Shown: piece by piece, positions 1 to 64,000 of the stretch
How positions within the stretch are numbered: position 1 is the first letter of the stretch
Layout: each line of letters begins with the position of its first letter
Source: Archangium primigenium
GTDB taxonomy: Bacteria > Myxococcota > Myxococcia > Myxococcales > Myxococcaceae
DNA: 64,000 nucleotides
Reading direction: 5' to 3'
Assembly: GCF_016904885.1 (NCBI RefSeq)
Contig: NZ_JADWYI010000001.1
Coordinates: 9,233,224 to 9,297,223 of the forward strand
Position numbers and translations under genes: made by a program
Notes under the pieces: generated by a model
The model's database searches: none
What the model was told of the DNA's origin: nothing
What the model saw: the letters and a program-made list of their open reading frames with translations, nothing else

Positions 1-98
1 AGGGCTGGGAGCAGGGAGAGCCCCAACGCCTGGGCCCGCTCGACCCCATCCTCTTCTCCGAGCTGGTGCGCGACCTGGAGGGCCTGCGTCCGGGGTGA
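1..98 (+). CDS. 3' end of an unidentified protein (partial)
   Basis: An open frame enters from the left edge and ends at TGA 96-98. It gives about 31 residues ending DLEGLRPG. The frame is GC-rich at third positions like its neighbours, so it is probably real coding sequence. Too little is present to name a family. It converges on the marR gene, with only 24 bp between the two stop codons. Confidence 0.55.
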   Translation, partial: GWEQGEPQRLGPLDPILFSELVRDLEGLRPG

Positions 99-122
99 CG
101 CGGTGGGGGCGCCGACTCCGCC

Positions 123-581
123 TCACGCCCCGCCGTCGCCGTCGCGCAGGGACTGGACCATGCCGCGCAGGAGCTTGAGCGCCATCGCCTGCTCCTCCTG
201 CGTCATGCCCCCCAGCATCCGCACCTCCACGGAGCGCACCGCGACGGTCGCCTTCTCGAGGAGCCGTCGACCCCGCGCGGTGAGCCGCGTGGGCAGGACT
301 TTCCCGACAGGGGCCTCCTCGGGCCGGGTCACGTAGTCGTCTCGTTCCAAACCTTGCAGCAGCACGTTCATCGATTGCCGGGTCACGAACGCGCCTCGCG
401 CGAGCTCGGAGTTCGACAGGCCCGGACGCTGCGCCAGCAGCTCCAGGCAGGAGTACTGCGTCACGGTCAATCCGAGCGGCTCCAGCGCGGCCTCCATCGC
501 CGCGCGCAAGGCGCTCGACGCCTCCTTGAGCAGGTAGCCCAGTGACGTCTTCAGGTCGATGCCGTCTCCATCTTGACTCAT
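123..581 (-). CDS. MarR-family transcriptional regulator
   Basis: This is a MarR-type winged-helix repressor of about 152 residues, a normal family length. Helices around the segment TVTQYSCLELLAQRPGLSNS and a wing region near VLPTRLTARGRRLLEKA fit the family. The ATG at 581 is preferred because AGGA lies 8 bases upstream. An ATG at 590 is in frame but has no spaced ribosome site. That AGGA lies inside the inverted repeat at 581-597, so a bound repressor would cover its own translation start, suggesting autoregulation. The divergent neighbour is a VOC protein, so the likely regulon is this pair. The effector cannot be told from the sequence. Confidence 0.85.
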   Translation of the reverse strand: MSQDGDGIDLKTSLGYLLKEASSALRAAMEAALEPLGLTVTQYSCLELLAQRPGLSNSELARGAFVTRQSMNVLLQGLERDDYVTRPEEAPVGKVLPTRLTARGRRLLEKATVAVRSVEVRMLGGMTQEEQAMALKLLRGMVQSLRDGDGGA

Positions 582-597
582 GTCAGGCATCCTGACA
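581..597. promoter_or_regulatory. MarR-type operator 1 (perfect inverted repeat)
   Basis: TGTCAGG-CAT-CCTGACA is a perfect palindrome with 7-base arms and a 3-base centre. It overlaps the ribosome site and start of the marR gene. It also lies between a candidate -35 (TTGACT, 573-578) and a weak -10 (CATACC, 596-601) for the divergent VOC gene. Size and position fit a MarR dimer site. Confidence 0.7.
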
Positions 598-609
598 TAC
601 CTTGAGCCG

Positions 610-625
610 TGTCAGCAAACTGACA
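610..625. promoter_or_regulatory. MarR-type operator 2 (perfect inverted repeat)
   Basis: TGTCAG-CAAA-CTGACA is a second palindrome sharing the TGTCAG half-site with operator 1. The outer bases of the two sites are 29 bp apart. It lies 21 bp upstream of the VOC start codon at 647. Two related sites in one divergent promoter region suggest cooperative repression of both genes. Confidence 0.68.
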
Positions 626-646
626 TCCCCCCAAAGGAGCAGCCCC

Positions 647-1015
647 ATGCCCGTGACCGGCCCCGACTTCATCTCCCTCCAGGCGCGCGACCTCGACGCG
701 TCGCGGGCGTTCTACGAGCGCTACCTCGGCCTCGTGCGCTCTCCGGCGGGCCCGCCCCATGCCGTCGTCTTCCAGACGAAGCCCATCGCGTTCGCGCTGC
801 GAGACATCATGCCCGGCACGGATCTGGCGTCCGTGGCTCAGCCCGGCATCGGAGCCGCGATCTGGCTGCACGCCACGGACGTCCAGGCCATTCACGACAC
901 GCTCGCGGCCGATGGGCACACGATCGTCCGGGCTCCGGTCGACGGCCCCTTCGGCCGCACGTTCACCTTCGCGGACCCCGACGGCTACCAGATCACCCTC
1001 CACGATCGCGCCTGA
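647..1015 (+). CDS. VOC (glyoxalase/bleomycin-resistance) family protein
   Basis: A 122-residue protein of the vicinal oxygen chelate fold. Two beta-alpha-beta-beta-beta halves are visible, from FISLQARDLDASRAFYERYL to the end motif TFADPDGYQITLHD, which is typical of glyoxalase-like and antibiotic-binding members. ATG 647 is chosen because AGGAG sits at 634-638; an upstream in-frame start at 602 lacks a ribosome site and would run through operator 2. Possible roles are a dioxygenase, a lyase or a binding protein for a small toxic compound. The adjacent MarR regulator and twin operators suggest induction by such a compound. The substrate is unknown. Confidence 0.85.
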   Translation: MPVTGPDFISLQARDLDASRAFYERYLGLVRSPAGPPHAVVFQTKPIAFALRDIMPGTDLASVAQPGIGAAIWLHATDVQAIHDTLAADGHTIVRAPVDGPFGRTFTFADPDGYQITLHDRA

Positions 1016-1074
1016 ATTCGCGACCGCCCGCCAAGCCCCGGAGGTCACCGCCCCAGTCCCACCGACAGGGTCTC

Positions 1075-1599
1075 TCAGCGCAGGGTGATGTCGATGTAGG
1101 GATCCCAGTAGTAGTAGCCAAAGGTGTTGCCCTGCTCGTCCAGGAGCTTGAAATAGAGCTGGTAGGTGACCGTGCCCGTCGCCTGGGCATCCGTCTCGAA
1201 ATAGAACTCCGGGTAGCGCTGTGTGTCCGGGGGAAACGACAGCTGGCCCTTGTCATTGAACGTCGGCAGGGGCGCCTTCACCCAGGCCTCGACGGGGGTG
1301 ATGCCGTCGGTGAGGGCGCCGTTCTGCGAGGCGTTCCAGCGGTAGAGCAGCGCGCTGTTGTGTGTGTTCAGCGTCAGCGAGGTGGCCCGCCAGCGCAGGG
1401 TGTCTTCCGTGGACACCTTGACCCGCAGCTCGTAGTTCGCCTCGAGTCCCTCCACACGGTCTCGCTTCACGAGCATGAAGATGTATTTCCGGGCGTTGTC
1501 TCCGAGGAACACCGGGGAGGACTGCGTGCCTCGATTCGAGCCGTAGTCGCTCATGAGGCTCTGCGCATCAATCACCGTGAGGATGTCGATAATGGCCAT
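1075..1599 (-). CDS. AidA/PixA-family protein, copy 2
   Basis: A 174-residue member of the AidA/PixA family. The family is known from the Xenorhabdus inclusion-body protein PixA and from quorum-regulated AidA proteins of Burkholderia and Ralstonia; its biochemical role is unsettled. The signature start IDILTVIDAQSL and the end YYYWDPYIDITL are both present. ATG 1599 is preferred over a longer frame because AGGAAAG lies 8-9 bases upstream. It is the last of five co-directional genes and lies 47 bp after its paralogue. There is no signal peptide, so it is probably cytoplasmic or released by a non-Sec route. Confidence 0.82.
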   Translation of the reverse strand: MAIIDILTVIDAQSLMSDYGSNRGTQSSPVFLGDNARKYIFMLVKRDRVEGLEANYELRVKVSTEDTLRWRATSLTLNTHNSALLYRWNASQNGALTDGITPVEAWVKAPLPTFNDKGQLSFPPDTQRYPEFYFETDAQATGTVTYQLYFKLLDEQGNTFGYYYWDPYIDITLR

Positions 1600-1646
1600 G
1601 GGGATGTCTTTCCTGTGTCTGCGAAGCGCGGGGCCTGGGGCGGAAC

Positions 1647-2177
1647 TCAAGAACTCGTCAGGGAGGGATCCCACGTGAAGAACCCACGCGGCGCGCCGTC
1701 GATGTTGGTGATGGCGAAGGTGTACGTGTAGACGATCCGTCCCGTCCCCGTGACCGTGGCCCGGAAGAGGAAGTCCTTGATGACCTGCTTGTCCGGCTCG
1801 CCTTGGATGGCGCCGTTCTCGACGTGGGGAACCTCGACGTAGCGCTGGACCGCGAGGTGCTTCGGAGGAGACTCGAGCAGGTTCGCGCCCTGGGCGATGT
1901 CACACGCGGCGAGCATGATGCTGTACTCGGTGTTCATCGACAGGGACGTGGCCCGCCAGCTCACGACGTCATTGGGCCGGACGCTGACGGTCAGGTTCGA
2001 GGAGTAGTCTCCACTCACCACGTTGTCGCGCTTCACGAACATGTAGATGAACTTGGAGTCACGCCCGATGGACGTCGGCTTGCTCGCGTCCATGCTGGCC
2101 TGCGCGCCGTACTGCTGGATGATGCTCGCCGCGTCGATGACCACCAGGATGTCCACGTTCTCATTGGTGTCTGCCAT
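1647..2177 (-). CDS. AidA/PixA-family protein, copy 1
   Basis: A 176-residue AidA/PixA-family protein with the hallmark opening VDILVVIDAASII and closing segment GFFTWDPSL. It shares layout and motifs such as WRATSL..NT with the next gene, so the two arose by tandem duplication and then diverged strongly. GGAGGA lies about 7 bases before ATG 2177. The gene follows the pentahaem lipoprotein by 41 bp and precedes its paralogue by 47 bp, consistent with one transcript. No signal peptide is visible. Function is unknown; association with a quinone-cofactor oxidase operon is unusual for the family as I know it. Confidence 0.82.
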   Translation of the reverse strand: MADTNENVDILVVIDAASIIQQYGAQASMDASKPTSIGRDSKFIYMFVKRDNVVSGDYSSNLTVSVRPNDVVSWRATSLSMNTEYSIMLAACDIAQGANLLESPPKHLAVQRYVEVPHVENGAIQGEPDKQVIKDFLFRATVTGTGRIVYTYTFAITNIDGAPRGFFTWDPSLTSS

Positions 2178-2218
2178 GTTGTTCCTCCAGGAAAGGCTCG
2201 GGGGGAAGACCGCCAGGC

Positions 2219-5200
2219 TCAGGGCGCGGCCGGGTAGGCGCCCTCGCCCAGCACCATCGTCCAGTTGCTCACGAGGTCGACCGGCCGCTGCTGTTGGGTG
2301 GGCGTGTAGCGAAGCCCCGTGTTCGTGTTGAGACGGCTGGTCATGTAGAGCAGCCGGGCCATGGCGGGCGCGGGGGCGGTGGGCTGCCCCTTCGCATCCC
2401 GCAGCGACTCCTTGAAGCGCGCGGCCAGGTAGAAGGGGGGAATGGTCTGGTAGTTCATGCGGGCCCGCACCGACCGCCAGCCGCTCACCTGGGACAGGGG
2501 AAGCTGGTAGGTGAGGTGATCGACGCCGGGCGCCGATTTCGCGCTGTAGTCCGGATCGCTCGAGAGGCTCGTGTCCTTGTCACCCAACACCAGGCTCAGG
2601 GGCGCGGTGAGCCGGGCGAGCTGCTGGAGGTTGAGCCCCAACAGCTGCTCATCCGGGTAGCGGCTGGACGGAGGCAGCCAGCCCCGGGGCAGCAGCCGGT
2701 TGTCCTTCACCGCCTTGAACTGCTGCAGCTCCGTGGACGTCAGCGTGTTGCGGTCGTCCACCACCCGCAGCTCGTAGATCTGCGCCTGGTCCTGGCGCGT
2801 GATGACCTGATGGTGGGGCTGGAGCTGGGTGTAGTCGGACGTGAACTCGCTCTTGAGCAGGTTGTTCCCGTCGGGCGCGCACGGCCCCTCGCAGATGGCG
2901 CCCCAGGGGTTGGGTTGCCCGGAGGCCCAGAGGACCTTGCCCTCGGCATCGAGCACCTCGAGCTGGAGGAAGGCCCGCCGGAAGCCCGCGCCGCTGGGGA
3001 ACTTGTGGCCCACGTTGCTGGTGACGGTGACGTCGACCTTCAAGTCCGCGCCGGACACCACCGGCGGGCTCACCGTCACCTGGGTCGCGGGCGCGTCCTT
3101 GTTGAACGTGCCCTGCGAGGTGTTGACGGCCAGGTCCAGGATGGACTGCTCGGCGTTCAGCAGGTTCTGGGCCACGAGGTACTGCCGGGAGGCGTCCTCG
3201 AGCGGTCGCACCGACCCCTCGGGCAACCGCAGCGCCAGGAAGAGGTCATCCACCGTGCTGCCCGCCTCCAGGGAGAGCGTCAGCGTCCGGGTCCCCGGCG
3301 CCAGGGACAGCGCGCCGCTCAGCGCGGTCCATTGGCCCGGCGTGGTGTTCACGAGCCGGGCGCCGTCTCCCCGGTCCTGGGAGAGCAGCAGCGGCGGGCA
3401 GGCGTCCTGGGTGGCGCAGAAGGACGCCGCGCCCCAGGTCACCGTCACGTTGCCCGCCCCCTGATCGATGAGGTCGCCGTAGCGGGACACGTCGAGGCGC
3501 AGGGTCGCGCGTCCCGTGCCCTGCCCTCCCGCCACCGTGAAGTAGTACTGGCCGTGGTTCGGGGTGATCCGCGCGCCCGGGGCCCGCCGCACCGCCTGGA
3601 TGCCCTGTCCCTCCCAGCCCGGGGTGCTCCCCGTCTCTCCGCCGGGATTGGCGACGAGGTTGGCCGTCTGGTTCAGGATGGAGGGATCCTGGAGGTACGG
3701 GGGGATGAGCGAGTCGTCCTTCAGGTAGTACTCGAGGCCCAGGACGTCCGGGAACTGCTGGAACATCTCGTGGACGAAGAGGTTGATGCCCAGCAGCGTG
3801 TGGCGGTTGTACTGGCGCGGCGTGAGCTCGGTGTTGTCCCCGTAGAACTTCGACACCCCGGCATTCACCTGGGCCACGTCGAGGCCGTTCTCCGCGGCCG
3901 GCTGGAGCCCCAACTGCATGTGACACGTCAGGCAGGTGGCGCTGGTCGGAGCGAAGCCACTGTTGAGCCACTCGAAGTAGGTCGTCTGCTCGTAGGCGAG
4001 CCCCACGCAGGGATCCTTCAGGAAGTCCCCCGTGAAGGTCTTCTGGGAGGGCGGGCAGCTCGCGGGCCGGGTGTAGCCCCCACGGCCCAGGGCCTCCTGA
4101 ATGGTCAGCGAGGCGCTGTAGTTGTCGGGCACCTTGGGCAGCACCACCACGTGGCACGAGCCACAGAGCGTCCCGTCATCCAGGTAGTTGTGGTCCGGAT
4201 CCGGTGTGGAGGCCGTCTCCAGGCTCAGCCCCGCGGCGGCCATGGGCGCGAGGTTCAGCCCCGTGTCGGGCGCCACGACCGTGCCGGGCCGGGTGTTCAT
4301 CGAGGACGTGAAGGGGAAGGGAGGCGGCACCAGGGCGGCCTCGTCGTTCACGTCCTTGAGGCGCTGGGACAGCCCCCCGCCGTACACGCTCTGGGTGTCA
4401 CTGCCATAGAAGACGGAGTAGTCCGTGCCATTCCACGGCAGGCCGCCCTCGGGGGAGGTGGCGTGGCAGCCGCTGCAGGAGACGCCATCCCGGCCCAGCG
4501 CGCCGTACACCGCGTACTCGGGCTTCGTGTAGGGGTGATTGGGAAACGGGTAGGTGTAGCCGGAGCCGGACGGCGTCGCGTACAGCATGTCGTGGCTGAA
4601 GAGCAGCCCGTTCTTCTCCGCCTGGCGCTGACCCATGGGGGAGTGGCAGCGCAGACAGAGGTTGTCGATCTGCTCGGGCTGATGGGGAGACAGGCCGCGG
4701 GTGTTCTCCACCTGCGCGAGGAAGACGGGGTCTCGTCCGGCCAGGGCCTTGATGGAAGCGCTCCAGTCCCCGAAGAGCGACCAGTTGGCGGCCAGGGCGC
4801 CCGGTGTCTGGAACGTGGGCGCGTCCACCGCGTCCTGCGCCCAGAACATCATGTTGCCCACCTGCGTGCCCGTCGCCGTCCAGTCCCCGTCATGACAGGA
4901 CTGGCACACCAGCGAGGAGTTGAAGTCGCCGGACGACACGTTCAGCCCGTTGTGCGCGATGTCCAGATTGCGGTTGGGCAGCGCCAGGAGCGAGTCGCGC
5001 GTCAGGTCGGGGATCCGCACCCCGCCCACCTTGTTGTAGAAGCCGATGAACGCCGCCACCTGGTCATCCCCGTCCGGCAGGGATTGCATCAGCCTGTTGC
5101 CGCGCGGGAACACCGGATAGGGCGGAGACACGAGCCCCGTGGGCGCGCTCGCCGCCGCCTGCGTCGGCAGTGTCTCCAGGGTGCTCTTGCGCAGGGAGGA

Positions 5201-5287
5201 GCAAGCCCCCGCCACCAGCCCGAGGGTCAACGAGAGCGCGCTCGCGGCGACGATGAGCCGCGGCCTTCCATGGCGTCCTGAGTGCAT
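2219..5287 (-). CDS. Pentahaem c-type cytochrome lipoprotein
   Basis: A 1022-residue exported protein. Residues 1-29 form a lipoprotein signal peptide (LTLGLVAGAC, lipidated Cys29), so it should be anchored to a membrane facing the periplasm or surface. Five covalent haem sites CXXCH begin at about residues 128 (CQSCH), 211 (CLRCH), 271 (CSGCH), 375 (CGSCH) and 452 (CLTCH). The C-terminal half from about 550 looks like beta-sandwich modules with no haem site. AGGAAGGA precedes ATG 5287. It lies 30 bp after the lodB-like gene in the same operon. An electron-transfer role linked to the upstream quinone oxidase is inference. Pairs of cysteines outside CXXCH (around 411 and 427) may form a disulfide. 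Confidence 0.88.
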   Translation of the reverse strand: MHSGRHGRPRLIVAASALSLTLGLVAGACSSLRKSTLETLPTQAAASAPTGLVSPPYPVFPRGNRLMQSLPDGDDQVAAFIGFYNKVGGVRIPDLTRDSLLALPNRNLDIAHNGLNVSSGDFNSSLVCQSCHDGDWTATGTQVGNMMFWAQDAVDAPTFQTPGALAANWSLFGDWSASIKALAGRDPVFLAQVENTRGLSPHQPEQIDNLCLRCHSPMGQRQAEKNGLLFSHDMLYATPSGSGYTYPFPNHPYTKPEYAVYGALGRDGVSCSGCHATSPEGGLPWNGTDYSVFYGSDTQSVYGGGLSQRLKDVNDEAALVPPPFPFTSSMNTRPGTVVAPDTGLNLAPMAAAGLSLETASTPDPDHNYLDDGTLCGSCHVVVLPKVPDNYSASLTIQEALGRGGYTRPASCPPSQKTFTGDFLKDPCVGLAYEQTTYFEWLNSGFAPTSATCLTCHMQLGLQPAAENGLDVAQVNAGVSKFYGDNTELTPRQYNRHTLLGINLFVHEMFQQFPDVLGLEYYLKDDSLIPPYLQDPSILNQTANLVANPGGETGSTPGWEGQGIQAVRRAPGARITPNHGQYYFTVAGGQGTGRATLRLDVSRYGDLIDQGAGNVTVTWGAASFCATQDACPPLLLSQDRGDGARLVNTTPGQWTALSGALSLAPGTRTLTLSLEAGSTVDDLFLALRLPEGSVRPLEDASRQYLVAQNLLNAEQSILDLAVNTSQGTFNKDAPATQVTVSPPVVSGADLKVDVTVTSNVGHKFPSGAGFRRAFLQLEVLDAEGKVLWASGQPNPWGAICEGPCAPDGNNLLKSEFTSDYTQLQPHHQVITRQDQAQIYELRVVDDRNTLTSTELQQFKAVKDNRLLPRGWLPPSSRYPDEQLLGLNLQQLARLTAPLSLVLGDKDTSLSSDPDYSAKSAPGVDHLTYQLPLSQVSGWRSVRARMNYQTIPPFYLAARFKESLRDAKGQPTAPAPAMARLLYMTSRLNTNTGLRYTPTQQQRPVDLVSNWTMVLGEGAYPAAP

Positions 5288-5317
5288 GTGTCCTTCCTGC
5301 TCGATCGTGAAGCGGCT

Positions 5318-6448
5318 TCAGCTCGCCCGGGCGAGGGGCGTTTCGTGCACCCGCGCGCGGTGACTCCAGAAGGGGGCCGTGGGCCAGCGCCGCTCCAGCC
5401 CGTAGTAGGCGGCGCGCCCCTGGAGGTGCCCCTCGAATTGTCTCGTCAGGGTGGCCGCGTACGCGGGCAGCGCGTCCGGCACGCCCCGGAAGTGGCGGCG
5501 CAGGGCCTCGGCGGCGAGCAGCGCGGAGCGCAGTGCCTGGGAGATGCCCTGCGAGGAGAGTGGATCCAACGTACACGCCGCGTCCCCCACCGCCAGCCAG
5601 TCCTCGCCCCACGGCCGATCCAACCGGGCGACGGGGGCCGGCCGCGCGAGCAGGGGCTCTCCGGTGAAGTCGCAGGCGGCCAGCTTGCGCCGCGTCGCGC
5701 CCGTCCGCGCGAGCAGGGCCCGCCACGCCTCCGGCCGTCCGGGCCTCACCCCCGGCAGCGACGCCCCGTCCCCCACCAGCCCGACCACCACCCGGCCCCG
5801 GGGCAGCAGGGCCGAGTACCACCACCCCTCTTCCCGGGCCTCCACGAGCGTGAAGGCATCGAAGGTCCTCCCGGGCGTGAGCTGGAAGACGCCCGCCACA
5901 CAGAAGGTCCGATCGAGGGTGTGCCACCGGGCGCCCTGGGCCGTCGCGAACGCCGCGCGCCGCCCCGTCGCGTCCACCACGAAGCGGGCCTCGAGCCAGC
6001 GCTCCGCGTCTCCCGCCCGGCGCACCCGCAGCCGGTAGCCGCCCCCGTCGCGCCGCGCCCAGCCCGTCAGCTCCGTGGCGGTGTGGAGCACCACGCCCCG
6101 CGCGACGGCCTGCTCGGCCAGCATCCGATCGAAGCACCCGCGGTCCAGGTGCCACCCGCAGCCCCACGGCGAGTAGAGCGCGTCGTTGTAGCCCAGGGTC
6201 TCGCTGCCCCAGCTGGAGCACGACCCCGCGGAGCGTTGATGGCCCTGCTGGCTGAACGCCTCCCAGACCCCGAGCCGCGCCAGGAGCGTCCGGCCCTCGG
6301 GCGGAAGGGTCTCCCCCCACCGGGGCGCCGTGTAGTCCGAGCGCTCGAGCAGCGCCACGGAGCGGCCCTGGGCCCCCAGCGCCAGCGCCAGCGCCGCGCC
6401 CGCGGGGCCTCCGCCGAGGATGACGACATCGTGCGGGAGCGGTGGCAC
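5318..6448 (-). CDS. LodB/GoxB-like FAD-dependent oxidoreductase
   Basis: A 376-residue flavoprotein of the FAD monooxygenase/halogenase-like superfamily. The dinucleotide site LGGGPAG is at residues 11-17 and the second FAD motif GDAACTLDPLSSQG at 289-302. GTG 6448 begins 2 bp after the stop of the LodA-like gene; no better start lies upstream in frame. In LodA/LodB and GoxA/GoxB pairs, the flavoprotein is needed to build the cysteine tryptophylquinone (CTQ) cofactor in the partner oxidase, so I infer that role here from the strict pairing. No transmembrane segment or signal peptide is seen. On sequence alone it could be called a tryptophan-halogenase-like protein; context favours LodB. Confidence 0.83.
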   Translation of the reverse strand: MPPLPHDVVILGGGPAGAALALALGAQGRSVALLERSDYTAPRWGETLPPEGRTLLARLGVWEAFSQQGHQRSAGSCSSWGSETLGYNDALYSPWGCGWHLDRGCFDRMLAEQAVARGVVLHTATELTGWARRDGGGYRLRVRRAGDAERWLEARFVVDATGRRAAFATAQGARWHTLDRTFCVAGVFQLTPGRTFDAFTLVEAREEGWWYSALLPRGRVVVGLVGDGASLPGVRPGRPEAWRALLARTGATRRKLAACDFTGEPLLARPAPVARLDRPWGEDWLAVGDAACTLDPLSSQGISQALRSALLAAEALRRHFRGVPDALPAYAATLTRQFEGHLQGRAAYYGLERRWPTAPFWSHRARVHETPLARAS

Positions 6449-6450
6449 GG

Positions 6451-8415
6451 TCAGCCGTCCGCGTGGGGCCGCGTGAGGGGAAGCCGCTGCACTTCCAGGA
6501 ACCGGGGCTCCCCGTCCTGCTCGCGCTGGAGGATGAAGCCCAGGTCCTTCCAGTTGTAGACCATGAGCTCGTCCTTCTCGAAGCCGAACAGGGGGTTCTC
6601 CGCTCCGGGGGACCAGTAGCCCGGCGTCGTCTGACCGTCCTCGCCCAGGGTCTGCACGAAGTAGGGGCGCTGCGCGGGCCACCACCAGAGCGTGGTGTTG
6701 TCGATCGTCTGGCCCGCGCACTCGTTGAAGTCCGCCTGCCAGGGCAGGGCCATGTACTTGGTGATGTCGCCGGGCTCGAGGCCCAGCCCCGCGGTGGGCT
6801 CGCTGTTCCACTGCAAGCCCGAGGACCCCGGGCGCTTGGGCTTGATGCGGAACGGCTCCTGGTAGATCCGGCTGTCGCGGCACAACCAGGTCATCTCGAT
6901 GCCAGGACAGAACGGCCCGCCGACGCAGTTCTCCAGGACGGCGCGGTCCCACCGCACGCCCGGCCCCGACGGGTCCTCCACCGGCGAGGTGTCACAGACG
7001 TTCTGGCTGAACCGGCCCATGAGGAAGTACTGGGTGCGGGTCAGCGTCAGGTACTTGCTCTGGGGGTAATCACTGATGGGGTCATCGCCCGCCAGCATCG
7101 GCATCAGCGTGGGCGAGAGCGTGTTGCTCGCCTCCGGGTGCCGGAGCTTCGCGAAGAACGCCCCGGGACGCTGATGGGCCAGCACCAACCCCTTGTGGGC
7201 CCGGCCTCCCTCCCGGTCGACGGGGAACACCCATTGATAGGCGGCGGGCCGATCCGTGATGGGTTGGATCTCCGCGGCGAAGTGGGGGATGTACGTCGGA
7301 TTCCAGCCGGGAGCGGGATGGACGGTCGGATCGTAGAGGGCCGTGTTGTACTTCCACTCGCGGACGAACAGGTCGTAGAGGGTGTCGTACAGCGTGACCA
7401 TGTTGAGGATCTGCGGGGCGTAGGCCGGAGGGGCGACCAGCACCCAGGAGGACGTCGCCTCCACGGGCGTGCCGCCGCCCTCCAGCAGGAGGGTCGCCGT
7501 GACGGGCCCGTCGGACGTGTCGTCCCACCAGAAGTTGTTGTTGGCGTAGTCGTCGAGCCGGGGCTGGGCATACGCGGCCCCCAGGAGCGTCTGGACGGTC
7601 GCGTCATCGGACCCGAGCACGCCCTGGAGGGCGGCCTTGAAGGACGCCTGATCTCCGTAGCCCTTGTTCACGATGGGCGCCAGCGTGTGGGCGGTGTCCT
7701 CGGTGATCGTGCCGTCTCCCACCAGATTGGTGATCAGCGCGTCCGTGAGGTCATACGCCACGGAGCACCCCGAATGGCCCAGGCCGCCGCGGACCGTGAG
7801 GAAGCCGTCACGGTCCGCGGAGATCTGCCCCAGGGTGGTGATGTCATTGCCCTCGGGGATCAACCCCGCGGGTGGAAAGGTCTCCGGGTAGCCGTCCCGC
7901 GCCGTGCCCTGGGCGAAGTCCGCCTCCTGGGGCGTGGCGTCCATGCCCAGACAGGAGACGACCCGGGGGCCGGCATCGATGATGTATTGGTTGCGCTCCG
8001 CGCCCAGGGCCCTGGGATTGCGCAACGGCTGCGCCACGGTGCGCCGCTGCCCCTGGTCGTTCTCGACGAGCTGATGGTTGCCATCCGCGCCCGCCAGTTG
8101 CCGGAACTCGTACCAGGAGGCCTTCTTGTTGGCCAGGTGCACCGTCCAGCGGATGTCCAGGACTCCGGCCTCGCCCGGGCGGACCGGCCTGCCCTGGGGG
8201 CTCTTCTCGTCGTAGACATAGACCTGGAAGCGAGCCGCCTGCCTGCGAATGCCGCGTGCGCCTTCCTTGTCGCGGAACTCGGTGACGGGCGTCTGACCAT
8301 CCTTTTCGAGGGGCAGGCCTCCCGCTGCTTCGGGCGCCAGGTAGTAGTCCTGGCTGTTTCCGACGCGTGCGACGCCAATGGCAGGATGGATCTTGAACAC
8401 CGGGCTCGAACTCAT
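6451..8415 (-). CDS. LodA/GoxA-family CTQ-dependent amino acid oxidase
   Basis: A 654-residue protein opening with the LodA/GoxA hallmark IHPAIGVARVGNS. Characterised members oxidise the epsilon-amino group of lysine (LodA) or glycine (GoxA) with O2, giving H2O2 and ammonia, using a CTQ made from a Cys and a Trp. The conserved PWQADFNEC places Asp562 four residues before Cys566, matching the Asp512/Cys516 spacing of LodA. Trp622 in NWKDLGF is the likely second CTQ residue. FCPGIEMTW and WWPAQRP are further family motifs. There is no signal peptide, as in LodA. It heads a five-gene operon. The substrate cannot be predicted; H2O2-based antimicrobial activity is the known effect of LodA in Marinomonas. 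Confidence 0.88.
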   Translation of the reverse strand: MSSSPVFKIHPAIGVARVGNSQDYYLAPEAAGGLPLEKDGQTPVTEFRDKEGARGIRRQAARFQVYVYDEKSPQGRPVRPGEAGVLDIRWTVHLANKKASWYEFRQLAGADGNHQLVENDQGQRRTVAQPLRNPRALGAERNQYIIDAGPRVVSCLGMDATPQEADFAQGTARDGYPETFPPAGLIPEGNDITTLGQISADRDGFLTVRGGLGHSGCSVAYDLTDALITNLVGDGTITEDTAHTLAPIVNKGYGDQASFKAALQGVLGSDDATVQTLLGAAYAQPRLDDYANNNFWWDDTSDGPVTATLLLEGGGTPVEATSSWVLVAPPAYAPQILNMVTLYDTLYDLFVREWKYNTALYDPTVHPAPGWNPTYIPHFAAEIQPITDRPAAYQWVFPVDREGGRAHKGLVLAHQRPGAFFAKLRHPEASNTLSPTLMPMLAGDDPISDYPQSKYLTLTRTQYFLMGRFSQNVCDTSPVEDPSGPGVRWDRAVLENCVGGPFCPGIEMTWLCRDSRIYQEPFRIKPKRPGSSGLQWNSEPTAGLGLEPGDITKYMALPWQADFNECAGQTIDNTTLWWWPAQRPYFVQTLGEDGQTTPGYWSPGAENPLFGFEKDELMVYNWKDLGFILQREQDGEPRFLEVQRLPLTRPHADG

Positions 8416-8449
8416 GCCGTCCCCGCTGAGGTCACGATTGCTGTCCGAT

Positions 8450-8479
8450 TGGATACAGCACCCCCCAATGGGTTGTCAC
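8450..8479 (-). promoter_or_regulatory. Candidate promoter of the lodA operon
   Basis: Read on the minus strand, GTGACA (8479-8474) and TATCCA (8455-8450) are 18 bp apart, giving a plausible sigma-70-like pair. Transcription would begin about 25-30 bp before ATG 8415. Both hexamers are imperfect, so this is tentative. Confidence 0.3.
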
Positions 8480-8523
8480 CCGGTGTCTGTGTTTTTCAAC
8501 GAACGGCACGCGCTCGAAGGCCA

Positions 8524-8564
8524 GACACGTCAAACAGACGTGTCAGGGATTGAATTGACACGTC
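8524..8564. promoter_or_regulatory. Three GACACGTC half-sites upstream of the lodA operon
   Basis: GACACGTC (8524-8531) and GACGTGTC (8537-8544) form a perfect inverted repeat with 8-base arms and a 5-base spacer. A third copy, GACACGTC, lies at 8557-8564. The array sits about 45 bp upstream of the candidate -35 of the lodA operon and just beyond the end of the next gene. This looks like an activator or repressor binding array. A terminator for the upstream gene is less likely because no T-run follows. Confidence 0.6.
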
Positions 8565-8580
8565 ACGGTTCGCGCCGCGC

Positions 8581-9702
8581 CTACAAGCCGAACCGGACGA
8601 CCTTCACGAAGTCCCCGAAGACGAGGCCCAGGTTGTCCCGCCAGACGAGCGGGTTGAGGGCGAGGATCCAGATCAACGAGACGCCGCGGAGCATCGACGT
8701 GCCCCAGTCGCGCCGCGCGGGCGTGAGGGCACCGATGGCATACGGGACGGCCAGGACGATGAGGGCGTGCCACCAGTATTGCTGGGGCTCCACCGCCGCC
8801 ACGGCCACCACGAGTCCCAGGGAGGCCAGGGCGAGCCACTCGCGCCGCCAGGCCAGGAGCAGCGCGAACACCCCCGAGACCACGAGCACCACCCCCAGGG
8901 CCCGCGGCACCGAGAGCAGCGTCACCGCGCGCGCCTGGAAGGCCCGGGTGGTGGGGTACATCAGGGCGAAGGTCACCAGCGCCAGGGCGATCATCCCCAC
9001 GGCCAGCGCCAGCTTGGCGCGCCACGCGGGGATGCGGGCGCGCTCTGTCCAGAAGCGCCACAGGACCCACACCCCGAGCGGAGCGAAGACAGCGGCCCGG
9101 AAGTGCAGGAACGCGGCGAGCGACAGCCAGAGCAGCGCCCGGTCGGGCTTGTCGCGCAGCCCCGCCGCGAGGCCCGCGAAGGCCGCGCCCAGGAAGGCCG
9201 TGTCGTAGAAGCCCTGCAGGGCGCACTGCGCGAACAAGAGCCAGGTGAAGCCGAGCAGCGCGGCGCGCGAGCCCGGGGGCAGCAGCGCCATCGCCCGGGC
9301 CGCCTGGTGGAAGGCCCAGGCCGCCCACGCCAGCATCACCAGCACCGACACCACGGCGAACGCGTGGAAGGACAGCCCGCCATAGCGGCCCAGGAGCGTG
9401 AGGGGCAGGAACACCCCCACCACGCCCGGGGGGTAGGCGAAGCCCGGCATGTCCTTCCAGACGTCGATGGGGTAGGGCCAGCTCGTGCCGTCGCGGATCT
9501 CCCCGAAGGGGCGGGTGTAGATCTCCACGCCCCGGGAGAAGGACACCCACGTCGCATACGAGTGGTGCAGATGGTCCGTGTACCAATTGGACAGGTCCCC
9601 GAACCGGCTCTGGTTGAACAGGGGAATCCACGCGAGCGTCAGGAAGAACAGGGGCCCCACCCACTTCAGCCAGCGCTCCGGGGGGGCAGAGGACTCGGAC
9701 AT
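8581..9702 (-). CDS. Multi-pass membrane protein, possible GT-C glycosyltransferase
   Basis: A 373-residue integral membrane protein with about nine hydrophobic segments, the first at residues 14-28. The loop after the first helix, with acidic and aromatic residues (FGDLSNWYTDHLHHSYATWV), and the overall pattern resemble polytopic GT-C glycosyltransferases such as the GT87 mannosyltransferases. No catalytic motif is certain, so the enzyme call is weak. The ribosome site before ATG 9702 is poor. It points away from the moxR operon and ends 165 bp before the lodA start. The GACACGTC array directly beyond its stop suggests it is not part of the lodA transcript. Confidence 0.65.
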   Translation of the reverse strand: MSESSAPPERWLKWVGPLFFLTLAWIPLFNQSRFGDLSNWYTDHLHHSYATWVSFSRGVEIYTRPFGEIRDGTSWPYPIDVWKDMPGFAYPPGVVGVFLPLTLLGRYGGLSFHAFAVVSVLVMLAWAAWAFHQAARAMALLPPGSRAALLGFTWLLFAQCALQGFYDTAFLGAAFAGLAAGLRDKPDRALLWLSLAAFLHFRAAVFAPLGVWVLWRFWTERARIPAWRAKLALAVGMIALALVTFALMYPTTRAFQARAVTLLSVPRALGVVLVVSGVFALLLAWRREWLALASLGLVVAVAAVEPQQYWWHALIVLAVPYAIGALTPARRDWGTSMLRGVSLIWILALNPLVWRDNLGLVFGDFVKVVRFGL

Positions 9703-9758
9703 GGGGTTGGACTTCTAGTGGCCGTGCCCCGGGGGTGTCCATGTAAGTTGCCCCTTCC

Positions 9759-10886
9759 ATGGCGACCACCCGGAAGAAGACCTCGGCGGCGACGGCGGCA
9801 CCCGTGACGGACGTCCAGCGGCCTCCCGCGGAAGTGCTCCACGCGGAGGAGCTGGCGCGGCTCAAGGACGCCGATGACGCCCCCCGCCCTCCGGGCTGGA
9901 GCCTGTCCCTGCACGCGGTGCGCCGCTTCATCCTCGGGGACGACGCGCTCGGGGTGCGGCGCAAGTTCGTGGGCCACCCGAGCCTGGTGGACCGGGCCAT
10001 GGTGACGCTCGCCACCAGCCGCGGCCTCATGCTCGTGGGCGAGCCCGGCACGGCCAAGAGCCTCCTGTCCGAGCTGCTCGCGGCGGCCATCTCCGGCACC
10101 TCCACGCTGACCATCCAGGGCGGCGCGTCCGTCACGGAGGATCAGATCAAATACTCGTGGAACTACGCGCTGCTCGTGTCCGAGGGCCCCACGCCCCGCG
10201 CGCTCGTGCCCGCCCCGCTCTACACGGGCATGAAGGAGGGCAAGGTGGTCCGCTTCGAGGAGATCACCCGCTGCCCGCTGGAGGTCCAGGACGCGCTCCT
10301 GTCCATGCTGTCCGACCGGGTGCTCGCGGTGCCCGAGCTCAAGGACGAGGAGGGCATGGTGTTCGCCCGCGAGGGCTTCAACATCATCGCCACGGCGAAC
10401 ACGCGCGACCGGGGCGTCAACGAGATGAGCGCGGCGCTCAAGCGGCGCTTCAACTTCGAGACCGTCTTTCCCATTGGCGACTTCGACACCGAGCTGCGGC
10501 TGGTGCGCGACGAGACGGCGCGGCTGCTGCAGCGCTCGGGGGTGCCGGTGCTGCCGTCCGAGGAGCTGCTGGAGGTGCTCGTCACCACGTTCCGCGAGCT
10601 GCGCTCGGGCGAGACGGCCGAGGGCCAGGGCATGGAGCGGATGAGCGCCGTGCTGTCCACCGCGGAGGCGGTGAGCGTGGCGCACGCGGTGGGGGTGCGC
10701 GGCTACTACCTGCGCGGGGACGGGGGCACGGCGGCGGACCTGGTGGAGTGTCTGGCCGGCACCGCGGCCAAGGACAACGCCGAGGACCTCAAGCGGCTGC
10801 GCGGCTACCTGGAGCAGCGGGTGTCGCGCCGCAAGGGCGCCCAGTGGCGCGCCCTGTTCGAGGCCCGTCACCTCCTGCCCGGGTAA
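9759..10886 (+). CDS. MoxR-type AAA+ ATPase (YehL-like)
   Basis: A 375-residue AAA+ ATPase of the MoxR branch. Walker A is GEPGTAKS at residues 94-101, the Walker B-like segment VVRFEEITRCP lies near residue 163, and sensor 1 is IIATANTRDRG. MoxR ATPases typically act as chaperones that insert cofactors or remodel partner complexes through a vWA protein. Here the gene is followed 5 bp later by a DUF5682 gene, then vWA and SWIM genes, the same order as E. coli yehLMPQ. It starts 56 bp from a divergent membrane-protein gene, so the operon promoter must lie in 9703-9758. Confidence 0.88.
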   Translation: MATTRKKTSAATAAPVTDVQRPPAEVLHAEELARLKDADDAPRPPGWSLSLHAVRRFILGDDALGVRRKFVGHPSLVDRAMVTLATSRGLMLVGEPGTAKSLLSELLAAAISGTSTLTIQGGASVTEDQIKYSWNYALLVSEGPTPRALVPAPLYTGMKEGKVVRFEEITRCPLEVQDALLSMLSDRVLAVPELKDEEGMVFAREGFNIIATANTRDRGVNEMSAALKRRFNFETVFPIGDFDTELRLVRDETARLLQRSGVPVLPSEELLEVLVTTFRELRSGETAEGQGMERMSAVLSTAEAVSVAHAVGVRGYYLRGDGGTAADLVECLAGTAAKDNAEDLKRLRGYLEQRVSRRKGAQWRALFEARHLLPG

Positions 10887-10891
10887 GCCGC

Positions 10892-13198
10892 GTGGGCGCC
10901 TCGCTCCACATCGTCGGCGTGCGCCACCACAGCCCCGCGTGCGCCCGGCTGGTGTCCCACACCCTGCGCGCGGTGCGGCCCCGCCACGTGCTCATCGAGG
11001 GCCCGGCGGACATGAACGCGCGGCTCGGGGAGTTGCTGCTCGCGCACGAGCCGCCCCTGGCGCTCTTCAGCAGCTACCGGGGCGAGGGCCGCGCTCATGC
11101 CTCGTGGACGCCCTTCTGCGCCTACTCGCCCGAGTGGGTGGCGCTCACCGAGGGCCACGCGGCCGGGGCCGAGGTGCGCTTCATGGACCTGCCCGCCTGG
11201 CACCCGGCCTTCCAGGGCGTGCGCAACCGCTACGGCGATGGCGAGCGGCGCCACGGCCTCGCCATCCAGCGCCTGTGCGCCCGGCTCGGCCTGGAGGGCA
11301 TGGACGCCTTGTGGGACCACCTCTTCGAGCAGCCGCTGGAGCCGGAGCCCCTGGCCGAGCGGCTGCGCGTCTACTTCGAGGCCCTGCGCGGTGAGTCCCC
11401 CGCGGACGGCGAGGACACCCAACGCGAGGCCTTCATGCTCGCGCACGTGGAGGCGGCGCTGGCCCGGGGAGACGGCCCGGTGGTGGTGGTGTGCGGCGGC
11501 TTCCACGCGCCGGTGCTCGCCCGGGCCGGGACGCGGCCGGACGCCGTCTTCCCACCCGCCCCGGAGGACGCCTCGGCGCGCACGTACCTGGTGCCCTACA
11601 GCTTCCGCCGACTGGACGCGTTCTCCGGCTACGACTCCGGCATGCCCTCGCCCGCCTTCTACCAGGCGCTCTGGGACGAGGGCCCGCGCCAAGCCCCCGA
11701 GCGCATGCTGCGCGCGACCGTGACGCGGCTGCGCGAGCGGGGCCAGCACGTGTCCTCGGCGGACCTCATCGCCGCCACCGTCATGGCCGAGGGCCTCGCG
11801 CGGCTGCGCGGCCACACGGCGCTCACGCGCACGGACCTGCTGGATGGCCTGGCCTCCGCCCTGGTGAAGGACGCGCTGGACGTGGCCCTGCCGTGGACGG
11901 GCCGGGGCGTGCCCTCGCCGGACACGGATCCGCTCATCGGCGAGGTGCTGCGGGCCTTCTCCGGCGAGCGCACCGGGCGGCTGCACACGAGCACCCCCCG
12001 CCCCCCCCTGCTGCGCGACACCGAGCACCACCTGCGCGCGCAAGGACTGGAGCCCGGAGTGAAGGCGCGCCAGGTGCGCCTGGAGCTGCACGTCCCCGCG
12101 CAGCGGGAGAAGAGCCGCGTGCTGCACCGCCTGCGGGTGCTCGGCATCTCCGGCTTCCAGCGGGACACGGGGCCCACGCTCCCCACCGAGTCCGTGCTCC
12201 AGGAGACGTGGACGGTGGCGCCCGCGGAGACGTTCCTCGCCGAGGTCATCGAGGCCTCGGGCTGGGGCCCCACGCTGGAGGAGGCCGCGCGGGGACGGCT
12301 GGAGGAGGCCCTGCTCCAGGCGGGGCCGGACCTGTCGCGGCTCGCCCTGCTGCTGACCGAGAGCTTCTTCCTCGGCGCGAGCACCCTGGCCGAACGCGTG
12401 CTGAGCGCCATGGCGGCGCAGGCCCGCCACGAGCCCGACCTCACCCGCCTGGGCCAGGCCCTGGAGCGGATGCTGTTGCTCTGGCGGCATGACGTGCTGC
12501 TCGGGGCCCAGGGTTCCGCCGAGGTGGGCGGGCTCATCGCCGCGGCGTTCGAGCGGGGGCTGTGGCTGCTCGAGCAGTTGGATGGCCCCACCCAGGCCGC
12601 GGACGCCGAGCAACTCCGGGCCGTGGTGGCGCTGCGCGACACCCTGCGCTTCGCCGCGCCCGTGCTCCAACTCGACGAGGCCCAGGCCCGCGCCGTCTTC
12701 GAGCGCCGGCTGGGCTCGCTCCAGGCCCCGCCCGCGCTGCGCGGCGCGGCGCTCGGGGCGCTGTGGTCGCTCGCGCACTTCCCCGACGAGGCGAGCGCCG
12801 AGGCGGCGGCGGTGCGCGCCACCCGCGCCACCGCGCGGCCCTCGGCCCAGGGCGACTTCCTCGCGGGCCTGTTCCGGCTCGCGCGCGAGCAGGTGGTGCG
12901 CGCCCCGAACCTCACGCTCATGCTGGACGAGTGGCTGGGCGCCATGAGCGAGGAGGACTTCCTCGTCGCGCTGCCCGCGCTGCGGCTGGCCTTCGGCTTC
13001 TTCCCTCCCCGGGAGAAGGAGGCCATCGCCCGGGCGGTGCTGCCCCGGCATGGCCGCGAGGCCACCGAGGCGCGGGCCCTGCTGCGCATGGACGAGAACC
13101 CCGCGGACGTGCTCGCGGGCGCGGCGCTGGACGACGAGGTGCGGCGCGTGCTGCGACACTTCGGCCTCACGGAGAAGGAGCCGGGCGATGCCCCTTGA
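10892..13198 (+). CDS. DUF5682 family protein (YehM-like)
   Basis: A 768-residue protein beginning at GTG 10892, 5 bp after the moxR stop. The start SLHIVGVRHHSPACARLV is the family signature, followed by ILIEGPAD-like text (HVLIEGPADMN) and a conserved VVVVCGGFHAPVL. The N-terminal third resembles TraB/ChaN-type folds carrying conserved His and Glu, but no catalytic activity is established. The C-terminal half is helical and Ala/Leu-rich. It overlaps the vWA gene by 11 bp, implying translational coupling. Its role is inferred only from the conserved four-gene set. No signal peptide or membrane segment is seen, so the complex should be cytoplasmic. Confidence 0.82.
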   Translation: MGASLHIVGVRHHSPACARLVSHTLRAVRPRHVLIEGPADMNARLGELLLAHEPPLALFSSYRGEGRAHASWTPFCAYSPEWVALTEGHAAGAEVRFMDLPAWHPAFQGVRNRYGDGERRHGLAIQRLCARLGLEGMDALWDHLFEQPLEPEPLAERLRVYFEALRGESPADGEDTQREAFMLAHVEAALARGDGPVVVVCGGFHAPVLARAGTRPDAVFPPAPEDASARTYLVPYSFRRLDAFSGYDSGMPSPAFYQALWDEGPRQAPERMLRATVTRLRERGQHVSSADLIAATVMAEGLARLRGHTALTRTDLLDGLASALVKDALDVALPWTGRGVPSPDTDPLIGEVLRAFSGERTGRLHTSTPRPPLLRDTEHHLRAQGLEPGVKARQVRLELHVPAQREKSRVLHRLRVLGISGFQRDTGPTLPTESVLQETWTVAPAETFLAEVIEASGWGPTLEEAARGRLEEALLQAGPDLSRLALLLTESFFLGASTLAERVLSAMAAQARHEPDLTRLGQALERMLLLWRHDVLLGAQGSAEVGGLIAAAFERGLWLLEQLDGPTQAADAEQLRAVVALRDTLRFAAPVLQLDEAQARAVFERRLGSLQAPPALRGAALGALWSLAHFPDEASAEAAAVRATRATARPSAQGDFLAGLFRLAREQVVRAPNLTLMLDEWLGAMSEEDFLVALPALRLAFGFFPPREKEAIARAVLPRHGREATEARALLRMDENPADVLAGAALDDEVRRVLRHFGLTEKEPGDAP

Positions 13199-14312
13199 AC
13201 CCCTGGCGCGCTGGCGCCTCGTGCTCGGAGAAGCGGCGGAGGGCGCCATGCCGGGCCGCCTGGATGCACGGGGCCAGGCCATGGACACGGCGCTCGCGTG
13301 GCTCTACGGCCGCGAGGAGGAGCTCGCCCAGCGCGAGGTGCGCGAGCGCTCGGGGGGCCAGGGAGGCTCCGTGCTCTCCGTGCCCGAGTGGATCAACGGC
13401 ATCCACACGCTCTTCCCCCAGGAGACCATCGAGCGGCTCGAACAGGACGCCGTCGAGCGCTACAAGATCGACGAGGTGGTGACGCGCCCGGACGTGCTCG
13501 AGCGCGTGGAGCCGAACGCGACGCTGCTGCGCGCGGTGTTGCGCACCAAGCACCTGATGAATCCCGAGGTGCTGGCGGTGGCGCGCCGCATCGTGGCCAA
13601 GGTGGTGCGCGACCTGATGGAGAAGCTGCAGCGGGAGGTGCGCCGCACGTTCTCCGGGACGCTCGACCGACGGCGCCGCTCGCCCCTGAAGGTCGCGCGC
13701 AACTTCGACTTCCGGCGCACGCTGCGCCAGAACCTCCACCGCTACTCGCCCGAGCACAAGCGCCTGACCCTCGAGCGCGCGGCGTTCTTCGCGCGCACCC
13801 GGCGCCACACCGAGCGCTGGCAGGTCATCCTGCTGGTGGACCAGTCCGGCAGCATGACGTCCTCGGTCATCCACTCGGCCGTCACCGCGGCGTGCCTCTG
13901 GGGGCTGCCCGGCATCCAGACGCACCTGGTGGCCTTCGACACGGCGGTGGTGGACCTGACCCAGGACGTGACGGACCCGGTGGAGCTGCTCATGAAGGTG
14001 CAGCTGGGCGGCGGCACGGACATCGAGCGCGCGGTGGCCTACGCCGCGGGCCTCGTCGAGGCGCCCCGGCGCGCCATCGTCGTGCTCATCACCGACTTCT
14101 ACGAGGGCGGCTCCGAGGGCATGCTGGTGCGACGGGTGAAGGGGCTGTGCGAGCAGGGCACCAAGGTCCTGGGGCTCGCGGCGCTGGAGCCGGACGCCAC
14201 CCCCAACTACGACCGGGAGCTGGCGCGACGGCTGGTGGACGTGGGTGCCCACGTGGGGGCGATGACGCCGGGCGAGCTGGCCACGTGGATCGCCGAGAAG
14301 GTGCACGCATGA
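13188..14312 (+). CDS. vWA-domain protein (YehP-like)
   Basis: A 374-residue protein with a C-terminal von Willebrand A domain. The metal-ion-dependent adhesion site is LLVDQSGSM, with Asp218, Ser220 and Ser222, and the later conserved parts are GGGTDIERA and VLITDFYEGG. Residues 1-200 are helical, with a basic stretch around 150-185. In MoxR systems the vWA protein is the adaptor that links the ATPase to its client. ATG 13188 has AAGGAG about 8-10 bases upstream and overlaps the DUF5682 stop. The next gene begins inside its stop codon (ATGA at 14309). Confidence 0.88.
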   Translation: MPLEPLARWRLVLGEAAEGAMPGRLDARGQAMDTALAWLYGREEELAQREVRERSGGQGGSVLSVPEWINGIHTLFPQETIERLEQDAVERYKIDEVVTRPDVLERVEPNATLLRAVLRTKHLMNPEVLAVARRIVAKVVRDLMEKLQREVRRTFSGTLDRRRRSPLKVARNFDFRRTLRQNLHRYSPEHKRLTLERAAFFARTRRHTERWQVILLVDQSGSMTSSVIHSAVTAACLWGLPGIQTHLVAFDTAVVDLTQDVTDPVELLMKVQLGGGTDIERAVAYAAGLVEAPRRAIVVLITDFYEGGSEGMLVRRVKGLCEQGTKVLGLAALEPDATPNYDRELARRLVDVGAHVGAMTPGELATWIAEKVHA

Positions 14313-16324
14313 GCCGGCCGGACCTGCTCGCGCTCACGCCCCAGGCCCTCGCGGCCCTGTCCAACGTGGGTCTGGTCAAGCGGGCCCAGAAGGAGCTGGA
14401 GCAGGGCAAGGGGCCGCGCGTGGAGGAGCTGCCGGACGGCACCGTGGTGGGCACGTTCGAGGACGGCGTCACCGCGCGGCTGTTGCCCGGCCGGGGCATC
14501 AAGGACAGCCCGTGCTCGTGCAACGCCACCCTGCCCTGCCGCCACCGCCTGGCCACGGCGCTCGCGTATGGCGCGTTCCACGCGTCGGCCGCGCCCCCGG
14601 CCTCCGCGCCCGAGCCGCCCTGGTCTCCCGCCGAGGTGGAGGACGCGGAGCTGGAGCGCGCCCTGCCCCCACGGGTGATGGAGCGCGCGCACGCCACCCG
14701 GGCGCGGGGCTTCCTCGCGCGGGTGCGGCGCGCGGGCAAGGACACCGCCGTGCCCCAGGTCGCGCTCGCCACGTGCACGGTCAGCTTCCAGGCGCCGCGC
14801 AACCTGGGCCTGGCGCGCTGTGATTGTCCGGACAGCCCCCGCTGCGAGCACCTGCCCCTGGCCGTGTGGGCCTTTCGCGCCGCGGACGCCAAGGACGCCA
14901 CGGGCCTCGAGGTCTCCGTGGAGGTGGCGCGCACGGGGGTGGACGACACGCCGGGCGGCGCGGCGCTGGACACGGCGGAGGCGCTCGGGCGGCACCTGCT
15001 GCTGGAAGGCGCGCAGCACACGAGCCAGGGCCTCACGGCGCGCTTCGCCGTGGCGCGCGCGGGCCTGGAGGAGGCGGGCCTCGCCTGGCCGCTCACGGCG
15101 CTCGACGACGTGGAGGCGCTGCTCGGCGCCTACCTCAACCGGAGCGCCCGCTATACCGCCACGCACCTGGCCACCGTGCTCACCGAGCTGTTCGCGCGCC
15201 CCCGGGCCGCCCGACGGCAGACCCACGTGCCCCCCCGCGCCGTGCTGGGCCTGGACGAGGCCTCCGAGACCCGGCTGGGCCGGATCGATCTGCTGTCCCT
15301 GGGCGCGCGGCTCTTCGCCGAGGGGCGCGAGCGCCGCGTGGAGGTCATCTTCGCGGACGCGAGCGCCCGGGGCCTGCTCGTGCTGCGCCGCGACTTCGCC
15401 CCGCCCCGGGACGACGAGGCCCCGCGGGACGGCCACCAGTTGGGGGGCCTTCAGGCCATCGCCGGCACGCCGCTCGAGCTGCTCGCCCGGGGCGTGGTGG
15501 TGAGCGAGGGCGCGCGGCGCCTGCCCAACCGGCTGGTGGAGTTCGCCACCCGGGGCACGCTCAAGGGCCACTCGGTGCTGCCGCAGTCCGGGGACTGGAG
15601 CCGGCTGCCCGCCCCCCTGCTGGTCGAGGACGTGCGGGCCCTGGAGGAGGCGTGGCGCGGACGTCCCCCGCGCTTCCTCCGGCCGCGCCAGCTCGCGGAG
15701 AACGTGCACGCCTTCGCGCTGTCGCGGGTGGTGGACGTGACGTACGTGCCGGGGGCGCAGGAGGTGCACGCGGACGTGGAGGACGCGGCGGGCACGGCCT
15801 TCCGCGTGGAGCTAGCGCACCGGGGCGTGGCGCCGGGCGCCCTGGACGCGCTCGTCGAGGCCCTGACGGGCGCACGGGGCGCGCCGCGCTACGTGTCGGG
15901 CGAGGCGCGCCGCACGGCCCGGGGGCTCGTGGTGGAGCCGCTGGCCGTGGTGTGCGCGGACGCGGGCGTGCTCGTGCTCGACCTGCAACCGCCCCAGAAG
16001 GCCCAGGCCTCGAGGGTCTCGGGCACCACGCCGCCCCTGCCTCCGCTCCAGGCGGTGCTCGCCGAGGGGGAGGCGTGCCTCGCGGACGCGGTCCACCAGG
16101 GGCTGCGCCACGTGCCGCCGGGCTGGACGGCGCGGCTGCGCGCGGTGGCGCTCCGGGCCCGGGCCCTGGGCATGAAGCACCTGGGCGAGGACCTGGAGGC
16201 CCTGGCCGCGCGGCTGGGCGAGGCGCGGGCCTCGGGGAGCCTGGTCCAGGAGGCGGCGCTCACCCGGGCCTGGGTGGAGGCGTCGCTCGGGGTGCACGTG
16301 GCCCAGGAGCGGCTCGGGGCCTGA
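14309..16324 (+). CDS. SWIM zinc-finger protein with two CxC..CxH sites (YehQ-like)
   Basis: A 671-residue protein. A SWIM-type zinc site is formed by Cys69, Cys71, Cys77 and His79 (CSCNATLPCRH). A second site of the same type is Cys171, Cys173, Cys179 and His181 (CDCPDSPRCEH). SWIM domains bind DNA or protein partners. The rest is Ala/Leu/Arg-rich with no recognised catalytic motif. It starts in an ATGA overlap with the vWA gene and is the last gene of the operon. The four products probably form one cytoplasmic complex. Two intact SWIM-like sites in one protein is unusual and is visible directly. Confidence 0.83.
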   Translation: MSRPDLLALTPQALAALSNVGLVKRAQKELEQGKGPRVEELPDGTVVGTFEDGVTARLLPGRGIKDSPCSCNATLPCRHRLATALAYGAFHASAAPPASAPEPPWSPAEVEDAELERALPPRVMERAHATRARGFLARVRRAGKDTAVPQVALATCTVSFQAPRNLGLARCDCPDSPRCEHLPLAVWAFRAADAKDATGLEVSVEVARTGVDDTPGGAALDTAEALGRHLLLEGAQHTSQGLTARFAVARAGLEEAGLAWPLTALDDVEALLGAYLNRSARYTATHLATVLTELFARPRAARRQTHVPPRAVLGLDEASETRLGRIDLLSLGARLFAEGRERRVEVIFADASARGLLVLRRDFAPPRDDEAPRDGHQLGGLQAIAGTPLELLARGVVVSEGARRLPNRLVEFATRGTLKGHSVLPQSGDWSRLPAPLLVEDVRALEEAWRGRPPRFLRPRQLAENVHAFALSRVVDVTYVPGAQEVHADVEDAAGTAFRVELAHRGVAPGALDALVEALTGARGAPRYVSGEARRTARGLVVEPLAVVCADAGVLVLDLQPPQKAQASRVSGTTPPLPPLQAVLAEGEACLADAVHQGLRHVPPGWTARLRAVALRARALGMKHLGEDLEALAARLGEARASGSLVQEAALTRAWVEASLGVHVAQERLGA

Positions 16325-16418
16325 GCCCGGGGCGGGGCCCTTCCGCCTCCCGGGCGGCCGACCAGACAAGGCCTTTGTTTGGGCCCGGGCCCCGACTCGG
16401 GCTAGCCTCTGCGGCGCC

Positions 16419-18209
16419 ATGTCGATGTACAACGAGTCGCTCCGCGCCTTCCTCAAGCCCGTCATCGCCTATCTCGACGACCCCACGGTCAGCGAGATCA
16501 TGATCAACGGGCCCACCGACGTCTGGATTGAACGCAAGGGAAAGGTCTCCAAGACCGACTCCACGTTCACCGAGGAAGGACTCATTGGCGCCGCGCGCAA
16601 CATGGCGCAATTCGTGGGCCGTCTGCTCAACGAGGAGCGCCCGCGCCTGGATGCGCGTCTGCCCGACGGCAGCCGTATCCACGTGGTGATTCCGCCCATC
16701 GCGCGCAAGGGCACCACCATCTCGATCCGCAAGTTCTTCAAGGACAAGCTGACGATCGACTCGCTCATCAAGTTCAAGTCCATGACGCCGCAGATGGCGC
16801 GGCTCATCGACGCGGGCATCCACACCAAGCTCAACATGCTGGTGTCCGGCGGTACGGGCTCGGGCAAGACGACGCTGCTCAACATCGTCTCCTCGCTCAT
16901 CCCCGACGAGGAGCGCATCCTCACCATCGAGGACTCGGCCGAGCTGCAGCTCAACCAGTCGCACCTGGTGCCCTTCGAGAGCCGGCCGCCGGACAAGTTC
17001 GGCAAGGGCGGCGTGGACATGGGAGACCTGCTCAACTCGGCGCTGCGCTTGCGCCCGGACCGCATCGTGGTGGGCGAGGTGCGTGGCGGCGAGGCCTTCT
17101 ACCTGGTGCAGGCGATGAACACGGGCCACGGCGGCTCGCTGGCCACCACGCACGCCAACACGCCCACGGACACGCTGCGCCGCATCGAGTCGCTCTGCCT
17201 CATGTCGGGCATCGACCTGCCCATGGTGGCCATCCGCGCCCAGGTGGCCAGCGCCATCAACTTCGTCATCTGCTGCGAGCGCTTGCACGACGGCAGCCGC
17301 AAGACGATCGCCCTGTCGGAGGTGCTGCCGCTCAGCGAGAAGGGCGAGTACCGCACCCAGGACATCTTCGTCTTCACGCCCGTCACCAAGGACGAGGAAG
17401 GCCACATCCTCGGCTACCACGCGCCCACGGGCATCATCCCCACCTTCATCGACAAGGCGCGCGCCTACGGCTTCGCCGACCTGGACGACTCCTTCTTCGA
17501 CCCGGCCACCTACGGCGTGCCCCCGCCGCCCTCCTTCCGCCTGGGCGAGACGTACAACGTGCGCTGGGTGCCCTCGCTCAAGCACCGCGAGCGCGGCGAG
17601 CCCGACCCCTCCTCCTTCAAGAAGGACTGGCTGGCCTTCGAGGAGCGGCTCAAGGACGAGGCCCATGACGCCGCCAAGGGCGGCGACAAGCCCGCCCCCG
17701 CCGTGCAGGTGCAGGTGCCCGTCGCCCTGACGCCGCCGCCCACGCCCCCCACCCCCACGCCGCCCGCCACGCCCGCCGTCGCCGCGCCCGCCCGGACTCC
17801 GTTGAGGCCCAACCTCTCCACCCCGCCCCCGCGCCCGCCGCCGCCGGACATGCAGGACGCGCTGGGCGACGACGACAAGACGCCCCCGCCCACGCGCAAC
17901 CCCTTCGACCCGCCCGAGAGCGACTCCAAGGTGCACGTGGCCGCGGAGCTGCTGGAGGACGAGCTGGTGGCCACGGGCCGCAACGTCGTGAGCCAGCCCC
18001 CACCCCGGACGGTGCGTCCGGCGGCTTCCACCCCGCGTCCCGGCCTGGGCGCCAGTGCCCGGCCCGGAAGCGTGCCCGTGCGCCGTCCCGCCACGCCCTC
18101 GCGCCCGCCGCCCCCCGTGCCGGACGACGACATGGATGGCGATGACGCGACGCACGACAACTCCGAGAAGACGGCCATCCGCGCTCCGCCCGAGAAGCCC
18201 CGCCGCTGA
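16419..18209 (+). CDS. cpaF: CpaF/TadA-type secretion ATPase with Pro-rich tail
   Basis: A 596-residue type II/IV secretion ATPase of the CpaF/TadA branch. Walker A GGTGSGKTT is at residues 144-152, Walker B DRIVVGEVRG at 214-223, and the His box GHGGSLATTHAN at 237-248. Such ATPases drive Tad pilus assembly. The core ends near residue 420. A long Pro/Thr/Ala-rich tail follows to the end and is not part of the usual enzyme. No other tad gene is nearby, so it may be an orphan ATPase or serve a remote cluster. The last part of the gene is repeated at 20879-21057. The 94-bp gap upstream must hold its promoter. Confidence 0.88.
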   Translation: MSMYNESLRAFLKPVIAYLDDPTVSEIMINGPTDVWIERKGKVSKTDSTFTEEGLIGAARNMAQFVGRLLNEERPRLDARLPDGSRIHVVIPPIARKGTTISIRKFFKDKLTIDSLIKFKSMTPQMARLIDAGIHTKLNMLVSGGTGSGKTTLLNIVSSLIPDEERILTIEDSAELQLNQSHLVPFESRPPDKFGKGGVDMGDLLNSALRLRPDRIVVGEVRGGEAFYLVQAMNTGHGGSLATTHANTPTDTLRRIESLCLMSGIDLPMVAIRAQVASAINFVICCERLHDGSRKTIALSEVLPLSEKGEYRTQDIFVFTPVTKDEEGHILGYHAPTGIIPTFIDKARAYGFADLDDSFFDPATYGVPPPPSFRLGETYNVRWVPSLKHRERGEPDPSSFKKDWLAFEERLKDEAHDAAKGGDKPAPAVQVQVPVALTPPPTPPTPTPPATPAVAAPARTPLRPNLSTPPPRPPPPDMQDALGDDDKTPPPTRNPFDPPESDSKVHVAAELLEDELVATGRNVVSQPPPRTVRPAASTPRPGLGASARPGSVPVRRPATPSRPPPPVPDDDMDGDDATHDNSEKTAIRAPPEKPRR

Positions 18210-18323
18210 ACCGCCCCGGAGCCCGGGACGTGTCGGGTAACGAGGTCGGGGACGGTCGTGTCCTTGCGGCAAGCGGCACATGCGGGGAAAGTGGAGCCAC
18301 CGTGTTCCTTCCCCTGCTCGCCA
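18144..18323. repeat. 180-bp duplicated segment, copy A
   Basis: This stretch covers the last cpaF codons, the intergenic gap and the first codons of the next gene. It aligns end to end with 20879-21057 (179 bp). The best-conserved part is 18258-18304, 47 bp with about three mismatches to 20992-21038. It includes the ribosome site and GTG start of the gene at 18302. Confidence 0.75.
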
Positions 18324-19231
18324 CCCTCGCCCTGCTCGGTCAAGCGCCCGTCCCCGCGGGCGCGCCCCTGACGGTGTTGATCGCCCCGCCCGAAGCCGCG
18401 GGCGTGCCCTCGCACATCGTCTCCTTCGCCCAGGAACACGTGGCCGAGCAGCTCAAGGCCGACGGCGTCCAGGTGATTCGCGCCTCGGAGCTGTCCCAGG
18501 GCCTGCCTCCCGCCCAGCGCAAGCAGGTGCTCGGGTGCAACCGCCTGGAGGCCTCCTGCCGCGTGCTGCTCGGCGAGGCCGCCGTGGCCGACGTGGTGAT
18601 GATCGCCGAGCTGGTGCAGTTCCTCAGCGGCTACCGCGTGGGCCTCAAGGCCTACGGCACCCAGACCGGCGAGCTCATCGCCGAGCACTACGTGCCGGGC
18701 GTGAAGGAGGACCAGTTGCTCGACGCCTTCACCCAGGCGAGCGAGAAGGTGATGGGGCCGGTGCGCAAGGCGCTGCGTCCCGGGAGCCAGACGCCCGCAC
18801 AGACGCCCAAGACGCCCGTGGCCCAGGCGCCCACGCTGACCCCGAACACGCCGGCCGCGCCGCTCGCGCCCCCGCCCGGAGTGGACACGGCGCGCCGCTC
18901 GGGGGGACCGGGCCTGGCGTGGCTGCCCGCCGCCGGGGGCGTGGTGCTCGCGGGCGTGGGCACGGTGTTCGTCCTCCAGGCCCGCCAGGACTACCGCGCG
19001 CTGACGACCGGGGACTACGAGGACCCCAAGGCCGCCCTGGCCGTGAAGGAGCGTGGCGAGCGCAAGCAGCTGCTGGGCGCGGCGTCCTTCGCCCTGGGCG
19101 CCGTGGGCGTGGTGACCACGGGCCTCATCTACGGCCTGTCCGGCAAGGGCGAGTCCAAGACCGAGGTCCACCCCGTGGCCAGCGTGAGCGGCTCGGGCGG
19201 CATGGTGGGCCTCGCCGGGACGTGGCACTGA
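18302..19231 (+). CDS. Exported protein with C-terminal membrane segments, unknown function
   Basis: A 309-residue protein. GTG 18302 is chosen: GGAG lies 5 bases upstream and the first residues (FLPLLATLALLGQAP) make a signal peptide. Residues 20-145 form an alpha/beta domain resembling the TolB/FlgT N-terminal-like modules common in myxobacterial periplasmic proteins, with a conserved Cys pair in VLGCNRLEASC. A Pro/Thr-rich linker leads to two hydrophobic segments (AAGGVVLAGVGTVFVL and GAASFALGAVGVVTTGLIYG). It follows cpaF by 92 bp and precedes the Gly-rich lipoprotein by 23 bp. No function can be assigned. Its 5' end is duplicated at 20992-21057. Confidence 0.7.
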   Translation: MFLPLLATLALLGQAPVPAGAPLTVLIAPPEAAGVPSHIVSFAQEHVAEQLKADGVQVIRASELSQGLPPAQRKQVLGCNRLEASCRVLLGEAAVADVVMIAELVQFLSGYRVGLKAYGTQTGELIAEHYVPGVKEDQLLDAFTQASEKVMGPVRKALRPGSQTPAQTPKTPVAQAPTLTPNTPAAPLAPPPGVDTARRSGGPGLAWLPAAGGVVLAGVGTVFVLQARQDYRALTTGDYEDPKAALAVKERGERKQLLGAASFALGAVGVVTTGLIYGLSGKGESKTEVHPVASVSGSGGMVGLAGTWH

Positions 19232-19254
19232 CCTGACCTGAAGTGGGGGACGAC

Positions 19255-20874
19255 ATGAAGGTGTGGAGGCGCAGCATCCGGGTGGGCCTGGGCATGGCGC
19301 TGTTCGCCCTCTCGGGGTGCGTGGAGCCGCCACCCCGCGAGGAGCCGCCGCGCGAGGAGCCGCCCGTGCAGGAGCCGCCCCAGACGCGCTGCCAGGAGAC
19401 CGGCGAGTGCGAGGGCGAGTGCCAGCCCGGCGCGCCGGACGCCCCCGGGGACTTCCTGGACACGGACTGTGACGGGTTGGATGGCCAGGCGGCGCGGGGC
19501 GTCTTCGTGGATGGCGCCGCCGGCGTGGACGAGCCCTCCGCGGGCACGCGCGAGCGGCCCTACAAGACCCTGGGCTACACCCTGCGCACCGCGCCCGCGG
19601 GCACGCGCTACGTCTTCATCGCCCAGGGCGAGTACCTCGAGTCCTTCCGGTGGCTCAACCGGCCCGTGTCGCTGCAGGGCGGCTACACGGGCGTGGCGGG
19701 CGGCTGGACGCGCCGCAAGCAGGCCACCGTCACCTTGAAGAACAACGACACCAACGGCATCGGCGTGGCGGTGGAGGTGGAGGCGCGCGACACGAGCGTG
19801 GAGCTGGCCTGGCTGAACATCGAGTCCCGGCCGGCCACGGGCTACAGCGCGGGTGGGGCTTCCATCGGCCTGCGCGTCTGGAAGACCCCGCGCGTGATCC
19901 TCGACCACGTCCGGGTGCTCGCGACCCAGGGCCGGCCAGGCGACGCCGGTCGGGATGGAACGACGGGCGCGGTGGGCGGCCACGGCGACGGAGGCGGCAT
20001 CGTCTTCACCCCCGGGGGAAAAGGCCCGGGCGATGGCGGCCGGTGGGGCGACTCCCAGTGCAACCCGGGCGGGACGGGGGGCCGGGGCGCCCGCACGGAG
20101 GCCTCCGGGAACGCGGGCGCGAAGGGCCAGCCCGGCAACAGCGGCGGCCAGGGCGGGCGGAGCTGTCTCGCCACCGCCGGTGACTGCCGGGGCGAGCCGG
20201 GCCAGCCGGGCACCTCCGGTGCGCCGGGCGCGTCCGGCGCGTGGGGCAAGGCCAGCGACTCCGTGGGCCACATCGGGCTCAACACCTGGGTGGCCAGCGA
20301 GGGCACCCCAGGGGCCTCCGGCGCCATGGGCCAGGGCGGCGGGGGCGGCGGCGGCGGGGGCAGTGGCGTGCTCAAGGACACCTACGCCGTGTACGGCGGC
20401 GGGGGCGGCGGCGGCGGCGGCGGGGGCTGCCCCGGCTCGGGGGGGAACTCCGGCCTGAGCGGAGGCGCGTCCATTGGCATCCTCGTCATCGACGGGAACG
20501 TGGAGCTGCACCAGAGCCAGGTGACCACCCTGGGGGGTGGCAAGGGCGGGCGGGGCGGCACGGGGGGGCGGGGCGGCGCGGCGGGCGAAGGCGGCAGCGG
20601 AGGGAGCGCGCCGAGCTACCAGCCCGAGGGCCGGGAGACCGTCGCGGGCGGCCGGGGCGGCGACGGCGGCCGGGGCGGCGACGGCGGCGAGGGCGGACAC
20701 GGCGGCAATGGCGGCGGCGGGCCCAGCGTGGGCGTGTGGTGCGCCAACGGCTCGCTCCGCGTGGACAGCACGCGCTTCGCCACGGGCCCGGCGGGCGAGC
20801 CCGGTGAGGGCCCGGGGAACAAGGACGCCACCAGGCTCCAGGTGGACCAGTACGGCTGCGCGTCCGCGCCGTGA
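19255..20874 (+). CDS. Gly-rich lipoprotein with collagen-like repeats, copy 1
   Basis: A 539-residue predicted lipoprotein (lipobox LSGC, lipidated Cys near residue 18). ATG 19255 is used because GGGGGA precedes it. After a Glu/Pro-rich linker comes a MopE-like DTDCDGLDG motif, then a DUF1565-like opening (ERPYKTLGYTLR) and strands typical of a beta-helix (VSLQGGYTGVAGGWTRR). From about residue 225 the chain is dominated by GXX and poly-Gly runs, interrupted by IGILVIDGNVELHQSQVTT. A surface-exposed fibrous or adhesive role is inferred. It is paralogous to the gene at 21131-22726. Slippage-prone G-runs in the DNA may vary between strains. Confidence 0.8.
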   Translation: MKVWRRSIRVGLGMALFALSGCVEPPPREEPPREEPPVQEPPQTRCQETGECEGECQPGAPDAPGDFLDTDCDGLDGQAARGVFVDGAAGVDEPSAGTRERPYKTLGYTLRTAPAGTRYVFIAQGEYLESFRWLNRPVSLQGGYTGVAGGWTRRKQATVTLKNNDTNGIGVAVEVEARDTSVELAWLNIESRPATGYSAGGASIGLRVWKTPRVILDHVRVLATQGRPGDAGRDGTTGAVGGHGDGGGIVFTPGGKGPGDGGRWGDSQCNPGGTGGRGARTEASGNAGAKGQPGNSGGQGGRSCLATAGDCRGEPGQPGTSGAPGASGAWGKASDSVGHIGLNTWVASEGTPGASGAMGQGGGGGGGGGSGVLKDTYAVYGGGGGGGGGGGCPGSGGNSGLSGGASIGILVIDGNVELHQSQVTTLGGGKGGRGGTGGRGGAAGEGGSGGSAPSYQPEGRETVAGGRGGDGGRGGDGGEGGHGGNGGGGPSVGVWCANGSLRVDSTRFATGPAGEPGEGPGNKDATRLQVDQYGCASAP

Positions 20875-20878
20875 GCCT

Positions 20879-21057
20879 GACGCGGCGCACGAGCACTCCG
20901 AGAAGACATCCCTCCGCGCTGCGTCCGAGCGGCCCCGGCCCCGGCCCTCCGGGCCCCAAGGCGTGTCGGGTTGGCGGGGCGGGAGCCCGCCGTGTCCTTG
21001 CGGCGAGCGGCACATGCGGGGAAAGTGCGGCCACCGTGCCCCCTGCCCCGCTCGCCA
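20879..21057. repeat. 180-bp duplicated segment, copy B
   Basis: A non-coding copy of 18144-18323. It keeps the sequence corresponding to the cpaF tail (recognisable as ...EHSEKTSLRA), the gap, and the start region of the 18302 gene, including a GTG at 21036. The rest of that gene is missing. It occupies most of the 256-bp gap between the two Gly-rich genes. The conserved core 20992-21038 may still work as a promoter or leader for the gene at 21131. Confidence 0.75.
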
Positions 21058-21130
21058 GACGAACGAATACGGCCGCGCGCCGATGCGCGCTTCCTGCGCG
21101 GGGATGGCCGACGCAGCCGTGAGAGGACAC

Positions 21131-22726
21131 ATGCGAGAGATGAAGAAGCTGGCCCTGATGGGCGCGGGTTCCGCGCTGGTGACCTTCATCGGGTGTTACG
21201 ACTTCGGCCAGGCGTATGAGGACTGCCTGGACAGCGGGCGTTGTCCCGTCGTCTGCGACACCTCGGCGGCGGACACGCCGGGGGACTTCCAGGACAACGA
21301 CTGCGATGGCATCGACGGTGTCGCCGCCCAGGGCGTCTTCGTCGACAACGGCGACGCGTCCGCGGAGGACTCGGTCACCGCGGGGACGATCAATAAACCC
21401 TACAAGACCCTGAAATACGCCCTGGAGCACGCGACCTCGGACAAGCCCTATGTCTTCATCGCCCAGGGCGTCTACGCGGAGGACAACCTGCGCCTCACGC
21501 GGCCTCTGTCCTTGCAGGGCGGCTATACGGGCGTGGCGGGCGGCTGGAAGCGCCTCAAGACCGCCACCACCACCCTGCGCAAGGGCAGCATCGGGTTCAC
21601 CGTGAGCGTCCGGGACAGCGGCACGGAGCAGGTGCCCACCCTGGAGTGGCTGAACATCGAATCGGAGCAGAGCGCGAGCACGGGCGCGCCCTCCATTGGC
21701 CTGCGCGTGCTGAGCACCCCGCGCGTGCGGCTGAACAACCTGCGCATCGTCGCGGCGGCGGGCACGGCGGGAACTCCGGGCAACCAGGGCGACAGCGGCG
21801 CGGCGGGTGGCGCTGGCGGCGCGGGTGACAGCGTCCGTGTCCCCGCGGGCACGCCCGCGAACAACGGCGGGAACCCGGGCGGCGCCACCTGCACTCCGGG
21901 CAACGCGGGCGGCCGGGGTGGCCAGGGCGCCATGAAGAACGACATCAATGGATTCGCGGGCGGGCAGGGCCAACCCACCGCCGCGGGCGGCACGGGCGGC
22001 AGGAGCGAAATCGTGGGCGCTCCGGGCGATCGCCGGGGCGAGGTGGGCATGCCGGGCGGCGACGGCCTGGAAGGCGCGGGAGGCCCGGGGGGCGAGGCCG
22101 GCAATGCCCTGGGCCGCATCCAGAACGACACCTGGGTCGCCCTGTCCGGCACCGATGGCCGCAACGGCGAGAGCGGCGGCGCGGGCGGCGGCGGCGGCGG
22201 CGGCGGCTCGTCCAACCTCTACGATACCTTCTACGTGTACGGCGCGGGCGGCGGCGGGGGCGGCGCGGGTGGCTGTCCGGGCCTGGCGGGCCGCGGCGGC
22301 CAGAGCGGCGGCGCGTCCATCGCCCTGCTGCTCATCGACTCCCAGCTCACGCTCGACGCCAGCCAGGTCTTCACCGAGGGCGGCGGCGCGGGCGGGCGTG
22401 GCGGCACGGGGGGCGAGGGCGGCGCGGGGGGCGAGGGCGGCGCGGGAGGCACCTCCACCAGCTACAAACCCGAGCCCCAGAGCACCGCGAGCGGCGGCGA
22501 TGGCGGCAAGGGCGGCAAGGGCGGCAAGGGCGGCGATGGCGGACACGGGGGCAACGGCGCCTCGGGGCCCAGCGTGGGCGTGTGGTGTGCCAACAGTTCC
22601 GTCACCGCGACCGGCAGCCGCTTCACCCTCGGCTCCGCGGGCGCGGTCGGCGACGGTCCCGGCAAGGAAGACCCCACCCAGCTCAAGCAGGAAGAGTACG
22701 GCTGTACTCCTTCACTCTCACCGTGA
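21131..22726 (+). CDS. Gly-rich lipoprotein with collagen-like repeats, copy 2
   Basis: A 531-residue paralogue of the upstream Gly-rich protein. ATG 21131 has GAGAGG upstream; ATG 21140 is a weaker alternative. The signal peptide ends in FIGC. The MopE-like DNDCDGIDG motif, the NKPYKTLKYALEHA segment and VSLQGGYTGVAGGW-type strands (LSLQGGYTGVAGGWKR) match copy 1 in order. The Gly-rich region alternates with IALLLIDSQLTLDASQVFT. Both copies end in a QxxYGC motif (EEYGCTPS here), so the C-terminal Cys is conserved. Surface location and structural role are inferred. A duplication that included promoter DNA produced the pair. Confidence 0.8.
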   Translation: MREMKKLALMGAGSALVTFIGCYDFGQAYEDCLDSGRCPVVCDTSAADTPGDFQDNDCDGIDGVAAQGVFVDNGDASAEDSVTAGTINKPYKTLKYALEHATSDKPYVFIAQGVYAEDNLRLTRPLSLQGGYTGVAGGWKRLKTATTTLRKGSIGFTVSVRDSGTEQVPTLEWLNIESEQSASTGAPSIGLRVLSTPRVRLNNLRIVAAAGTAGTPGNQGDSGAAGGAGGAGDSVRVPAGTPANNGGNPGGATCTPGNAGGRGGQGAMKNDINGFAGGQGQPTAAGGTGGRSEIVGAPGDRRGEVGMPGGDGLEGAGGPGGEAGNALGRIQNDTWVALSGTDGRNGESGGAGGGGGGGGSSNLYDTFYVYGAGGGGGGAGGCPGLAGRGGQSGGASIALLLIDSQLTLDASQVFTEGGGAGGRGGTGGEGGAGGEGGAGGTSTSYKPEPQSTASGGDGGKGGKGGKGGDGGHGGNGASGPSVGVWCANSSVTATGSRFTLGSAGAVGDGPGKEDPTQLKQEEYGCTPSLSP

Positions 22727-22818
22727 GGTGATGGCCAGTCCACACCAGGGCAGGCCTCGGCTGCCCGGCCGCTTGTGAGAGCACTGGCCATCTCTGCTAA
22801 TCTGGGGCCACTGCGCCG

Positions 22819-24561
<1,743 letters not shown>

Positions 24562-24569
24562 GCCGCGGC

Positions 24570-24595
24570 GCCCCCGCCTCTCGCGAGGAGGGGGC
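24570..24595. terminator. Hairpin between convergent genes
   Basis: GCCCCCGCCTC and GAGGAGGGGGC pair over 11 positions with one mismatch around a TCGC loop. It lies 8 bp after one stop and 14 bp before the opposing one, so it can serve both strands. There is no T-run, so factor-independent termination is uncertain. Confidence 0.55.
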
Positions 24596-24609
24596 CTCGC
24601 ACTGGCGGC

Positions 24610-25380
24610 TCAGTCCTTGTGGCAGCTGATGGGCTGGGCCATGGCGTTGCGCGCCCGCTCGTCCGTCACGAGCTTGTAGGCCGCCAGTTCGCCGAGCACC
24701 ACGTCCCGGTTCTCCCGGATGCGCGCCTCGTTCCGGCACTCCAGGGCGTCGTCGTAGAACTCGTAGGGCGGCAGGGTGAGCGCCATCTCGGCCAGCTCCG
24801 GCAACTGCAGCGTGTCCAGCTCGCGCCCGAAGACCTTGAACGCCGCGTCCTCCACGCCGACGATGCCGCGCTCGAAGTAGAGCGTGGCCATGTTGTAGGC
24901 CAGGAGCTGATCCTTCTGCAGGAAGCCGTGCAGCCGGTGCGCCGCCACCGCCAGCGGCACCTGCCCCTCGATGCCCAGCATCCCCGCCAGCTGCGTGGCG
25001 AGCCACCGCTCACACCGGCCATCCCCCCCGGGCTCCGTGCCGAACCACAGGCGCGACATCAGGCGCCAGGCCCACCGGGGCCCGTCCTCGCGCGGCGTCT
25101 GGAAGTAGGTGGGACAGCCGAGCTGGGAGATGTAGAGCGCCACCAAGTCCTTGGGCAGCCGCCCGAAGTCCGGCTTGGCGAAGCGGATGTCGCGCGAGCG
25201 ATCGAAGGTGCCCGCGCGCAGGCTCATGCGCTCGCCCTCGATGGTGTGGCGCAGCTGCTTCTCCAGGTCGAACTCCGACTCGAGCTGGGGCAGCTTGCTG
25301 GCCGCGTGGAAATAGGCGGCCGGCAGCACCACGCCCGCCAGTCCGATGAGGAACAACACAAACCAGAATACGGTCTTCAC
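24610..25380 (-). CDS. Degenerate GT51 transglycosylase-like membrane protein
   Basis: A 256-residue protein with one N-terminal membrane helix (FWFVLFLIGLAGVVLPAAYF). The following region is a reduced version of the penicillin-binding-protein glycosyltransferase (GT51) domain. WLATQLAGML resembles the ITQQLAKN motif, and VFGRELDTLQLPELAEMAL resembles YFGK..xLTLAEAALLA. The catalytic ED..F..H.G motif is not recognisable, so polymerase activity is doubtful. GTG 25380 is the start, with a GGGGG site just upstream. It converges on the kinase gene and diverges from the reductase gene at 25438. It may bind glycan or act as a partner of a real polymerase. Confidence 0.62.
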   Translation of the reverse strand: MKTVFWFVLFLIGLAGVVLPAAYFHAASKLPQLESEFDLEKQLRHTIEGERMSLRAGTFDRSRDIRFAKPDFGRLPKDLVALYISQLGCPTYFQTPREDGPRWAWRLMSRLWFGTEPGGDGRCERWLATQLAGMLGIEGQVPLAVAAHRLHGFLQKDQLLAYNMATLYFERGIVGVEDAAFKVFGRELDTLQLPELAEMALTLPPYEFYDDALECRNEARIRENRDVVLGELAAYKLVTDERARNAMAQPISCHKD

Positions 25381-25437
25381 GCCCCCAGCTTATCAAGGCG
25401 CGACGCCGGGACGGGTCCAGGTTAGATCCTCCAGACC

Positions 25438-26130
25438 ATGACCGACTGGCACCCCACCACCGTCGCGGATGTGTTCCCCGCCGCCGAGGAGCTCATCGAG
25501 CTCGTCCTGGAGATTGGCGGCACCCCCCTGGTGGGGCAGCACCAGACGCCGGGGCAGTATGTGCGCCTGTGCCTGCCGGAGCTGGGGGAGGGCATCTTCG
25601 CCATCGCCTCCGCCCCCGGGCCCGCCGGCCACCGCTGGGAGTTCCTGCTCAAGGGGGGCAGCGCGCTGGCGGACCGGCTCATGACGCTGACCCCGGGGGA
25701 GCGGGTGATGAGCTCGCGCCCCGAGGGCCGGGGCTTCCCGCTCGCCCAGGCGCGCGGCCACGGGGTGCTGCTGTTCGCCACGGGCTCGGGCATCTCCCCC
25801 ATCCGCTCCGTCATCGAGAGCATCCGCCAGGAGCGCGGCGCCTACGGGCCGGTGACGCTCTTCTTCGGGGCGCGCACGCCGCGGGCCTTCGCCTACGAGC
25901 GCGAGCTGCGCCACTGGGAAGAGGCCGGCATCCGCGTGGTGCGCACGGTGAGCCAGCCGGGGGCGAGTGACTGGCAGGGGCTCACCGGCTACGTGCAGGC
26001 CCACCTGGGCGAGCTGCCCGTGGAGGGCCACCAGGCCTTCCTCTGTGGCCAGTCCGCCATGGTGCGCGGGGTCATCGACGCCCTGCTCGCGCGGGGACTC
26101 GCGCGCGAGCACATCCACCTCAACTACTGA
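25438..26130 (+). CDS. Ferredoxin-NADP reductase-like FAD/NAD(P)-binding protein
   Basis: A 230-residue protein of the ferredoxin-reductase fold. The N-terminal half is a flavin-binding barrel (GQYVRLCLPE, AIASAPG), though the usual RxYS FAD motif is replaced. The NAD(P) half has TGSGISPIRSV and the LFFGAR motif, ending with FLCGQSAMVRGV. Length is typical for the single-reductase type without an iron-sulfur domain. It would pass electrons between NAD(P)H and a flavin or another carrier; the partner is unknown. Its stop overlaps the convergent WD40 gene by 7 bp, and it diverges from the GT51-like gene. Confidence 0.82.
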   Translation: MTDWHPTTVADVFPAAEELIELVLEIGGTPLVGQHQTPGQYVRLCLPELGEGIFAIASAPGPAGHRWEFLLKGGSALADRLMTLTPGERVMSSRPEGRGFPLAQARGHGVLLFATGSGISPIRSVIESIRQERGAYGPVTLFFGARTPRAFAYERELRHWEEAGIRVVRTVSQPGASDWQGLTGYVQAHLGELPVEGHQAFLCGQSAMVRGVIDALLARGLAREHIHLNY

Positions 26131-27770
26131 CGCGGCTGGACACGCGGCGCCGCGTAGCCCACGGAGAAGAGCACCGCGGAGGGCTCGCTCTCCTGGTTGC
26201 CCACGGCCTTCTGCGGCGTCCACGCGGCCACGCCCACCCGCTGTCCGTCCGGCGAGAAGCGCACCCGGCGCACCGACCAGCCGAACTCGCGCTCCGCCAC
26301 GGCGGCGGCCTGGCCCTCGCGCCAGAGCACCAGCCGCTTGTCCCAGCCCCCACTGACGAGCGCGTGCCCGTCCGGGGAGATGCCCGCGGTGGCCACCACG
26401 CCCCGGTGGCCCGTCCACTGCTGGAGTACCCGGCCCGAGCCCGCGTCCACCAGCGCCGCGGCGTTGCCCGCGGCCTCCGGCTCGACGACGCCCTTGCGCT
26501 CGCGCTCGTAGACGGCGCGGGTGCGCTCGGCGGTCGCCTGGGAGAAGGCCACGCCCAGCCGCTGGCCGGCGGCGTCCACGGTGACGTCGTTGACGTGCGC
26601 GGGGAAGGCGAAGTCGGCGCGCGGCGCGAGCACCCAGGTCCGGGACGCCTCGCCAGCGGACCCGGCCGCGGGCGCCTTGAGCGCGAGCACGGCCTCCGTG
26701 GTGGCCTCGTCGAAGGCCACCTCCACGCGCGCGGTGAACGGCGCGCCCAGCACCCCGGACACGCCCGGCGGCAGGCACGCGTCGCACACCGCCACGTCCA
26801 CGCCCTCGAGCGTGAGGCCCTTGAAGCGCAGCGTCTGGTTCCGGGCGAGCCGTGCCAGCGTGGCGCCAAGCGCCGTGGGCAGCGACAGCGTCTCCTTCAG
26901 GAAGGGCGTGTCGATGCCGGCCGCCGTCGCCGCCTGGGTGCCGATGACGATCGCGGGCGAGCGCGCGTCCAGGGCGAGCGTCAGGGGCGCCCGGCCATTG
27001 AGCAGCCCCGTCACCACCGCCTGTCCCGAGACGCGGGAGAAGCGCACCCGGGCCTCGGTGGGCCGCGACGTCTCCTCGCGCGGCTCGAACACGCGCACGT
27101 GCCTGTCCCAGCTGCCCGAGTACAGCGTGCCGTCCGGCGCGAAGGCGAGCGCGCTCACCCGCTCGCGGTGGGGCCGCGACTCGGAGTCGAAGCCCAGGTC
27201 CTCCACGCGCAGCACCGTGACGAGCCCCGCGGCCCCGCCCACCACGAGCATCCGGCCCGAGGGGTGGAAGGCCACCGCCGTGAGCGGCTCCTCGGTGCGC
27301 ACGCTCGCCCGGGGCGCGCCGGTGGCGGCGTCGAAGAGGCGCACCGTGCCATCCCACCCGGCGCTCGCCAGGAGCGCGCCGTCGGGCGAGAAGGCCAGGG
27401 CCTCCACGTCGAACTCGGACACGTTGAGCGGCTGCGTCGTCACGTGCTGGGGCGGAGACCCCACGCGCCAGAGCGCCAGCGCGTAGTCGCGCCCGTCCAG
27501 TTGCGTGTACGCCACGCGCGAGGCGTCCGGCGCGAAGGCGAGCGTCCACACGAAGAAGCGGCGCTCGAGCACGTCCCCTTCCTGGAACCCCACCACGTCC
27601 CCGGCGAGGTAGCCGCCCGGCGCGGCGGCGAGGCGCTCGCGCACGTCCGGGGCGAGCGCGCCCGCCCCATGGCCACAAGCCGCCAGGGCCAGCGCGCCCG
27701 CGACCCAGCCCGCCCGAGCCCACCGCGCCCGAGCCCAGCCGGCCCGAGCCCAAACGGCCCGAGGACTCAC
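26124..27770 (-). CDS. WD40-repeat lipoprotein with inserted retropepsin-like domain
   Basis: A 548-residue predicted lipoprotein (ALALAAC, lipidated Cys32). GTG 27770 overlaps the upstream stop (GTGA). WD40 blades are clear at about 75-230 (FSPDGALLASAGWDGTVRLF, FAPDGTLYSGSWDRHVRVFE) and again at 380-545 (SPDGHALVSGGWDKRLVLW). Between them, residues about 245-365 resemble a bacterial retropepsin-like aspartic protease. LTLALDARSPAIVIG stands where the DTG(A/S) active site is expected, and SGVLGAPFTARVEVAFDEA matches the conserved second half. The catalytic motif reads DAR, so activity is doubtful. The signal peptide carries a repeated WARAGWARARWARAGW. It is coupled to the LpoA-like gene. 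Confidence 0.8.
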   Translation of the reverse strand: MSPRAVWARAGWARARWARAGWVAGALALAACGHGAGALAPDVRERLAAAPGGYLAGDVVGFQEGDVLERRFFVWTLAFAPDASRVAYTQLDGRDYALALWRVGSPPQHVTTQPLNVSEFDVEALAFSPDGALLASAGWDGTVRLFDAATGAPRASVRTEEPLTAVAFHPSGRMLVVGGAAGLVTVLRVEDLGFDSESRPHRERVSALAFAPDGTLYSGSWDRHVRVFEPREETSRPTEARVRFSRVSGQAVVTGLLNGRAPLTLALDARSPAIVIGTQAATAAGIDTPFLKETLSLPTALGATLARLARNQTLRFKGLTLEGVDVAVCDACLPPGVSGVLGAPFTARVEVAFDEATTEAVLALKAPAAGSAGEASRTWVLAPRADFAFPAHVNDVTVDAAGQRLGVAFSQATAERTRAVYERERKGVVEPEAAGNAAALVDAGSGRVLQQWTGHRGVVATAGISPDGHALVSGGWDKRLVLWREGQAAAVAEREFGWSVRRVRFSPDGQRVGVAAWTPQKAVGNQESEPSAVLFSVGYAAPRVQPRQ

Positions 27771-29881
27771 AGGGCCTCCAGGGCCGCCGTCTCCTCCGGA
27801 GACACCTCGGTGACGCCCTTGTTGCTCACGGACAGCAGGAACAGGGGCTTGCGCGCCTCGCGCTTGTCGTCGAAGGACGTCTTGCCCGTGGCGCCGTCGA
27901 AGTCCTTGAGCGTGGCCAGCGCCTCGCGGAAGGCCGCGCGGCTGGTGGGCGCCTGCTTGGACTCGAGCAGCTGGCGCACCATGCGCGCCGAGTCGTACCC
28001 GTAGGCCTCCAGGAGGCTCGGGTCCCCCGAGTACGCCTGGCGGTAGGCCTGCACGAAGCGGCGCGTGGCCGGGCGCTGCGAGTCCACGAAGAAGCCGTCC
28101 ACGTACACCGAGCAGGTGACGAACTTGCCGCCGCGCTCGACGAGCTCCGGCAGGCCACTGGCGCCCTTGCCGCTGCTCCACGCGTTGGTGCCCAGGAGCA
28201 TCACCGTCTTGAGCGTCTTCTTGCCCGTCGTCTTGCGGATGCGCTCCAGGTCGCGCGCGTCACACGCGTTGGTGACGATGTCCTCCACGGCGAGCGCCGG
28301 CGCCACCAGGCTCACCCGCCGCCACTCGTCCGGGATGAAGATGGCCTCGAAGTCGATGACGGGCTCCACCGCGCCGCGCATCTTCTCCATGGCCTTGCGC
28401 TTGCGGAACGCGTCCTGGCCCGTCGTCTGCTCCTGCACCTCGCGCACGCCCTGGATGTAGTCGCCGCGATCCTCCAGGTAGTAGCGGCCCACGAGCTTCT
28501 TGGCCTCGGAGGTGAAGGTCGTCTGGTCGTGCGCGTACGTCTCGGCGCCACGCACCTGGCCGCCGTTGGCGTTCACCTGGTCCCAGAAGTCGTTGGCCAG
28601 CTCCACGCCGTAGGGCAGGTTCGGGTAGAGCATGGCGAAGCTCTTGAAGCCCTTCTGCTTCATCGCGTAGTCGGCGATGGCGCGCGCCTGCGCCGAGTTG
28701 GTCAGCATGTTGCGGAAGACATACGGACCGATGTCGGTGATGTCCTCCTGGCGCGTGAGCGTGAGCAGGGGCAGTTGCAGCTCCTCGGCCACCAGCGCCG
28801 CGCGCCGGGCGTCGTCCGCCACGATGGGGCCGAGCACCGCGATGGCGCCACTGTCGAACGCCAGCTGCTCCATGCCCTGCCCCGTGAGGTTCACGTCCCC
28901 CTGGGTGTCCTTGACGACGAGCTCCACGTCGCTGCCGGACAGGGCCAGCTTGATGCCGCGCATCACCGCCTCGCCCACGGCCTTGTACTTGCCCGTCATC
29001 GGCAGGAGCACCCCCACCGTGCGCGGCTGCACCTCCACGCGCCGCGTGGCGCGCGCGAGCAGGTCGCGGGCCTGGGACGCATAGGGGCTCGAGGGCGCCT
29101 CGGCGAGGAAGCGGTTGAGCGTCTCCTCCAGCCGGTTCCACTCGCGCAGGTGGTAGTAGATGCGCGCCAGCTTGAAGGTGAGCACCGGCCAGGCGGGGTT
29201 GGACGAGGACAGGCCCTCGGCCACCCGGGCCACGTCCACGAAGCCCGCGCGGCCCTCCACCAGTTGCTGCACCCGCGCCACCGCGGCCTGCTGCTCCTCG
29301 GGGGTGCGCGCCTGACCGGCCGCGTCCACCGCCATCTGCAGCGACGGGCCGAACAGCCCCGCCTTCTCCGCGGCCCGGGCCGCGTCCTCCATCAACTGGG
29401 CGCGCTCGGCGCCCTCGGCGCGCTCGGCGAGGCTGGAGAGCGTCTGGTAGGCGTCGCGGTAGGCCCCCACCTCCAGGGCGGCGCGGCCCAGCCGGCGCTT
29501 GGCGTCCACCGCCTGGGGGTGGAGCGGGTTCTCGAAGAGCAGCTCGTTGAAGGACTTGCGCGCGTTGACGTAGTCGCGCGAGTCGTAGAAGACCACGCCC
29601 GCGCGGTAGAGGGCGTCCTGGCCCGCGGTCGTCTCGGGGTAGGCCTTGCGCACGGCGAGGTAGCTCTCGGCGGCCTGCTGGGGCGAGGCCGTCTGGGCCT
29701 GCTGCACGGCCCGGGCGAGCGCCGCGTCGGCGGTGTCGTCCTGGCGCGCCTTGACGGGCGAGCGCGAGGAGCCTCCCGAGGTCTCGGCGCCGGAGCCCGA
29801 GCTCGCGGGGGTCTTGCAGGCGGTCATCAACAGCGTCAGCGCGAGCAACAGGGCGCGGCACGGAGAGAGGCGGACGTCCAT
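27767..29881 (-). CDS. LpoA-like/ABC-substrate-binding-fold lipoprotein with TPR region
   Basis: A 704-residue predicted lipoprotein (signal LLLALTLLMTAC). Residues about 45-300 form TPR-like helical repeats (ESYLAVRKAYPETTAGQDAL). From about 310 to the end is a type I periplasmic-binding fold (TVGVLLPMTGKYKAVGEAV, AVLGPIVADDARRAAL). This two-part layout is that of LpoA, the outer-membrane activator of the penicillin-binding protein PBP1A, though the family also contains simple ligand binders. Neither candidate start (29881 or 29896) has a good ribosome site; 29881 gives the more standard signal peptide. The WD40 lipoprotein is coupled downstream. A GT51-like gene lies about 1.3 kb beyond that, hinting at cell-wall work. 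Confidence 0.82.
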   Translation of the reverse strand: MDVRLSPCRALLLALTLLMTACKTPASSGSGAETSGGSSRSPVKARQDDTADAALARAVQQAQTASPQQAAESYLAVRKAYPETTAGQDALYRAGVVFYDSRDYVNARKSFNELLFENPLHPQAVDAKRRLGRAALEVGAYRDAYQTLSSLAERAEGAERAQLMEDAARAAEKAGLFGPSLQMAVDAAGQARTPEEQQAAVARVQQLVEGRAGFVDVARVAEGLSSSNPAWPVLTFKLARIYYHLREWNRLEETLNRFLAEAPSSPYASQARDLLARATRRVEVQPRTVGVLLPMTGKYKAVGEAVMRGIKLALSGSDVELVVKDTQGDVNLTGQGMEQLAFDSGAIAVLGPIVADDARRAALVAEELQLPLLTLTRQEDITDIGPYVFRNMLTNSAQARAIADYAMKQKGFKSFAMLYPNLPYGVELANDFWDQVNANGGQVRGAETYAHDQTTFTSEAKKLVGRYYLEDRGDYIQGVREVQEQTTGQDAFRKRKAMEKMRGAVEPVIDFEAIFIPDEWRRVSLVAPALAVEDIVTNACDARDLERIRKTTGKKTLKTVMLLGTNAWSSGKGASGLPELVERGGKFVTCSVYVDGFFVDSQRPATRRFVQAYRQAYSGDPSLLEAYGYDSARMVRQLLESKQAPTSRAAFREALATLKDFDGATGKTSFDDKREARKPLFLLSVSNKGVTEVSPEETAALEAL

Positions 29882-30149
29882 GGTGGAGGCGTGCATAGCA
29901 GTGGGGCGTGGGCCGCGTCGACAACCGAGCGGGGGGAAGATTCCCCAGGGAAGGGCCGGGTTCTGCATCCGACGTGCCGAGCGGGTCTCCCTCGGGCGGA
30001 GCGCGGGAGCGCGGCTTCGGGCCCACGGGCCGTGGCCCTCGGGACTCGCCTGACGGGAGGGCGAGGAGGGAGGCGGCGCTCGGTTGCCGCGCCGGGCCCC
30101 CCGACCCAACCTCCCAGACAGGAAGTTTCCAACGAATCAGGAGGACGTC

Positions 30150-30356
30150 ATGGCCCACACCACCAAGCCCCGCGCGGAGTACGGCGGCACGAGCGAGCAG
30201 CGGCAGCGTGAACTCGGGGGCGACAATTTCGAGGAGCGCGAGCCCCAGACGCCCGAGGAGATCGCGGCGGCCCGCGGCTCCCCGGAGGAGGACGGCCACC
30301 AGGTGGAGCACCTGGAGCTGCTGCCCCACGCGCGCCGCGAGCCCTCGGAGGACTAG
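30150..30356 (+). CDS. Small acidic hydrophilic protein, unknown
   Basis: A 68-residue protein with an excellent ribosome site (AGGAGG, 30139-30144) before ATG 30150. It is rich in Glu, Arg and Gln with no hydrophobic core, and is therefore probably disordered. It contains PQTPEEIAAARGSPEE and ends in EPSED. It diverges from the LpoA-like gene and overlaps the stop of the convergent kinase by 3 bp. No family is recognised. The strong translation start and the codon pattern support a real gene. Confidence 0.65.
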   Translation: MAHTTKPRAEYGGTSEQRQRELGGDNFEEREPQTPEEIAAARGSPEEDGHQVEHLELLPHARREPSED

Positions 30357-33300
30357 CTCACCCCCCGGGCCGCGGGGGCCACCTCCGGCGGGGACACGGG
30401 CACGGGCGTGGAGCGGCGCGGCTGCATGGCCCGCCGCAGCTTGGCCACGAGCACGTCCGGGTTGACCGGATAGGTGAGCACGTCGTCCGCGCCCGCGTCG
30501 AGTCCGGCCTCCACCCATCGGGGATCCTCGGGCGGCGCGAGCACGAAGATGGGCAGCGAGGCCATCTGCTCCGTGGAGCGCAGGGAGCGGGTGAGCCCCG
30601 CGCCGTCACCGTCCGGCAGGCACGCGGCCACCACCAGCGCCTGACTGCCCTCGGCCAGGAGCACCCGCGCCCGGGCCACCGAGTCGGCCAGCACCACCCG
30701 CACCCCATCCGCGAGGAAGCGCGCCTGGAGCGCCGAGGCCCGCGCGACGTTGGGCTCGGCGAGCACCACGGTGTGCCAGGCCTTGTCCCCGAGCACCAGC
30801 TCCGTCACCTCCGCGGCGAGCGCCTCCAGCGCCGGCGCGGGCAGCCGCCCCGAGGCGCGCAGCGCGGTGAGCGCCTGGGACGCGGCCGAGGCCACGAGCG
30901 TGGCCGTCTTCATCGCCTCGAGCAGCGACACGGCCGCCGCCAGCGCCAGCACGGCCTTGGGCGCGCTCGCCGCGAGGGGGGGCGCGTCCCGGGTGCAGGC
31001 GCCGATGAGGCCCGCCAGCTCCCCCGAATCCCGCCCGAGGATGGCCCGCACCGACTCGCACGAGGGCCGGGTGAAGGCGTCGCCCGGCGCGCTCGACTCC
31101 TGGAAGGCCGCGAGCGCCAGGGCATAGGCCACCGCCGAGGCGCGCTCGGCCTCCGCCCGCCCCGCCCCGAGCCGCTGGGCCACGCGCCGGGCCAGCTTGG
31201 CGAGCGCCGGGCCCTGCACGCCCACGCCCCCGAGCGTGGCCAGCGCCGCGTCCACCACCCGCGCGTGCCAGCGCGCCGCGAGGCCCAAGGGCCCCGCCTC
31301 GCCGCCCAGCGCCTCGGCGAGCGAGGGCAGCACGCGCACCTCCATGGAGGGCGCCGCCGCCATCAGCCGCGCCACCACCGCGGGCGCGTCCTTCACGGTG
31401 TCGGCCGCCACCAGGGCCACCTCGGTGCCGCCCAGGGCCACGGCCTTGTCCACGTCCGCCGCGCCCGTGCCCGAGGCCGCCACGCCCTGACGGGTGAGCA
31501 GCCGCACCGCCAGGTCACGCAGCTCCGCGTCCTCGGACACCACCAGCATGGTGCGCGCGAGCGACACCGGGGCCTTCACCGCGGGCGCGGCCACGGTCGG
31601 CACCGGCGCGGGGGTGGGCACGGGCGGCACGGGCGGGGGCAGCGCCGCCAGGGCCGCGGCGGACACGGGCGCCGCCACGGAGATGTCCATGAAGGCCGAC
31701 TCGTCCAACAGCCGCTCGCGGGTGCGCGTGAGCTTGTCCGCGAAGGGCGTCACGCCCGGCTGGGACTCCGAGCCCACCGACATCATCCGCGACCACTCCT
31801 CGTGCGGCTCGGACGCCTCGCCCCGGTAGAAGCGGCCGATGGCCCGGCGCAGCCCGCCCTCCGTGGCGTAGATGCCCCGCACGGTGCAGCCGGTGATGAA
31901 CTTGAGCTCGTCCAGGCGCGCCAGGTCGCGCGGCTCGCGCATGGCGCACACCAGCTCCTTGGCCTGCTGGGTGACGGGCACCGCCTCCAGCCGCTCCGCC
32001 TTCTCCAGGGGCAGCAGGGACAGGAGCGCGCGCGGCACCGGCATGGTGCGCAACACCCGGTCCGAGATGAACGGGATGCCGCCCTGCTCGCTCAAGGCGC
32101 GCATGACGTCCTCCTGGGACAGGAGCCCCTCGGCCACGAGCAGCTCGCCGATGCGGCCTCCGGTGCGCCGCTGCCGCTCCAGGGCGCCCTTGAGCTGGGG
32201 CTCGGACAGCTTGCCCACCACGAGCAGCATCTCGCCCAGCTTGCGGCGCGTGGGCCGCATCACCCGCGTGGGCACCGCGAGCACGCCCGTGCCCGCGCCC
32301 AGCGGCATGCGGCCGGTGCCCCCCGCCAGGGGCATGGCCCCGGTGCGTCCGCCCACCGGCGGAGGCGACACGGCGGCGGGCGGCGGCGCGGACCGCAGGG
32401 ACGGCTCCACCGCCGGGCGCAGGGGCGCGGGCGTGCCCGGGCGGGGGCCGCCGAGGAAGGGCGGGCGCGAGCGCACCGAGGTGAGCGGCGGCGGGCGCTG
32501 CAGCCCCGCGTCCGAGCCCAGGCGGATCTCCTCGCCGCGCGTCTCGTTGCTGCCCTCCAGGGGCGAGCGGCGGTTGGGAAAGCAGCGCTGGAAGAGCGCC
32601 GCCACGTCCTGGGGACCCACGCGCAGGCGGTTGTCGAAGAGGAAGTTCTGCAGCGCGTCCGAGATGTCGCGCGCCCGGTGGTAGCGCGCGGTGGGGTCCG
32701 GCGCGAGCGCCCGGGTGACGATGCCCCAGAGCGCCGCGGGCACGCCCGGCACCGGCGCCAGGCTCTTCACGTCGAACTGGGCGATGGCGCGCAGGGTCTG
32801 GAAGTAGTCCGCGCCGTGGAAGAGCTGCCGGCCCGCGAGCAGCTCGTAGAGCATCAACCCGATGAGGAAGAGGTCCGCGCGCTGGTCCACCTCCGCGCCC
32901 TTGACCTGCTCGGGCGCGAGGTAGCCCGCCTTGCCCTTGACCACGCCCACCTGGGTGCCGCTCTGGGCGTTGGCCGCCTTGGCGATGCCGAAGTCGGCGA
33001 GCTTCACCTCGCCGCTGCTGGCCACCATCACGTTGGACGGGTTGACGTCCCGGTGGATGATGTTGAGCGGGCGGCCCGCCGCGTCCACGCGGCCGTGCGC
33101 GTACGCCAGGCCCTCGGTGACCTGCTGGACCATGAAGCACACCTCGCGCAGGCCCAACGGCACGCCGTGCGCCGCCCCTCCGCGCTGGAGCGCCCGGAGG
33201 TTCTCGCCCTCCACGAACTCCATCACCATGTAGTACTGGCCCTCGAGCGCGCCCAGGTCGAACACCTGCACCACGTTGGCGTGCTGCAGGCAGACCGTGA

Positions 33301-33472
33301 GCTTCGCCTCGCGCAGGAAGAGCTCCACGAACTCCTGGTCCTGCGCCATGGAGGGCAGGATGCGCTTGACGGCCACGGGCTTCTCGAAGCCCTCGGCCCC
33401 CATCACCTTGGCGAGGAACACTTCGGCCATGCCGCCCGCGGCCAGCTTCCGGATGAGTCGATACGTGGCCAT
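30353..33472 (-). CDS. Ser/Thr kinase fused to a MshEN-type domain and receiver-like domains
   Basis: A 1039-residue multidomain protein. ATG 33472 is preceded by GGGGAGG. A Hanks-type kinase lies at 1-275 (catalytic loop HRDVNPSN with Asp142, DFG at 160-162); the usual catalytic-loop Lys is Asn144. After a Pro/Gly-rich linker, residues about 405-555 match the N-terminal MshEN/GspE_N domain of secretion ATPases (KLGEMLLVVGKLSEPQLKGA), a fold that can bind c-di-GMP. Residues about 640-740 look like a degenerate receiver. The last approximately 120 residues look like a receiver (SQALVVAACLPDGDGAGLTR) whose acidic acceptor is unclear. No membrane helix is present. It lies downstream of dnaJ on the same strand, 232 bp away. 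Confidence 0.85.
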   Translation of the reverse strand: MATYRLIRKLAAGGMAEVFLAKVMGAEGFEKPVAVKRILPSMAQDQEFVELFLREAKLTVCLQHANVVQVFDLGALEGQYYMVMEFVEGENLRALQRGGAAHGVPLGLREVCFMVQQVTEGLAYAHGRVDAAGRPLNIIHRDVNPSNVMVASSGEVKLADFGIAKAANAQSGTQVGVVKGKAGYLAPEQVKGAEVDQRADLFLIGLMLYELLAGRQLFHGADYFQTLRAIAQFDVKSLAPVPGVPAALWGIVTRALAPDPTARYHRARDISDALQNFLFDNRLRVGPQDVAALFQRCFPNRRSPLEGSNETRGEEIRLGSDAGLQRPPPLTSVRSRPPFLGGPRPGTPAPLRPAVEPSLRSAPPPAAVSPPPVGGRTGAMPLAGGTGRMPLGAGTGVLAVPTRVMRPTRRKLGEMLLVVGKLSEPQLKGALERQRRTGGRIGELLVAEGLLSQEDVMRALSEQGGIPFISDRVLRTMPVPRALLSLLPLEKAERLEAVPVTQQAKELVCAMREPRDLARLDELKFITGCTVRGIYATEGGLRRAIGRFYRGEASEPHEEWSRMMSVGSESQPGVTPFADKLTRTRERLLDESAFMDISVAAPVSAAALAALPPPVPPVPTPAPVPTVAAPAVKAPVSLARTMLVVSEDAELRDLAVRLLTRQGVAASGTGAADVDKAVALGGTEVALVAADTVKDAPAVVARLMAAAPSMEVRVLPSLAEALGGEAGPLGLAARWHARVVDAALATLGGVGVQGPALAKLARRVAQRLGAGRAEAERASAVAYALALAAFQESSAPGDAFTRPSCESVRAILGRDSGELAGLIGACTRDAPPLAASAPKAVLALAAAVSLLEAMKTATLVASAASQALTALRASGRLPAPALEALAAEVTELVLGDKAWHTVVLAEPNVARASALQARFLADGVRVVLADSVARARVLLAEGSQALVVAACLPDGDGAGLTRSLRSTEQMASLPIFVLAPPEDPRWVEAGLDAGADDVLTYPVNPDVLVAKLRRAMQPRRSTPVPVSPPEVAPAARGVS

Positions 33473-33665
33473 GCCGACACCTCCCCTCTCCCCGAGGTTG
33501 CATGCTCGGTATGGCCATGCACGGAGGCGTTGGTGAGTGCCCTTGGCCGTGGGACGCCATGAACGTCCACCCCCGGGCACTCCTTTTCGCGGGTGGCTTG
33601 CCCCGCCGTTCACCCATGGCCAGCGACCCATCCCCCCGGGACGGTGGGACAGGGCCCGGCAAGGG

Positions 33666-33696
33666 GCGCGCGGGGCCGACATGTCGGCCCGCGCGC
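33666..33696 (-). terminator. Strong hairpin after dnaJ
   Basis: GCGCGCGGGGCCGACA and TGTCGGCCCGCGCGC pair over 15 positions with one bulged G, centred on ACATGT. It begins 8 bp beyond the dnaJ stop, separating dnaJ from the downstream kinase gene. No T-run follows. Confidence 0.6.
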
Positions 33697-33704
33697 GGGC
33701 GGAC

Positions 33705-34835
33705 TCAGCCGAACAGCTCGCGCACCTTCTCGAAGAAGTTCTTCGACTGCGGGTGGGCTTCCGCCCCGCTCGACTCGGCGAACTTCTCGAGCAGCTCGCG
33801 CTGCTTGCCGGTGAGGTTGGTGGGCGTCTCGACGATGACGCGCACGTGCTGATCTCCCCGCTGGCCGCTGTGCAGGTGGGGCACGCCCTTGCCCTTGAGG
33901 CGGAACACCTTGCCGGACTGGGCGCCCTCGGGGATGGTCATCTTCACCTTGCCGTCCAGCGTGGGCACGTCGATCTTCGCGCCGAGCGCCGCCTGGGTGA
34001 AGGAGATGGGCACCTCGCAGAAGACGTCGTAGTCCTCGCGCTGGAAGAGCGGGTGCTCGCGCACGATGACCGTCACGTACAGGTCGCCCGCGGGCCCGCC
34101 CCGGTCTCCCGGCTCGCCCAGGCCCGTGAGCCGCACCCGCGTGCCGTTGTCCACGCCCGGCGGGATGTTGACCTCGATGACCTCTTCGCTGGGCACCTTG
34201 CCCGAGCCCTTGCACTTGCCGCAGGCGTCCGGCACCACCGCGCCCGTGCCCCCACACTCGGTGCACGGCCGGGACACGGCGAAGAAGCCCTGGGTGAAGC
34301 GCACCTCGCCCGCGCCGCCGCACGTGCCGCACGTCTTGGGCGGCGCGCCGCTCTTGCTGCCCGAGCCCGAGCACGTGTCGCACTTCTTGGGCCGCGGAAT
34401 CGGCACCTTGGGCCGGCAGCCGAACGCCGCCTCCTCGAAGGAGATCTCCAGGTTGAAGCGCAGGTCCGCGCCGCGGTTGCTCACCCGGCCCCGGCCGCCC
34501 CGGCCCCCGAAGATGTCGCCGAAGATTTCCCCGAAGATGTCGTTGATGTTGACGCCCTGGAAGCCCCCGCCGAACGGGTCTCCTCCGGCCGCGCCACCCA
34601 CGCCCGCGTGACCGAACCGGTCATAGCGGCCTCGCCGCTCGGGATCGCTCAGGACCTCGTAGGCTTCCGAGGCCTCCTTGAACTTCTCCTCGGCCTCGTG
34701 GTTCCCGGGGTTTCGGTCCGGGTGGTACTGCAGAGCCACCTTGCGAAAGGCGCTCTTCAGGTCCTGCGCGGAGACGTTCTTCTGAACTCCCAGGACCTCA
34801 TAATAATCACGTTTCTGCCCCGACACCGCTGGCAT
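33705..34835 (-). CDS. dnaJ: Molecular chaperone DnaJ (Hsp40)
   Basis: A 376-residue class I J-protein, full length for DnaJ. The J domain (about 7-75) has the HPD motif in YHPDRNPGNHEAEE. A Gly/Phe-rich stretch follows (DPFGGGFQG). Four zinc-finger repeats are complete: CDTCSGSG, CGTCGGAG, CTECGGTG and CGKCKGSG. The C-terminal substrate-binding domains run to the end. It delivers unfolded proteins to DnaK and stimulates its ATPase. ATG 34835 with AGGGG upstream is preferred over an in-frame TTG at 34844. No dnaK or grpE is adjacent. The promoter has a sigma-70-like pair and a palindrome, but no CIRCE element. Confidence 0.95.
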   Translation of the reverse strand: MPAVSGQKRDYYEVLGVQKNVSAQDLKSAFRKVALQYHPDRNPGNHEAEEKFKEASEAYEVLSDPERRGRYDRFGHAGVGGAAGGDPFGGGFQGVNINDIFGEIFGDIFGGRGGRGRVSNRGADLRFNLEISFEEAAFGCRPKVPIPRPKKCDTCSGSGSKSGAPPKTCGTCGGAGEVRFTQGFFAVSRPCTECGGTGAVVPDACGKCKGSGKVPSEEVIEVNIPPGVDNGTRVRLTGLGEPGDRGGPAGDLYVTVIVREHPLFQREDYDVFCEVPISFTQAALGAKIDVPTLDGKVKMTIPEGAQSGKVFRLKGKGVPHLHSGQRGDQHVRVIVETPTNLTGKQRELLEKFAESSGAEAHPQSKNFFEKVRELFG

Positions 34836-34866
34836 CGCTATCAAACCCCTGGATTTATTGGACTTT

Positions 34867-34880
34867 CTCCGCGCGCGGAG
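34867..34880. promoter_or_regulatory. 14-bp perfect palindrome in the dnaJ leader
   Basis: CTCCGCGCGCGGAG lies just downstream of the expected dnaJ transcription start and upstream of its ribosome site. It could be an operator or a small leader hairpin. It does not match the CIRCE heat-shock element. Confidence 0.35.
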
Positions 34881-34891
34881 GCTTCGTGGCC

Positions 34892-34919
34892 ACTATAACG
34901 CACGTGGAGGTCCCAGCAA
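34892..34919 (-). promoter_or_regulatory. Candidate dnaJ promoter
   Basis: Read on the minus strand, TTGCTG (34919-34914) and TATAGT (34897-34892) are 16 bp apart. The -10 is close to consensus. The predicted start is about 45-50 bp before ATG 34835. Confidence 0.5.
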
Positions 34920-34922
34920 TCC

Positions 34923-34951
34923 GCGCCCGCCCCGGTCCAGGGGGCGGGCGC
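34923..34951 (-). terminator. Perfect 11-bp hairpin between two minus-strand genes
   Basis: GCGCCCGCCCC and GGGGCGGGCGC are perfectly complementary around a 7-base loop. It follows the stop of the gene at 34983 by about 30 bp and precedes the dnaJ promoter. It most likely ends the upstream transcript. Confidence 0.55.
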
Positions 34952-34982
34952 CTCGGGTCGACGGCGGCCCGGGGCGGGCCGA

Positions 34983-35432
34983 CTAGACCGTCCAGACGCG
35001 GTTGGCGACGAGCTCCATGCGGGCGAGCCGACGCTTGAGCACGGGATCGATGGCGCCCCGGGTGGCGGACCACTTGGGAACCACGAAGTGCAGCTCGGCG
35101 TTGTAGAGCTTGGCGGCGCTCGACAACAGGCTCCAGCGGTTCTCCGCCGCGGGGTCCTCCACCATGCTGGGGGTGACGATCTCCAGGATGATGGGCGTGC
35201 GCGCCGAGTCGGACTGGCGGCAGGTGAAGTCCGGCCGGTGATCCTCGATGGTCCCGGACAGGACGGGTGGCGGCATGAAGCCCGGCAGACGCGCCTTGAG
35301 GTCCGTGTAACCCACGGTGCGGAAGAACTCCGCCATCAGCCACAGCAGGCGGCGGCGTTCCTCATCCTCGACCACGGGCTCACAGCCCGGGCTGCTGAGC
35401 ATCGCTTCTTTTTCGGTGTTGTTCGTGTCCAT
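34983..35432 (-). CDS. Hypothetical protein, possible PD-(D/E)XK-like fold
   Basis: A 149-residue protein from ATG 35432; a longer GTG start at 35480 is possible because AGGTG lies upstream of it. The segment RPDFTCRQSDSA, followed by PIILEIVTP, recalls the Asp..Glu-X core of restriction-nuclease-like folds, but the final Lys is absent. The later part is AKLYNAELHFVVPKW, also reminiscent of that fold. This is only a fold suggestion. Nothing else about its function is visible. It diverges from the ABC transporter gene and lies upstream of dnaJ, separated by a hairpin. Confidence 0.6.
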   Translation of the reverse strand: MDTNNTEKEAMLSSPGCEPVVEDEERRRLLWLMAEFFRTVGYTDLKARLPGFMPPPVLSGTIEDHRPDFTCRQSDSARTPIILEIVTPSMVEDPAAENRWSLLSSAAKLYNAELHFVVPKWSATRGAIDPVLKRRLARMELVANRVWTV

Positions 35433-35571
35433 GGCTGACCGAAAGCTGTCCGCAGTTGGCTGTAGGAGCAATGAAGGCACCTACATGGTGCACCTGCCTG
35501 CTCGCCGCCCTGCCGACGGAGCACGGTCCTTTGCCTGGAAGGGCGCGCGATGACATGGTGCGCCCCCTCGC

Positions 35572-37335
35572 GTGGCCCCTCGTCCTTCACCTGACATCTA
35601 CCGCCGCCTGCTCGGGTATGTGCGGCCCTATCGCCGCCTGCTCCTCGCGGGGCTGGGGGCGTCGCTGGTGGCCGCGGTCGCCACGTCCGCCTACGCCTGG
35701 CTGGTGGGGCCGCTGTTGCGCGCGGTGCTCACGGGGGGCGCGGTGGAGCTCGCCGGCCTGTCCCTGCCCGGGGAGCGGCTGCTGGGCGTGTTGCCGCTGA
35801 TGGTGGTGGGCGTGGCGGTGGTGAAGGCGGGCGCGAGCTACCTGCAGGGCGGCTGGATGCAGCGGCTCGGCCAGCGGGTGATGGCGGACCTGCGGGCGGA
35901 CCTGTACACGCGGCTGCTCGCCTGGCCGCCCGCGGCGCTCGAGCGGCGCCACTCGGGCGAGGTCTTCACCCACTTCGCCTCGGACGTCCCGCTCGTGGAG
36001 TTCTCGGTGACGCAGGCGCTCTCGTCCTACGTGAAGGACGGGATGCAGCTGCTCGCGCTGCTCGTCACCTGCCTCGTCATCGACGCGAAGCTCTTCCTGC
36101 TCACCTTCGTGGTGGTGCCGCTCACGGTGCTGCCGGTGCGCGCGTTCGCGCGCTCGCTCAAGAAGGTGGCCCACCGCTCGCAGTCGAGCCTCGGCGCGCT
36201 CACCACCCTCACCGCCGAGCAGCTCCAGGCGCTGCCCGTGGTGCGCGCCTACGGGGCCGAGGGCCGGGCGCTCGCGCGCTTCCAGGAGGAGTCCACGCGC
36301 TACCTCGGGGAGATGCGCCGCTCGCTCTTCCTGCGCGGCGCGTACAGCCCCACGGTGGAGGTGATGGGCGTCGGGGGCGTGGCGATCGCGGTGGCCTGGG
36401 GCGCGCGCGCCATCTCGGGGGACCCGGCGCTGGCCGGCCGGCTCCTGTCCTTCATCGCCGCCACGCTGCTGCTCTACCAGCCGGTGAAGTCGCTGAGCGG
36501 CACCTTCTCCCAGGTGCTCACGGGCTTGGTGGGCGCCGAGCGCCTCTTCGCGCTCGCGGACACGCCGGTGCCCGCGGACGAGGGCGCCGACGCCCCGCCG
36601 CTCACCCAGGCCCTGGTGCTCTCGGGGCTGTGCGCCACCTACCCGGATGGCCGCCAGGCGCTCCAGGGCGTGGACCTGACGGTGCCCGCGGGGGCGCGCG
36701 TGGCGCTGGTGGGCGCCTCGGGGGCGGGCAAGACGACGCTCTTCTCGGTGCTCCTGGGCTTCGTGCCCCCGAGCGGCGGCACGGTGACGTGGGACGGCGT
36801 GCCCCTGGGCGCGCTCAAGCCCTCCCGGGTGCGCGAGCGCCTGGCGTGGGTGCCCCAGGAGCCGGTGCTCTTCTCCGGCAGCGTGCGGCACAACGTGCGG
36901 CTCGGCGGCCCCCAGGCCTCGGACGCCGAGGTATGGGAGGCGCTGCGCCTGGCGCACGCGGAGGACTTCGTGCGGGCCCTGCCCGGCGGGCTCGACGAGC
37001 CCGTGGGCGAGCGGGGCGCGCGGCTGTCGGGAGGCCAGCGCCAGCGCCTGGCCCTGGCGCGCGCCTTCCTGCGCCAGCCCTCGCTGCTGCTCCTGGACGA
37101 GCCGACGAGCGCCCTGGACGCCCAGAGCGAGGCGGCGGTGGGCGCGGGGCTCGCCTCGCTCATGAAGGGGCGCACGGTGCTCGTCATCGCCCACCGTCTG
37201 TCCACGGTGCGCGACGCGGACCTCATCGTCGTGCTGGAGGCCGGCCGGGTGGTGGAGGCGGGCACCCACACCCAACTGGCCGCCCGCGGGGGCGCCTACG
37301 CGCGGCTGCTCGGCCAGGGCGCTGTCGCCGCCTAG
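35572..37335 (+). CDS. ABC transporter, fused membrane and ATPase domains (MsbA/LmrA type)
   Basis: A 587-residue half-transporter that should work as a homodimeric exporter in the inner membrane. Residues 1-310 hold six membrane helices; the rest is the ATPase. Walker A is GASGAGKTT, the signature LSGGQRQRLALARAF, and Walker B LLLLDEPTSALD, followed by the switch AHRLSTV. Length and layout match MsbA-type lipid or drug exporters. GTG 35572 is the only reasonable start in frame; no clear ribosome site is visible. The gene is alone, with no obvious substrate-specific partner, so the cargo cannot be named. Confidence 0.9.
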   Translation: MAPRPSPDIYRRLLGYVRPYRRLLLAGLGASLVAAVATSAYAWLVGPLLRAVLTGGAVELAGLSLPGERLLGVLPLMVVGVAVVKAGASYLQGGWMQRLGQRVMADLRADLYTRLLAWPPAALERRHSGEVFTHFASDVPLVEFSVTQALSSYVKDGMQLLALLVTCLVIDAKLFLLTFVVVPLTVLPVRAFARSLKKVAHRSQSSLGALTTLTAEQLQALPVVRAYGAEGRALARFQEESTRYLGEMRRSLFLRGAYSPTVEVMGVGGVAIAVAWGARAISGDPALAGRLLSFIAATLLLYQPVKSLSGTFSQVLTGLVGAERLFALADTPVPADEGADAPPLTQALVLSGLCATYPDGRQALQGVDLTVPAGARVALVGASGAGKTTLFSVLLGFVPPSGGTVTWDGVPLGALKPSRVRERLAWVPQEPVLFSGSVRHNVRLGGPQASDAEVWEALRLAHAEDFVRALPGGLDEPVGERGARLSGGQRQRLALARAFLRQPSLLLLDEPTSALDAQSEAAVGAGLASLMKGRTVLVIAHRLSTVRDADLIVVLEAGRVVEAGTHTQLAARGGAYARLLGQGAVAA

Positions 37336-37439
37336 ACAGACCCACCGCCCCTCCGTGTGACACCCCACGCACGGAGCGTTGACATGTGTTCAGGGATTTC
37401 AGACTCTGGGGCAAATTCCCGTTTTCCCCGAAGTCGCAT

Positions 37440-37445
37440 TATACT
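37440..37445 (+). promoter_or_regulatory. Candidate -10 element close to a start codon
   Basis: TATACT is 9 bp upstream of ATG 37455 with no convincing -35 at 16-18 bp. If used, transcription would begin within a few bases of the start codon, giving an almost leaderless message. A TTGACA at 37379-37384 is too far away to pair with it. Confidence 0.3.
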
Positions 37446-37454
37446 CCTGACACC

Positions 37455-38417
37455 ATGCTGGTCCCATTCAGGCTGAATTCCCTTCCCGGGCTGCTCGTGG
37501 CCGCGCTTCCGCCGATGGCGGTCGCGGGTTTTGGACTCGCCCTGCTGTCGCTGGTGGGCGGAGGCGCCCAGGTGTGGCGCATGGCGGGCGCCTCGGGCGC
37601 CTACAGCCTGTTGATGGTGACGGGCGTGGTGGGCGTGACGTGTGTGCTCTCGGCGCTCCTGGGCATGGGCCCGGCGGGCAAGCACGCCCCGCTGGTGGTG
37701 CTGGTGGGCCTGGCCACGCTGCCGTGGATGCTGGGCATCGCCGGCTCGCAGGAGTCCATGGAGCGCGTGCTCGCGACGCTGCCCGAGGGCCACCACGGCG
37801 AGGCGCTGGCCCAGTGGGTGTCGGGCACCGGCGAGGCCATGGTGACGCGGCTGGTGGGCGCGTGGATGAGCGCGGCGCTGCTCGGCGCGGTGGCGCTGGG
37901 GCTCGTGCTGCAGCACAAGCGCGCGGCCCACGGGGGCGAGCCCTCGGGCCGGCTGCTGGGCGCGGCCCTGGGGCTGGCCCTGGGCGGCATGGCGCTGGTG
38001 GTGGCGCTCGAGGCGCACCAGCTCTTCGCCCTGTTCACCTCGCTCGGCGAGCGGGCCCCCGAGACGCGCGCCCTGCTCATCACCGCGAGCACCGGCACGC
38101 TCGCGCGGCTGCAGGCGTGCCGCATGGCGCTCATGGGGCTCATGGCCATCCTCTCGCTCGCGCTCGTGTGCTGGCAGTTCTTCCTGCACCCGGACGCCGT
38201 GGGGCAGTGGGCCGGCAGCCTGATGCTCGGGGCCATCGTCGCCCTGGTGGTCATCCTCGATGGGCGACCCCTGCGGCTGGCGGCCGAGGAGGCCTCCCGG
38301 GCGCAAGCGCCGGGCACGCCCCTGTCCTCGCTCATCCGCGGCGTGCTGGCGGACGCCCTGGAGGCCGTTCCGCCCACGGGCCACCTGCCCGCGCCCACGC
38401 TGACCCCCAAGCCCTGA
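37455..38417 (+). CDS. Multi-pass membrane protein, unknown function
   Basis: A 320-residue integral membrane protein with about seven hydrophobic segments, beginning LLVAALPPMAVAGFGLALLS. Loops are short, apart from one around residues 95-120 (SQESMERVLATLPEGHHG). The C-terminal 50 residues are hydrophilic and Pro-rich. No transporter or enzyme motif is recognised. ATG 37455 is preferred over a longer frame from 37386 because that frame includes promoter-like DNA. It follows the ABC gene by 119 bp on the same strand but probably has its own promoter. Confidence 0.7.
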   Translation: MLVPFRLNSLPGLLVAALPPMAVAGFGLALLSLVGGGAQVWRMAGASGAYSLLMVTGVVGVTCVLSALLGMGPAGKHAPLVVLVGLATLPWMLGIAGSQESMERVLATLPEGHHGEALAQWVSGTGEAMVTRLVGAWMSAALLGAVALGLVLQHKRAAHGGEPSGRLLGAALGLALGGMALVVALEAHQLFALFTSLGERAPETRALLITASTGTLARLQACRMALMGLMAILSLALVCWQFFLHPDAVGQWAGSLMLGAIVALVVILDGRPLRLAAEEASRAQAPGTPLSSLIRGVLADALEAVPPTGHLPAPTLTPKP

Positions 38418-38445
38418 GCGGGCCGGGGCGGGGACGGGAAGTGGA

Positions 38446-38472
38446 GGCCGGGGCCGGAAGACGGCCCGGGCC
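38446..38472. terminator. Hairpin between convergent genes
   Basis: GGCCGGGGCCG and CGGCCCGGGCC pair with one mismatch around a GAAGA loop. It fills the gap between the membrane-protein stop and the stop of the gene at 38472, so it may end both transcripts. Confidence 0.5.
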
Positions 38473-39065
38473 TAGAGCAGCCAGAGCATCAAGCCCACGC
38501 CCACGATGAGCCCCACGCCGAGCACGAGCAGCATGGTGAGGCCCTCGTGCTTGGGGGTGGCCAGGGGCGTCCCTCCGGACGGCACCCGGGACACGCCCGG
38601 AGCGGGCGGCTCCTGGACGACGGGCGCGGCGACGGCCACGGGCGCCGGGCCCCCCGCCATCACGAGCCCCTGCCGCGCGAGCGCGAGCACGCGCTGCATG
38701 TGGAGGATGTAGCGATCCTCGCCCTGGTAGTCCTCCAGGGCGACCGCGGCGCGCAACAGCCGCGCGGGCACGGGCTCCAGGTCCGGGTGCACGACGCTGG
38801 TCTCGGCGCGCGAGGCGCCCTCCTGCTCCACGCGGCCGGTGCGCAGCCCCACGCCGCTCGTCCACACGCAGTGCTCGCCGAGCAGCGTGAGCTCCTGGCG
38901 CTGCACCCGGCCGTCGGAGTCCACGAAGGACAGCAGCTCGGCGCCCTGGGGAGACAGGTGCCACACGGAGCGCTGCCCATCATCCCCGGGGGGCCCCTCC
39001 ACGGGGCGGGCCTGGGACAGCGCCTGGATGGCGCTCTTGACTCTCTCGGGCGACGGTTCGGTCAT
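38472..39065 (-). CDS. Tail-anchored hypothetical protein
   Basis: A 197-residue protein. Residues 1-130 are a soluble alpha/beta region with no recognised family. A Pro/Ala-rich linker follows. The last 20 residues (LLVLGVGLIVGVGLMLWLL) form one membrane helix at the extreme C-terminus, the pattern of a tail-anchored protein facing the cytoplasm. It converges on the membrane protein at 37455 and diverges from the gene at 39207. No function can be assigned. Confidence 0.68.
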   Translation of the reverse strand: MTEPSPERVKSAIQALSQARPVEGPPGDDGQRSVWHLSPQGAELLSFVDSDGRVQRQELTLLGEHCVWTSGVGLRTGRVEQEGASRAETSVVHPDLEPVPARLLRAAVALEDYQGEDRYILHMQRVLALARQGLVMAGGPAPVAVAAPVVQEPPAPGVSRVPSGGTPLATPKHEGLTMLLVLGVGLIVGVGLMLWLL

Positions 39066-39116
39066 GGGCGAGGGCGGAGCCTAGGGTCCCCCGAGCGGAA
39101 ACGGAAGGCGCACGTT

Positions 39117-39151
39117 GGGGAAAGCCGGGGGAAAGCCCGGGGGAAAGGCCC
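39117..39151. repeat. Three short tandem repeats in a divergent gap
   Basis: GGGGAAAGCC, GGGGGAAAGCCC and GGGGGAAAGGCCC follow one another between the divergent genes at 39065 and 39207. They may be a protein-binding array or simple slippage products. No promoter hexamers are obvious beside them. Confidence 0.5.
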
Positions 39152-39206
39152 GGAGGAGGACAGGCGACCCGTGCCTCCGGGCCGTCCGGGCGCTACGTTG
39201 AGCGCC

Positions 39207-39971
39207 ATGAGCCGTTCCCGTACCCCCAAGATGGAATTCGTCCACCAGTTCGAGGGCGCGCCGGTGCTCGACGAGCTGCTCGCGCTCGCGGGCACCTCGC
39301 ACGACAGCTTCACGGTGCTCGCCCACATGCGCCAGGCCCACGCCGAGGGCCGCTCGTCCCAGGACGTGATTCCCCACCTGTTCGAGCGCGAGCCGCGCTT
39401 CGGCTCGCCGGACCTCGCCCGGCGCTTCTTCCAGAACCTCCTGGGCCTCTGGGACCTGGTCGTGGAGGGCAAGGCCATCCGCCTGGAGGACGGCCCGCGC
39501 CCGCCCCGCCCCAAGAAGGAGAAGGTGGACCCCCCGCGGCCCTTCGCCCCCGGCGAGCCGGACACCGCCTTCGTGGAGGCCGCCTGGCGCTACCTGGAGG
39601 ACGACGACAAGGGCCGCGCGCGCCAGCACGATGTGTTCGAGAACCGTCAGGACGCGCTCCTGGGGGAGCTTGACGCGGCGGGTCTCACGGACGAAGGATA
39701 TGCTGTCGCCCGCCACCTGCTGTTCGAGCTGCACGCGATGCTGGAGCTCGGTTGGCCGCAAGGCGTGGCGAGTGTGGCGCCCGAAGCACTCGGGAGCCCG
39801 GGCATGGAGGCTTCGCCGGTGCCCATGGCCCTCGCCGCATACGCGGACGAGGCCCTGTTCGAGGCGGAGCAGGACGAGGAGCACCCCTTGGCACCCGAGG
39901 AGCTGACGCGTGTCCGTTCCCTGGTGAAGCGCGGCCTGGCGGCGCTATGGGGAGCCCGCAAGGGGAAGTGA
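39207..39971 (+). CDS. Hypothetical protein
   Basis: A 254-residue soluble protein, mostly helical and rich in acidic residues. The middle has a charged Pro/Lys stretch (PPRPKKEKVDPPRP). No signal peptide, membrane helix or known motif is seen. ATG 39207 is used because upstream in-frame sequence crosses the divergent promoter and the tandem repeats. The stop is only 4 bp before the next gene, so the two are likely co-transcribed. Function unknown. Confidence 0.68.
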   Translation: MSRSRTPKMEFVHQFEGAPVLDELLALAGTSHDSFTVLAHMRQAHAEGRSSQDVIPHLFEREPRFGSPDLARRFFQNLLGLWDLVVEGKAIRLEDGPRPPRPKKEKVDPPRPFAPGEPDTAFVEAAWRYLEDDDKGRARQHDVFENRQDALLGELDAAGLTDEGYAVARHLLFELHAMLELGWPQGVASVAPEALGSPGMEASPVPMALAAYADEALFEAEQDEEHPLAPEELTRVRSLVKRGLAALWGARKGK

Positions 39972-39975
39972 CGCG

Positions 39976-40545
39976 ATGGCACGTGACGACGACGATCGGG
40001 GCGGCGGGGGTTTTTCCGGCAAGCGGACCAAGACGTGGCGGGAGCTGGACGCCTCGCGCGGCAAGGGCCGGGGCCACACCTCGCGGCAGGATGACCCGGC
40101 CCAGCAGCGCATCGAGCGCAGCGCCTCCTACGAGAAGTACAAGGCGGCGGCGGACGCGCTCTTCACGGGCGGGGAGCTGCCCGAGGGCCTCGCCAAGACG
40201 TTCGATCCGGAAGGCAAGCGCAAGGCCCAGAAGCAGGCCATGCAGAAGCTGATGGAGTCGGCCGAGGACCCGCGCGCCTGGGCCCAGGGCGTGCTGGACT
40301 ACCTGGAGAAGTACCCCGAGCTGCCCGAGGACCCCTACTTCCTCGACAGCCTGCTGGGCCATCCGCGCGAGCGCATCTCCGACAAGGCGCTCGGCAAGCT
40401 GGAGGCCATGGAGGCCGAGGGCAAGCTGGTGAAGACCAAGCTGCCCAAGAGCCTGGACCAGCGGCTCAAGGGCATCGAGATGACCCACTCGGACTCCGAG
40501 ACCCAGGAGCGCGCCAAGGCGCTGCGCGCGAAGCTCCGGGCCTGA
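39976..40545 (+). CDS. Hypothetical charged protein
   Basis: A 189-residue, highly charged soluble protein. The N-terminus is Asp/Gly/Arg-rich (MARDDDDRGGGGFSGKR) and probably disordered. The remainder is predicted helical and contains alternating Lys and Glu. Its ribosome site (AAGGGGAAG) lies across the end of the preceding gene, which implies coupling. No family or function is recognised. GC content falls sharply after its stop, marking the left edge of the 40.6-42.6 kb islet. Confidence 0.68.
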   Translation: MARDDDDRGGGGFSGKRTKTWRELDASRGKGRGHTSRQDDPAQQRIERSASYEKYKAAADALFTGGELPEGLAKTFDPEGKRKAQKQAMQKLMESAEDPRAWAQGVLDYLEKYPELPEDPYFLDSLLGHPRERISDKALGKLEAMEAEGKLVKTKLPKSLDQRLKGIEMTHSDSETQERAKALRAKLRA

Positions 40546-40578
40546 ATTCAGTAAGGGGCGTGGTTCGCACTCTCTACC

Positions 40579-40601
40579 TCGACCCTCCTAGAATGGGTCG
40601 A
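40579..40601. promoter_or_regulatory. Inverted repeat over the putative -10 of the DAC-like gene
   Basis: TCGACCC and GGGTCGA are perfect 7-base arms separated by TCCTAGAAT, which holds a good -10 (TAGAAT, 40589-40594). The repeat ends 2 bp before ATG 40604. A start there would give a leaderless message, and a dimeric regulator bound to the arms would block polymerase. Confidence 0.5.
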
Positions 40602-40603
40602 CC

Positions 40604-41869
40604 ATGAGCGAGCCCGCCTTGAAGTACCCGCGTGAAGCATTGCGAGAATGGTTACAAGGGCGTGAGGGACGCCCTCCTTTAACGGAGGACGAACTCGGCC
40701 TCCTTGAAACCCTCGTTGACACCTTGTTCTTCGCCAGTTTGGCCAAAGAGGAAGGTCGGCCTGCGCTCGCGCGCATCGTCTATCACCATGATGGAACTCA
40801 AGGGCTGAAAGAAACGCGGGAGCACACGGACTACGATAGTTCGCAAGGTCCGGCACTCGCCTGGAATGTCACCCCATTCCGTCCCATCCTGCTCACGGCC
40901 AAGTCCCTGGCGAAGCTCACGCCTGCCGCCGATATGGAGCGAACAGCGCTCATCGTGGGCCCACGTGATGACGGGCGGCTCTACATCCTGGGATTGGCGA
41001 GACGAAACAAAGCCACTGATGGCGGAATGGTTACTGTGCTCTCCGCACCAGAACCCGGTTCCGTCGTTTTGTACCAAGCGGGGGAAGAGCTTTTCCGTTA
41101 CGAGCGAGGTCAACGGCTCTCTCCAGAACAGAAGTTTCCTTTATGGGGCCTCCTCCATAATGAAGGGATTGTCCGGCAGACGATTGAATCGATCTGCCAG
41201 AATCTCGTTCAGACCTTGGCAGAGGCTTCTTTCTTCCGATGGCCAAACTCTGGTGTTTGGCCTGTCGCTTCTCTGCTTTTCGACCTCATCAACACCATGG
41301 CTTCAAAACGCCACGGGGGGCTCATCACCCTCCTCCCAGCAGAGCACGAGGAGAATCCTTTCTACGCCATCTCCCACCATCACTCGCGATTCGGCGAACT
41401 CCTACTGCAGTCCACGCAGACACAAACGAATGCGTACCGTCTAGCCTTCGCACGACGTGCAGACGACCATTCGCAGTCCGAAGAAGAAAGGGGCTTTCAT
41501 GAAGAGGTTCGAACGACCAAGGAGTCATTGAACTCGCTCATCGAGAACGTTGGCCAATTGACGGCCCTGGACAATGCACTGCTCCTGGGTCCCGACCTCA
41601 AAGTCATCGGAGCGGGTTTCTCGGTGCCAACTCCCAAGTTGGCCACACCCACGGTACATCTCGCACAGGATCTCCAAGGAACGCCGGGCCCTGTCTACGA
41701 CATCAATCAGCATGGTTCCCGTCATCGAGCCGCCACGTGGTTCGCCTTCGAGAATCCCGGGGGAGTGGCTTTCCTGGTCTCGCATGACGGACCGCTTCGC
41801 TGTCTGATTCGACCCTCCGCGAAAGAGACGACCGTCCTTCTCTGGAACCTCCGGCTTCACGAAATCTGA
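40604..41869 (+). CDS. Diadenylate-cyclase-like (DisA_N/DACNV-type) protein
   Basis: A 421-residue protein. The C-terminal part resembles the diadenylate cyclase (DAC) domain. GSRHRAA at 371-377 matches the GTRHRAA/RHR motif of DisA, followed by AFLVSHDGPLRCLI where DisA has VVSEETG.I. The DGA motif is represented by LDNALLLG (Asp323, Asn324, Ala325), so a key Gly is changed and c-di-AMP synthesis is uncertain. The N-terminal 300 residues would be a sensor region, as in the DACNV-type proteins named in comparative-genomic work on nucleotide signalling. Codons are visibly less GC-rich than its neighbours, suggesting transfer. No clear ribosome site precedes ATG 40604. Confidence 0.68.
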   Translation: MSEPALKYPREALREWLQGREGRPPLTEDELGLLETLVDTLFFASLAKEEGRPALARIVYHHDGTQGLKETREHTDYDSSQGPALAWNVTPFRPILLTAKSLAKLTPAADMERTALIVGPRDDGRLYILGLARRNKATDGGMVTVLSAPEPGSVVLYQAGEELFRYERGQRLSPEQKFPLWGLLHNEGIVRQTIESICQNLVQTLAEASFFRWPNSGVWPVASLLFDLINTMASKRHGGLITLLPAEHEENPFYAISHHHSRFGELLLQSTQTQTNAYRLAFARRADDHSQSEEERGFHEEVRTTKESLNSLIENVGQLTALDNALLLGPDLKVIGAGFSVPTPKLATPTVHLAQDLQGTPGPVYDINQHGSRHRAATWFAFENPGGVAFLVSHDGPLRCLIRPSAKETTVLLWNLRLHEI

Positions 41870-42013
41870 ACCGAAGATGAGCCACAATGCCCTCTGATCT
41901 TGGCTCCGCAGCCTCACGAAGAGCGAGTTCTTGATCCTCCATCCATTAAGACCAGCTCACGTCCTGTTGGGCACGCCGAGGGAACCAGCAGAAACCCTTT
42001 TGAAGGGCGAGGC

Positions 42014-42643
42014 ATGTCCGTCACCAAGATCTTCTACAAGGATCAGGAACTCGCGAACGAGCGGTTGGAACTGACGGACAAGAACGCGATCTACTTCCTG
42101 GGTCCCAACCTGGTCCTGCGCGATTGCACCCTCCACTTGAAGGTGGCCGCGAGGAACCTGCTCATGCGCGAAGTGCGCTTCCACGGCTGCACCTTTGAGG
42201 TGACTCAGGAGCTGAAGAACCATCAGGACTGGCTCGGGGCCAGCCTCGAGGGGTGCCGATTCAAGGGACGCTTGCGCGGCTGCGACTTCGGACACTGGCC
42301 CGAGTACGGAAACGAGCCCGAGTACCAGTGCGGTGCCATCTCGGACTGCGACTTCACCGAGGCGCAGCTCCACGCCTGCCGCTTCATCGCGTGCGACCCC
42401 CACACCTTGAAGCTGCCTCGCTGGCCCTGCTTCTCCATCTTGGATCCGCTCCACCGGGCACCCGAGCTGTCCAGCGCGGCATGGCCTGACTTGTTTACCC
42501 GAGTCATCATCCAGCAGCTTCACACCCATCCGCCTCGCACCCGCGCCCTCACGCTCCACGCCCCCACGGTCGCCCGACAACTGGAGACCACGCCCGAGGC
42601 GCTCAGGCCCCTCATCGAGACGTTCGACCGCATGGTGTACTGA
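42014..42643 (+). CDS. Pentapeptide-like repeat protein
   Basis: A 209-residue protein. Residues 25-135 contain spaced (L/F)xxC(x)F-like units (LRDCTLHL, FHGCTFEV, LEGCRFKG, LRGCDFGH, ISDCDFTE, LHACRFIA), reminiscent of the pentapeptide-repeat right-handed beta-helix but irregular. The C-terminal 70 residues are helical. ATG 42014 with GAAGG/GAGG upstream is preferred over a longer frame from 41900. It follows the DAC-like gene by 144 bp of relatively AT-rich DNA. Regular pentapeptide proteins bind DNA mimics or act as scaffolds; no role can be given here. Confidence 0.62.
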   Translation: MSVTKIFYKDQELANERLELTDKNAIYFLGPNLVLRDCTLHLKVAARNLLMREVRFHGCTFEVTQELKNHQDWLGASLEGCRFKGRLRGCDFGHWPEYGNEPEYQCGAISDCDFTEAQLHACRFIACDPHTLKLPRWPCFSILDPLHRAPELSSAAWPDLFTRVIIQQLHTHPPRTRALTLHAPTVARQLETTPEALRPLIETFDRMVY

Positions 42644-42679
42644 GGCGCCCGCTCCGCCGCTGGGCGCGCCAGTGCGCCG

Positions 42680-45600
42680 TCAGCGGTTGATGACGAAGCC
42701 GCAGGCGGAGTCGAGCACCACCTTGGCGCCCCGGAGCGCGGTGAGCAGCCGTTCGTAGTGGGCGTACTCGGCATCGAGCTGCGCCTGCACGGCCTCGGCC
42801 CCGAGCCCCTGGTGCGTGAGCGACAGCTTCATGCGCGCGAGGGCCCCGTCCCGCTCGGCCTCCACGGCCTCCCGCGCGCGCGCCTGGAGCGTGCCCATCT
42901 CCGCCTCGGCGGCCTTCTGCGCCACCGGCACGCCCGCGTCCACGAAGGCCGCGAAGCCCGGGAAGGCGCGCGCCACCTCGTCGCCCTTGAGCGAGCGGCC
43001 ATCGGTCTCCAGCGCGGACAGCACCTTCGTGTCCATCACCGGCCCCGAGGGGCCCTCCACCACCGCCACGTGCACGAGCGTGCGCTCCAGGAAGCGCGCG
43101 AGCTGACGGCTCGGCACCCGCGCGCCCGGCGAGGTGTCCTCGGGCTCGGGCAGCTGCACGTGGTAGAGCAGCTCCACGCCCCGCGCCTTGAGCGGCCCGC
43201 GCCGCTCGATGAAGCGCGCCGCGCTGCGGCCATACGGCCCGTCGCGCAGGAAGCCGAACAGCGCCTCCACGATGGCGTGGCCCGTGGCGTAGTACTCCAG
43301 CTCCTCGGCCTCCACCGCCGTGTCGCGCCAGAAGGTGCCCAGCACCGTGCGGTCCTCGTTGATGTCGATGCCCGGCAGGCCCTCCACCTTGAGCGCGTGG
43401 CCGAACTGGAAGGCGCACTGGAAGGCGTCCACCTGCTCGTCCGTGTCCACGCCGATGCCCACCCGGCGCGCCAGCTCCGTCACCGCCTCCTCCAGGCGCT
43501 CGTCCAGGTCGCGCGCCACGCTCCACAAGCCCTCCTCGAGCGGCGGCGCGCCGTCCTCCTCCTCGTCCTCCACGCCCATGCGCTCCTGGGCCCGCTTCAC
43601 CAGCCGCGCCACGGCGTCCTTGTCGAACGAGCGGATGTCGAGCAGCGGGTCATACGCGCGCTTCACCTGCGCCCGCGCCGCCTCCACCTTCGTCTTGAGC
43701 TCCGAGGCGTACGCCACGCGCGACTCGCGCGGCAGCAGCGCCAGCTCGGTGAGCCGGTCCTCCACCTCCTCGAGCACCGCGTCCAGGCCGCCCACCGTCT
43801 CGCCGAACACGCCCACCGCGTCCGCCAGCAGCATCAACACGTCCGAGGCCAGCGTGCCCGCCGGGTCGAAGACGTGGATCTCCACCGGGTGGTTCTGCCC
43901 GATGCGGTCCAGGCGGCCGATGCGCTGCTCCACCGTGGCCGGGCTCCAGGGCAGGTCGTAGTGCACCAGGTGGTGGGCGAACTGGAAGTTGCGGCCCTCG
44001 CCGCCCACCTCCGTGCACAGGAGCACCTTGGGGCCCTCGGGGTCGCGGAAGCGCGCCACCTGCCGGTCGCGCTCCACCAGGGGCAGGTCGCCATGGTAGG
44101 CGAGCGCCTCGATGCCCTCGCGCCCCAGCTCCGCGCGCAGGGCCTCCAGGGTGTCGCGGCTCTCGGTGAAGACGAGCACCTTGGCCGCGCGCTCGGCGCT
44201 CCAGACGTCGCGCAGCACACTGAGGAAGGCGCTGAACTTCGCATCGCGCGCGGGCAGCGTGAGCGTGCCGGCCACGCCCGCGAGCGCCTTGTTGCCGCGC
44301 AGGGCCTCGCCGAACGCGGCGGGGCTCGACTCCAGGCGGCGCAAGAGGTTGCCCAGGGGCGCGCCGCGCAGGGAGGACGTGGCGAGCGCGGCGAGCGCGG
44401 CGTCGCGCGTTTGAATCTCCTCGGCGGACAGCGTCACCGGGTGGCGGTGCAGGCGGCGCGTGGAGAAGCCGCCCACCACGGCGCGCCGGTTGCGCACCAG
44501 CCGGTCCGACAGGCTGTACGTCTCCGCCAGGTGCTGCAGGAGCGCGTCGCGATCCTTCAGCGTGCCGAGCACGGCGTCATCCGGGAAGCGCGCGGCCAGG
44601 GCCTTCACCGCGCCGCCCGCGTCCTCGCCCTCGAGCAGCCCGCGCACCGCGCGGCTCAGCTCCTCCTGCCGCGCGAGCCGCCGCTCGAAGCCCTCCACCG
44701 TGGGCGCGGTGGCCGCGTCGATGAGGGTGAGCAGGCCGTGGTACTCGGCCGGGTCGAGCTGCATGGGCGTGGCGGTGAGCAGCAAGAGGCCCCAGCTGTT
44801 GGCCGCCAGGCCCTCGGCGGCGGCGAAGGCCTTCTCGCCCTTGAGGTGGTGCGCCTCGTCGATGATGACCAGGTCCCAGAAGGCGTCCTCGTCCGCCACG
44901 GCGCGGCGGTGCTCCTCGGTGCGCGCGAGCATCTCCAGGCTCGTCACCACCAGGGGGAAGCGCGCCCAGGGGGACACCTCGGGCTGCTCCTTGAGCGAGC
45001 TCGCGTAGCGGTCCGAGTCCATCAGCGTGAAGAGCTGGTTGAACTTGTGGAACAGCTCCACGAGCCACTGCACGGTGAGGTGGCTCGGGGCCACCACCAG
45101 CACGCGTCGCGCGAGCCCCGACAGGCGCAGGGCGCTGAACACCATGCCCGCTTCGATCGTCTTGCCCAGGCCCACCTCGTCGGCGAGCACGAAGCGGGGC
45201 CGGCGCGCGCTGAGCACGCGCTGCACCACGCCCACCTGGTGGGGCTTGACCATCACCCGGCTGGCCAGGAGCGCGCCCAGCGCGTCACAGCGCCGCTCGT
45301 CGTCGAGCACCAGGGCCTGCTTGCGCAGGGTGAAGGCGCGCGCCTCGCCCACGCGGCCCTCGCGCAGCGTGGACAGCACGTCCGAGCGGGGCGCGAGCGC
45401 GTGCACCTCGGACTCGGGCAGCTCGTCCTCCTCGTCCGTGTCCGTGTAGCGGATGACGTAGCGGCGCAGGCCCCGGCCGCCCTCCTCCTCGCCCAGCACG
45501 GAGGCGCGTCGGCCCCGGGTGGTGCGCACCGGCTCGCCCCGCGTGAACGCGTACGGGGCCAGGGTGCCGCCCTTCGTGGACACCAGCACCGGGTCACCCT

Positions 45601-45718
45601 CCCGGGCGGGGAAGAGGACGAGCGCCTTGGCGCCCTCGTCCTGCAACTCGAGCAGATGCCCCACGCCCCACTCGGGCTGGGGGAGATAGCGGACCTTGTT
45701 GCCGGGGACGAAAGACAT
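42680..45718 (-). CDS. rapA: RapA/HepA-type SNF2 ATPase, RNA polymerase recycling factor
   Basis: A 1012-residue Swi2/Snf2 ATPase. The N-terminus MSFVPGNKVRYLPQPEWGVG matches RapA-type Tudor-like domains. Helicase motifs are complete: Walker A DEVGLGKTIEAG, motif II IIDEAHHLKG, motif III LTATPMQ, and motif VI EQRIGRLDRIGQ. In E. coli, RapA binds RNA polymerase and frees it from stalled post-termination complexes. Length matches E. coli RapA (968 residues). ATG 45718 starts at the conserved domain; the ribosome site is weak. Its 3' end marks the right boundary of the islet at 40.6-42.6 kb. Confidence 0.9.
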   Translation of the reverse strand: MSFVPGNKVRYLPQPEWGVGHLLELQDEGAKALVLFPAREGDPVLVSTKGGTLAPYAFTRGEPVRTTRGRRASVLGEEEGGRGLRRYVIRYTDTDEEDELPESEVHALAPRSDVLSTLREGRVGEARAFTLRKQALVLDDERRCDALGALLASRVMVKPHQVGVVQRVLSARRPRFVLADEVGLGKTIEAGMVFSALRLSGLARRVLVVAPSHLTVQWLVELFHKFNQLFTLMDSDRYASSLKEQPEVSPWARFPLVVTSLEMLARTEEHRRAVADEDAFWDLVIIDEAHHLKGEKAFAAAEGLAANSWGLLLLTATPMQLDPAEYHGLLTLIDAATAPTVEGFERRLARQEELSRAVRGLLEGEDAGGAVKALAARFPDDAVLGTLKDRDALLQHLAETYSLSDRLVRNRRAVVGGFSTRRLHRHPVTLSAEEIQTRDAALAALATSSLRGAPLGNLLRRLESSPAAFGEALRGNKALAGVAGTLTLPARDAKFSAFLSVLRDVWSAERAAKVLVFTESRDTLEALRAELGREGIEALAYHGDLPLVERDRQVARFRDPEGPKVLLCTEVGGEGRNFQFAHHLVHYDLPWSPATVEQRIGRLDRIGQNHPVEIHVFDPAGTLASDVLMLLADAVGVFGETVGGLDAVLEEVEDRLTELALLPRESRVAYASELKTKVEAARAQVKRAYDPLLDIRSFDKDAVARLVKRAQERMGVEDEEEDGAPPLEEGLWSVARDLDERLEEAVTELARRVGIGVDTDEQVDAFQCAFQFGHALKVEGLPGIDINEDRTVLGTFWRDTAVEAEELEYYATGHAIVEALFGFLRDGPYGRSAARFIERRGPLKARGVELLYHVQLPEPEDTSPGARVPSRQLARFLERTLVHVAVVEGPSGPVMDTKVLSALETDGRSLKGDEVARAFPGFAAFVDAGVPVAQKAAEAEMGTLQARAREAVEAERDGALARMKLSLTHQGLGAEAVQAQLDAEYAHYERLLTALRGAKVVLDSACGFVINR

Positions 45719-45842
45719 TGTGGGAAACCAATCCTCACGAGCGAGAGAGGGGGCGTGGCTCATAACCGCGGATCGCGCGCGGGGCCACTCCTTGGAGGCC
45801 CGGCCCCGCCCTCGGGGGATGGGCGGGGAAGCCTGGAAAGAC

Positions 45843-45893
45843 GGGGTGTCGTGCGCCCGCGAGCCACTGCCGCTGTCGCCCACCCGACACCCC
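45843..45893. repeat. Widely spaced 9-bp inverted repeat
   Basis: GGGGTGTCG (45843-45851) and CGACACCCC (45885-45893) are perfect arms 33 bp apart in the divergent gap between rapA and the small membrane protein. They could be two sites for one regulator. No other strong element is seen in this 274-bp gap. Confidence 0.35.
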
Positions 45894-45992
45894 ACCAGCC
45901 GTGGGGGCGATTTCCCGTTCGCCGACCCCCGGGCAAGGTGAAGCCCGCTCGTGGACCCCCAATGGGACCGCGAGGGGGGGACACCACCAACC

Positions 45993-46367
45993 ATGCCGAC
46001 ACTCCGCTCGCGACTCGCCGCCCAGGGCGCGCTCGCCCTCCCGCTGGCCCTCACGCTGGCCCTCCTGGGCGTGGCGGGACTCCTCTGGCGCCTGGACCCC
46101 CTCGCCGCGACGCCCCTGGCCCGGGAAGTCCCCTGGGCCCTGTGGGGGATGACCGGCGGCGTCTGGCTCGCGCTGGGCTACGCGGTCGGGTGGCTGTCCC
46201 GGCCCCGCCCCGTCCCCGCGCCCCCGCCCGCCCCCGAGACCGTGGACCTGTCCCGGTTCACCACCGAACAGCTGTACCAGGAGCTGGAGCGGCTCAACCA
46301 GGCCGCGCTCCAGGCGCCCCCAGTCGCGTCCCGGACGGAACCGCCCTCCAAGTTCCACTCATGTTGA
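45993..46367 (+). CDS. Small two-helix membrane protein
   Basis: A 124-residue protein with two hydrophobic segments (GALALPLALTLALLGVAGLLW and ALWGMTGGVWLALGYAVGWL) and a Pro-rich cytoplasmic or periplasmic tail ending in a short helix (TEQLYQELERLNQ). ATG 45993 has GAGGGGGG upstream; a GTG at 45951 is the longer option. No family is recognised. It diverges from rapA and is followed by a small hairpin. Confidence 0.6.
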   Translation: MPTLRSRLAAQGALALPLALTLALLGVAGLLWRLDPLAATPLAREVPWALWGMTGGVWLALGYAVGWLSRPRPVPAPPPAPETVDLSRFTTEQLYQELERLNQAALQAPPVASRTEPPSKFHSC

Positions 46368-46370
46368 AAA

Positions 46371-46387
46371 GTCACCTTCTAGGTGAC
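46371..46387 (+). terminator. Short hairpin after the small membrane protein gene
   Basis: GTCACC-TTCTA-GGTGAC is a perfect 6-bp stem starting 3 bp after the stop. The following 200 bp are less GC-rich than usual and hold no gene; they must contain the promoter of the cytochrome gene at 46591. Confidence 0.4.
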
Positions 46388-46590
46388 ACGGATAATTCCC
46401 ACGATGGTTGAAATCTGAGAAAATCTCCCCTCTAATCCGTTCTGCACGAGAAAACGGCTCTCCCTGGAGTCTCTGGGCAGAGGTCGATTTCCTCGCGGTG
46501 CCAGCCTGGGAGGTAGGGGCGACGGCTGGCGCGACAACCCGGGCCGGACGGGTGCTTTCCCGTCGGGTCCTCACGGAAAAGAGGTCCGCT

Positions 46591-48396
46591 ATGCGCGGTG
46601 GGGATGCACTCGACGTGCGGTCGCACAAGTCTGTTCGTTGGTCGGCCGCCTGGCTCACCGTGCTGCTCACCCTGGTGGGAGGGCGGGAGGCGCGCGCCGA
46701 GACGACCCCCACGGAGCTCCCCGCGCCCCCGAGCGCGGCCGCGGCACCGGGCGCCGAGGACGAGCGCGCCACCGCCACGCCGGTGCTCCTGGCGCTCGAG
46801 GTGGAGGACGGCGAGGGTGTGCCGCTCACGGTGAAGGCGGGCCAGGTCTTCGTCATCAACCAGATCGACCTGCGCGCCGCCCTCACGTCCATCACCCAGG
46901 ACGAGGGCGTGGACGGCCTGCGCCGCCAGGGCGACTTCGCCACGCTCAACTGGAAGGGGCTGGAGCTGGCGGATCAGGAGCCCGTGCTGCTGGCCAACGC
47001 CGACGGCACCTTCACGCGCCGCCGCTTCTACCGCAAGGCGAAGTGGATGGACGACACGAGCCTCATCACCGTGTGGCCCATGGACGCGCGCAACCGCATC
47101 ACCGGCCTGCCCCTGGTGCTCAACATCGGGGGCAATGATCAGCGCCGCCCGAGCGACGACTTCTTCGTGCGCCGCCTGCGCGCCATCCAGACCATCGGCG
47201 ACTGCCGCACCGCCACCGACTGCACCCGCGCGCGCTCGTTCCAGGAGGAGGCGCTCGTGGAGCTGCGCCACGCGCGCTCGGGCGCCACCCCGTTCACGCT
47301 CTCGCGCGACACCACCCAGCTCAAGGTGCTCTGGTCGGCGCGCGCGGGCCTGCCCTACACCATCCCCGTGGTGCAGGTGGACAAGCCCGCGTACGGCTAC
47401 GGCATCTCCGTGGACATCAAGGCGCTGACCGCGCCGCGCTTCAACGGCACCTACCCGGCCGGCTCCAAGATCACCTTCCAGGTGACGCTCAAGGACGGCA
47501 ACGGCAAGCGCCTGCACCCCGAGGGCTCGCTGCCCACGTACAACGAGGTCGTCTTCGGCACCAACGAGACGGGCCTGCAGTACTACCGGGCGTTCTTCGA
47601 TCCGACCACCACCTACTACCGCCGCAAGCACCGCGAGCGGATGATGATGACGCAGATCATCGGCCCGGCGCAGAAGATCCAGCCCGTGCGCACCGTGGTG
47701 CCCCTGGACGACTTCCTCACGCCCGAGGACGTGCAGACGGTGGCCACGTTCGAGCGCGACGGGGTGTACTCGCAGTTCCAGACCTTCCCGCCCGCCAATG
47801 ACCTGTTCGGCGGCGCGTTCGATCCCGCGCACGCCGGCTGGGCGGCGCCGGTGAGCGACACCTGGACGTACACGATTCCCCCCAAGGCCACGCCGGGCAC
47901 CTACCTGGTGACGGTGAAGGGCCGCCGCACCTACCTGGGCGAGGACATCCCCTACAGCCGCACCGTCCCCATCCAGGTGGACAGCCCCAAGCCCACCCAG
48001 GCGCCGCTCACCACGGGCCCGTGCACCACGTGCCACAGCGAGGGCGGCGAGCTGTCCAAGGTCCTGCACGCCAATGACAACCGCGCCGCGTGCGCCGGGT
48101 GCCACGCGCCGCTGGGCTTCGAGCTGGAAGGCCCCATCTTCGTGCGCACCCACTTCATCCACTCGCGCTCGGACCGCTTCGACGCCCCCACCCAGCAGTG
48201 CAACAGCTGCCACCTGACGGCCGAAAGCATCCAGCGCACGAGCAAGGCCGCGTGCATGTCCTGCCACAAGAGCTACCCGGACTCGCACGTGAAGCAGTTC
48301 GGCGCCATCGAGAGCATGTACGTGGGCGGCGGACCGGAGTCCTTCCAGCAGTGCACGGGCAGCTGTCACAAAACGCACCCGGGCAGTAGGCTCTAG
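46591..48396 (+). CDS. Exported multihaem c-type cytochrome
   Basis: A 601-residue secreted protein with a signal peptide (WLTVLLTLVGGREARA, cleavage after Ala36). ATG 46591 is chosen for the AAAGAGG site upstream and the signal peptide. Residues 60-470 lack cysteines and look like beta-sandwich modules. The last 125 residues carry four CXXCH haem sites near 478 (CTTCH), 501 (CAGCH), 537 (CNSCH) and 555 (CMSCH), plus CTGSCH near 588, a CX3CH variant. Free His residues between them can be second ligands. This recalls the haem modules of OmcA/MtrC-type proteins but is much smaller. A redox role outside the cytoplasm is safe; the partner is unknown. Confidence 0.85.
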   Translation: MRGGDALDVRSHKSVRWSAAWLTVLLTLVGGREARAETTPTELPAPPSAAAAPGAEDERATATPVLLALEVEDGEGVPLTVKAGQVFVINQIDLRAALTSITQDEGVDGLRRQGDFATLNWKGLELADQEPVLLANADGTFTRRRFYRKAKWMDDTSLITVWPMDARNRITGLPLVLNIGGNDQRRPSDDFFVRRLRAIQTIGDCRTATDCTRARSFQEEALVELRHARSGATPFTLSRDTTQLKVLWSARAGLPYTIPVVQVDKPAYGYGISVDIKALTAPRFNGTYPAGSKITFQVTLKDGNGKRLHPEGSLPTYNEVVFGTNETGLQYYRAFFDPTTTYYRRKHRERMMMTQIIGPAQKIQPVRTVVPLDDFLTPEDVQTVATFERDGVYSQFQTFPPANDLFGGAFDPAHAGWAAPVSDTWTYTIPPKATPGTYLVTVKGRRTYLGEDIPYSRTVPIQVDSPKPTQAPLTTGPCTTCHSEGGELSKVLHANDNRAACAGCHAPLGFELEGPIFVRTHFIHSRSDRFDAPTQQCNSCHLTAESIQRTSKAACMSCHKSYPDSHVKQFGAIESMYVGGGPESFQQCTGSCHKTHPGSRL

Positions 48397-48431
48397 GCCC
48401 TCGGAAACACCCCTTCCAGGAGGTCTTCGCC

Positions 48432-49595
48432 TTGGCTCGAGTGACGATGCAGACGGCGCGCACCACGCAGGCGGATCCCATCGCCGCGGCCGAGGACCTC
48501 TTGAGACAGTTGGAGGGACGGGAGGAGCCCAAGCTCGTCACCCTCTTCGCCTCGCGGGAGCGGGACCAGCACGCGCTCAACCGCGCCGTGCGCGAGCGGC
48601 TGCCCAAGGGCACGCGCCTGGTGGGCGCCACCACCGCCGGGGAGCTGGACAACCGGGGCATCCACTCGGGCAGCGTGGTGCTGGGCGCGCTGTTCGGCGA
48701 CTTCGAGGTGGGCCTGGGCCTGGGCACGGGCCTGTCCGCGGACGCGGTGAACGCGGGCGCCACCGCCATGCGGCGCGCGGCCCAGGAGCTGGGCGTGCGC
48801 CAGTCCGACCTGGACGCGCGCCGGTACGTGGGCCTCGTCATCGACGACGGCTTTCGCTACAAGAAAGAGGAGTTCCTCCTCGGCATCCTCGAGAAGAACC
48901 AGGCGCTGATGCTCGTGGGCGGCGGGGCCGCGGACCACGAGACGAACCCCGAGCGCCAGTCCGCCCAGTTGCACGTGGACGGCGAGGTCACCACCGACAG
49001 CGTGCTCGTGGCGCTCTTCAAGACCCACGCCCCCTGGGGCGCCCTGCGCTCGCACTGGTACCAGCCCCTGGGCGAGCGCCTCACCATCACCCGCGTGGAC
49101 GACAGCGCCACGCGCGCCCTGGAGATCGACGGCAAGCCAGCGGCCCAGCGCTACGCCGACATGCTCGGTGTGGCGGTGGACGACCTGGAGTTCGGCAAAC
49201 CCCGGGGCTTCGCCGCGCACCCCACCGCGCTCAAGGTGGGCCGCGAGTACTTCATCCGCGCCCCGTGGAAGGTCCTCCCGGATGGCTCCATCCTCTTCGC
49301 CAACCTCCTCGAGGAAGGCAGTGAGCTGGAGCTCATGAAGGCCGGCGACCTGGCGGGCCTCACGCGCACGTTCTTCCAGGAGGAATTGCCCCGCCGCGTG
49401 CAGAAACCCCAGGCGGCGCTGTTGTTCCATTGCAGTGGGCGCATGTGGTACGCGCACGCCACCGAGACGGTTCCCGCGTTGGCGGACAGCTTGCGTCACG
49501 CACCCACTGCGGCTGGAATGAACGTGTACTTCGAAGTCTACTCGGGCTTCCACATCAACACGACGCTGACGGTCCTGGCGTTCGGGGAAAACTGA
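48432..49595 (+). CDS. FIST-domain sensor protein
   Basis: A 387-residue protein with both FIST parts: the N-terminal domain (GTRLVGATTAGELDNRGI) and the C-terminal domain (LFHCSGRMWYAH...GFHINTTLTVLAFGEN). FIST domains are predicted to sense small molecules such as amino acids and often sit beside histidine kinases, as here. The start is TTG 48432, supported by AGGAGG (48418-48423) exactly 8 bases upstream; the next ATG, at 48447, has none. It has no membrane helix or signal peptide. The hybrid kinase follows 3 bp later, so the two are one unit. Confidence 0.87.
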   Translation: MARVTMQTARTTQADPIAAAEDLLRQLEGREEPKLVTLFASRERDQHALNRAVRERLPKGTRLVGATTAGELDNRGIHSGSVVLGALFGDFEVGLGLGTGLSADAVNAGATAMRRAAQELGVRQSDLDARRYVGLVIDDGFRYKKEEFLLGILEKNQALMLVGGGAADHETNPERQSAQLHVDGEVTTDSVLVALFKTHAPWGALRSHWYQPLGERLTITRVDDSATRALEIDGKPAAQRYADMLGVAVDDLEFGKPRGFAAHPTALKVGREYFIRAPWKVLPDGSILFANLLEEGSELELMKAGDLAGLTRTFFQEELPRRVQKPQAALLFHCSGRMWYAHATETVPALADSLRHAPTAAGMNVYFEVYSGFHINTTLTVLAFGEN

Positions 49596-49598
49596 CCC

Positions 49599-52511
49599 AT
49601 GAGCACTCCGGCGGTGTCGGACCAGGAGCCCTTGCGGCTGCTCCTGGTGGCGGGCGAGTCCGAGGGCGCGCGCGTGGTGGAGGTGCTCGAGCGCGCGGGC
49701 CTGAGCTTGCACACACGGCGGGTGGTGTCGCGCGAGGCGTTCCAGGCGGCGCTCGAGGAGCCGTGGTCGCTGGGCATCTGGGCCCCGGGCGCGCCCGCGC
49801 TCGACTTCCGCGAACTCGCGCCCGCGTGGCGCCAGCGCCGGGCCCAGGCGCCCTTCCTCGTCGTGGCGGCGCACTGGGACGAGGCCGAGATGACCGCGGC
49901 CATGGACGCCGAGGTCAACAGCTTCATCGAGATGGATCGCCTGGCGATGCTGGGGCCGGTGGTGCGCCGCGAGCTCAAGCGCACCCAGGAGCGCCGCGCG
50001 GTGGAGCGCGAGCAGGAGCACTCGAGCTGGTTGCTCGAGCGCATCGTGGACAGCCTGCCCTTCGTGCTCTTCGTGAAGGACGCCGAGGAGCGGCGCGTGC
50101 GCGTGGCCAACAAGACGTTCGCCGAGGCCTTCGGGGTCACCAAGGAGTGGCTGCTCGGCAAGCTGGATCACGACTACTTCCCCCCGGAGCAGGCCGACTC
50201 CTTCGTCGCCGTCGACACGGAGATCCTCGAGACGGGCAAGCTCAAGACGTTCGAGGAGCTGGCGCGCACGGGCGGCGTGGACCGCGTCTACGCCACGCGC
50301 AAGCTGCCCTTGTTGGATGACAGCGGCCGGGCGCGCTACGTGCTCGGCATCACCGAGGACATCACCGAGCGCAAGGCGGCCGAGGAGACCCTGCGCCGCT
50401 CCAAGGCGGAGCTGGAGGCGGCCAACCAGCGCCTGGCGGACAACCTGGAGGAGCTCAAGAAGAGCCGCGCCGTGTCCGCGCGCACGCTCGCCAGCTACCA
50501 GCAGCGCGCGCTGCAGATGGAGATCATCCGTCAGCAGAACGAGGACCTGGACCGGCTGGCCACGGAGCTCGCCTGCGCCAAGCGCAACGAGGAGGAGCGC
50601 GCGCGCGAGGCCGAGGCCGCCTTCCGGCTGCGCAGCGAGTTCCTCGCCAACTTCAGCCACGAAATCCGCACGCCGCTCAACGGCATCATCGGCTACTGCG
50701 ACCTGCTCATGCGCGAGGAGGGCAGCCGGCTCACGGCCCACGGCCGGCGCGACCTCAACGTGGTGAAGAAGAACGCGCAGACGCTGCTCGCCCTCATCAA
50801 CGACATCCTGGACCTGTCGAAGATCGAGGCGGGGCGGCTGGAAGTGGTCGTCGAGCGCGTGGACATGGCGGAGCTGGCCGAGGACTGCACCGCCACGGTG
50901 AAGGAGTACCTCAAGGGCAAGGACGTGGAGCTGCGCACGGACATCGACGAGCGCGTGGCCCACGTGCGCACGGACGCGCTCAAGCTGCGGCAGATCCTCC
51001 TCAACCTGCTCAGCAACGCGGCCAAGTTCACCGACTCCGGGGAGATCTGCCTCACCGCGCGCGCCGAGGGCAACGAGGCCGTCTTCGTCGTGGAGGACAC
51101 GGGCCAGGGCATCCCCACCGAGCAGCTGCCCTTCATCTTCGAGAAGTTCCGTCAGGTGGACGGCTCCACCACGCGCAAGGTGGGCGGCACGGGACTGGGG
51201 CTGGCCATCGTGCGCGAGCTGAGCAAGGTGCTCGGCGGCGGCGTGGAGGTGGAGAGCACGCTGGGCCGCGGCACCACCTTCACCGTGCGGCTCGCGGGCG
51301 TGCTGGAGGGGGACACCCTGGGCGCCTCGCGCGAGCTGACCCGGCCCGTGGCCCCCGAGGACGTGGGCGCCGCGCTCGCGCCCATCGCCCGCGGCAGCAC
51401 CGTGCTCGTGGTGGACGACGACGTGCTCGTGCAGCAGCTCATCGTCGGGCAGCTGGAGCCCGCTGGCTTCATCGTGGTGACGGCCTCGGACGGGCTGGAC
51501 GCCCTGCGCAAGGCGCGCGACCTGCGCCCCCAGGCCATCGTGCTGGACATCTACCTGCCGCGCCTGGACGGCTGGAGCGTGCTGTCCACGCTCAAGAGCG
51601 AGCCGGACCTCTCGCGCATCCCCGTCGTCATCATCTCCGTGGAGGAGCAGCGCGCGCGGGGCTTCTCGCTCGGCGCGTGCGAGTACCTGGTCAAGCCCGT
51701 GGAGCCGGACCACCTGGTGGACGTGGTGCGCCGCAGCATCGGCACCGCCGCGGGCGCGGGCGAGGTGCTGGTGGTGGACGACGACGCCTCCACGCGCGAG
51801 CTCGTCAGCCGCAGCTTGCGCCGCGCGGGCTTCTCCACCCACGAGGCCCACAACGGCGAGGACGCCCTGCTCAAGGCGCGCGTCTCCCCGCCCACGCTCG
51901 TGGTGCTCGACCTGATGATGCCCAACCTGGACGGCTTCGAGGTCATCCGCCGCATGCGGGCCGACAAGCTCCAGACGCCCGTGGTGGTGCTCACCGGCAA
52001 GGTGCTGTCCGCCGAGGAGCAGGCCACCCTGCGCGATGGCTTCGCCGGCTTCGTGCAGAAGGGGGGCCACGCGCTCGAGGAGGTCATCGGCCAGGCCAAG
52101 GGTCTGCTCATCAAGCAGAACGCGCAGCGCACCCACCGCCTGCCGCGCATCCTCTACGTGGAGGACAACCCGCAGAACCGCGACATCGTGCGCCGCTACC
52201 TCGGCGGCCTCTTCGAGGTGCTGGAGGCCGAGGACGGGGAGCTGGGCGTGGAGCGCGCCACGCGCGAGACGCCGGACCTCATCCTCATGGACCTGTCCCT
52301 GCCGCGCGTGGATGGCTGGGAGGCCACCCGGCGGCTGCGCCAGGTGCCCGCGGTGGCCCACACCCCCGTCATCGCCGTCACCGCCCACGCGGGACGCGAA
52401 TACCAGGAGAAGGCCTCGGCCGCCGGATGCGACGCCTATCTCACCAAACCCCTGGATCGTGAAGTGTTGCTCGAAACCATCCGAAAGCACCTGGGCAGGA
52501 ATCATGGCTGA
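49599..52511 (+). CDS. Hybrid histidine kinase with PAS domain and three receivers
   Basis: A 970-residue cytoplasmic sensor kinase. A degenerate receiver-like region occupies 10-120, a PAS domain about 145-258, and a coiled coil about 258-340. The phosphoacceptor is His354 in ANFSHEIRTPLNG, followed by an ATPase domain with DTGQGIP and GGTGLGLAIV. Three receivers follow, with acceptors in AIVLDIYLPRLDGW, LVVLDLMMPNLDGF and LILMDLSLPRVDGW. There is no membrane helix, so the input is cytoplasmic, probably from the FIST protein encoded 3 bp upstream. The receiver gene downstream overlaps its stop by 8 bp. Expected to feed a phosphorelay. Confidence 0.92.
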   Translation: MSTPAVSDQEPLRLLLVAGESEGARVVEVLERAGLSLHTRRVVSREAFQAALEEPWSLGIWAPGAPALDFRELAPAWRQRRAQAPFLVVAAHWDEAEMTAAMDAEVNSFIEMDRLAMLGPVVRRELKRTQERRAVEREQEHSSWLLERIVDSLPFVLFVKDAEERRVRVANKTFAEAFGVTKEWLLGKLDHDYFPPEQADSFVAVDTEILETGKLKTFEELARTGGVDRVYATRKLPLLDDSGRARYVLGITEDITERKAAEETLRRSKAELEAANQRLADNLEELKKSRAVSARTLASYQQRALQMEIIRQQNEDLDRLATELACAKRNEEERAREAEAAFRLRSEFLANFSHEIRTPLNGIIGYCDLLMREEGSRLTAHGRRDLNVVKKNAQTLLALINDILDLSKIEAGRLEVVVERVDMAELAEDCTATVKEYLKGKDVELRTDIDERVAHVRTDALKLRQILLNLLSNAAKFTDSGEICLTARAEGNEAVFVVEDTGQGIPTEQLPFIFEKFRQVDGSTTRKVGGTGLGLAIVRELSKVLGGGVEVESTLGRGTTFTVRLAGVLEGDTLGASRELTRPVAPEDVGAALAPIARGSTVLVVDDDVLVQQLIVGQLEPAGFIVVTASDGLDALRKARDLRPQAIVLDIYLPRLDGWSVLSTLKSEPDLSRIPVVIISVEEQRARGFSLGACEYLVKPVEPDHLVDVVRRSIGTAAGAGEVLVVDDDASTRELVSRSLRRAGFSTHEAHNGEDALLKARVSPPTLVVLDLMMPNLDGFEVIRRMRADKLQTPVVVLTGKVLSAEEQATLRDGFAGFVQKGGHALEEVIGQAKGLLIKQNAQRTHRLPRILYVEDNPQNRDIVRRYLGGLFEVLEAEDGELGVERATRETPDLILMDLSLPRVDGWEATRRLRQVPAVAHTPVIAVTAHAGREYQEKASAAGCDAYLTKPLDREVLLETIRKHLGRNHG

Positions 52512-52905
52512 GGCGGACTTGCCCGGCAGGACGCGTGTCCTCGTGGTCGACGATGATCCGGATCAACTGGAACTCGTGCGTCGCACCCTGACGCCCCACT
52601 TCGACGTGAAGACCCACGATTCCGCCCTCGGCGTCACCAACCTCGTGCGCCAGAGCGAGCCGGACCTCGTCCTGCTCGACGTGAACTTCCCGGCCCTCAA
52701 GGGTGATCAAGTATTGGGTCTCGCGCGGCGGCACGCTCCCCGAGGCACCCAGTTCATCCTCTACTCGGCAACGGATGAGTCCCGGCTGCGCTCCCTGGCT
52801 TTGGCCGCGGGCGCGGATGGTTATCTCTCCAAAAGCGTTCAGGGGGCGGAGCTGGTGCGCAAGCTCACCGCCTTTCGCAGTCAGGGCCGTGTGACTCCCG
52901 GTTGA
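52504..52905 (+). CDS. Single-domain response regulator, copy 1
   Basis: A 133-residue receiver with no output domain. The acidic pocket is VLVVDDDPD, the acceptor Asp lies in LVLLDVNFPALKGD, and the conserved Thr/Ser and Lys positions are in LYSATDES and YLSKSVQG. ATG 52504 overlaps the hybrid kinase stop by 8 bp, so it is a likely partner or shuttle of that kinase. It is clearly paralogous to the receiver at 60696-61103 (shared SLGV-like loop, DEAKLRSLAL-type helix, SKSVQG). Confidence 0.88.
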   Translation: MAEADLPGRTRVLVVDDDPDQLELVRRTLTPHFDVKTHDSALGVTNLVRQSEPDLVLLDVNFPALKGDQVLGLARRHAPRGTQFILYSATDESRLRSLALAAGADGYLSKSVQGAELVRKLTAFRSQGRVTPG

Positions 52906-52971
52906 GCCGGTGCCACGTCCTCCCCGCGAAGGGCCCCTGACTCGCCAGCCCTTCACTCAGGGAGGAACACC

Positions 52972-53784
52972 ATGGAAGACATCGCCGAGCCGAGTCATGT
53001 CGAATTGCTGCGCCGCCAGCTGCGCGGCCCCTGGCACAACATGCTGCTGGACAAGTGGGTGGGTCGGGGAGAGCTGGACTACGAGAAGTACGTGCGCACG
53101 CCGGAACTGCTCGCGCTCCAGACACCTCCCGAACACCGCGTCAGTCCCGACGAGCTGATGTTCCAGGCGGTGCACCAGTCCCAGGAGCTGTGGCTCAAGC
53201 TGCTCGCGCACGAGTGCGTGGAGACGGTGGGGGAGTTGGATCAGGACCAGCTCTGGGAGGCCTCGGCGCGGCTGGAGCGCGTCAACCGCATGGCGCGCAC
53301 CCTCACCTCGCAGCTCGGCGTGCTGGAGACGCTCACCCCGGAGACCTATCAAATCATCCGCCGCAGCCTGGGCAATGGCAGTGGCCAGGAATCGCCGGGC
53401 TACAACGCGGTGGGGCTCGCGGCCCAGGGCCTGGAGGAGGCGCTCACGCGGCTGTTGTGGCGGCGCGGCGTGGAGCCCGCGGTGCTCTACTCGCGGCCGG
53501 GCCTGGCGGATCTCAAACGCCTGTGCGAGCAGCTGCTCGACTACGACGAGTCCTACCAGCTCTGGCTCTACACCCACTACCAGCTCGTGCGCCGCACCAT
53601 CGGCGTGGATGCCTCGGTGAAGGCGCTGGACGGCATCCCCACGCGCGTGTTGCCCGGACGGATGATGAAGCCGCTCTTCCCGGTGCTCTGGAGCGTGCGG
53701 GTGGAGATGACCGCCCACTGGCGGCGCGAGGGAGGCCACGCGCCCGGCGAGCCCCGCGCCCCCGCGAAGGGCGAGGCGTCGTGA
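52972..53784 (+). CDS. Tryptophan 2,3-dioxygenase-like haem protein, divergent
   Basis: A 270-residue protein of the tryptophan 2,3-dioxygenase (TDO) superfamily. His68 in HQSQELWLKLL matches the active-site His, and His202 in THYQLVRRTIG matches the haem-ligand region. LGNGSGQESPGY stands where TDO has LGxxSGFQS. The GTGGSxGxxYL loop that covers tryptophan in true TDOs is missing; VDASVKALDGIPTRVLPG stands there. Canonical tryptophan cleavage is therefore uncertain, and related proteins in natural-product pathways use other reactions. The methyltransferase gene starts inside its stop codon (GTGA). No other kynurenine-pathway gene is nearby. Confidence 0.78.
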   Translation: MEDIAEPSHVELLRRQLRGPWHNMLLDKWVGRGELDYEKYVRTPELLALQTPPEHRVSPDELMFQAVHQSQELWLKLLAHECVETVGELDQDQLWEASARLERVNRMARTLTSQLGVLETLTPETYQIIRRSLGNGSGQESPGYNAVGLAAQGLEEALTRLLWRRGVEPAVLYSRPGLADLKRLCEQLLDYDESYQLWLYTHYQLVRRTIGVDASVKALDGIPTRVLPGRMMKPLFPVLWSVRVEMTAHWRREGGHAPGEPRAPAKGEAS

Positions 53785-54800
53785 GCGCCCCCGCCCTGGA
53801 GCCCCGCGCCTTCCTGCACCTGCTCTTCAACGGCGCGCGGGTGCTGGACGTGGTGGAGACGGCGCAGCGGCTGGGCCTGCTGGACGCCCTGGAGCCGGGC
53901 CCCACCACGGTGGGCACCCTGGCCGCGGCCCACGGCTTCGTGCCCGCGCGCCTCCAGAAGTTCCTCGACTGCCTGGAGAGCGCGGGCCTCGTGCGGCGCA
54001 CGCCGGCTCCCCCGCCCGGGGAGACGCAGTACACGGCGGTGTCCGGCCTGGGCGCGGCGGTGCGGGCGGTGCTCGGCCCCCGGTCCCAGGAGCGTGACCG
54101 CGAGACCTATGACTGGCGCGCCCTGCACGGCCACCTGCCGGAGGTGCTGCGAGGCGAGCGGAGCATCGCTCCCGAGTCCTTCGACTGGCCTCCGCGCACG
54201 CCCGAACAGGTGGCCGCCTTCGAGGCGAGCATGGCGGCGGGCCTGGGCCCCATCCGGGAAACCTTCCTCGCCCACGCGGCCACGCTGCTGCCCCCGGGGA
54301 GCCGCCTGCTCGACGTGGGGGGCGGGGATGGCACCCTGGGCGCGTCGCTCCTGGAGGCGCTGCCCGGGCTGCGCGTGGACGTCTTCAACCTGCCGGCCTG
54401 TGGCCCGCTGGTGGAGCGTACCGGACGGGAGCGGGGAGTGGAGGAGCGCCTGGGCTTCGTGGCGGGAGACTTCCTGCGCGAGCCCCTGCCCCGCGGGCAT
54501 GACACGCTCGCCTTCGTGCGGGTGCTGCATGACTGGCCCGAGGACACCGCCCGGCACCTGCTCGCCGCCGCCCGGGACGCCCTGCCCCCCGGAGGCCGCG
54601 TCCTCATCTGCGAGGAGTTCCGCACCCCGGCGCGGCTCGCCGCCCAGTTCTTCTGGTCCTACTTCCTCATGGGGGTGGACTCGTGCGCGAGCGCCCTGCG
54701 CGACCTGGACTTCTATACCCGGGAGCTCACGGGGCTCGGCTTCCGCGACGTGGAGGTGTTTCCCGGTCCCTTCGAGCTCGTCACCGCGCGGCGAGCCTGA
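53781..54800 (+). CDS. SAM-dependent O-methyltransferase (PF00891 type)
   Basis: A 339-residue methyltransferase with the layout of plant-type and polyketide O-methyltransferases. A winged-helix dimerisation region covers 10-90 and the catalytic domain the rest. The SAM site is LLDVGGGDGTLG, and VRVLHDWPEDTAR carries the catalytic His-Asp-Trp motif. GTG 53781 overlaps the stop of the TDO-like gene, so the two proteins are made together. A small natural-product tailoring step, with the dioxygenase-like protein acting on an indole and this enzyme methylating it, is a reasonable inference; the substrate is unknown. Confidence 0.85.
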   Translation: MSAPALEPRAFLHLLFNGARVLDVVETAQRLGLLDALEPGPTTVGTLAAAHGFVPARLQKFLDCLESAGLVRRTPAPPPGETQYTAVSGLGAAVRAVLGPRSQERDRETYDWRALHGHLPEVLRGERSIAPESFDWPPRTPEQVAAFEASMAAGLGPIRETFLAHAATLLPPGSRLLDVGGGDGTLGASLLEALPGLRVDVFNLPACGPLVERTGRERGVEERLGFVAGDFLREPLPRGHDTLAFVRVLHDWPEDTARHLLAAARDALPPGGRVLICEEFRTPARLAAQFFWSYFLMGVDSCASALRDLDFYTRELTGLGFRDVEVFPGPFELVTARRA

Positions 54801-55016
54801 GGCTCAAGCCGGGGACCAGGATGGAGTTGGGGGAGACTCCACCCTGGTCTCTCAGGGATGAACCAACCTCGAGTCCCACACGAGTGCCGGGGGGAAGATC
54901 AAGCGCTCCTGCTCGGGTACCCACACCGCCATGCGACCGTGGCGTGCGAGTCGAAGCATGCCGCTTGGACAACACTCGGAGGAATTGGACGCCAGGTCAG
55001 TGTCCCCGGGTTCCAT

Positions 55017-55700
55017 TCAAACACTGGGCGCGTTGGGGTCCAGGGCACGCAGGGACGGCTGGGACTGGTACATCACCATGGCCATCTCCACCCGGTTCTG
55101 GACCTCCAGCTTGCGGTAGAGGTTGGAGACGTGGGCCTTCACCGTGCGCTCGGTGATGCCCAGCCGCGCGGCGATCTGCAGGTTGTCCGCGCCACTGGCC
55201 ACCATGCTCAGGACCTCCCGCTCGCGCTGGGTGAGCTTGTCCAGGGGCGAGGCGTGCTCCGCCGACGCGGGGCGCCCCGGCACCACGAGCTCCGGAGGCA
55301 CGAGCCACTCGCCCCGGGCCACCTGCTGCACGGCGGACACCAGGCGGGCGCTGCTCACGTTGAGCTTGCACAGGTAGCCCACGGCCCCGGCCTGGAAGCA
55401 GCGCTCGAGCACCGCGACTTCCCGGTGCGCCGACAGCACCAGGGCCCGGGTGCCCGAGTTGCGCTCGCGCAGCAGCTCCACCAGACGCAGGCCGCTGTCC
55501 ACCGCCCAGGACTCCGCCCGCTCCAGGCGCAGGTCCACCACCGCCACGTCCAGGGACTCCGTGCCGAGCTGACCGAGCAGCTCGTCCACCGTGCCCCCGG
55601 CCGCCACCACCTGCATGCCCGAGTCCTCGAAAAGCGCCATCAGGCTCTCACGAAAAACCTGCTGGTCCTCCAGGATGCCCAACCGGATACGTTCTCCCAT
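55017..55700 (-). CDS. NarL/FixJ-type response regulator
   Basis: A 227-residue two-domain regulator. The receiver (about 5-125) has LGILEDQQVF and the acceptor Asp in VAVVDLRL. The C-terminal LuxR-type helix-turn-helix lies in LTQREREVLSMVASG to GITERTVKAHVSNLYRKL. ATG 55700 is chosen because GGAGG lies close upstream; an ATG-like frame further out crosses promoter DNA. It diverges from the CheR-PAS gene, but no kinase is coupled to it. The 216-bp gap 54801-55016 before its stop holds nothing I can identify. Confidence 0.88.
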   Translation of the reverse strand: MGERIRLGILEDQQVFRESLMALFEDSGMQVVAAGGTVDELLGQLGTESLDVAVVDLRLERAESWAVDSGLRLVELLRERNSGTRALVLSAHREVAVLERCFQAGAVGYLCKLNVSSARLVSAVQQVARGEWLVPPELVVPGRPASAEHASPLDKLTQREREVLSMVASGADNLQIAARLGITERTVKAHVSNLYRKLEVQNRVEMAMVMYQSQPSLRALDPNAPSV

Positions 55701-56122
55701 ATGCCCCCTCCATTGGATGATGTCCGAGTGATAATCGCCCCCCCCACCTGAACGAACGATTGACGAGGAGATTAGCATCTAAATTTTCATCACGTCTGTG
55801 CAGGACGCACGGTTCCCGTCATCCAACCATCATTGCAGGGCCCCCCTCGTTCACCAGTCATCGGTGGGTCTCCCTCGGATCGGCGGAGGCGCTTCACGTT
55901 GGCACAGAGTTTGTCTAGTCTTCAAATCAGACAACCCTGGCCAATCCCTGACACGTCCGAGGGCAATGGTTTCAGCCAAAAGTTTCCGACTATTCCTGAG
56001 GAGGGATTGAAAGGCCATTGTACCGGAGGACAAGGCCGTCTTTCGCCTCATGTGCGGAGGACTTCTCAGGTCGCCCCTCGGTCCTTGTAGGCGCAAGTGC
56101 CCTGGGGTACAGCCCTCTTGAC
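55701..56122. other. 422-bp divergent intergenic region
   Basis: No gene is supported here; short frames lack ribosome sites and coding pattern. It contains an AT-rich patch near 55765-55795, a run of eight C at about 55737-55744, and a sigma-54-like site at 55900-55915. It separates the NarL-type regulator from the CheR-PAS operon and should hold promoters for both. Confidence 0.6.
55900..55915 (+). promoter_or_regulatory. Candidate sigma-54 promoter for the CheR-PAS operon
   Basis: TGGCAC-AGAGT-TTGTC matches the -24/-12 pattern TGGCAC-N5-TTGC with GT instead of GC at -12; the GG to GT spacing is the required 10 bp. Transcription would begin near 55926, about 200 bp before ATG 56123. An activator of the NtrC type would be needed; none is encoded nearby. 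Confidence 0.42.
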
Positions 56123-58065
<1,943 letters not shown>

Positions 58066-58069
<4 letters not shown>

Positions 58070-59322
58070 GCCCCCACCGCCGCCCCGTCCTCTCCTACGA
58101 CGCGCTGCTGCTCAAGTACCAGGAGCTGATGCGCAAGCATCAGACCCTGGTGCACAAGCTGGAGGCCCGCACCGAGGAGCACATCTCCACCTGGACGCTG
58201 TCCTCGTGGGGACTGGAGACGGCGGCGAGCGGCCTGGCGCTCTTCCAGGGCGATGGGCTGCGGCTGTCCAACAAGCGCTGGCGCCAGCTGGCCGATGCCC
58301 CGGGGTACTGGCGGGCCCAGGACGAGTCCCTGGCGCCCATGAGCATGCACCAGGTGGCCCAGCACGAGGTGCGCCGCGTGCTCGCCACCGGCGGCGCGGC
58401 GCCCCTGACCACCCACTACACGCGCGGCGACACGCAGGTGGTGGAGCTGCGCGCGGAGTGGCTCGCTGGACAGCCCCACGCGCGGGTGCTGGTCATGGCG
58501 CTGGACATCACCGAGCGCGTCCGCGCCGAGGAGGAGCTGCGGCAGGTGCGCCAGGAGCTCCTCCAGCGCGAGCACCTGCGCGCCCTGGGCGAGCTGGTGT
58601 CCGGCATCGCGCACGACCTCAACAACACGCTCAACGCCATGACCCTGCGCCTGGAGCTCATGCAGAGCGATCGCGCGTTCGCCGAGCGCCAGCGGGGCAA
58701 CATGGACGCGCTCGTGCGCATCGTCACCGACGCGAACAAGCGCCTGGGCCACCTGCGCGACTTCTCCCGCCAGCAGCCCGAGCAGGCCCCCACCGAGGAT
58801 GTGCAGCTGGCCGACGTGGCGCACGAGGCGGTGGAGATCGCCCGGGCGGACATCGAGCACCGCGCCGCCCAGGAAGGCCTGCGCCTGCGCGTGCGTCAGG
58901 ACATGTCGCCCCTGCCGCTCGTGCGCGGCTCGGCCTCGGACCTGCGCTACGTGGTCATCAACCTGCTGCTCAACGCGCGCGACGCCATGCCCCGGGGCGG
59001 CACCATCCACGTGCGCGGGGGACAGAGCGAGACCCAGGCCTGGCTCACCGTGGAGGACGAGGGCACGGGCATCCCCGAGGAGCACCTGCCCAAGCTCTTC
59101 CGTCCCTTCTTCACGACCAAGGGCAAGCACGGCACGGGGCTCGGGCTGTCCATGGCCTACGGCGTGCTCACGCGCGCGGGGGGGACCCTCACCGCCACCA
59201 ACCGACCCGAGGGCGGCGCCCGCTTCACCCTGAGCCTGCCCATCACGGGGCCCTCCGCCGCCCCGCCCAAGCCCACGCCCGTCCGCCGCCCGCGCGCGGC
59301 GAAGCGCGCCCGGAAGCGGTGA
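58066..59322 (+). CDS. Histidine kinase with PAS-like domain
   Basis: A 418-residue cytoplasmic kinase. A PAS-like domain lies at about 45-155, preceded by a short coiled segment. The H-box is SGIAHDLNNTLNAM, and the ATPase domain has NLLLNARDAMPRGG, DEGTGIPEEHLP and GTGLGLSMAYG. The tail is Arg/Lys/Pro-rich. It has no receiver or membrane helix. ATG 58066 lies in an ATGA overlap with the CheR-PAS gene, so methylation sensing and phosphorylation are made together. Its receiver partner may be the lone receiver at 60696. Confidence 0.9.
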
Positions 59323-59328
59323 ACCCGG

Positions 59329-60381
59329 CTAGTCGGCCTCGCCTCGCCCTGGCTTCTCCGGCTCGACCGTCCCCGACTCCGGCAGGGGCGCGGTGGGCAG
59401 GGCCAACACCACCTGACGCACGAGCTCGGCCTGCTCCTCGGCGGCCTTCGCCCGCTCCTCGTAGCGCTGGGCGGTGAGCTCGTGGTGGCGCTCCCGGGCA
59501 TTGCGCGCCATGCGGCGCGACAGCGAGGCGCTCTCCTCCAGGGCGCGCAGCGCGGCCCACATGGCCCCGTCCAGCGCCGTCTGCTGCTGCACGGACAGCG
59601 ACCGCGCCGTGTAGCCATGGCCCACCCGGCAGCGGTAGTGCAGCCACCCCGCCTCGTCCATCTCGAAGAGCACGCCCCCGCAGTCCGGACACGAGTAGTA
59701 GGAGGGCGACCCCACCGCTTTCGGGTCCGAGCCGACGTTCTCTCCTCCAGCCATGGCCTTGACCTCCTCCTTCAAGCGGGGCGAGGGCGGCGGCGCCTCG
59801 CTGGGGACGACCTTCGTGGCGGCCAGCCGCACGAGCAGCGCGCCCAGCTCCGCCAGGGGCACGCAGTGGTCCACCTTCACGAACTCCATCGCGCTCCGGG
59901 GCATGTCCGGGCAGAACGCATCCCGGGGATCCTGCACCACGGCCAGGCCCCCCCGGTGCTTCACCGCCATCAGCCCCGCGGTGCCACAGTCCAGCGCGCC
60001 CGTGAGCACCACCCCCACCACCCGGGGGCCGTACGCCACCGCCGCCGAGCGGAAGAGCGTGTCCACGGCGGGCCGGTGGTTGTTCTCCCGCGGCCCATGC
60101 AGCAAGCGCACGCGGCCCGGCTCCACCACCAGGTGGCGGTCATTGGGCGCCACGTAGATGCGGCCCGGCTCCAGGGGCTCCCCATCCTGGGGGTGCACCG
60201 CCGTCAAGGGGCCCACGCGCGAGAGGATCTGCGGCAGCATGCTGCGGTGGCCCGACGCCACGTGCAGCACGATCAGCACCGCCGCGGGGAAGTCCGCGGG
60301 CAATTGCGTGACCAGCGTCGAGAGCGCCTCCACGCCCCCCGCGGAGGCACCAATGACGACGATGTCCCGGTGGTGTGCCAT
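59329..60381 (-). CDS. CheB-type methylesterase without receiver, with zinc-ribbon tail
   Basis: A 350-residue protein. Residues 5-185 form a CheB methylesterase domain with Ser13 in IGASAGG, His40 in VLHVASGHRS and Asp131 in VLTGALDCG. The last is an odd version of the usual LTGMGxDG. There is no receiver domain. A zinc-ribbon-like motif (CPDCGG...YRCRVGHGY) and a helical C-terminal segment follow. ATG 60381 is preferred: AGGA is 6 bases upstream; a longer start at 60420 is possible. It converges on the histidine kinase with a 6-bp gap. It is the natural antagonist of the CheR-PAS protein. Confidence 0.86.
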   Translation of the reverse strand: MAHHRDIVVIGASAGGVEALSTLVTQLPADFPAAVLIVLHVASGHRSMLPQILSRVGPLTAVHPQDGEPLEPGRIYVAPNDRHLVVEPGRVRLLHGPRENNHRPAVDTLFRSAAVAYGPRVVGVVLTGALDCGTAGLMAVKHRGGLAVVQDPRDAFCPDMPRSAMEFVKVDHCVPLAELGALLVRLAATKVVPSEAPPPSPRLKEEVKAMAGGENVGSDPKAVGSPSYYSCPDCGGVLFEMDEAGWLHYRCRVGHGYTARSLSVQQQTALDGAMWAALRALEESASLSRRMARNARERHHELTAQRYEERAKAAEEQAELVRQVVLALPTAPLPESGTVEPEKPGRGEAD

Positions 60382-60695
60382 GCGCGTCCTGTCGGTGGGT
60401 TCAGCCGTGGATCCTTCCACTCAAGGTAGGAGCGCCCCTCTCACCGGGGCACCGTCCTTGGCGCCCATGGGCCCCGCCCATCCGTCGCTCGCCCGCCTGC
60501 CCCTCCCCCTTCCTGGCTTTCCGTCCCTGGCTGGGTTCAGTCCCCGAACTTCTGGCCGGGTTTGCCTGCCTCGCGGCTCTACGGGCGTTGGATTTCTGGC
60601 CTCCGTCGCCTGTTCCCGTGGGGGAAGGGCTGCCGCCCGGATGCGGGAGCGGTATCCTCCAACGCGCCAACCCTCTCCGCTCCAAAGGGGAGCCC
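60382..60695. other. 314-bp divergent gap without a gene
   Basis: This gap separates cheB from the lone receiver gene. It must hold both promoters, but I see no convincing -35/-10 or -24/-12 pair; TATCCT near 60653-60658 is the best -10-like sequence. No inverted repeat of note is seen. Confidence 0.5.
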
Positions 60696-61103
60696 ATGTC
60701 TGAGATCGAAACGAAGATCCGCGTCCTGGTGGTGGACGACGATGTGGATCTGCTCATGCTGGTGGAACGCACCCTGCACGCCTACGGCTTCGAGGTGCGC
60801 ACGCACCGCTCGTCCCTGGGCGTGTCCAACCTGGTGCGCACCGTGATGCCGGACCTGGTGCTGTTGGACGTGAACATCCCGGCGCTCAGCGGGGACAAGG
60901 TGCTGGCGCTCGCGCGCAACCAGGCGCCCTCCACCACGCGCTTCATCCTCTACTCGGCCTCGGACGAGGCCAAGCTGCGCTCGCTGGCGCTCGCCTCGGG
61001 CGCCGACGGCTACATCTCCAAGAGCGTCCAGGGCGAGTCGCTCGCGCGCAAGCTCATCAGCATCTACAAGAAGAGTCGGCTGCCGGTGGCGGGCGCGCGC
61101 TAG
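60696..61103 (+). CDS. Single-domain response regulator, copy 2
   Basis: A 135-residue lone receiver. The acidic pocket is VLVVDDDVDL, the acceptor Asp is in LVLLDVNIPALSGD, and LYSASDEAKL and YISKSVQGES carry the conserved Ser and Lys. AAAGGGG precedes ATG 60696. It is a close paralogue of the receiver at 52504, and both sit next to histidine kinase genes, so the duplication may have allowed each to serve its own kinase. Output must come from protein-protein contact. Confidence 0.88.
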   Translation: MSEIETKIRVLVVDDDVDLLMLVERTLHAYGFEVRTHRSSLGVSNLVRTVMPDLVLLDVNIPALSGDKVLALARNQAPSTTRFILYSASDEAKLRSLALASGADGYISKSVQGESLARKLISIYKKSRLPVAGAR

Positions 61104-61126
61104 GGCACCGAGCGCCCCCCGGAGTC

Positions 61127-62431
61127 TCACAGCAGCGCCGCGACCTCCTGGTACACGCGGCGGAAGTTGCCCTCGGCGCCGATGAGCCTGAGGTTCTGGA
61201 TGAGGCCTCCGGTGGAGCGGAAGAAGAGCACCCCCTCGGCGGGCGGGCGGATCTTCAACATGCGCGGCGCGTTCTTGGTGAACAGCGTGCGCATCTCCCG
61301 GGCGATGCCGCAGGTGGAGAAGTCGTAGAAGTCCTGGCGCATGGGCCGCCCGGCGATGGCGAAGATCTCCTGGATGAGCGCCTCGCCCTCCGCGTCCGGC
61401 AGCTCGCACGTGAAGCCCACCTCGCGGCACAGGGCGAGCACGTTCATGGGCTCGAGCCGCACGGCGTGCAGGAACATGCGCCGGTTGGTGGCCACGAACG
61501 CGGGGCTGAAGCGCTTGATGGAGCCGAAGTCGAGCACCCCGAGCCGGCCGTCCTCCAGCACCATGAAGTTGCCCGGGTGGGGGTCCGCGTGGATGTCCCC
61601 CGTGGTGAACAGGGGCCCGTAGATGGCGAGGATGAGCTGGCGCGCCACGCGGTAGCGCTCCTCGGCGGACGGCTGGGAGACGACCCAGTCCTTGAGGGTG
61701 CGGCCGCGCAGGAGCTCCAGCGTGAGCACGCGCCTGGTGGTGCGCTCGGCGATGACCTCGGGGACCTTCAGGTCCGGCAGCCCGGCCACGGCCCGGCCGA
61801 AGGCGGTGCACAGCGCGGCCTCGCGCAGGTAGTCCGTCTCCAGGAGCATCTCGTCGCGCATCTCCTGGAAGTAGGCGGTGCCGTCGGCCAGGCGCGAGGC
61901 CTTGGAGACCGTCTTCACCACGAGGCCCAGGTTCTCCATGTCCCCCACGAGCGTCTGCTCGATGCCGGGGTACTGGACCTTGACGGCCACTTCCCGCCCG
62001 TCGTGGAGCACCGCGCGGTGCACCTGGCCGAGCGACGCGGCGGCCAGCGGCGTCTGGGAGAACTCGCGGAAGACCTTCTCCGGGGCGTCGCCCAGGTCCG
62101 CGCGGATGACCCCCGCCACCTGGGCGTAGGGCATGGGTGGGGCCTCGTTCTGCAGCCGCGCGATGACCTGGCGCACCTCGGGGGAGAACAGCTCCGGGTC
62201 CATGGAGACGACCTGGCCGAACTTCATGGCCGCGCCCTTGAGCTCGCCGAGCGTGGACACCAGCTTCTCCGCGGCGGACAGGCTCATGAGGTCCGCCTCC
62301 TGGCCCACGAGTTTCCTCGCGCCGCTCTTGAGCACGTCCGCGCCGAGCTGGGCGGACAGCCCCGCGAGCTTGCGGAAGCGGGTGAAACGGCCCTGGGTGG
62401 GGAGCTTGTCGTCGTCGGAGTCGGAGGCCAT
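61127..62431 (-). CDS. AarF/UbiB (ABC1) atypical kinase
   Basis: A 434-residue ABC1/UbiB-family protein. The defining KxGQ motif is KGAAMKFGQ, the Ala-rich nucleotide loop is [11 protein letters not shown], the invariant Lys is in VAVKVQYPG, the catalytic loop is HADPHPGNF, and the metal motif is LDFGS. Members support ubiquinone or lipid homeostasis and have ATPase rather than proven protein kinase activity. No membrane helix is obvious at the C-terminus, unlike UbiB. It is preceded by the PilZ-type kinase gene 15 bp upstream, so the two may be co-transcribed. Confidence 0.87.
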
Positions 62432-62446
62432 GAGAGCCCCGTCATC

Positions 62447-64000
62447 CTAACGAGGGGAGACGCCCACCGCATCGCCCCGCATCCTCGCCCGCAGGGCATG
62501 CCAGCGTTTGAGGGCCTCCAGATGGAGGGGGTCCGCCCGGAGCGCGGCCTCGTAGCAGGCGAGCGCCTCGGGAAAGCGGCTGGCGGACACGAAGGACTCG
62601 GCCGAGGCCATGTGCAGCACCGCGTGCCCCTCCGTCTGGGGGTGGCGGGCGAAGTAGCGCTGGCGCGCGGCCTCCATCGCCGTCACGGTGAGCCCCGAGG
62701 CCAGGCAGCGCATGACGCCCCGGAGGTTGCCCAGCTCGGCGTCGTACTCCACGCGCCGCTCGGGGTGGCCGAGGATGCCCAGGCTCTCCGTCACCCGGCC
62801 GAGCGCGCGCTGCAGGAAGGCGCGCTGCGCGGGGGGGAGCGGGAGCGCGAGCAAGGGCTCGAGCTGCTCGCGGGCCTCGCGGGCCCGCCGGCGGATGCGC
62901 TCCAGGTCCGCGTCCCGGGGCACGCCCAGCACGCAGTAGCGGTCCCCCGTCAGGCGCTGGCGGAACTCGGCCACCACCGCGGCCACCCGGGCGTCCTCGG
63001 CGGGCGCGGGCGGGGGCTCCGCGGCGGGCTGGCCCTCGAGCAGCCGGGCGAAGGTCTTCTGGAAGGCGGGCGAGTTGTCGCGCAGCTCCACGCCGAAGCC
63101 GGGCGACATGTTCCAGGCGCGCGCCTGCGCGGGCGTCACGTGGCGCACCACCTGGCCCACGCAGGCGAGCTCGCCGCCGGGCAGCGCGAGCCGCAGGGGC
63201 ACGTCGGACAGCAGCGCGGGCGGCGTGTCCAGGGTGCGCAGGAAGAGGCCCGCGCGGCCCATGGGCTCGCAGAGGTACTCGCGCGAGACGCTGCCCTTGG
63301 GAGACACGAGGCACGCGGAGAAGGTGATGGGCGTGGGCCGGGGCGGCGCGCGGGTGAGCGCGGCCTCCAGGGCGGCGCGCAGCTCGGCGGCGGAGGCGAA
63401 GCGCTCCTCGGGGCGCTTGGCCAGGGCGCGCAGCAGCACGGCGGACAGCGCGGGCGGCACCCCGGGCTGCGCCTCGTGCGCGGGGCGCGGCGCCTGTTGC
63501 AGGTGCGCCACCAGCACCGCCGCGGCGCTCTCCCCGCGGAAGGGGGCCCGGCCGGTGAGCAGCAGGTGGCCCAGGACCCCCACCGCGTACAGGTCCGTGC
63601 GCGCGTCCACCTCGCCCCCGGCGCACTGCTCGGGGGCCATGAACTCCGGGGTGCCCATGATGACGCCGGTGCGCGTGGGCGTGTCCCCGGCCTGGGGCAC
63701 CAGCCGCTTGGCGATGCCGAAGTCGAGCAGCTTCACGCGCTGGCGCCCGTGCGCGCCGGGCACCAGGAAGACGTTGGCGGGCTTGAGGTCGCGGTGGACG
63801 ATGCCCCGCGCGTGCGCCGCGCCGAGCGCGTCACACACCTGGCCGAGCAGCTCCACCACCAGCGCGGGCGGGAGCGGGCCGCGCGCGAAGTCCGCCAGGC
63901 TCTGGCCCTCCAGGTACTCCATGACGAAGTAGGGCAGCCCGTCTCGCAGCTCCAGGTCATAGAGCGTGGCGACGTTCTCGTGCTGGACGAGGCACATGGC
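62447..64000 (-). CDS. Ser/Thr kinase with PilZ-like and J-like segments (partial, 5' end outside)
   Basis: At least 517 residues are visible; the N-terminal kinase lobe lies beyond the window. The visible kinase part has HRDLKPANV, LLDFGIAK and GTPEFMAPEQ, so it is catalytically complete in this half. Residues about 220-325 (from the visible end) look like a PilZ-type beta-barrel (FSACLVSPKGSVSREYLCEP; no perfect RxxxR is seen). Residues about 345-425 resemble a degenerate J domain (YCVLGVPRDADLERIRRR) without HPD. A TPR-like pair (FPEALACYEAALRADPLHLE) ends it. The AarF gene follows 15 bp later. Confidence 0.85.
   Translation of the reverse strand, partial: AMCLVQHENVATLYDLELRDGLPYFVMEYLEGQSLADFARGPLPPALVVELLGQVCDALGAAHARGIVHRDLKPANVFLVPGAHGRQRVKLLDFGIAKRLVPQAGDTPTRTGVIMGTPEFMAPEQCAGGEVDARTDLYAVGVLGHLLLTGRAPFRGESAAAVLVAHLQQAPRPAHEAQPGVPPALSAVLLRALAKRPEERFASAAELRAALEAALTRAPPRPTPITFSACLVSPKGSVSREYLCEPMGRAGLFLRTLDTPPALLSDVPLRLALPGGELACVGQVVRHVTPAQARAWNMSPGFGVELRDNSPAFQKTFARLLEGQPAAEPPPAPAEDARVAAVVAEFRQRLTGDRYCVLGVPRDADLERIRRRAREAREQLEPLLALPLPPAQRAFLQRALGRVTESLGILGHPERRVEYDAELGNLRGVMRCLASGLTVTAMEAARQRYFARHPQTEGHAVLHMASAESFVSASRFPEALACYEAALRADPLHLEALKRWHALRARMRGDAVGVSPR

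Follow-up and report, generated by a model that had tools for sequence, protein, structure and literature searches.

The locus studied here raises the question of whether two co-directional genes of Archangium primigenium, situated in an analysed stretch of 64,000 nucleotides (the window), form one transferred nucleotide-signalling system or are neighbours by accident. The original prediction held that both belong to a transferred islet, that both use less GC-rich codons than the rest of the window and that they act as partners, the first gene encoding a diadenylate cyclase (DAC)-like protein and the second an unannotated one.

The islet, of about 2.1 kb, sits between two convergent core genes. 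The left flank is a conserved core gene of 189 aa (39976..40545, + strand; 72-94% identity in relatives by tblastn) whose product matched no Pfam family at E up to 1; it is co-oriented with the islet, and its 3' end forms the left border of the site. The right flank is a conserved core gene for a RapA/SNF2-type helicase (42680..45727, - strand; 45727 is the start used for searches, in a frame open to 46054), assigned by Pfam and by synteny in relatives, and its 3' end (42680) forms the right border. Both flanks were found to be syntenic in relatives, and the islet does lie between ordinary myxobacterial genes, as had been proposed. In two of three same-genus genomes (G001 and G003) the site was empty, with the stop codons of the two flanks 39 bp apart, and the third (G002) contained a different insert of 2.27 kb. 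The second open reading frame of that insert starts like a ParA-type ATPase, by reading of its sequence.

A wider scan of relatives gave a similar picture. Both flanks were present at 19 of the 23 relative loci scanned, the left gene being missing at the other four (one more contig, G045, stops at the border and was excluded). The gap between the stop codons measured -4 to 87 bp in 4 of these 19 relatives and 1.4-13.5 kb, with varied cargo, in the remaining 15. Since the gap is empty in some relatives and variably filled in others, the site between the convergent genes is an insertion spot. Its cargo included a SitA5 gene in G039 and, in G057, a DAC fragment beside a SitA5-AHH/Imm11 cassette. 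In deeper relatives, some recurrent inserts (Tad-like by reading) have a GC3 that looks native and may be ancestral instead of mobile. Orthologues of the islet are not found at the same place in all relatives, and the proposal of a transferred islet survived this comparison: the islet is acquired DNA in an insertion spot. No long repeats were found to bracket it, unlike the second DAC islet of the same genome. An Rfam scan of 35-50 kb at gathering scores returned no RNA element, and a search of the islet for promoter and terminator consensus sequences, which is uninformative in a GC-rich host, found none.

Codon usage set the two genes apart. The 36 other genes of the window, defined with a crude codon-bias caller, had a mean GC3 of 0.932 (sd 0.040, minimum 0.800). 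The DAC gene (40604-41869), with a GC content of 0.573 and a GC3 of 0.625, did not match its neighbours and is a clear compositional outlier, low in GC and acquired. When counted from ATG 42014, where it probably starts, the second gene, which encodes a pentapeptide-like protein, had a GC3 of 0.876. This value is lower than the mean of the window by about 1.4 sd and falls inside the range of its paralogues in the same genome (n = 16; GC3 0.711-0.923, mean 0.852). The predicted departure in codon use is therefore real for the first gene (0.625 vs 0.932) and does not hold for the second.

The product of the first gene is a protein of 421 aa (40604..41869, + strand), characterised by Pfam searches, alignment, an AF2 model and GC3. 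Its N-terminal part matched DACNV (PF21751) at 49.9 bits, above the gathering cut-off of 27, over residues 33-132, which probably correspond to a sensor domain. The DAC family itself (PF02457) was matched at 12.3 bits, below its gathering cut-off of 27. The AF2 model (pLDDT 89.4) displayed a DAC fold over residues 200-420 or thereabouts, and when it was compared with solved structures by VIA-align the first 40 rows were all diadenylate cyclases (Z 10.1-12.4), unrelated rows reaching 7.7 at most. The top row was 2fb5 (Z 12.4, rmsd 2.6 over 140 residues), an entry titled merely 'hypothetical membrane spanning protein' and named a DAC in the part of a review used here (PMC7288161). A profile of 25 homologues also found solved DACs by sequence, placing the D-x-A motif on the DGA of DisA and the GxRHRxA motif on GTRHRAA. 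These results agree with the identification of a DAC-like nucleotide-signalling protein, and the window protein is a new member of the known DACNV-DAC family, with DACNV above cut-off and a C-terminal DAC fold on a single polypeptide. A literature search for DACNV and its sister domains by name gave none among the matches listed, and a search on DACs in anti-phage or conflict systems and on myxobacterial c-di-AMP gave nothing on the DACNV-DAC family among the matches listed.

Alignments indicated that the residues expected at the active site are conserved. D323-N324-A325 (codons 41570..41578, + strand) is the counterpart of DGA in the profile aligned to DisA, and the GxRHRxA motif is present as G371-S-R-H-R-A-A377 (codons 41714..41734, + strand; alignment and profile), so that both the retained GSRHRAA and the DNA in place of DGA were read correctly at the outset. 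D323, A325, G371, R373, H374, S393 and D395 were identical in 25/25 aligned homologues, whose identity goes down to 22%. The last residue of RHR varied across this alignment of the family. A literal DGA is absent from the window protein. DGA is found in 17 of the 25 rows and DNA in the other eight, namely the window, the three relatives closest to it, two from the locus of genus g26, L036 and L096; shared by eight rows, the variant is not an isolated decay. The side chains of the ATP pocket of L. monocytogenes CdaA include Asp71, Arg103, His104, Ser122 and Glu124, and the glycine of DGA is not on the pocket list in the part of the review used here (PMC7288161). By our reading of the alignments, D323, R373, H374 and S393 match Asp71, Arg103, His104 and Ser122, and Glu124 is replaced by Asp. 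Since these active-site residues are kept, the protein is likely to be a synthase and would most likely make c-di-AMP or a close relative. CdaA, DisA and CdaS share with it the fold and the positions of D-x-A, GxRHRxA and the S-x-acidic motif. It differs from them in the N-terminal DACNV domain, in N for G in DGA, in D for E and in two long helices that the model places between the strands bearing GGLI and D-x-A; among DACNV-DAC proteins, it and its close relatives are distinguished by the DNA variant.

The second gene (42014..42643, + strand; 209 aa) was assigned from a predicted fold weakly like that of pentapeptide-repeat proteins and from the position of its paralogues. The listed open reading frame starts at TTG 41900, and homology within the family begins near ATG 42014, the likely start. 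Pfam pentapeptide models gave at best 18.3 bits, below the cut-off of 27. A fold search showed a weak resemblance to pentapeptide-repeat proteins (QnrB1: E 2.6e-3, prob 0.94, TM 0.25), and a profile of the family reached QnrB1 at E 3e-5. The similarity to Qnr, AlbG and MfpA in profile and fold is weak and partial; the model of the window protein has an extra C-terminal part.

The genomic position of the paralogues was more informative. This genome contains 19 copies of the family, which is represented in 18 of 116 genomes when this one is counted. Fourteen of the 19 copies follow directly, and on the same strand, a gene that encodes a SitA5 escort region; two of the 14 share one toxin gene, and one of the SitA5 genes is split between frames. 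The SitA5 type was identified with NF050093 (SitA5_escort) in 8/10 neighbour proteins scanned. SitA5 is missing from the other five, which are the window copy, a member of the L077 array, and those at L078, L081 and L084, the last with toxin-domain pieces upstream. A second set of 18 copies included the window copy once more and otherwise came from 15 loci, 14 of them in other genomes. All but the window copy (17/18) had the same toxin C-terminal domain, complete or in part, no more than 150 bp away. In the parts of two papers used here (PMC8546572, PMC5562445), SitA lipoproteins are described as toxins that pass between cells by outer-membrane exchange, the cognate SitI being encoded in the same operon. 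The word 'pentapeptide' does not occur in what was available of their main text. Because the family lies directly behind SitA5 genes, as in the SitA5-SitI loci of myxobacteria, it is most simply regarded as a SitI-type immunity family, and a neutralising role is suggested by the position of the paralogues. The window copy differs from those loci in having no SitA5 gene: no SitA5 or toxin-domain signal was detected beside it, and we therefore call it an orphan, predicted to be immunity-like. SitA5 remnants were sought by tblastn in 40540-42020 and 42600-42700 with 14 toxin-domain entries from own-genome copies (two of them identical in sequence), and no match fell below E 0.027. What had been described as an unannotated partner thus acquires a concrete putative role: it would confer immunity to a family of SitA5 toxins with a C-terminal domain that matches no Pfam family and no credible PDB entry.

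The paired toxin C-terminal domain was conserved over 12 rows. It spans about 150 aa (L077:8100-8549 and counterparts), is rich in invariant residues and ends in HGRRM--FFRM; pieces of it also occur between tandem immunity copies, for example at L058, L063 and L064. The domain of L077 matched no Pfam family at E up to 1, a 12-row profile searched against the PDB gave no credible match (best E 0.37), and the domain had no plasmid or phage match. The pentapeptide family extends beyond myxobacteria to a plasmid of Variovorax paradoxus, where an unannotated sequence of 30% identity (L138:5001-5483), a distant homologue, forms part of a longer open frame.

Neighbourhood scans did not bear out the proposed partnership. 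The DAC homology block extends over 40554..41915 (+ strand), with 76% identity to L027 over 40554-41915 and 73% to L093 and L028 over slightly shorter stretches. The pentapeptide block, defined by outermost blastn extents, covers 41996..42658 (+ strand) and is shared with paralogues, most of them behind SitA5 genes. The two blocks are separate, with about 80 bp of unrelated DNA between them. Among 45 DAC loci scanned, a pentapeptide homologue was present at the window locus only (0/44 others, several of which are cut by contig ends). The neighbourhoods of DAC genes differ between loci; according to neighbour gene lists from a crude codon-bias gene caller, which are approximate, and blastp comparisons, shared neighbours come mostly from one genus locus, with few others common to two or three loci. 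No conserved effector gene was found beside the DAC gene across the DAC loci, in contrast to CBASS-like two-gene cyclase-effector systems. A phage or viral origin of the DAC gene was rejected, as there was no match in phages and no relative was found in viral contigs.

We therefore consider it likely that the islet consists of two independent mobile cargo pieces placed side by side in an insertion spot, a DACNV-DAC protein and an orphan SitI-type gene. In the first, the N-terminal DACNV domain would sense a cue and control the C-terminal domain of diadenylate-cyclase fold. As no conserved effector gene lies beside the DAC gene, the signal would need receptors encoded elsewhere in the host. The second may protect the cell from SitA5 toxins that bear one particular, undescribed C-terminal domain and that would be carried by other cells or by paralogous loci. 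We infer that the two pieces arrived independently. Against fully independent arrival, DAC genes lie near SitA5 genes more often than the density of SitA5 predicts, and shared insertion spots could account for this.

A two-gene signalling or defence system, in which the DAC nucleotide is made on infection and the pentapeptide-like protein is the effector, appears very improbable. It is a tempting reading of two co-directional genes 144 bp apart in one islet, all the more as pentapeptide-like beta-helices occur in a nucleotide-activated defence effector and the window protein shows weak matches to HalA (NF051894 at E 0.0032 but with 16.7 of 250 bits; 9nyi at rank 24 in the fold search). However, the pentapeptide gene is absent from the 44 other DAC loci, its family belongs with SitA5 toxins, an unrelated linker of 80 bp separates the homology blocks, the two GC3 values differ strongly (0.625 vs 0.876) and PADLOC models matched neither protein at E up to 1. 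An operon-like system of the two genes was accordingly rejected, and the tempting interpretation is corrected by the scans. It is also unlikely that the DAC domain is degenerate and acts as a nucleotide-binding sensor without synthase activity. Such a sensor would fit the DNA that replaces DGA, the Asp in place of the second Glu of SEE, the sub-threshold Pfam score and the variation at the third residue of RHR; against it stand the D, R, H, S and acidic residues at the ATP pocket, invariant in all 25 homologues down to 22% identity, and the retention of DGA itself in 17 of them.

The association with SitA5 required closer consideration. The DAC gene could be an accessory of SitA5 cassettes that tunes kin discrimination or the toxin response, the window having lost the toxin and kept the DAC and immunity genes; we regard this as unlikely. 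Support comes from genus g26 (taken as Corallococcus), in which all 16 genomes of the family sample contain a DAC gene and 9 have it directly upstream of a SitA5 gene on the same strand. In those nine, the DAC match and the escort match are separated by 119-138 bp (at L033 the genes themselves by 7 bp), NF050093 scores over cut-off in 9/9, an AHH nuclease domain is present in 8/8 whole SitA5 genes (that of L034 is incomplete, cut by the contig end), and an Imm11-like gene then follows in 8/9. These cases look like one locus inherited by descent, however, and in the other seven genomes SitA5 or Imm11 signals are some 4 kb away (5/16) or absent from the 2.8-3.2 kb scanned downstream (2/16). The DAC fragment of G057 beside SitA5-AHH/Imm11 at the same insertion spot, and a SitA5 gene of G010 about 2.6 kb from a DAC gene on the opposite strand, also speak for an association. 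Overall, 3 of the 17 distinct DAC loci had SitA5 within 3 kb, where the density of SitA5 would predict 0.32 (P 0.0035), in a post hoc test that counts only SitA5, treats loci as independent and counts the g26 locus once. The G057 fragment is one of the three, and with it dropped the two remaining matches give P ~0.04. At the other 14 loci, of which L041 and L045 are truncated by contig ends, SitA5 was not detected within 3 kb, and nine further DAC loci (four from Sorangium or Minicystis; four of the nine among those already scanned) likewise lacked any signal of SitA5, Imm11 or the pentapeptide family. Here, as in the scans of the insertion spot, of the other DAC loci and of the pentapeptide copies, these three families were sought with small profiles (10, 2 and 19 sequences, respectively) that may miss diverged copies. 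The DAC protein is also not SitB as described: SitB has a signal sequence and a predicted beta-barrel in the part of PMC5562445 used here, and the DAC gene as SitB was set aside for this reason. Shared insertion spots are sufficient to explain the closeness, and most DAC loci are without the link; it therefore stays a lead. There is a small chance that a sensor-bearing cyclic-dinucleotide synthase travels with outer-membrane-exchange cassettes and couples a second messenger to kin discrimination, with a DAC-SitA5-SitI operon in Corallococcus and a relic without its toxin in the window. The DAC protein might then sense an incoming SitA5 toxin or its damage, and the closeness, if confirmed, would tie cyclic-nucleotide signalling to kin discrimination. 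In a single-contig g26 genome (G136), the DAC gene is followed immediately by SitA5/Imm11 signals arranged in tandem (L109:465-8783).

Homologues of the DAC protein at E <= 1e-15 were detected in 33/195 genomes of the phylum sample and in 32/96 of the family sample, the own genome included in both. In a collection scan with a narrower alignment, the named DAC loci were all from myxobacteria (8/8), and one distant homologue, annotated DACNV-containing, was found on a Hymenobacter plasmid. A gene for a patatin-like phospholipase lies upstream of that homologue. At several loci a low-GC DAC gene lies among high-GC neighbours; at three Sorangium loci the DAC gene has a native GC3 of 0.94-0.95, and no SitA5, Imm11 or pentapeptide signal was found near it. 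DACNV-DAC genes thus recur in myxobacteria at different places with active-site residues intact, which makes their c-di-AMP synthesis, and the cue for it, worth asking about.

Several other DAC loci had features of their own. Besides a stronger DAC match (E 8.4e-19), the genome of the window also contains a second DAC gene of low GC (L128:372-2025, approximately G000:C1:8320500-8322160), which encodes 435 aa and matches PF02457 at E 1.9e-7. This second gene has on either side a copy of a 114-bp direct repeat (85%), a duplication of the end of the upstream gene (symporter-like by reading), in a manner like that of an attachment-site duplication. In two genomes, different DAC members (L036:9172-10581 and L131:8001-9381) adjoin a tRNA-Leu(gag) gene that has a secG-like gene (by reading) upstream, a place that is apparently the family's second insertion spot. 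Beside the two closest DAC homologues (L027:11683-13518 and L028:7130-8812), a candidate lipoprotein gene is followed by an ankyrin-repeat gene. The lipoprotein candidate has a sub-threshold Ntox16 match in L027, the ankyrin-repeat gene was scanned in L028, and the two are possibly another toxin/immunity pair. Related transposase-like open reading frames (by reading) are found in two genomes, just downstream of the DAC genes at L048:10426-11082 and L028:10909-11742.
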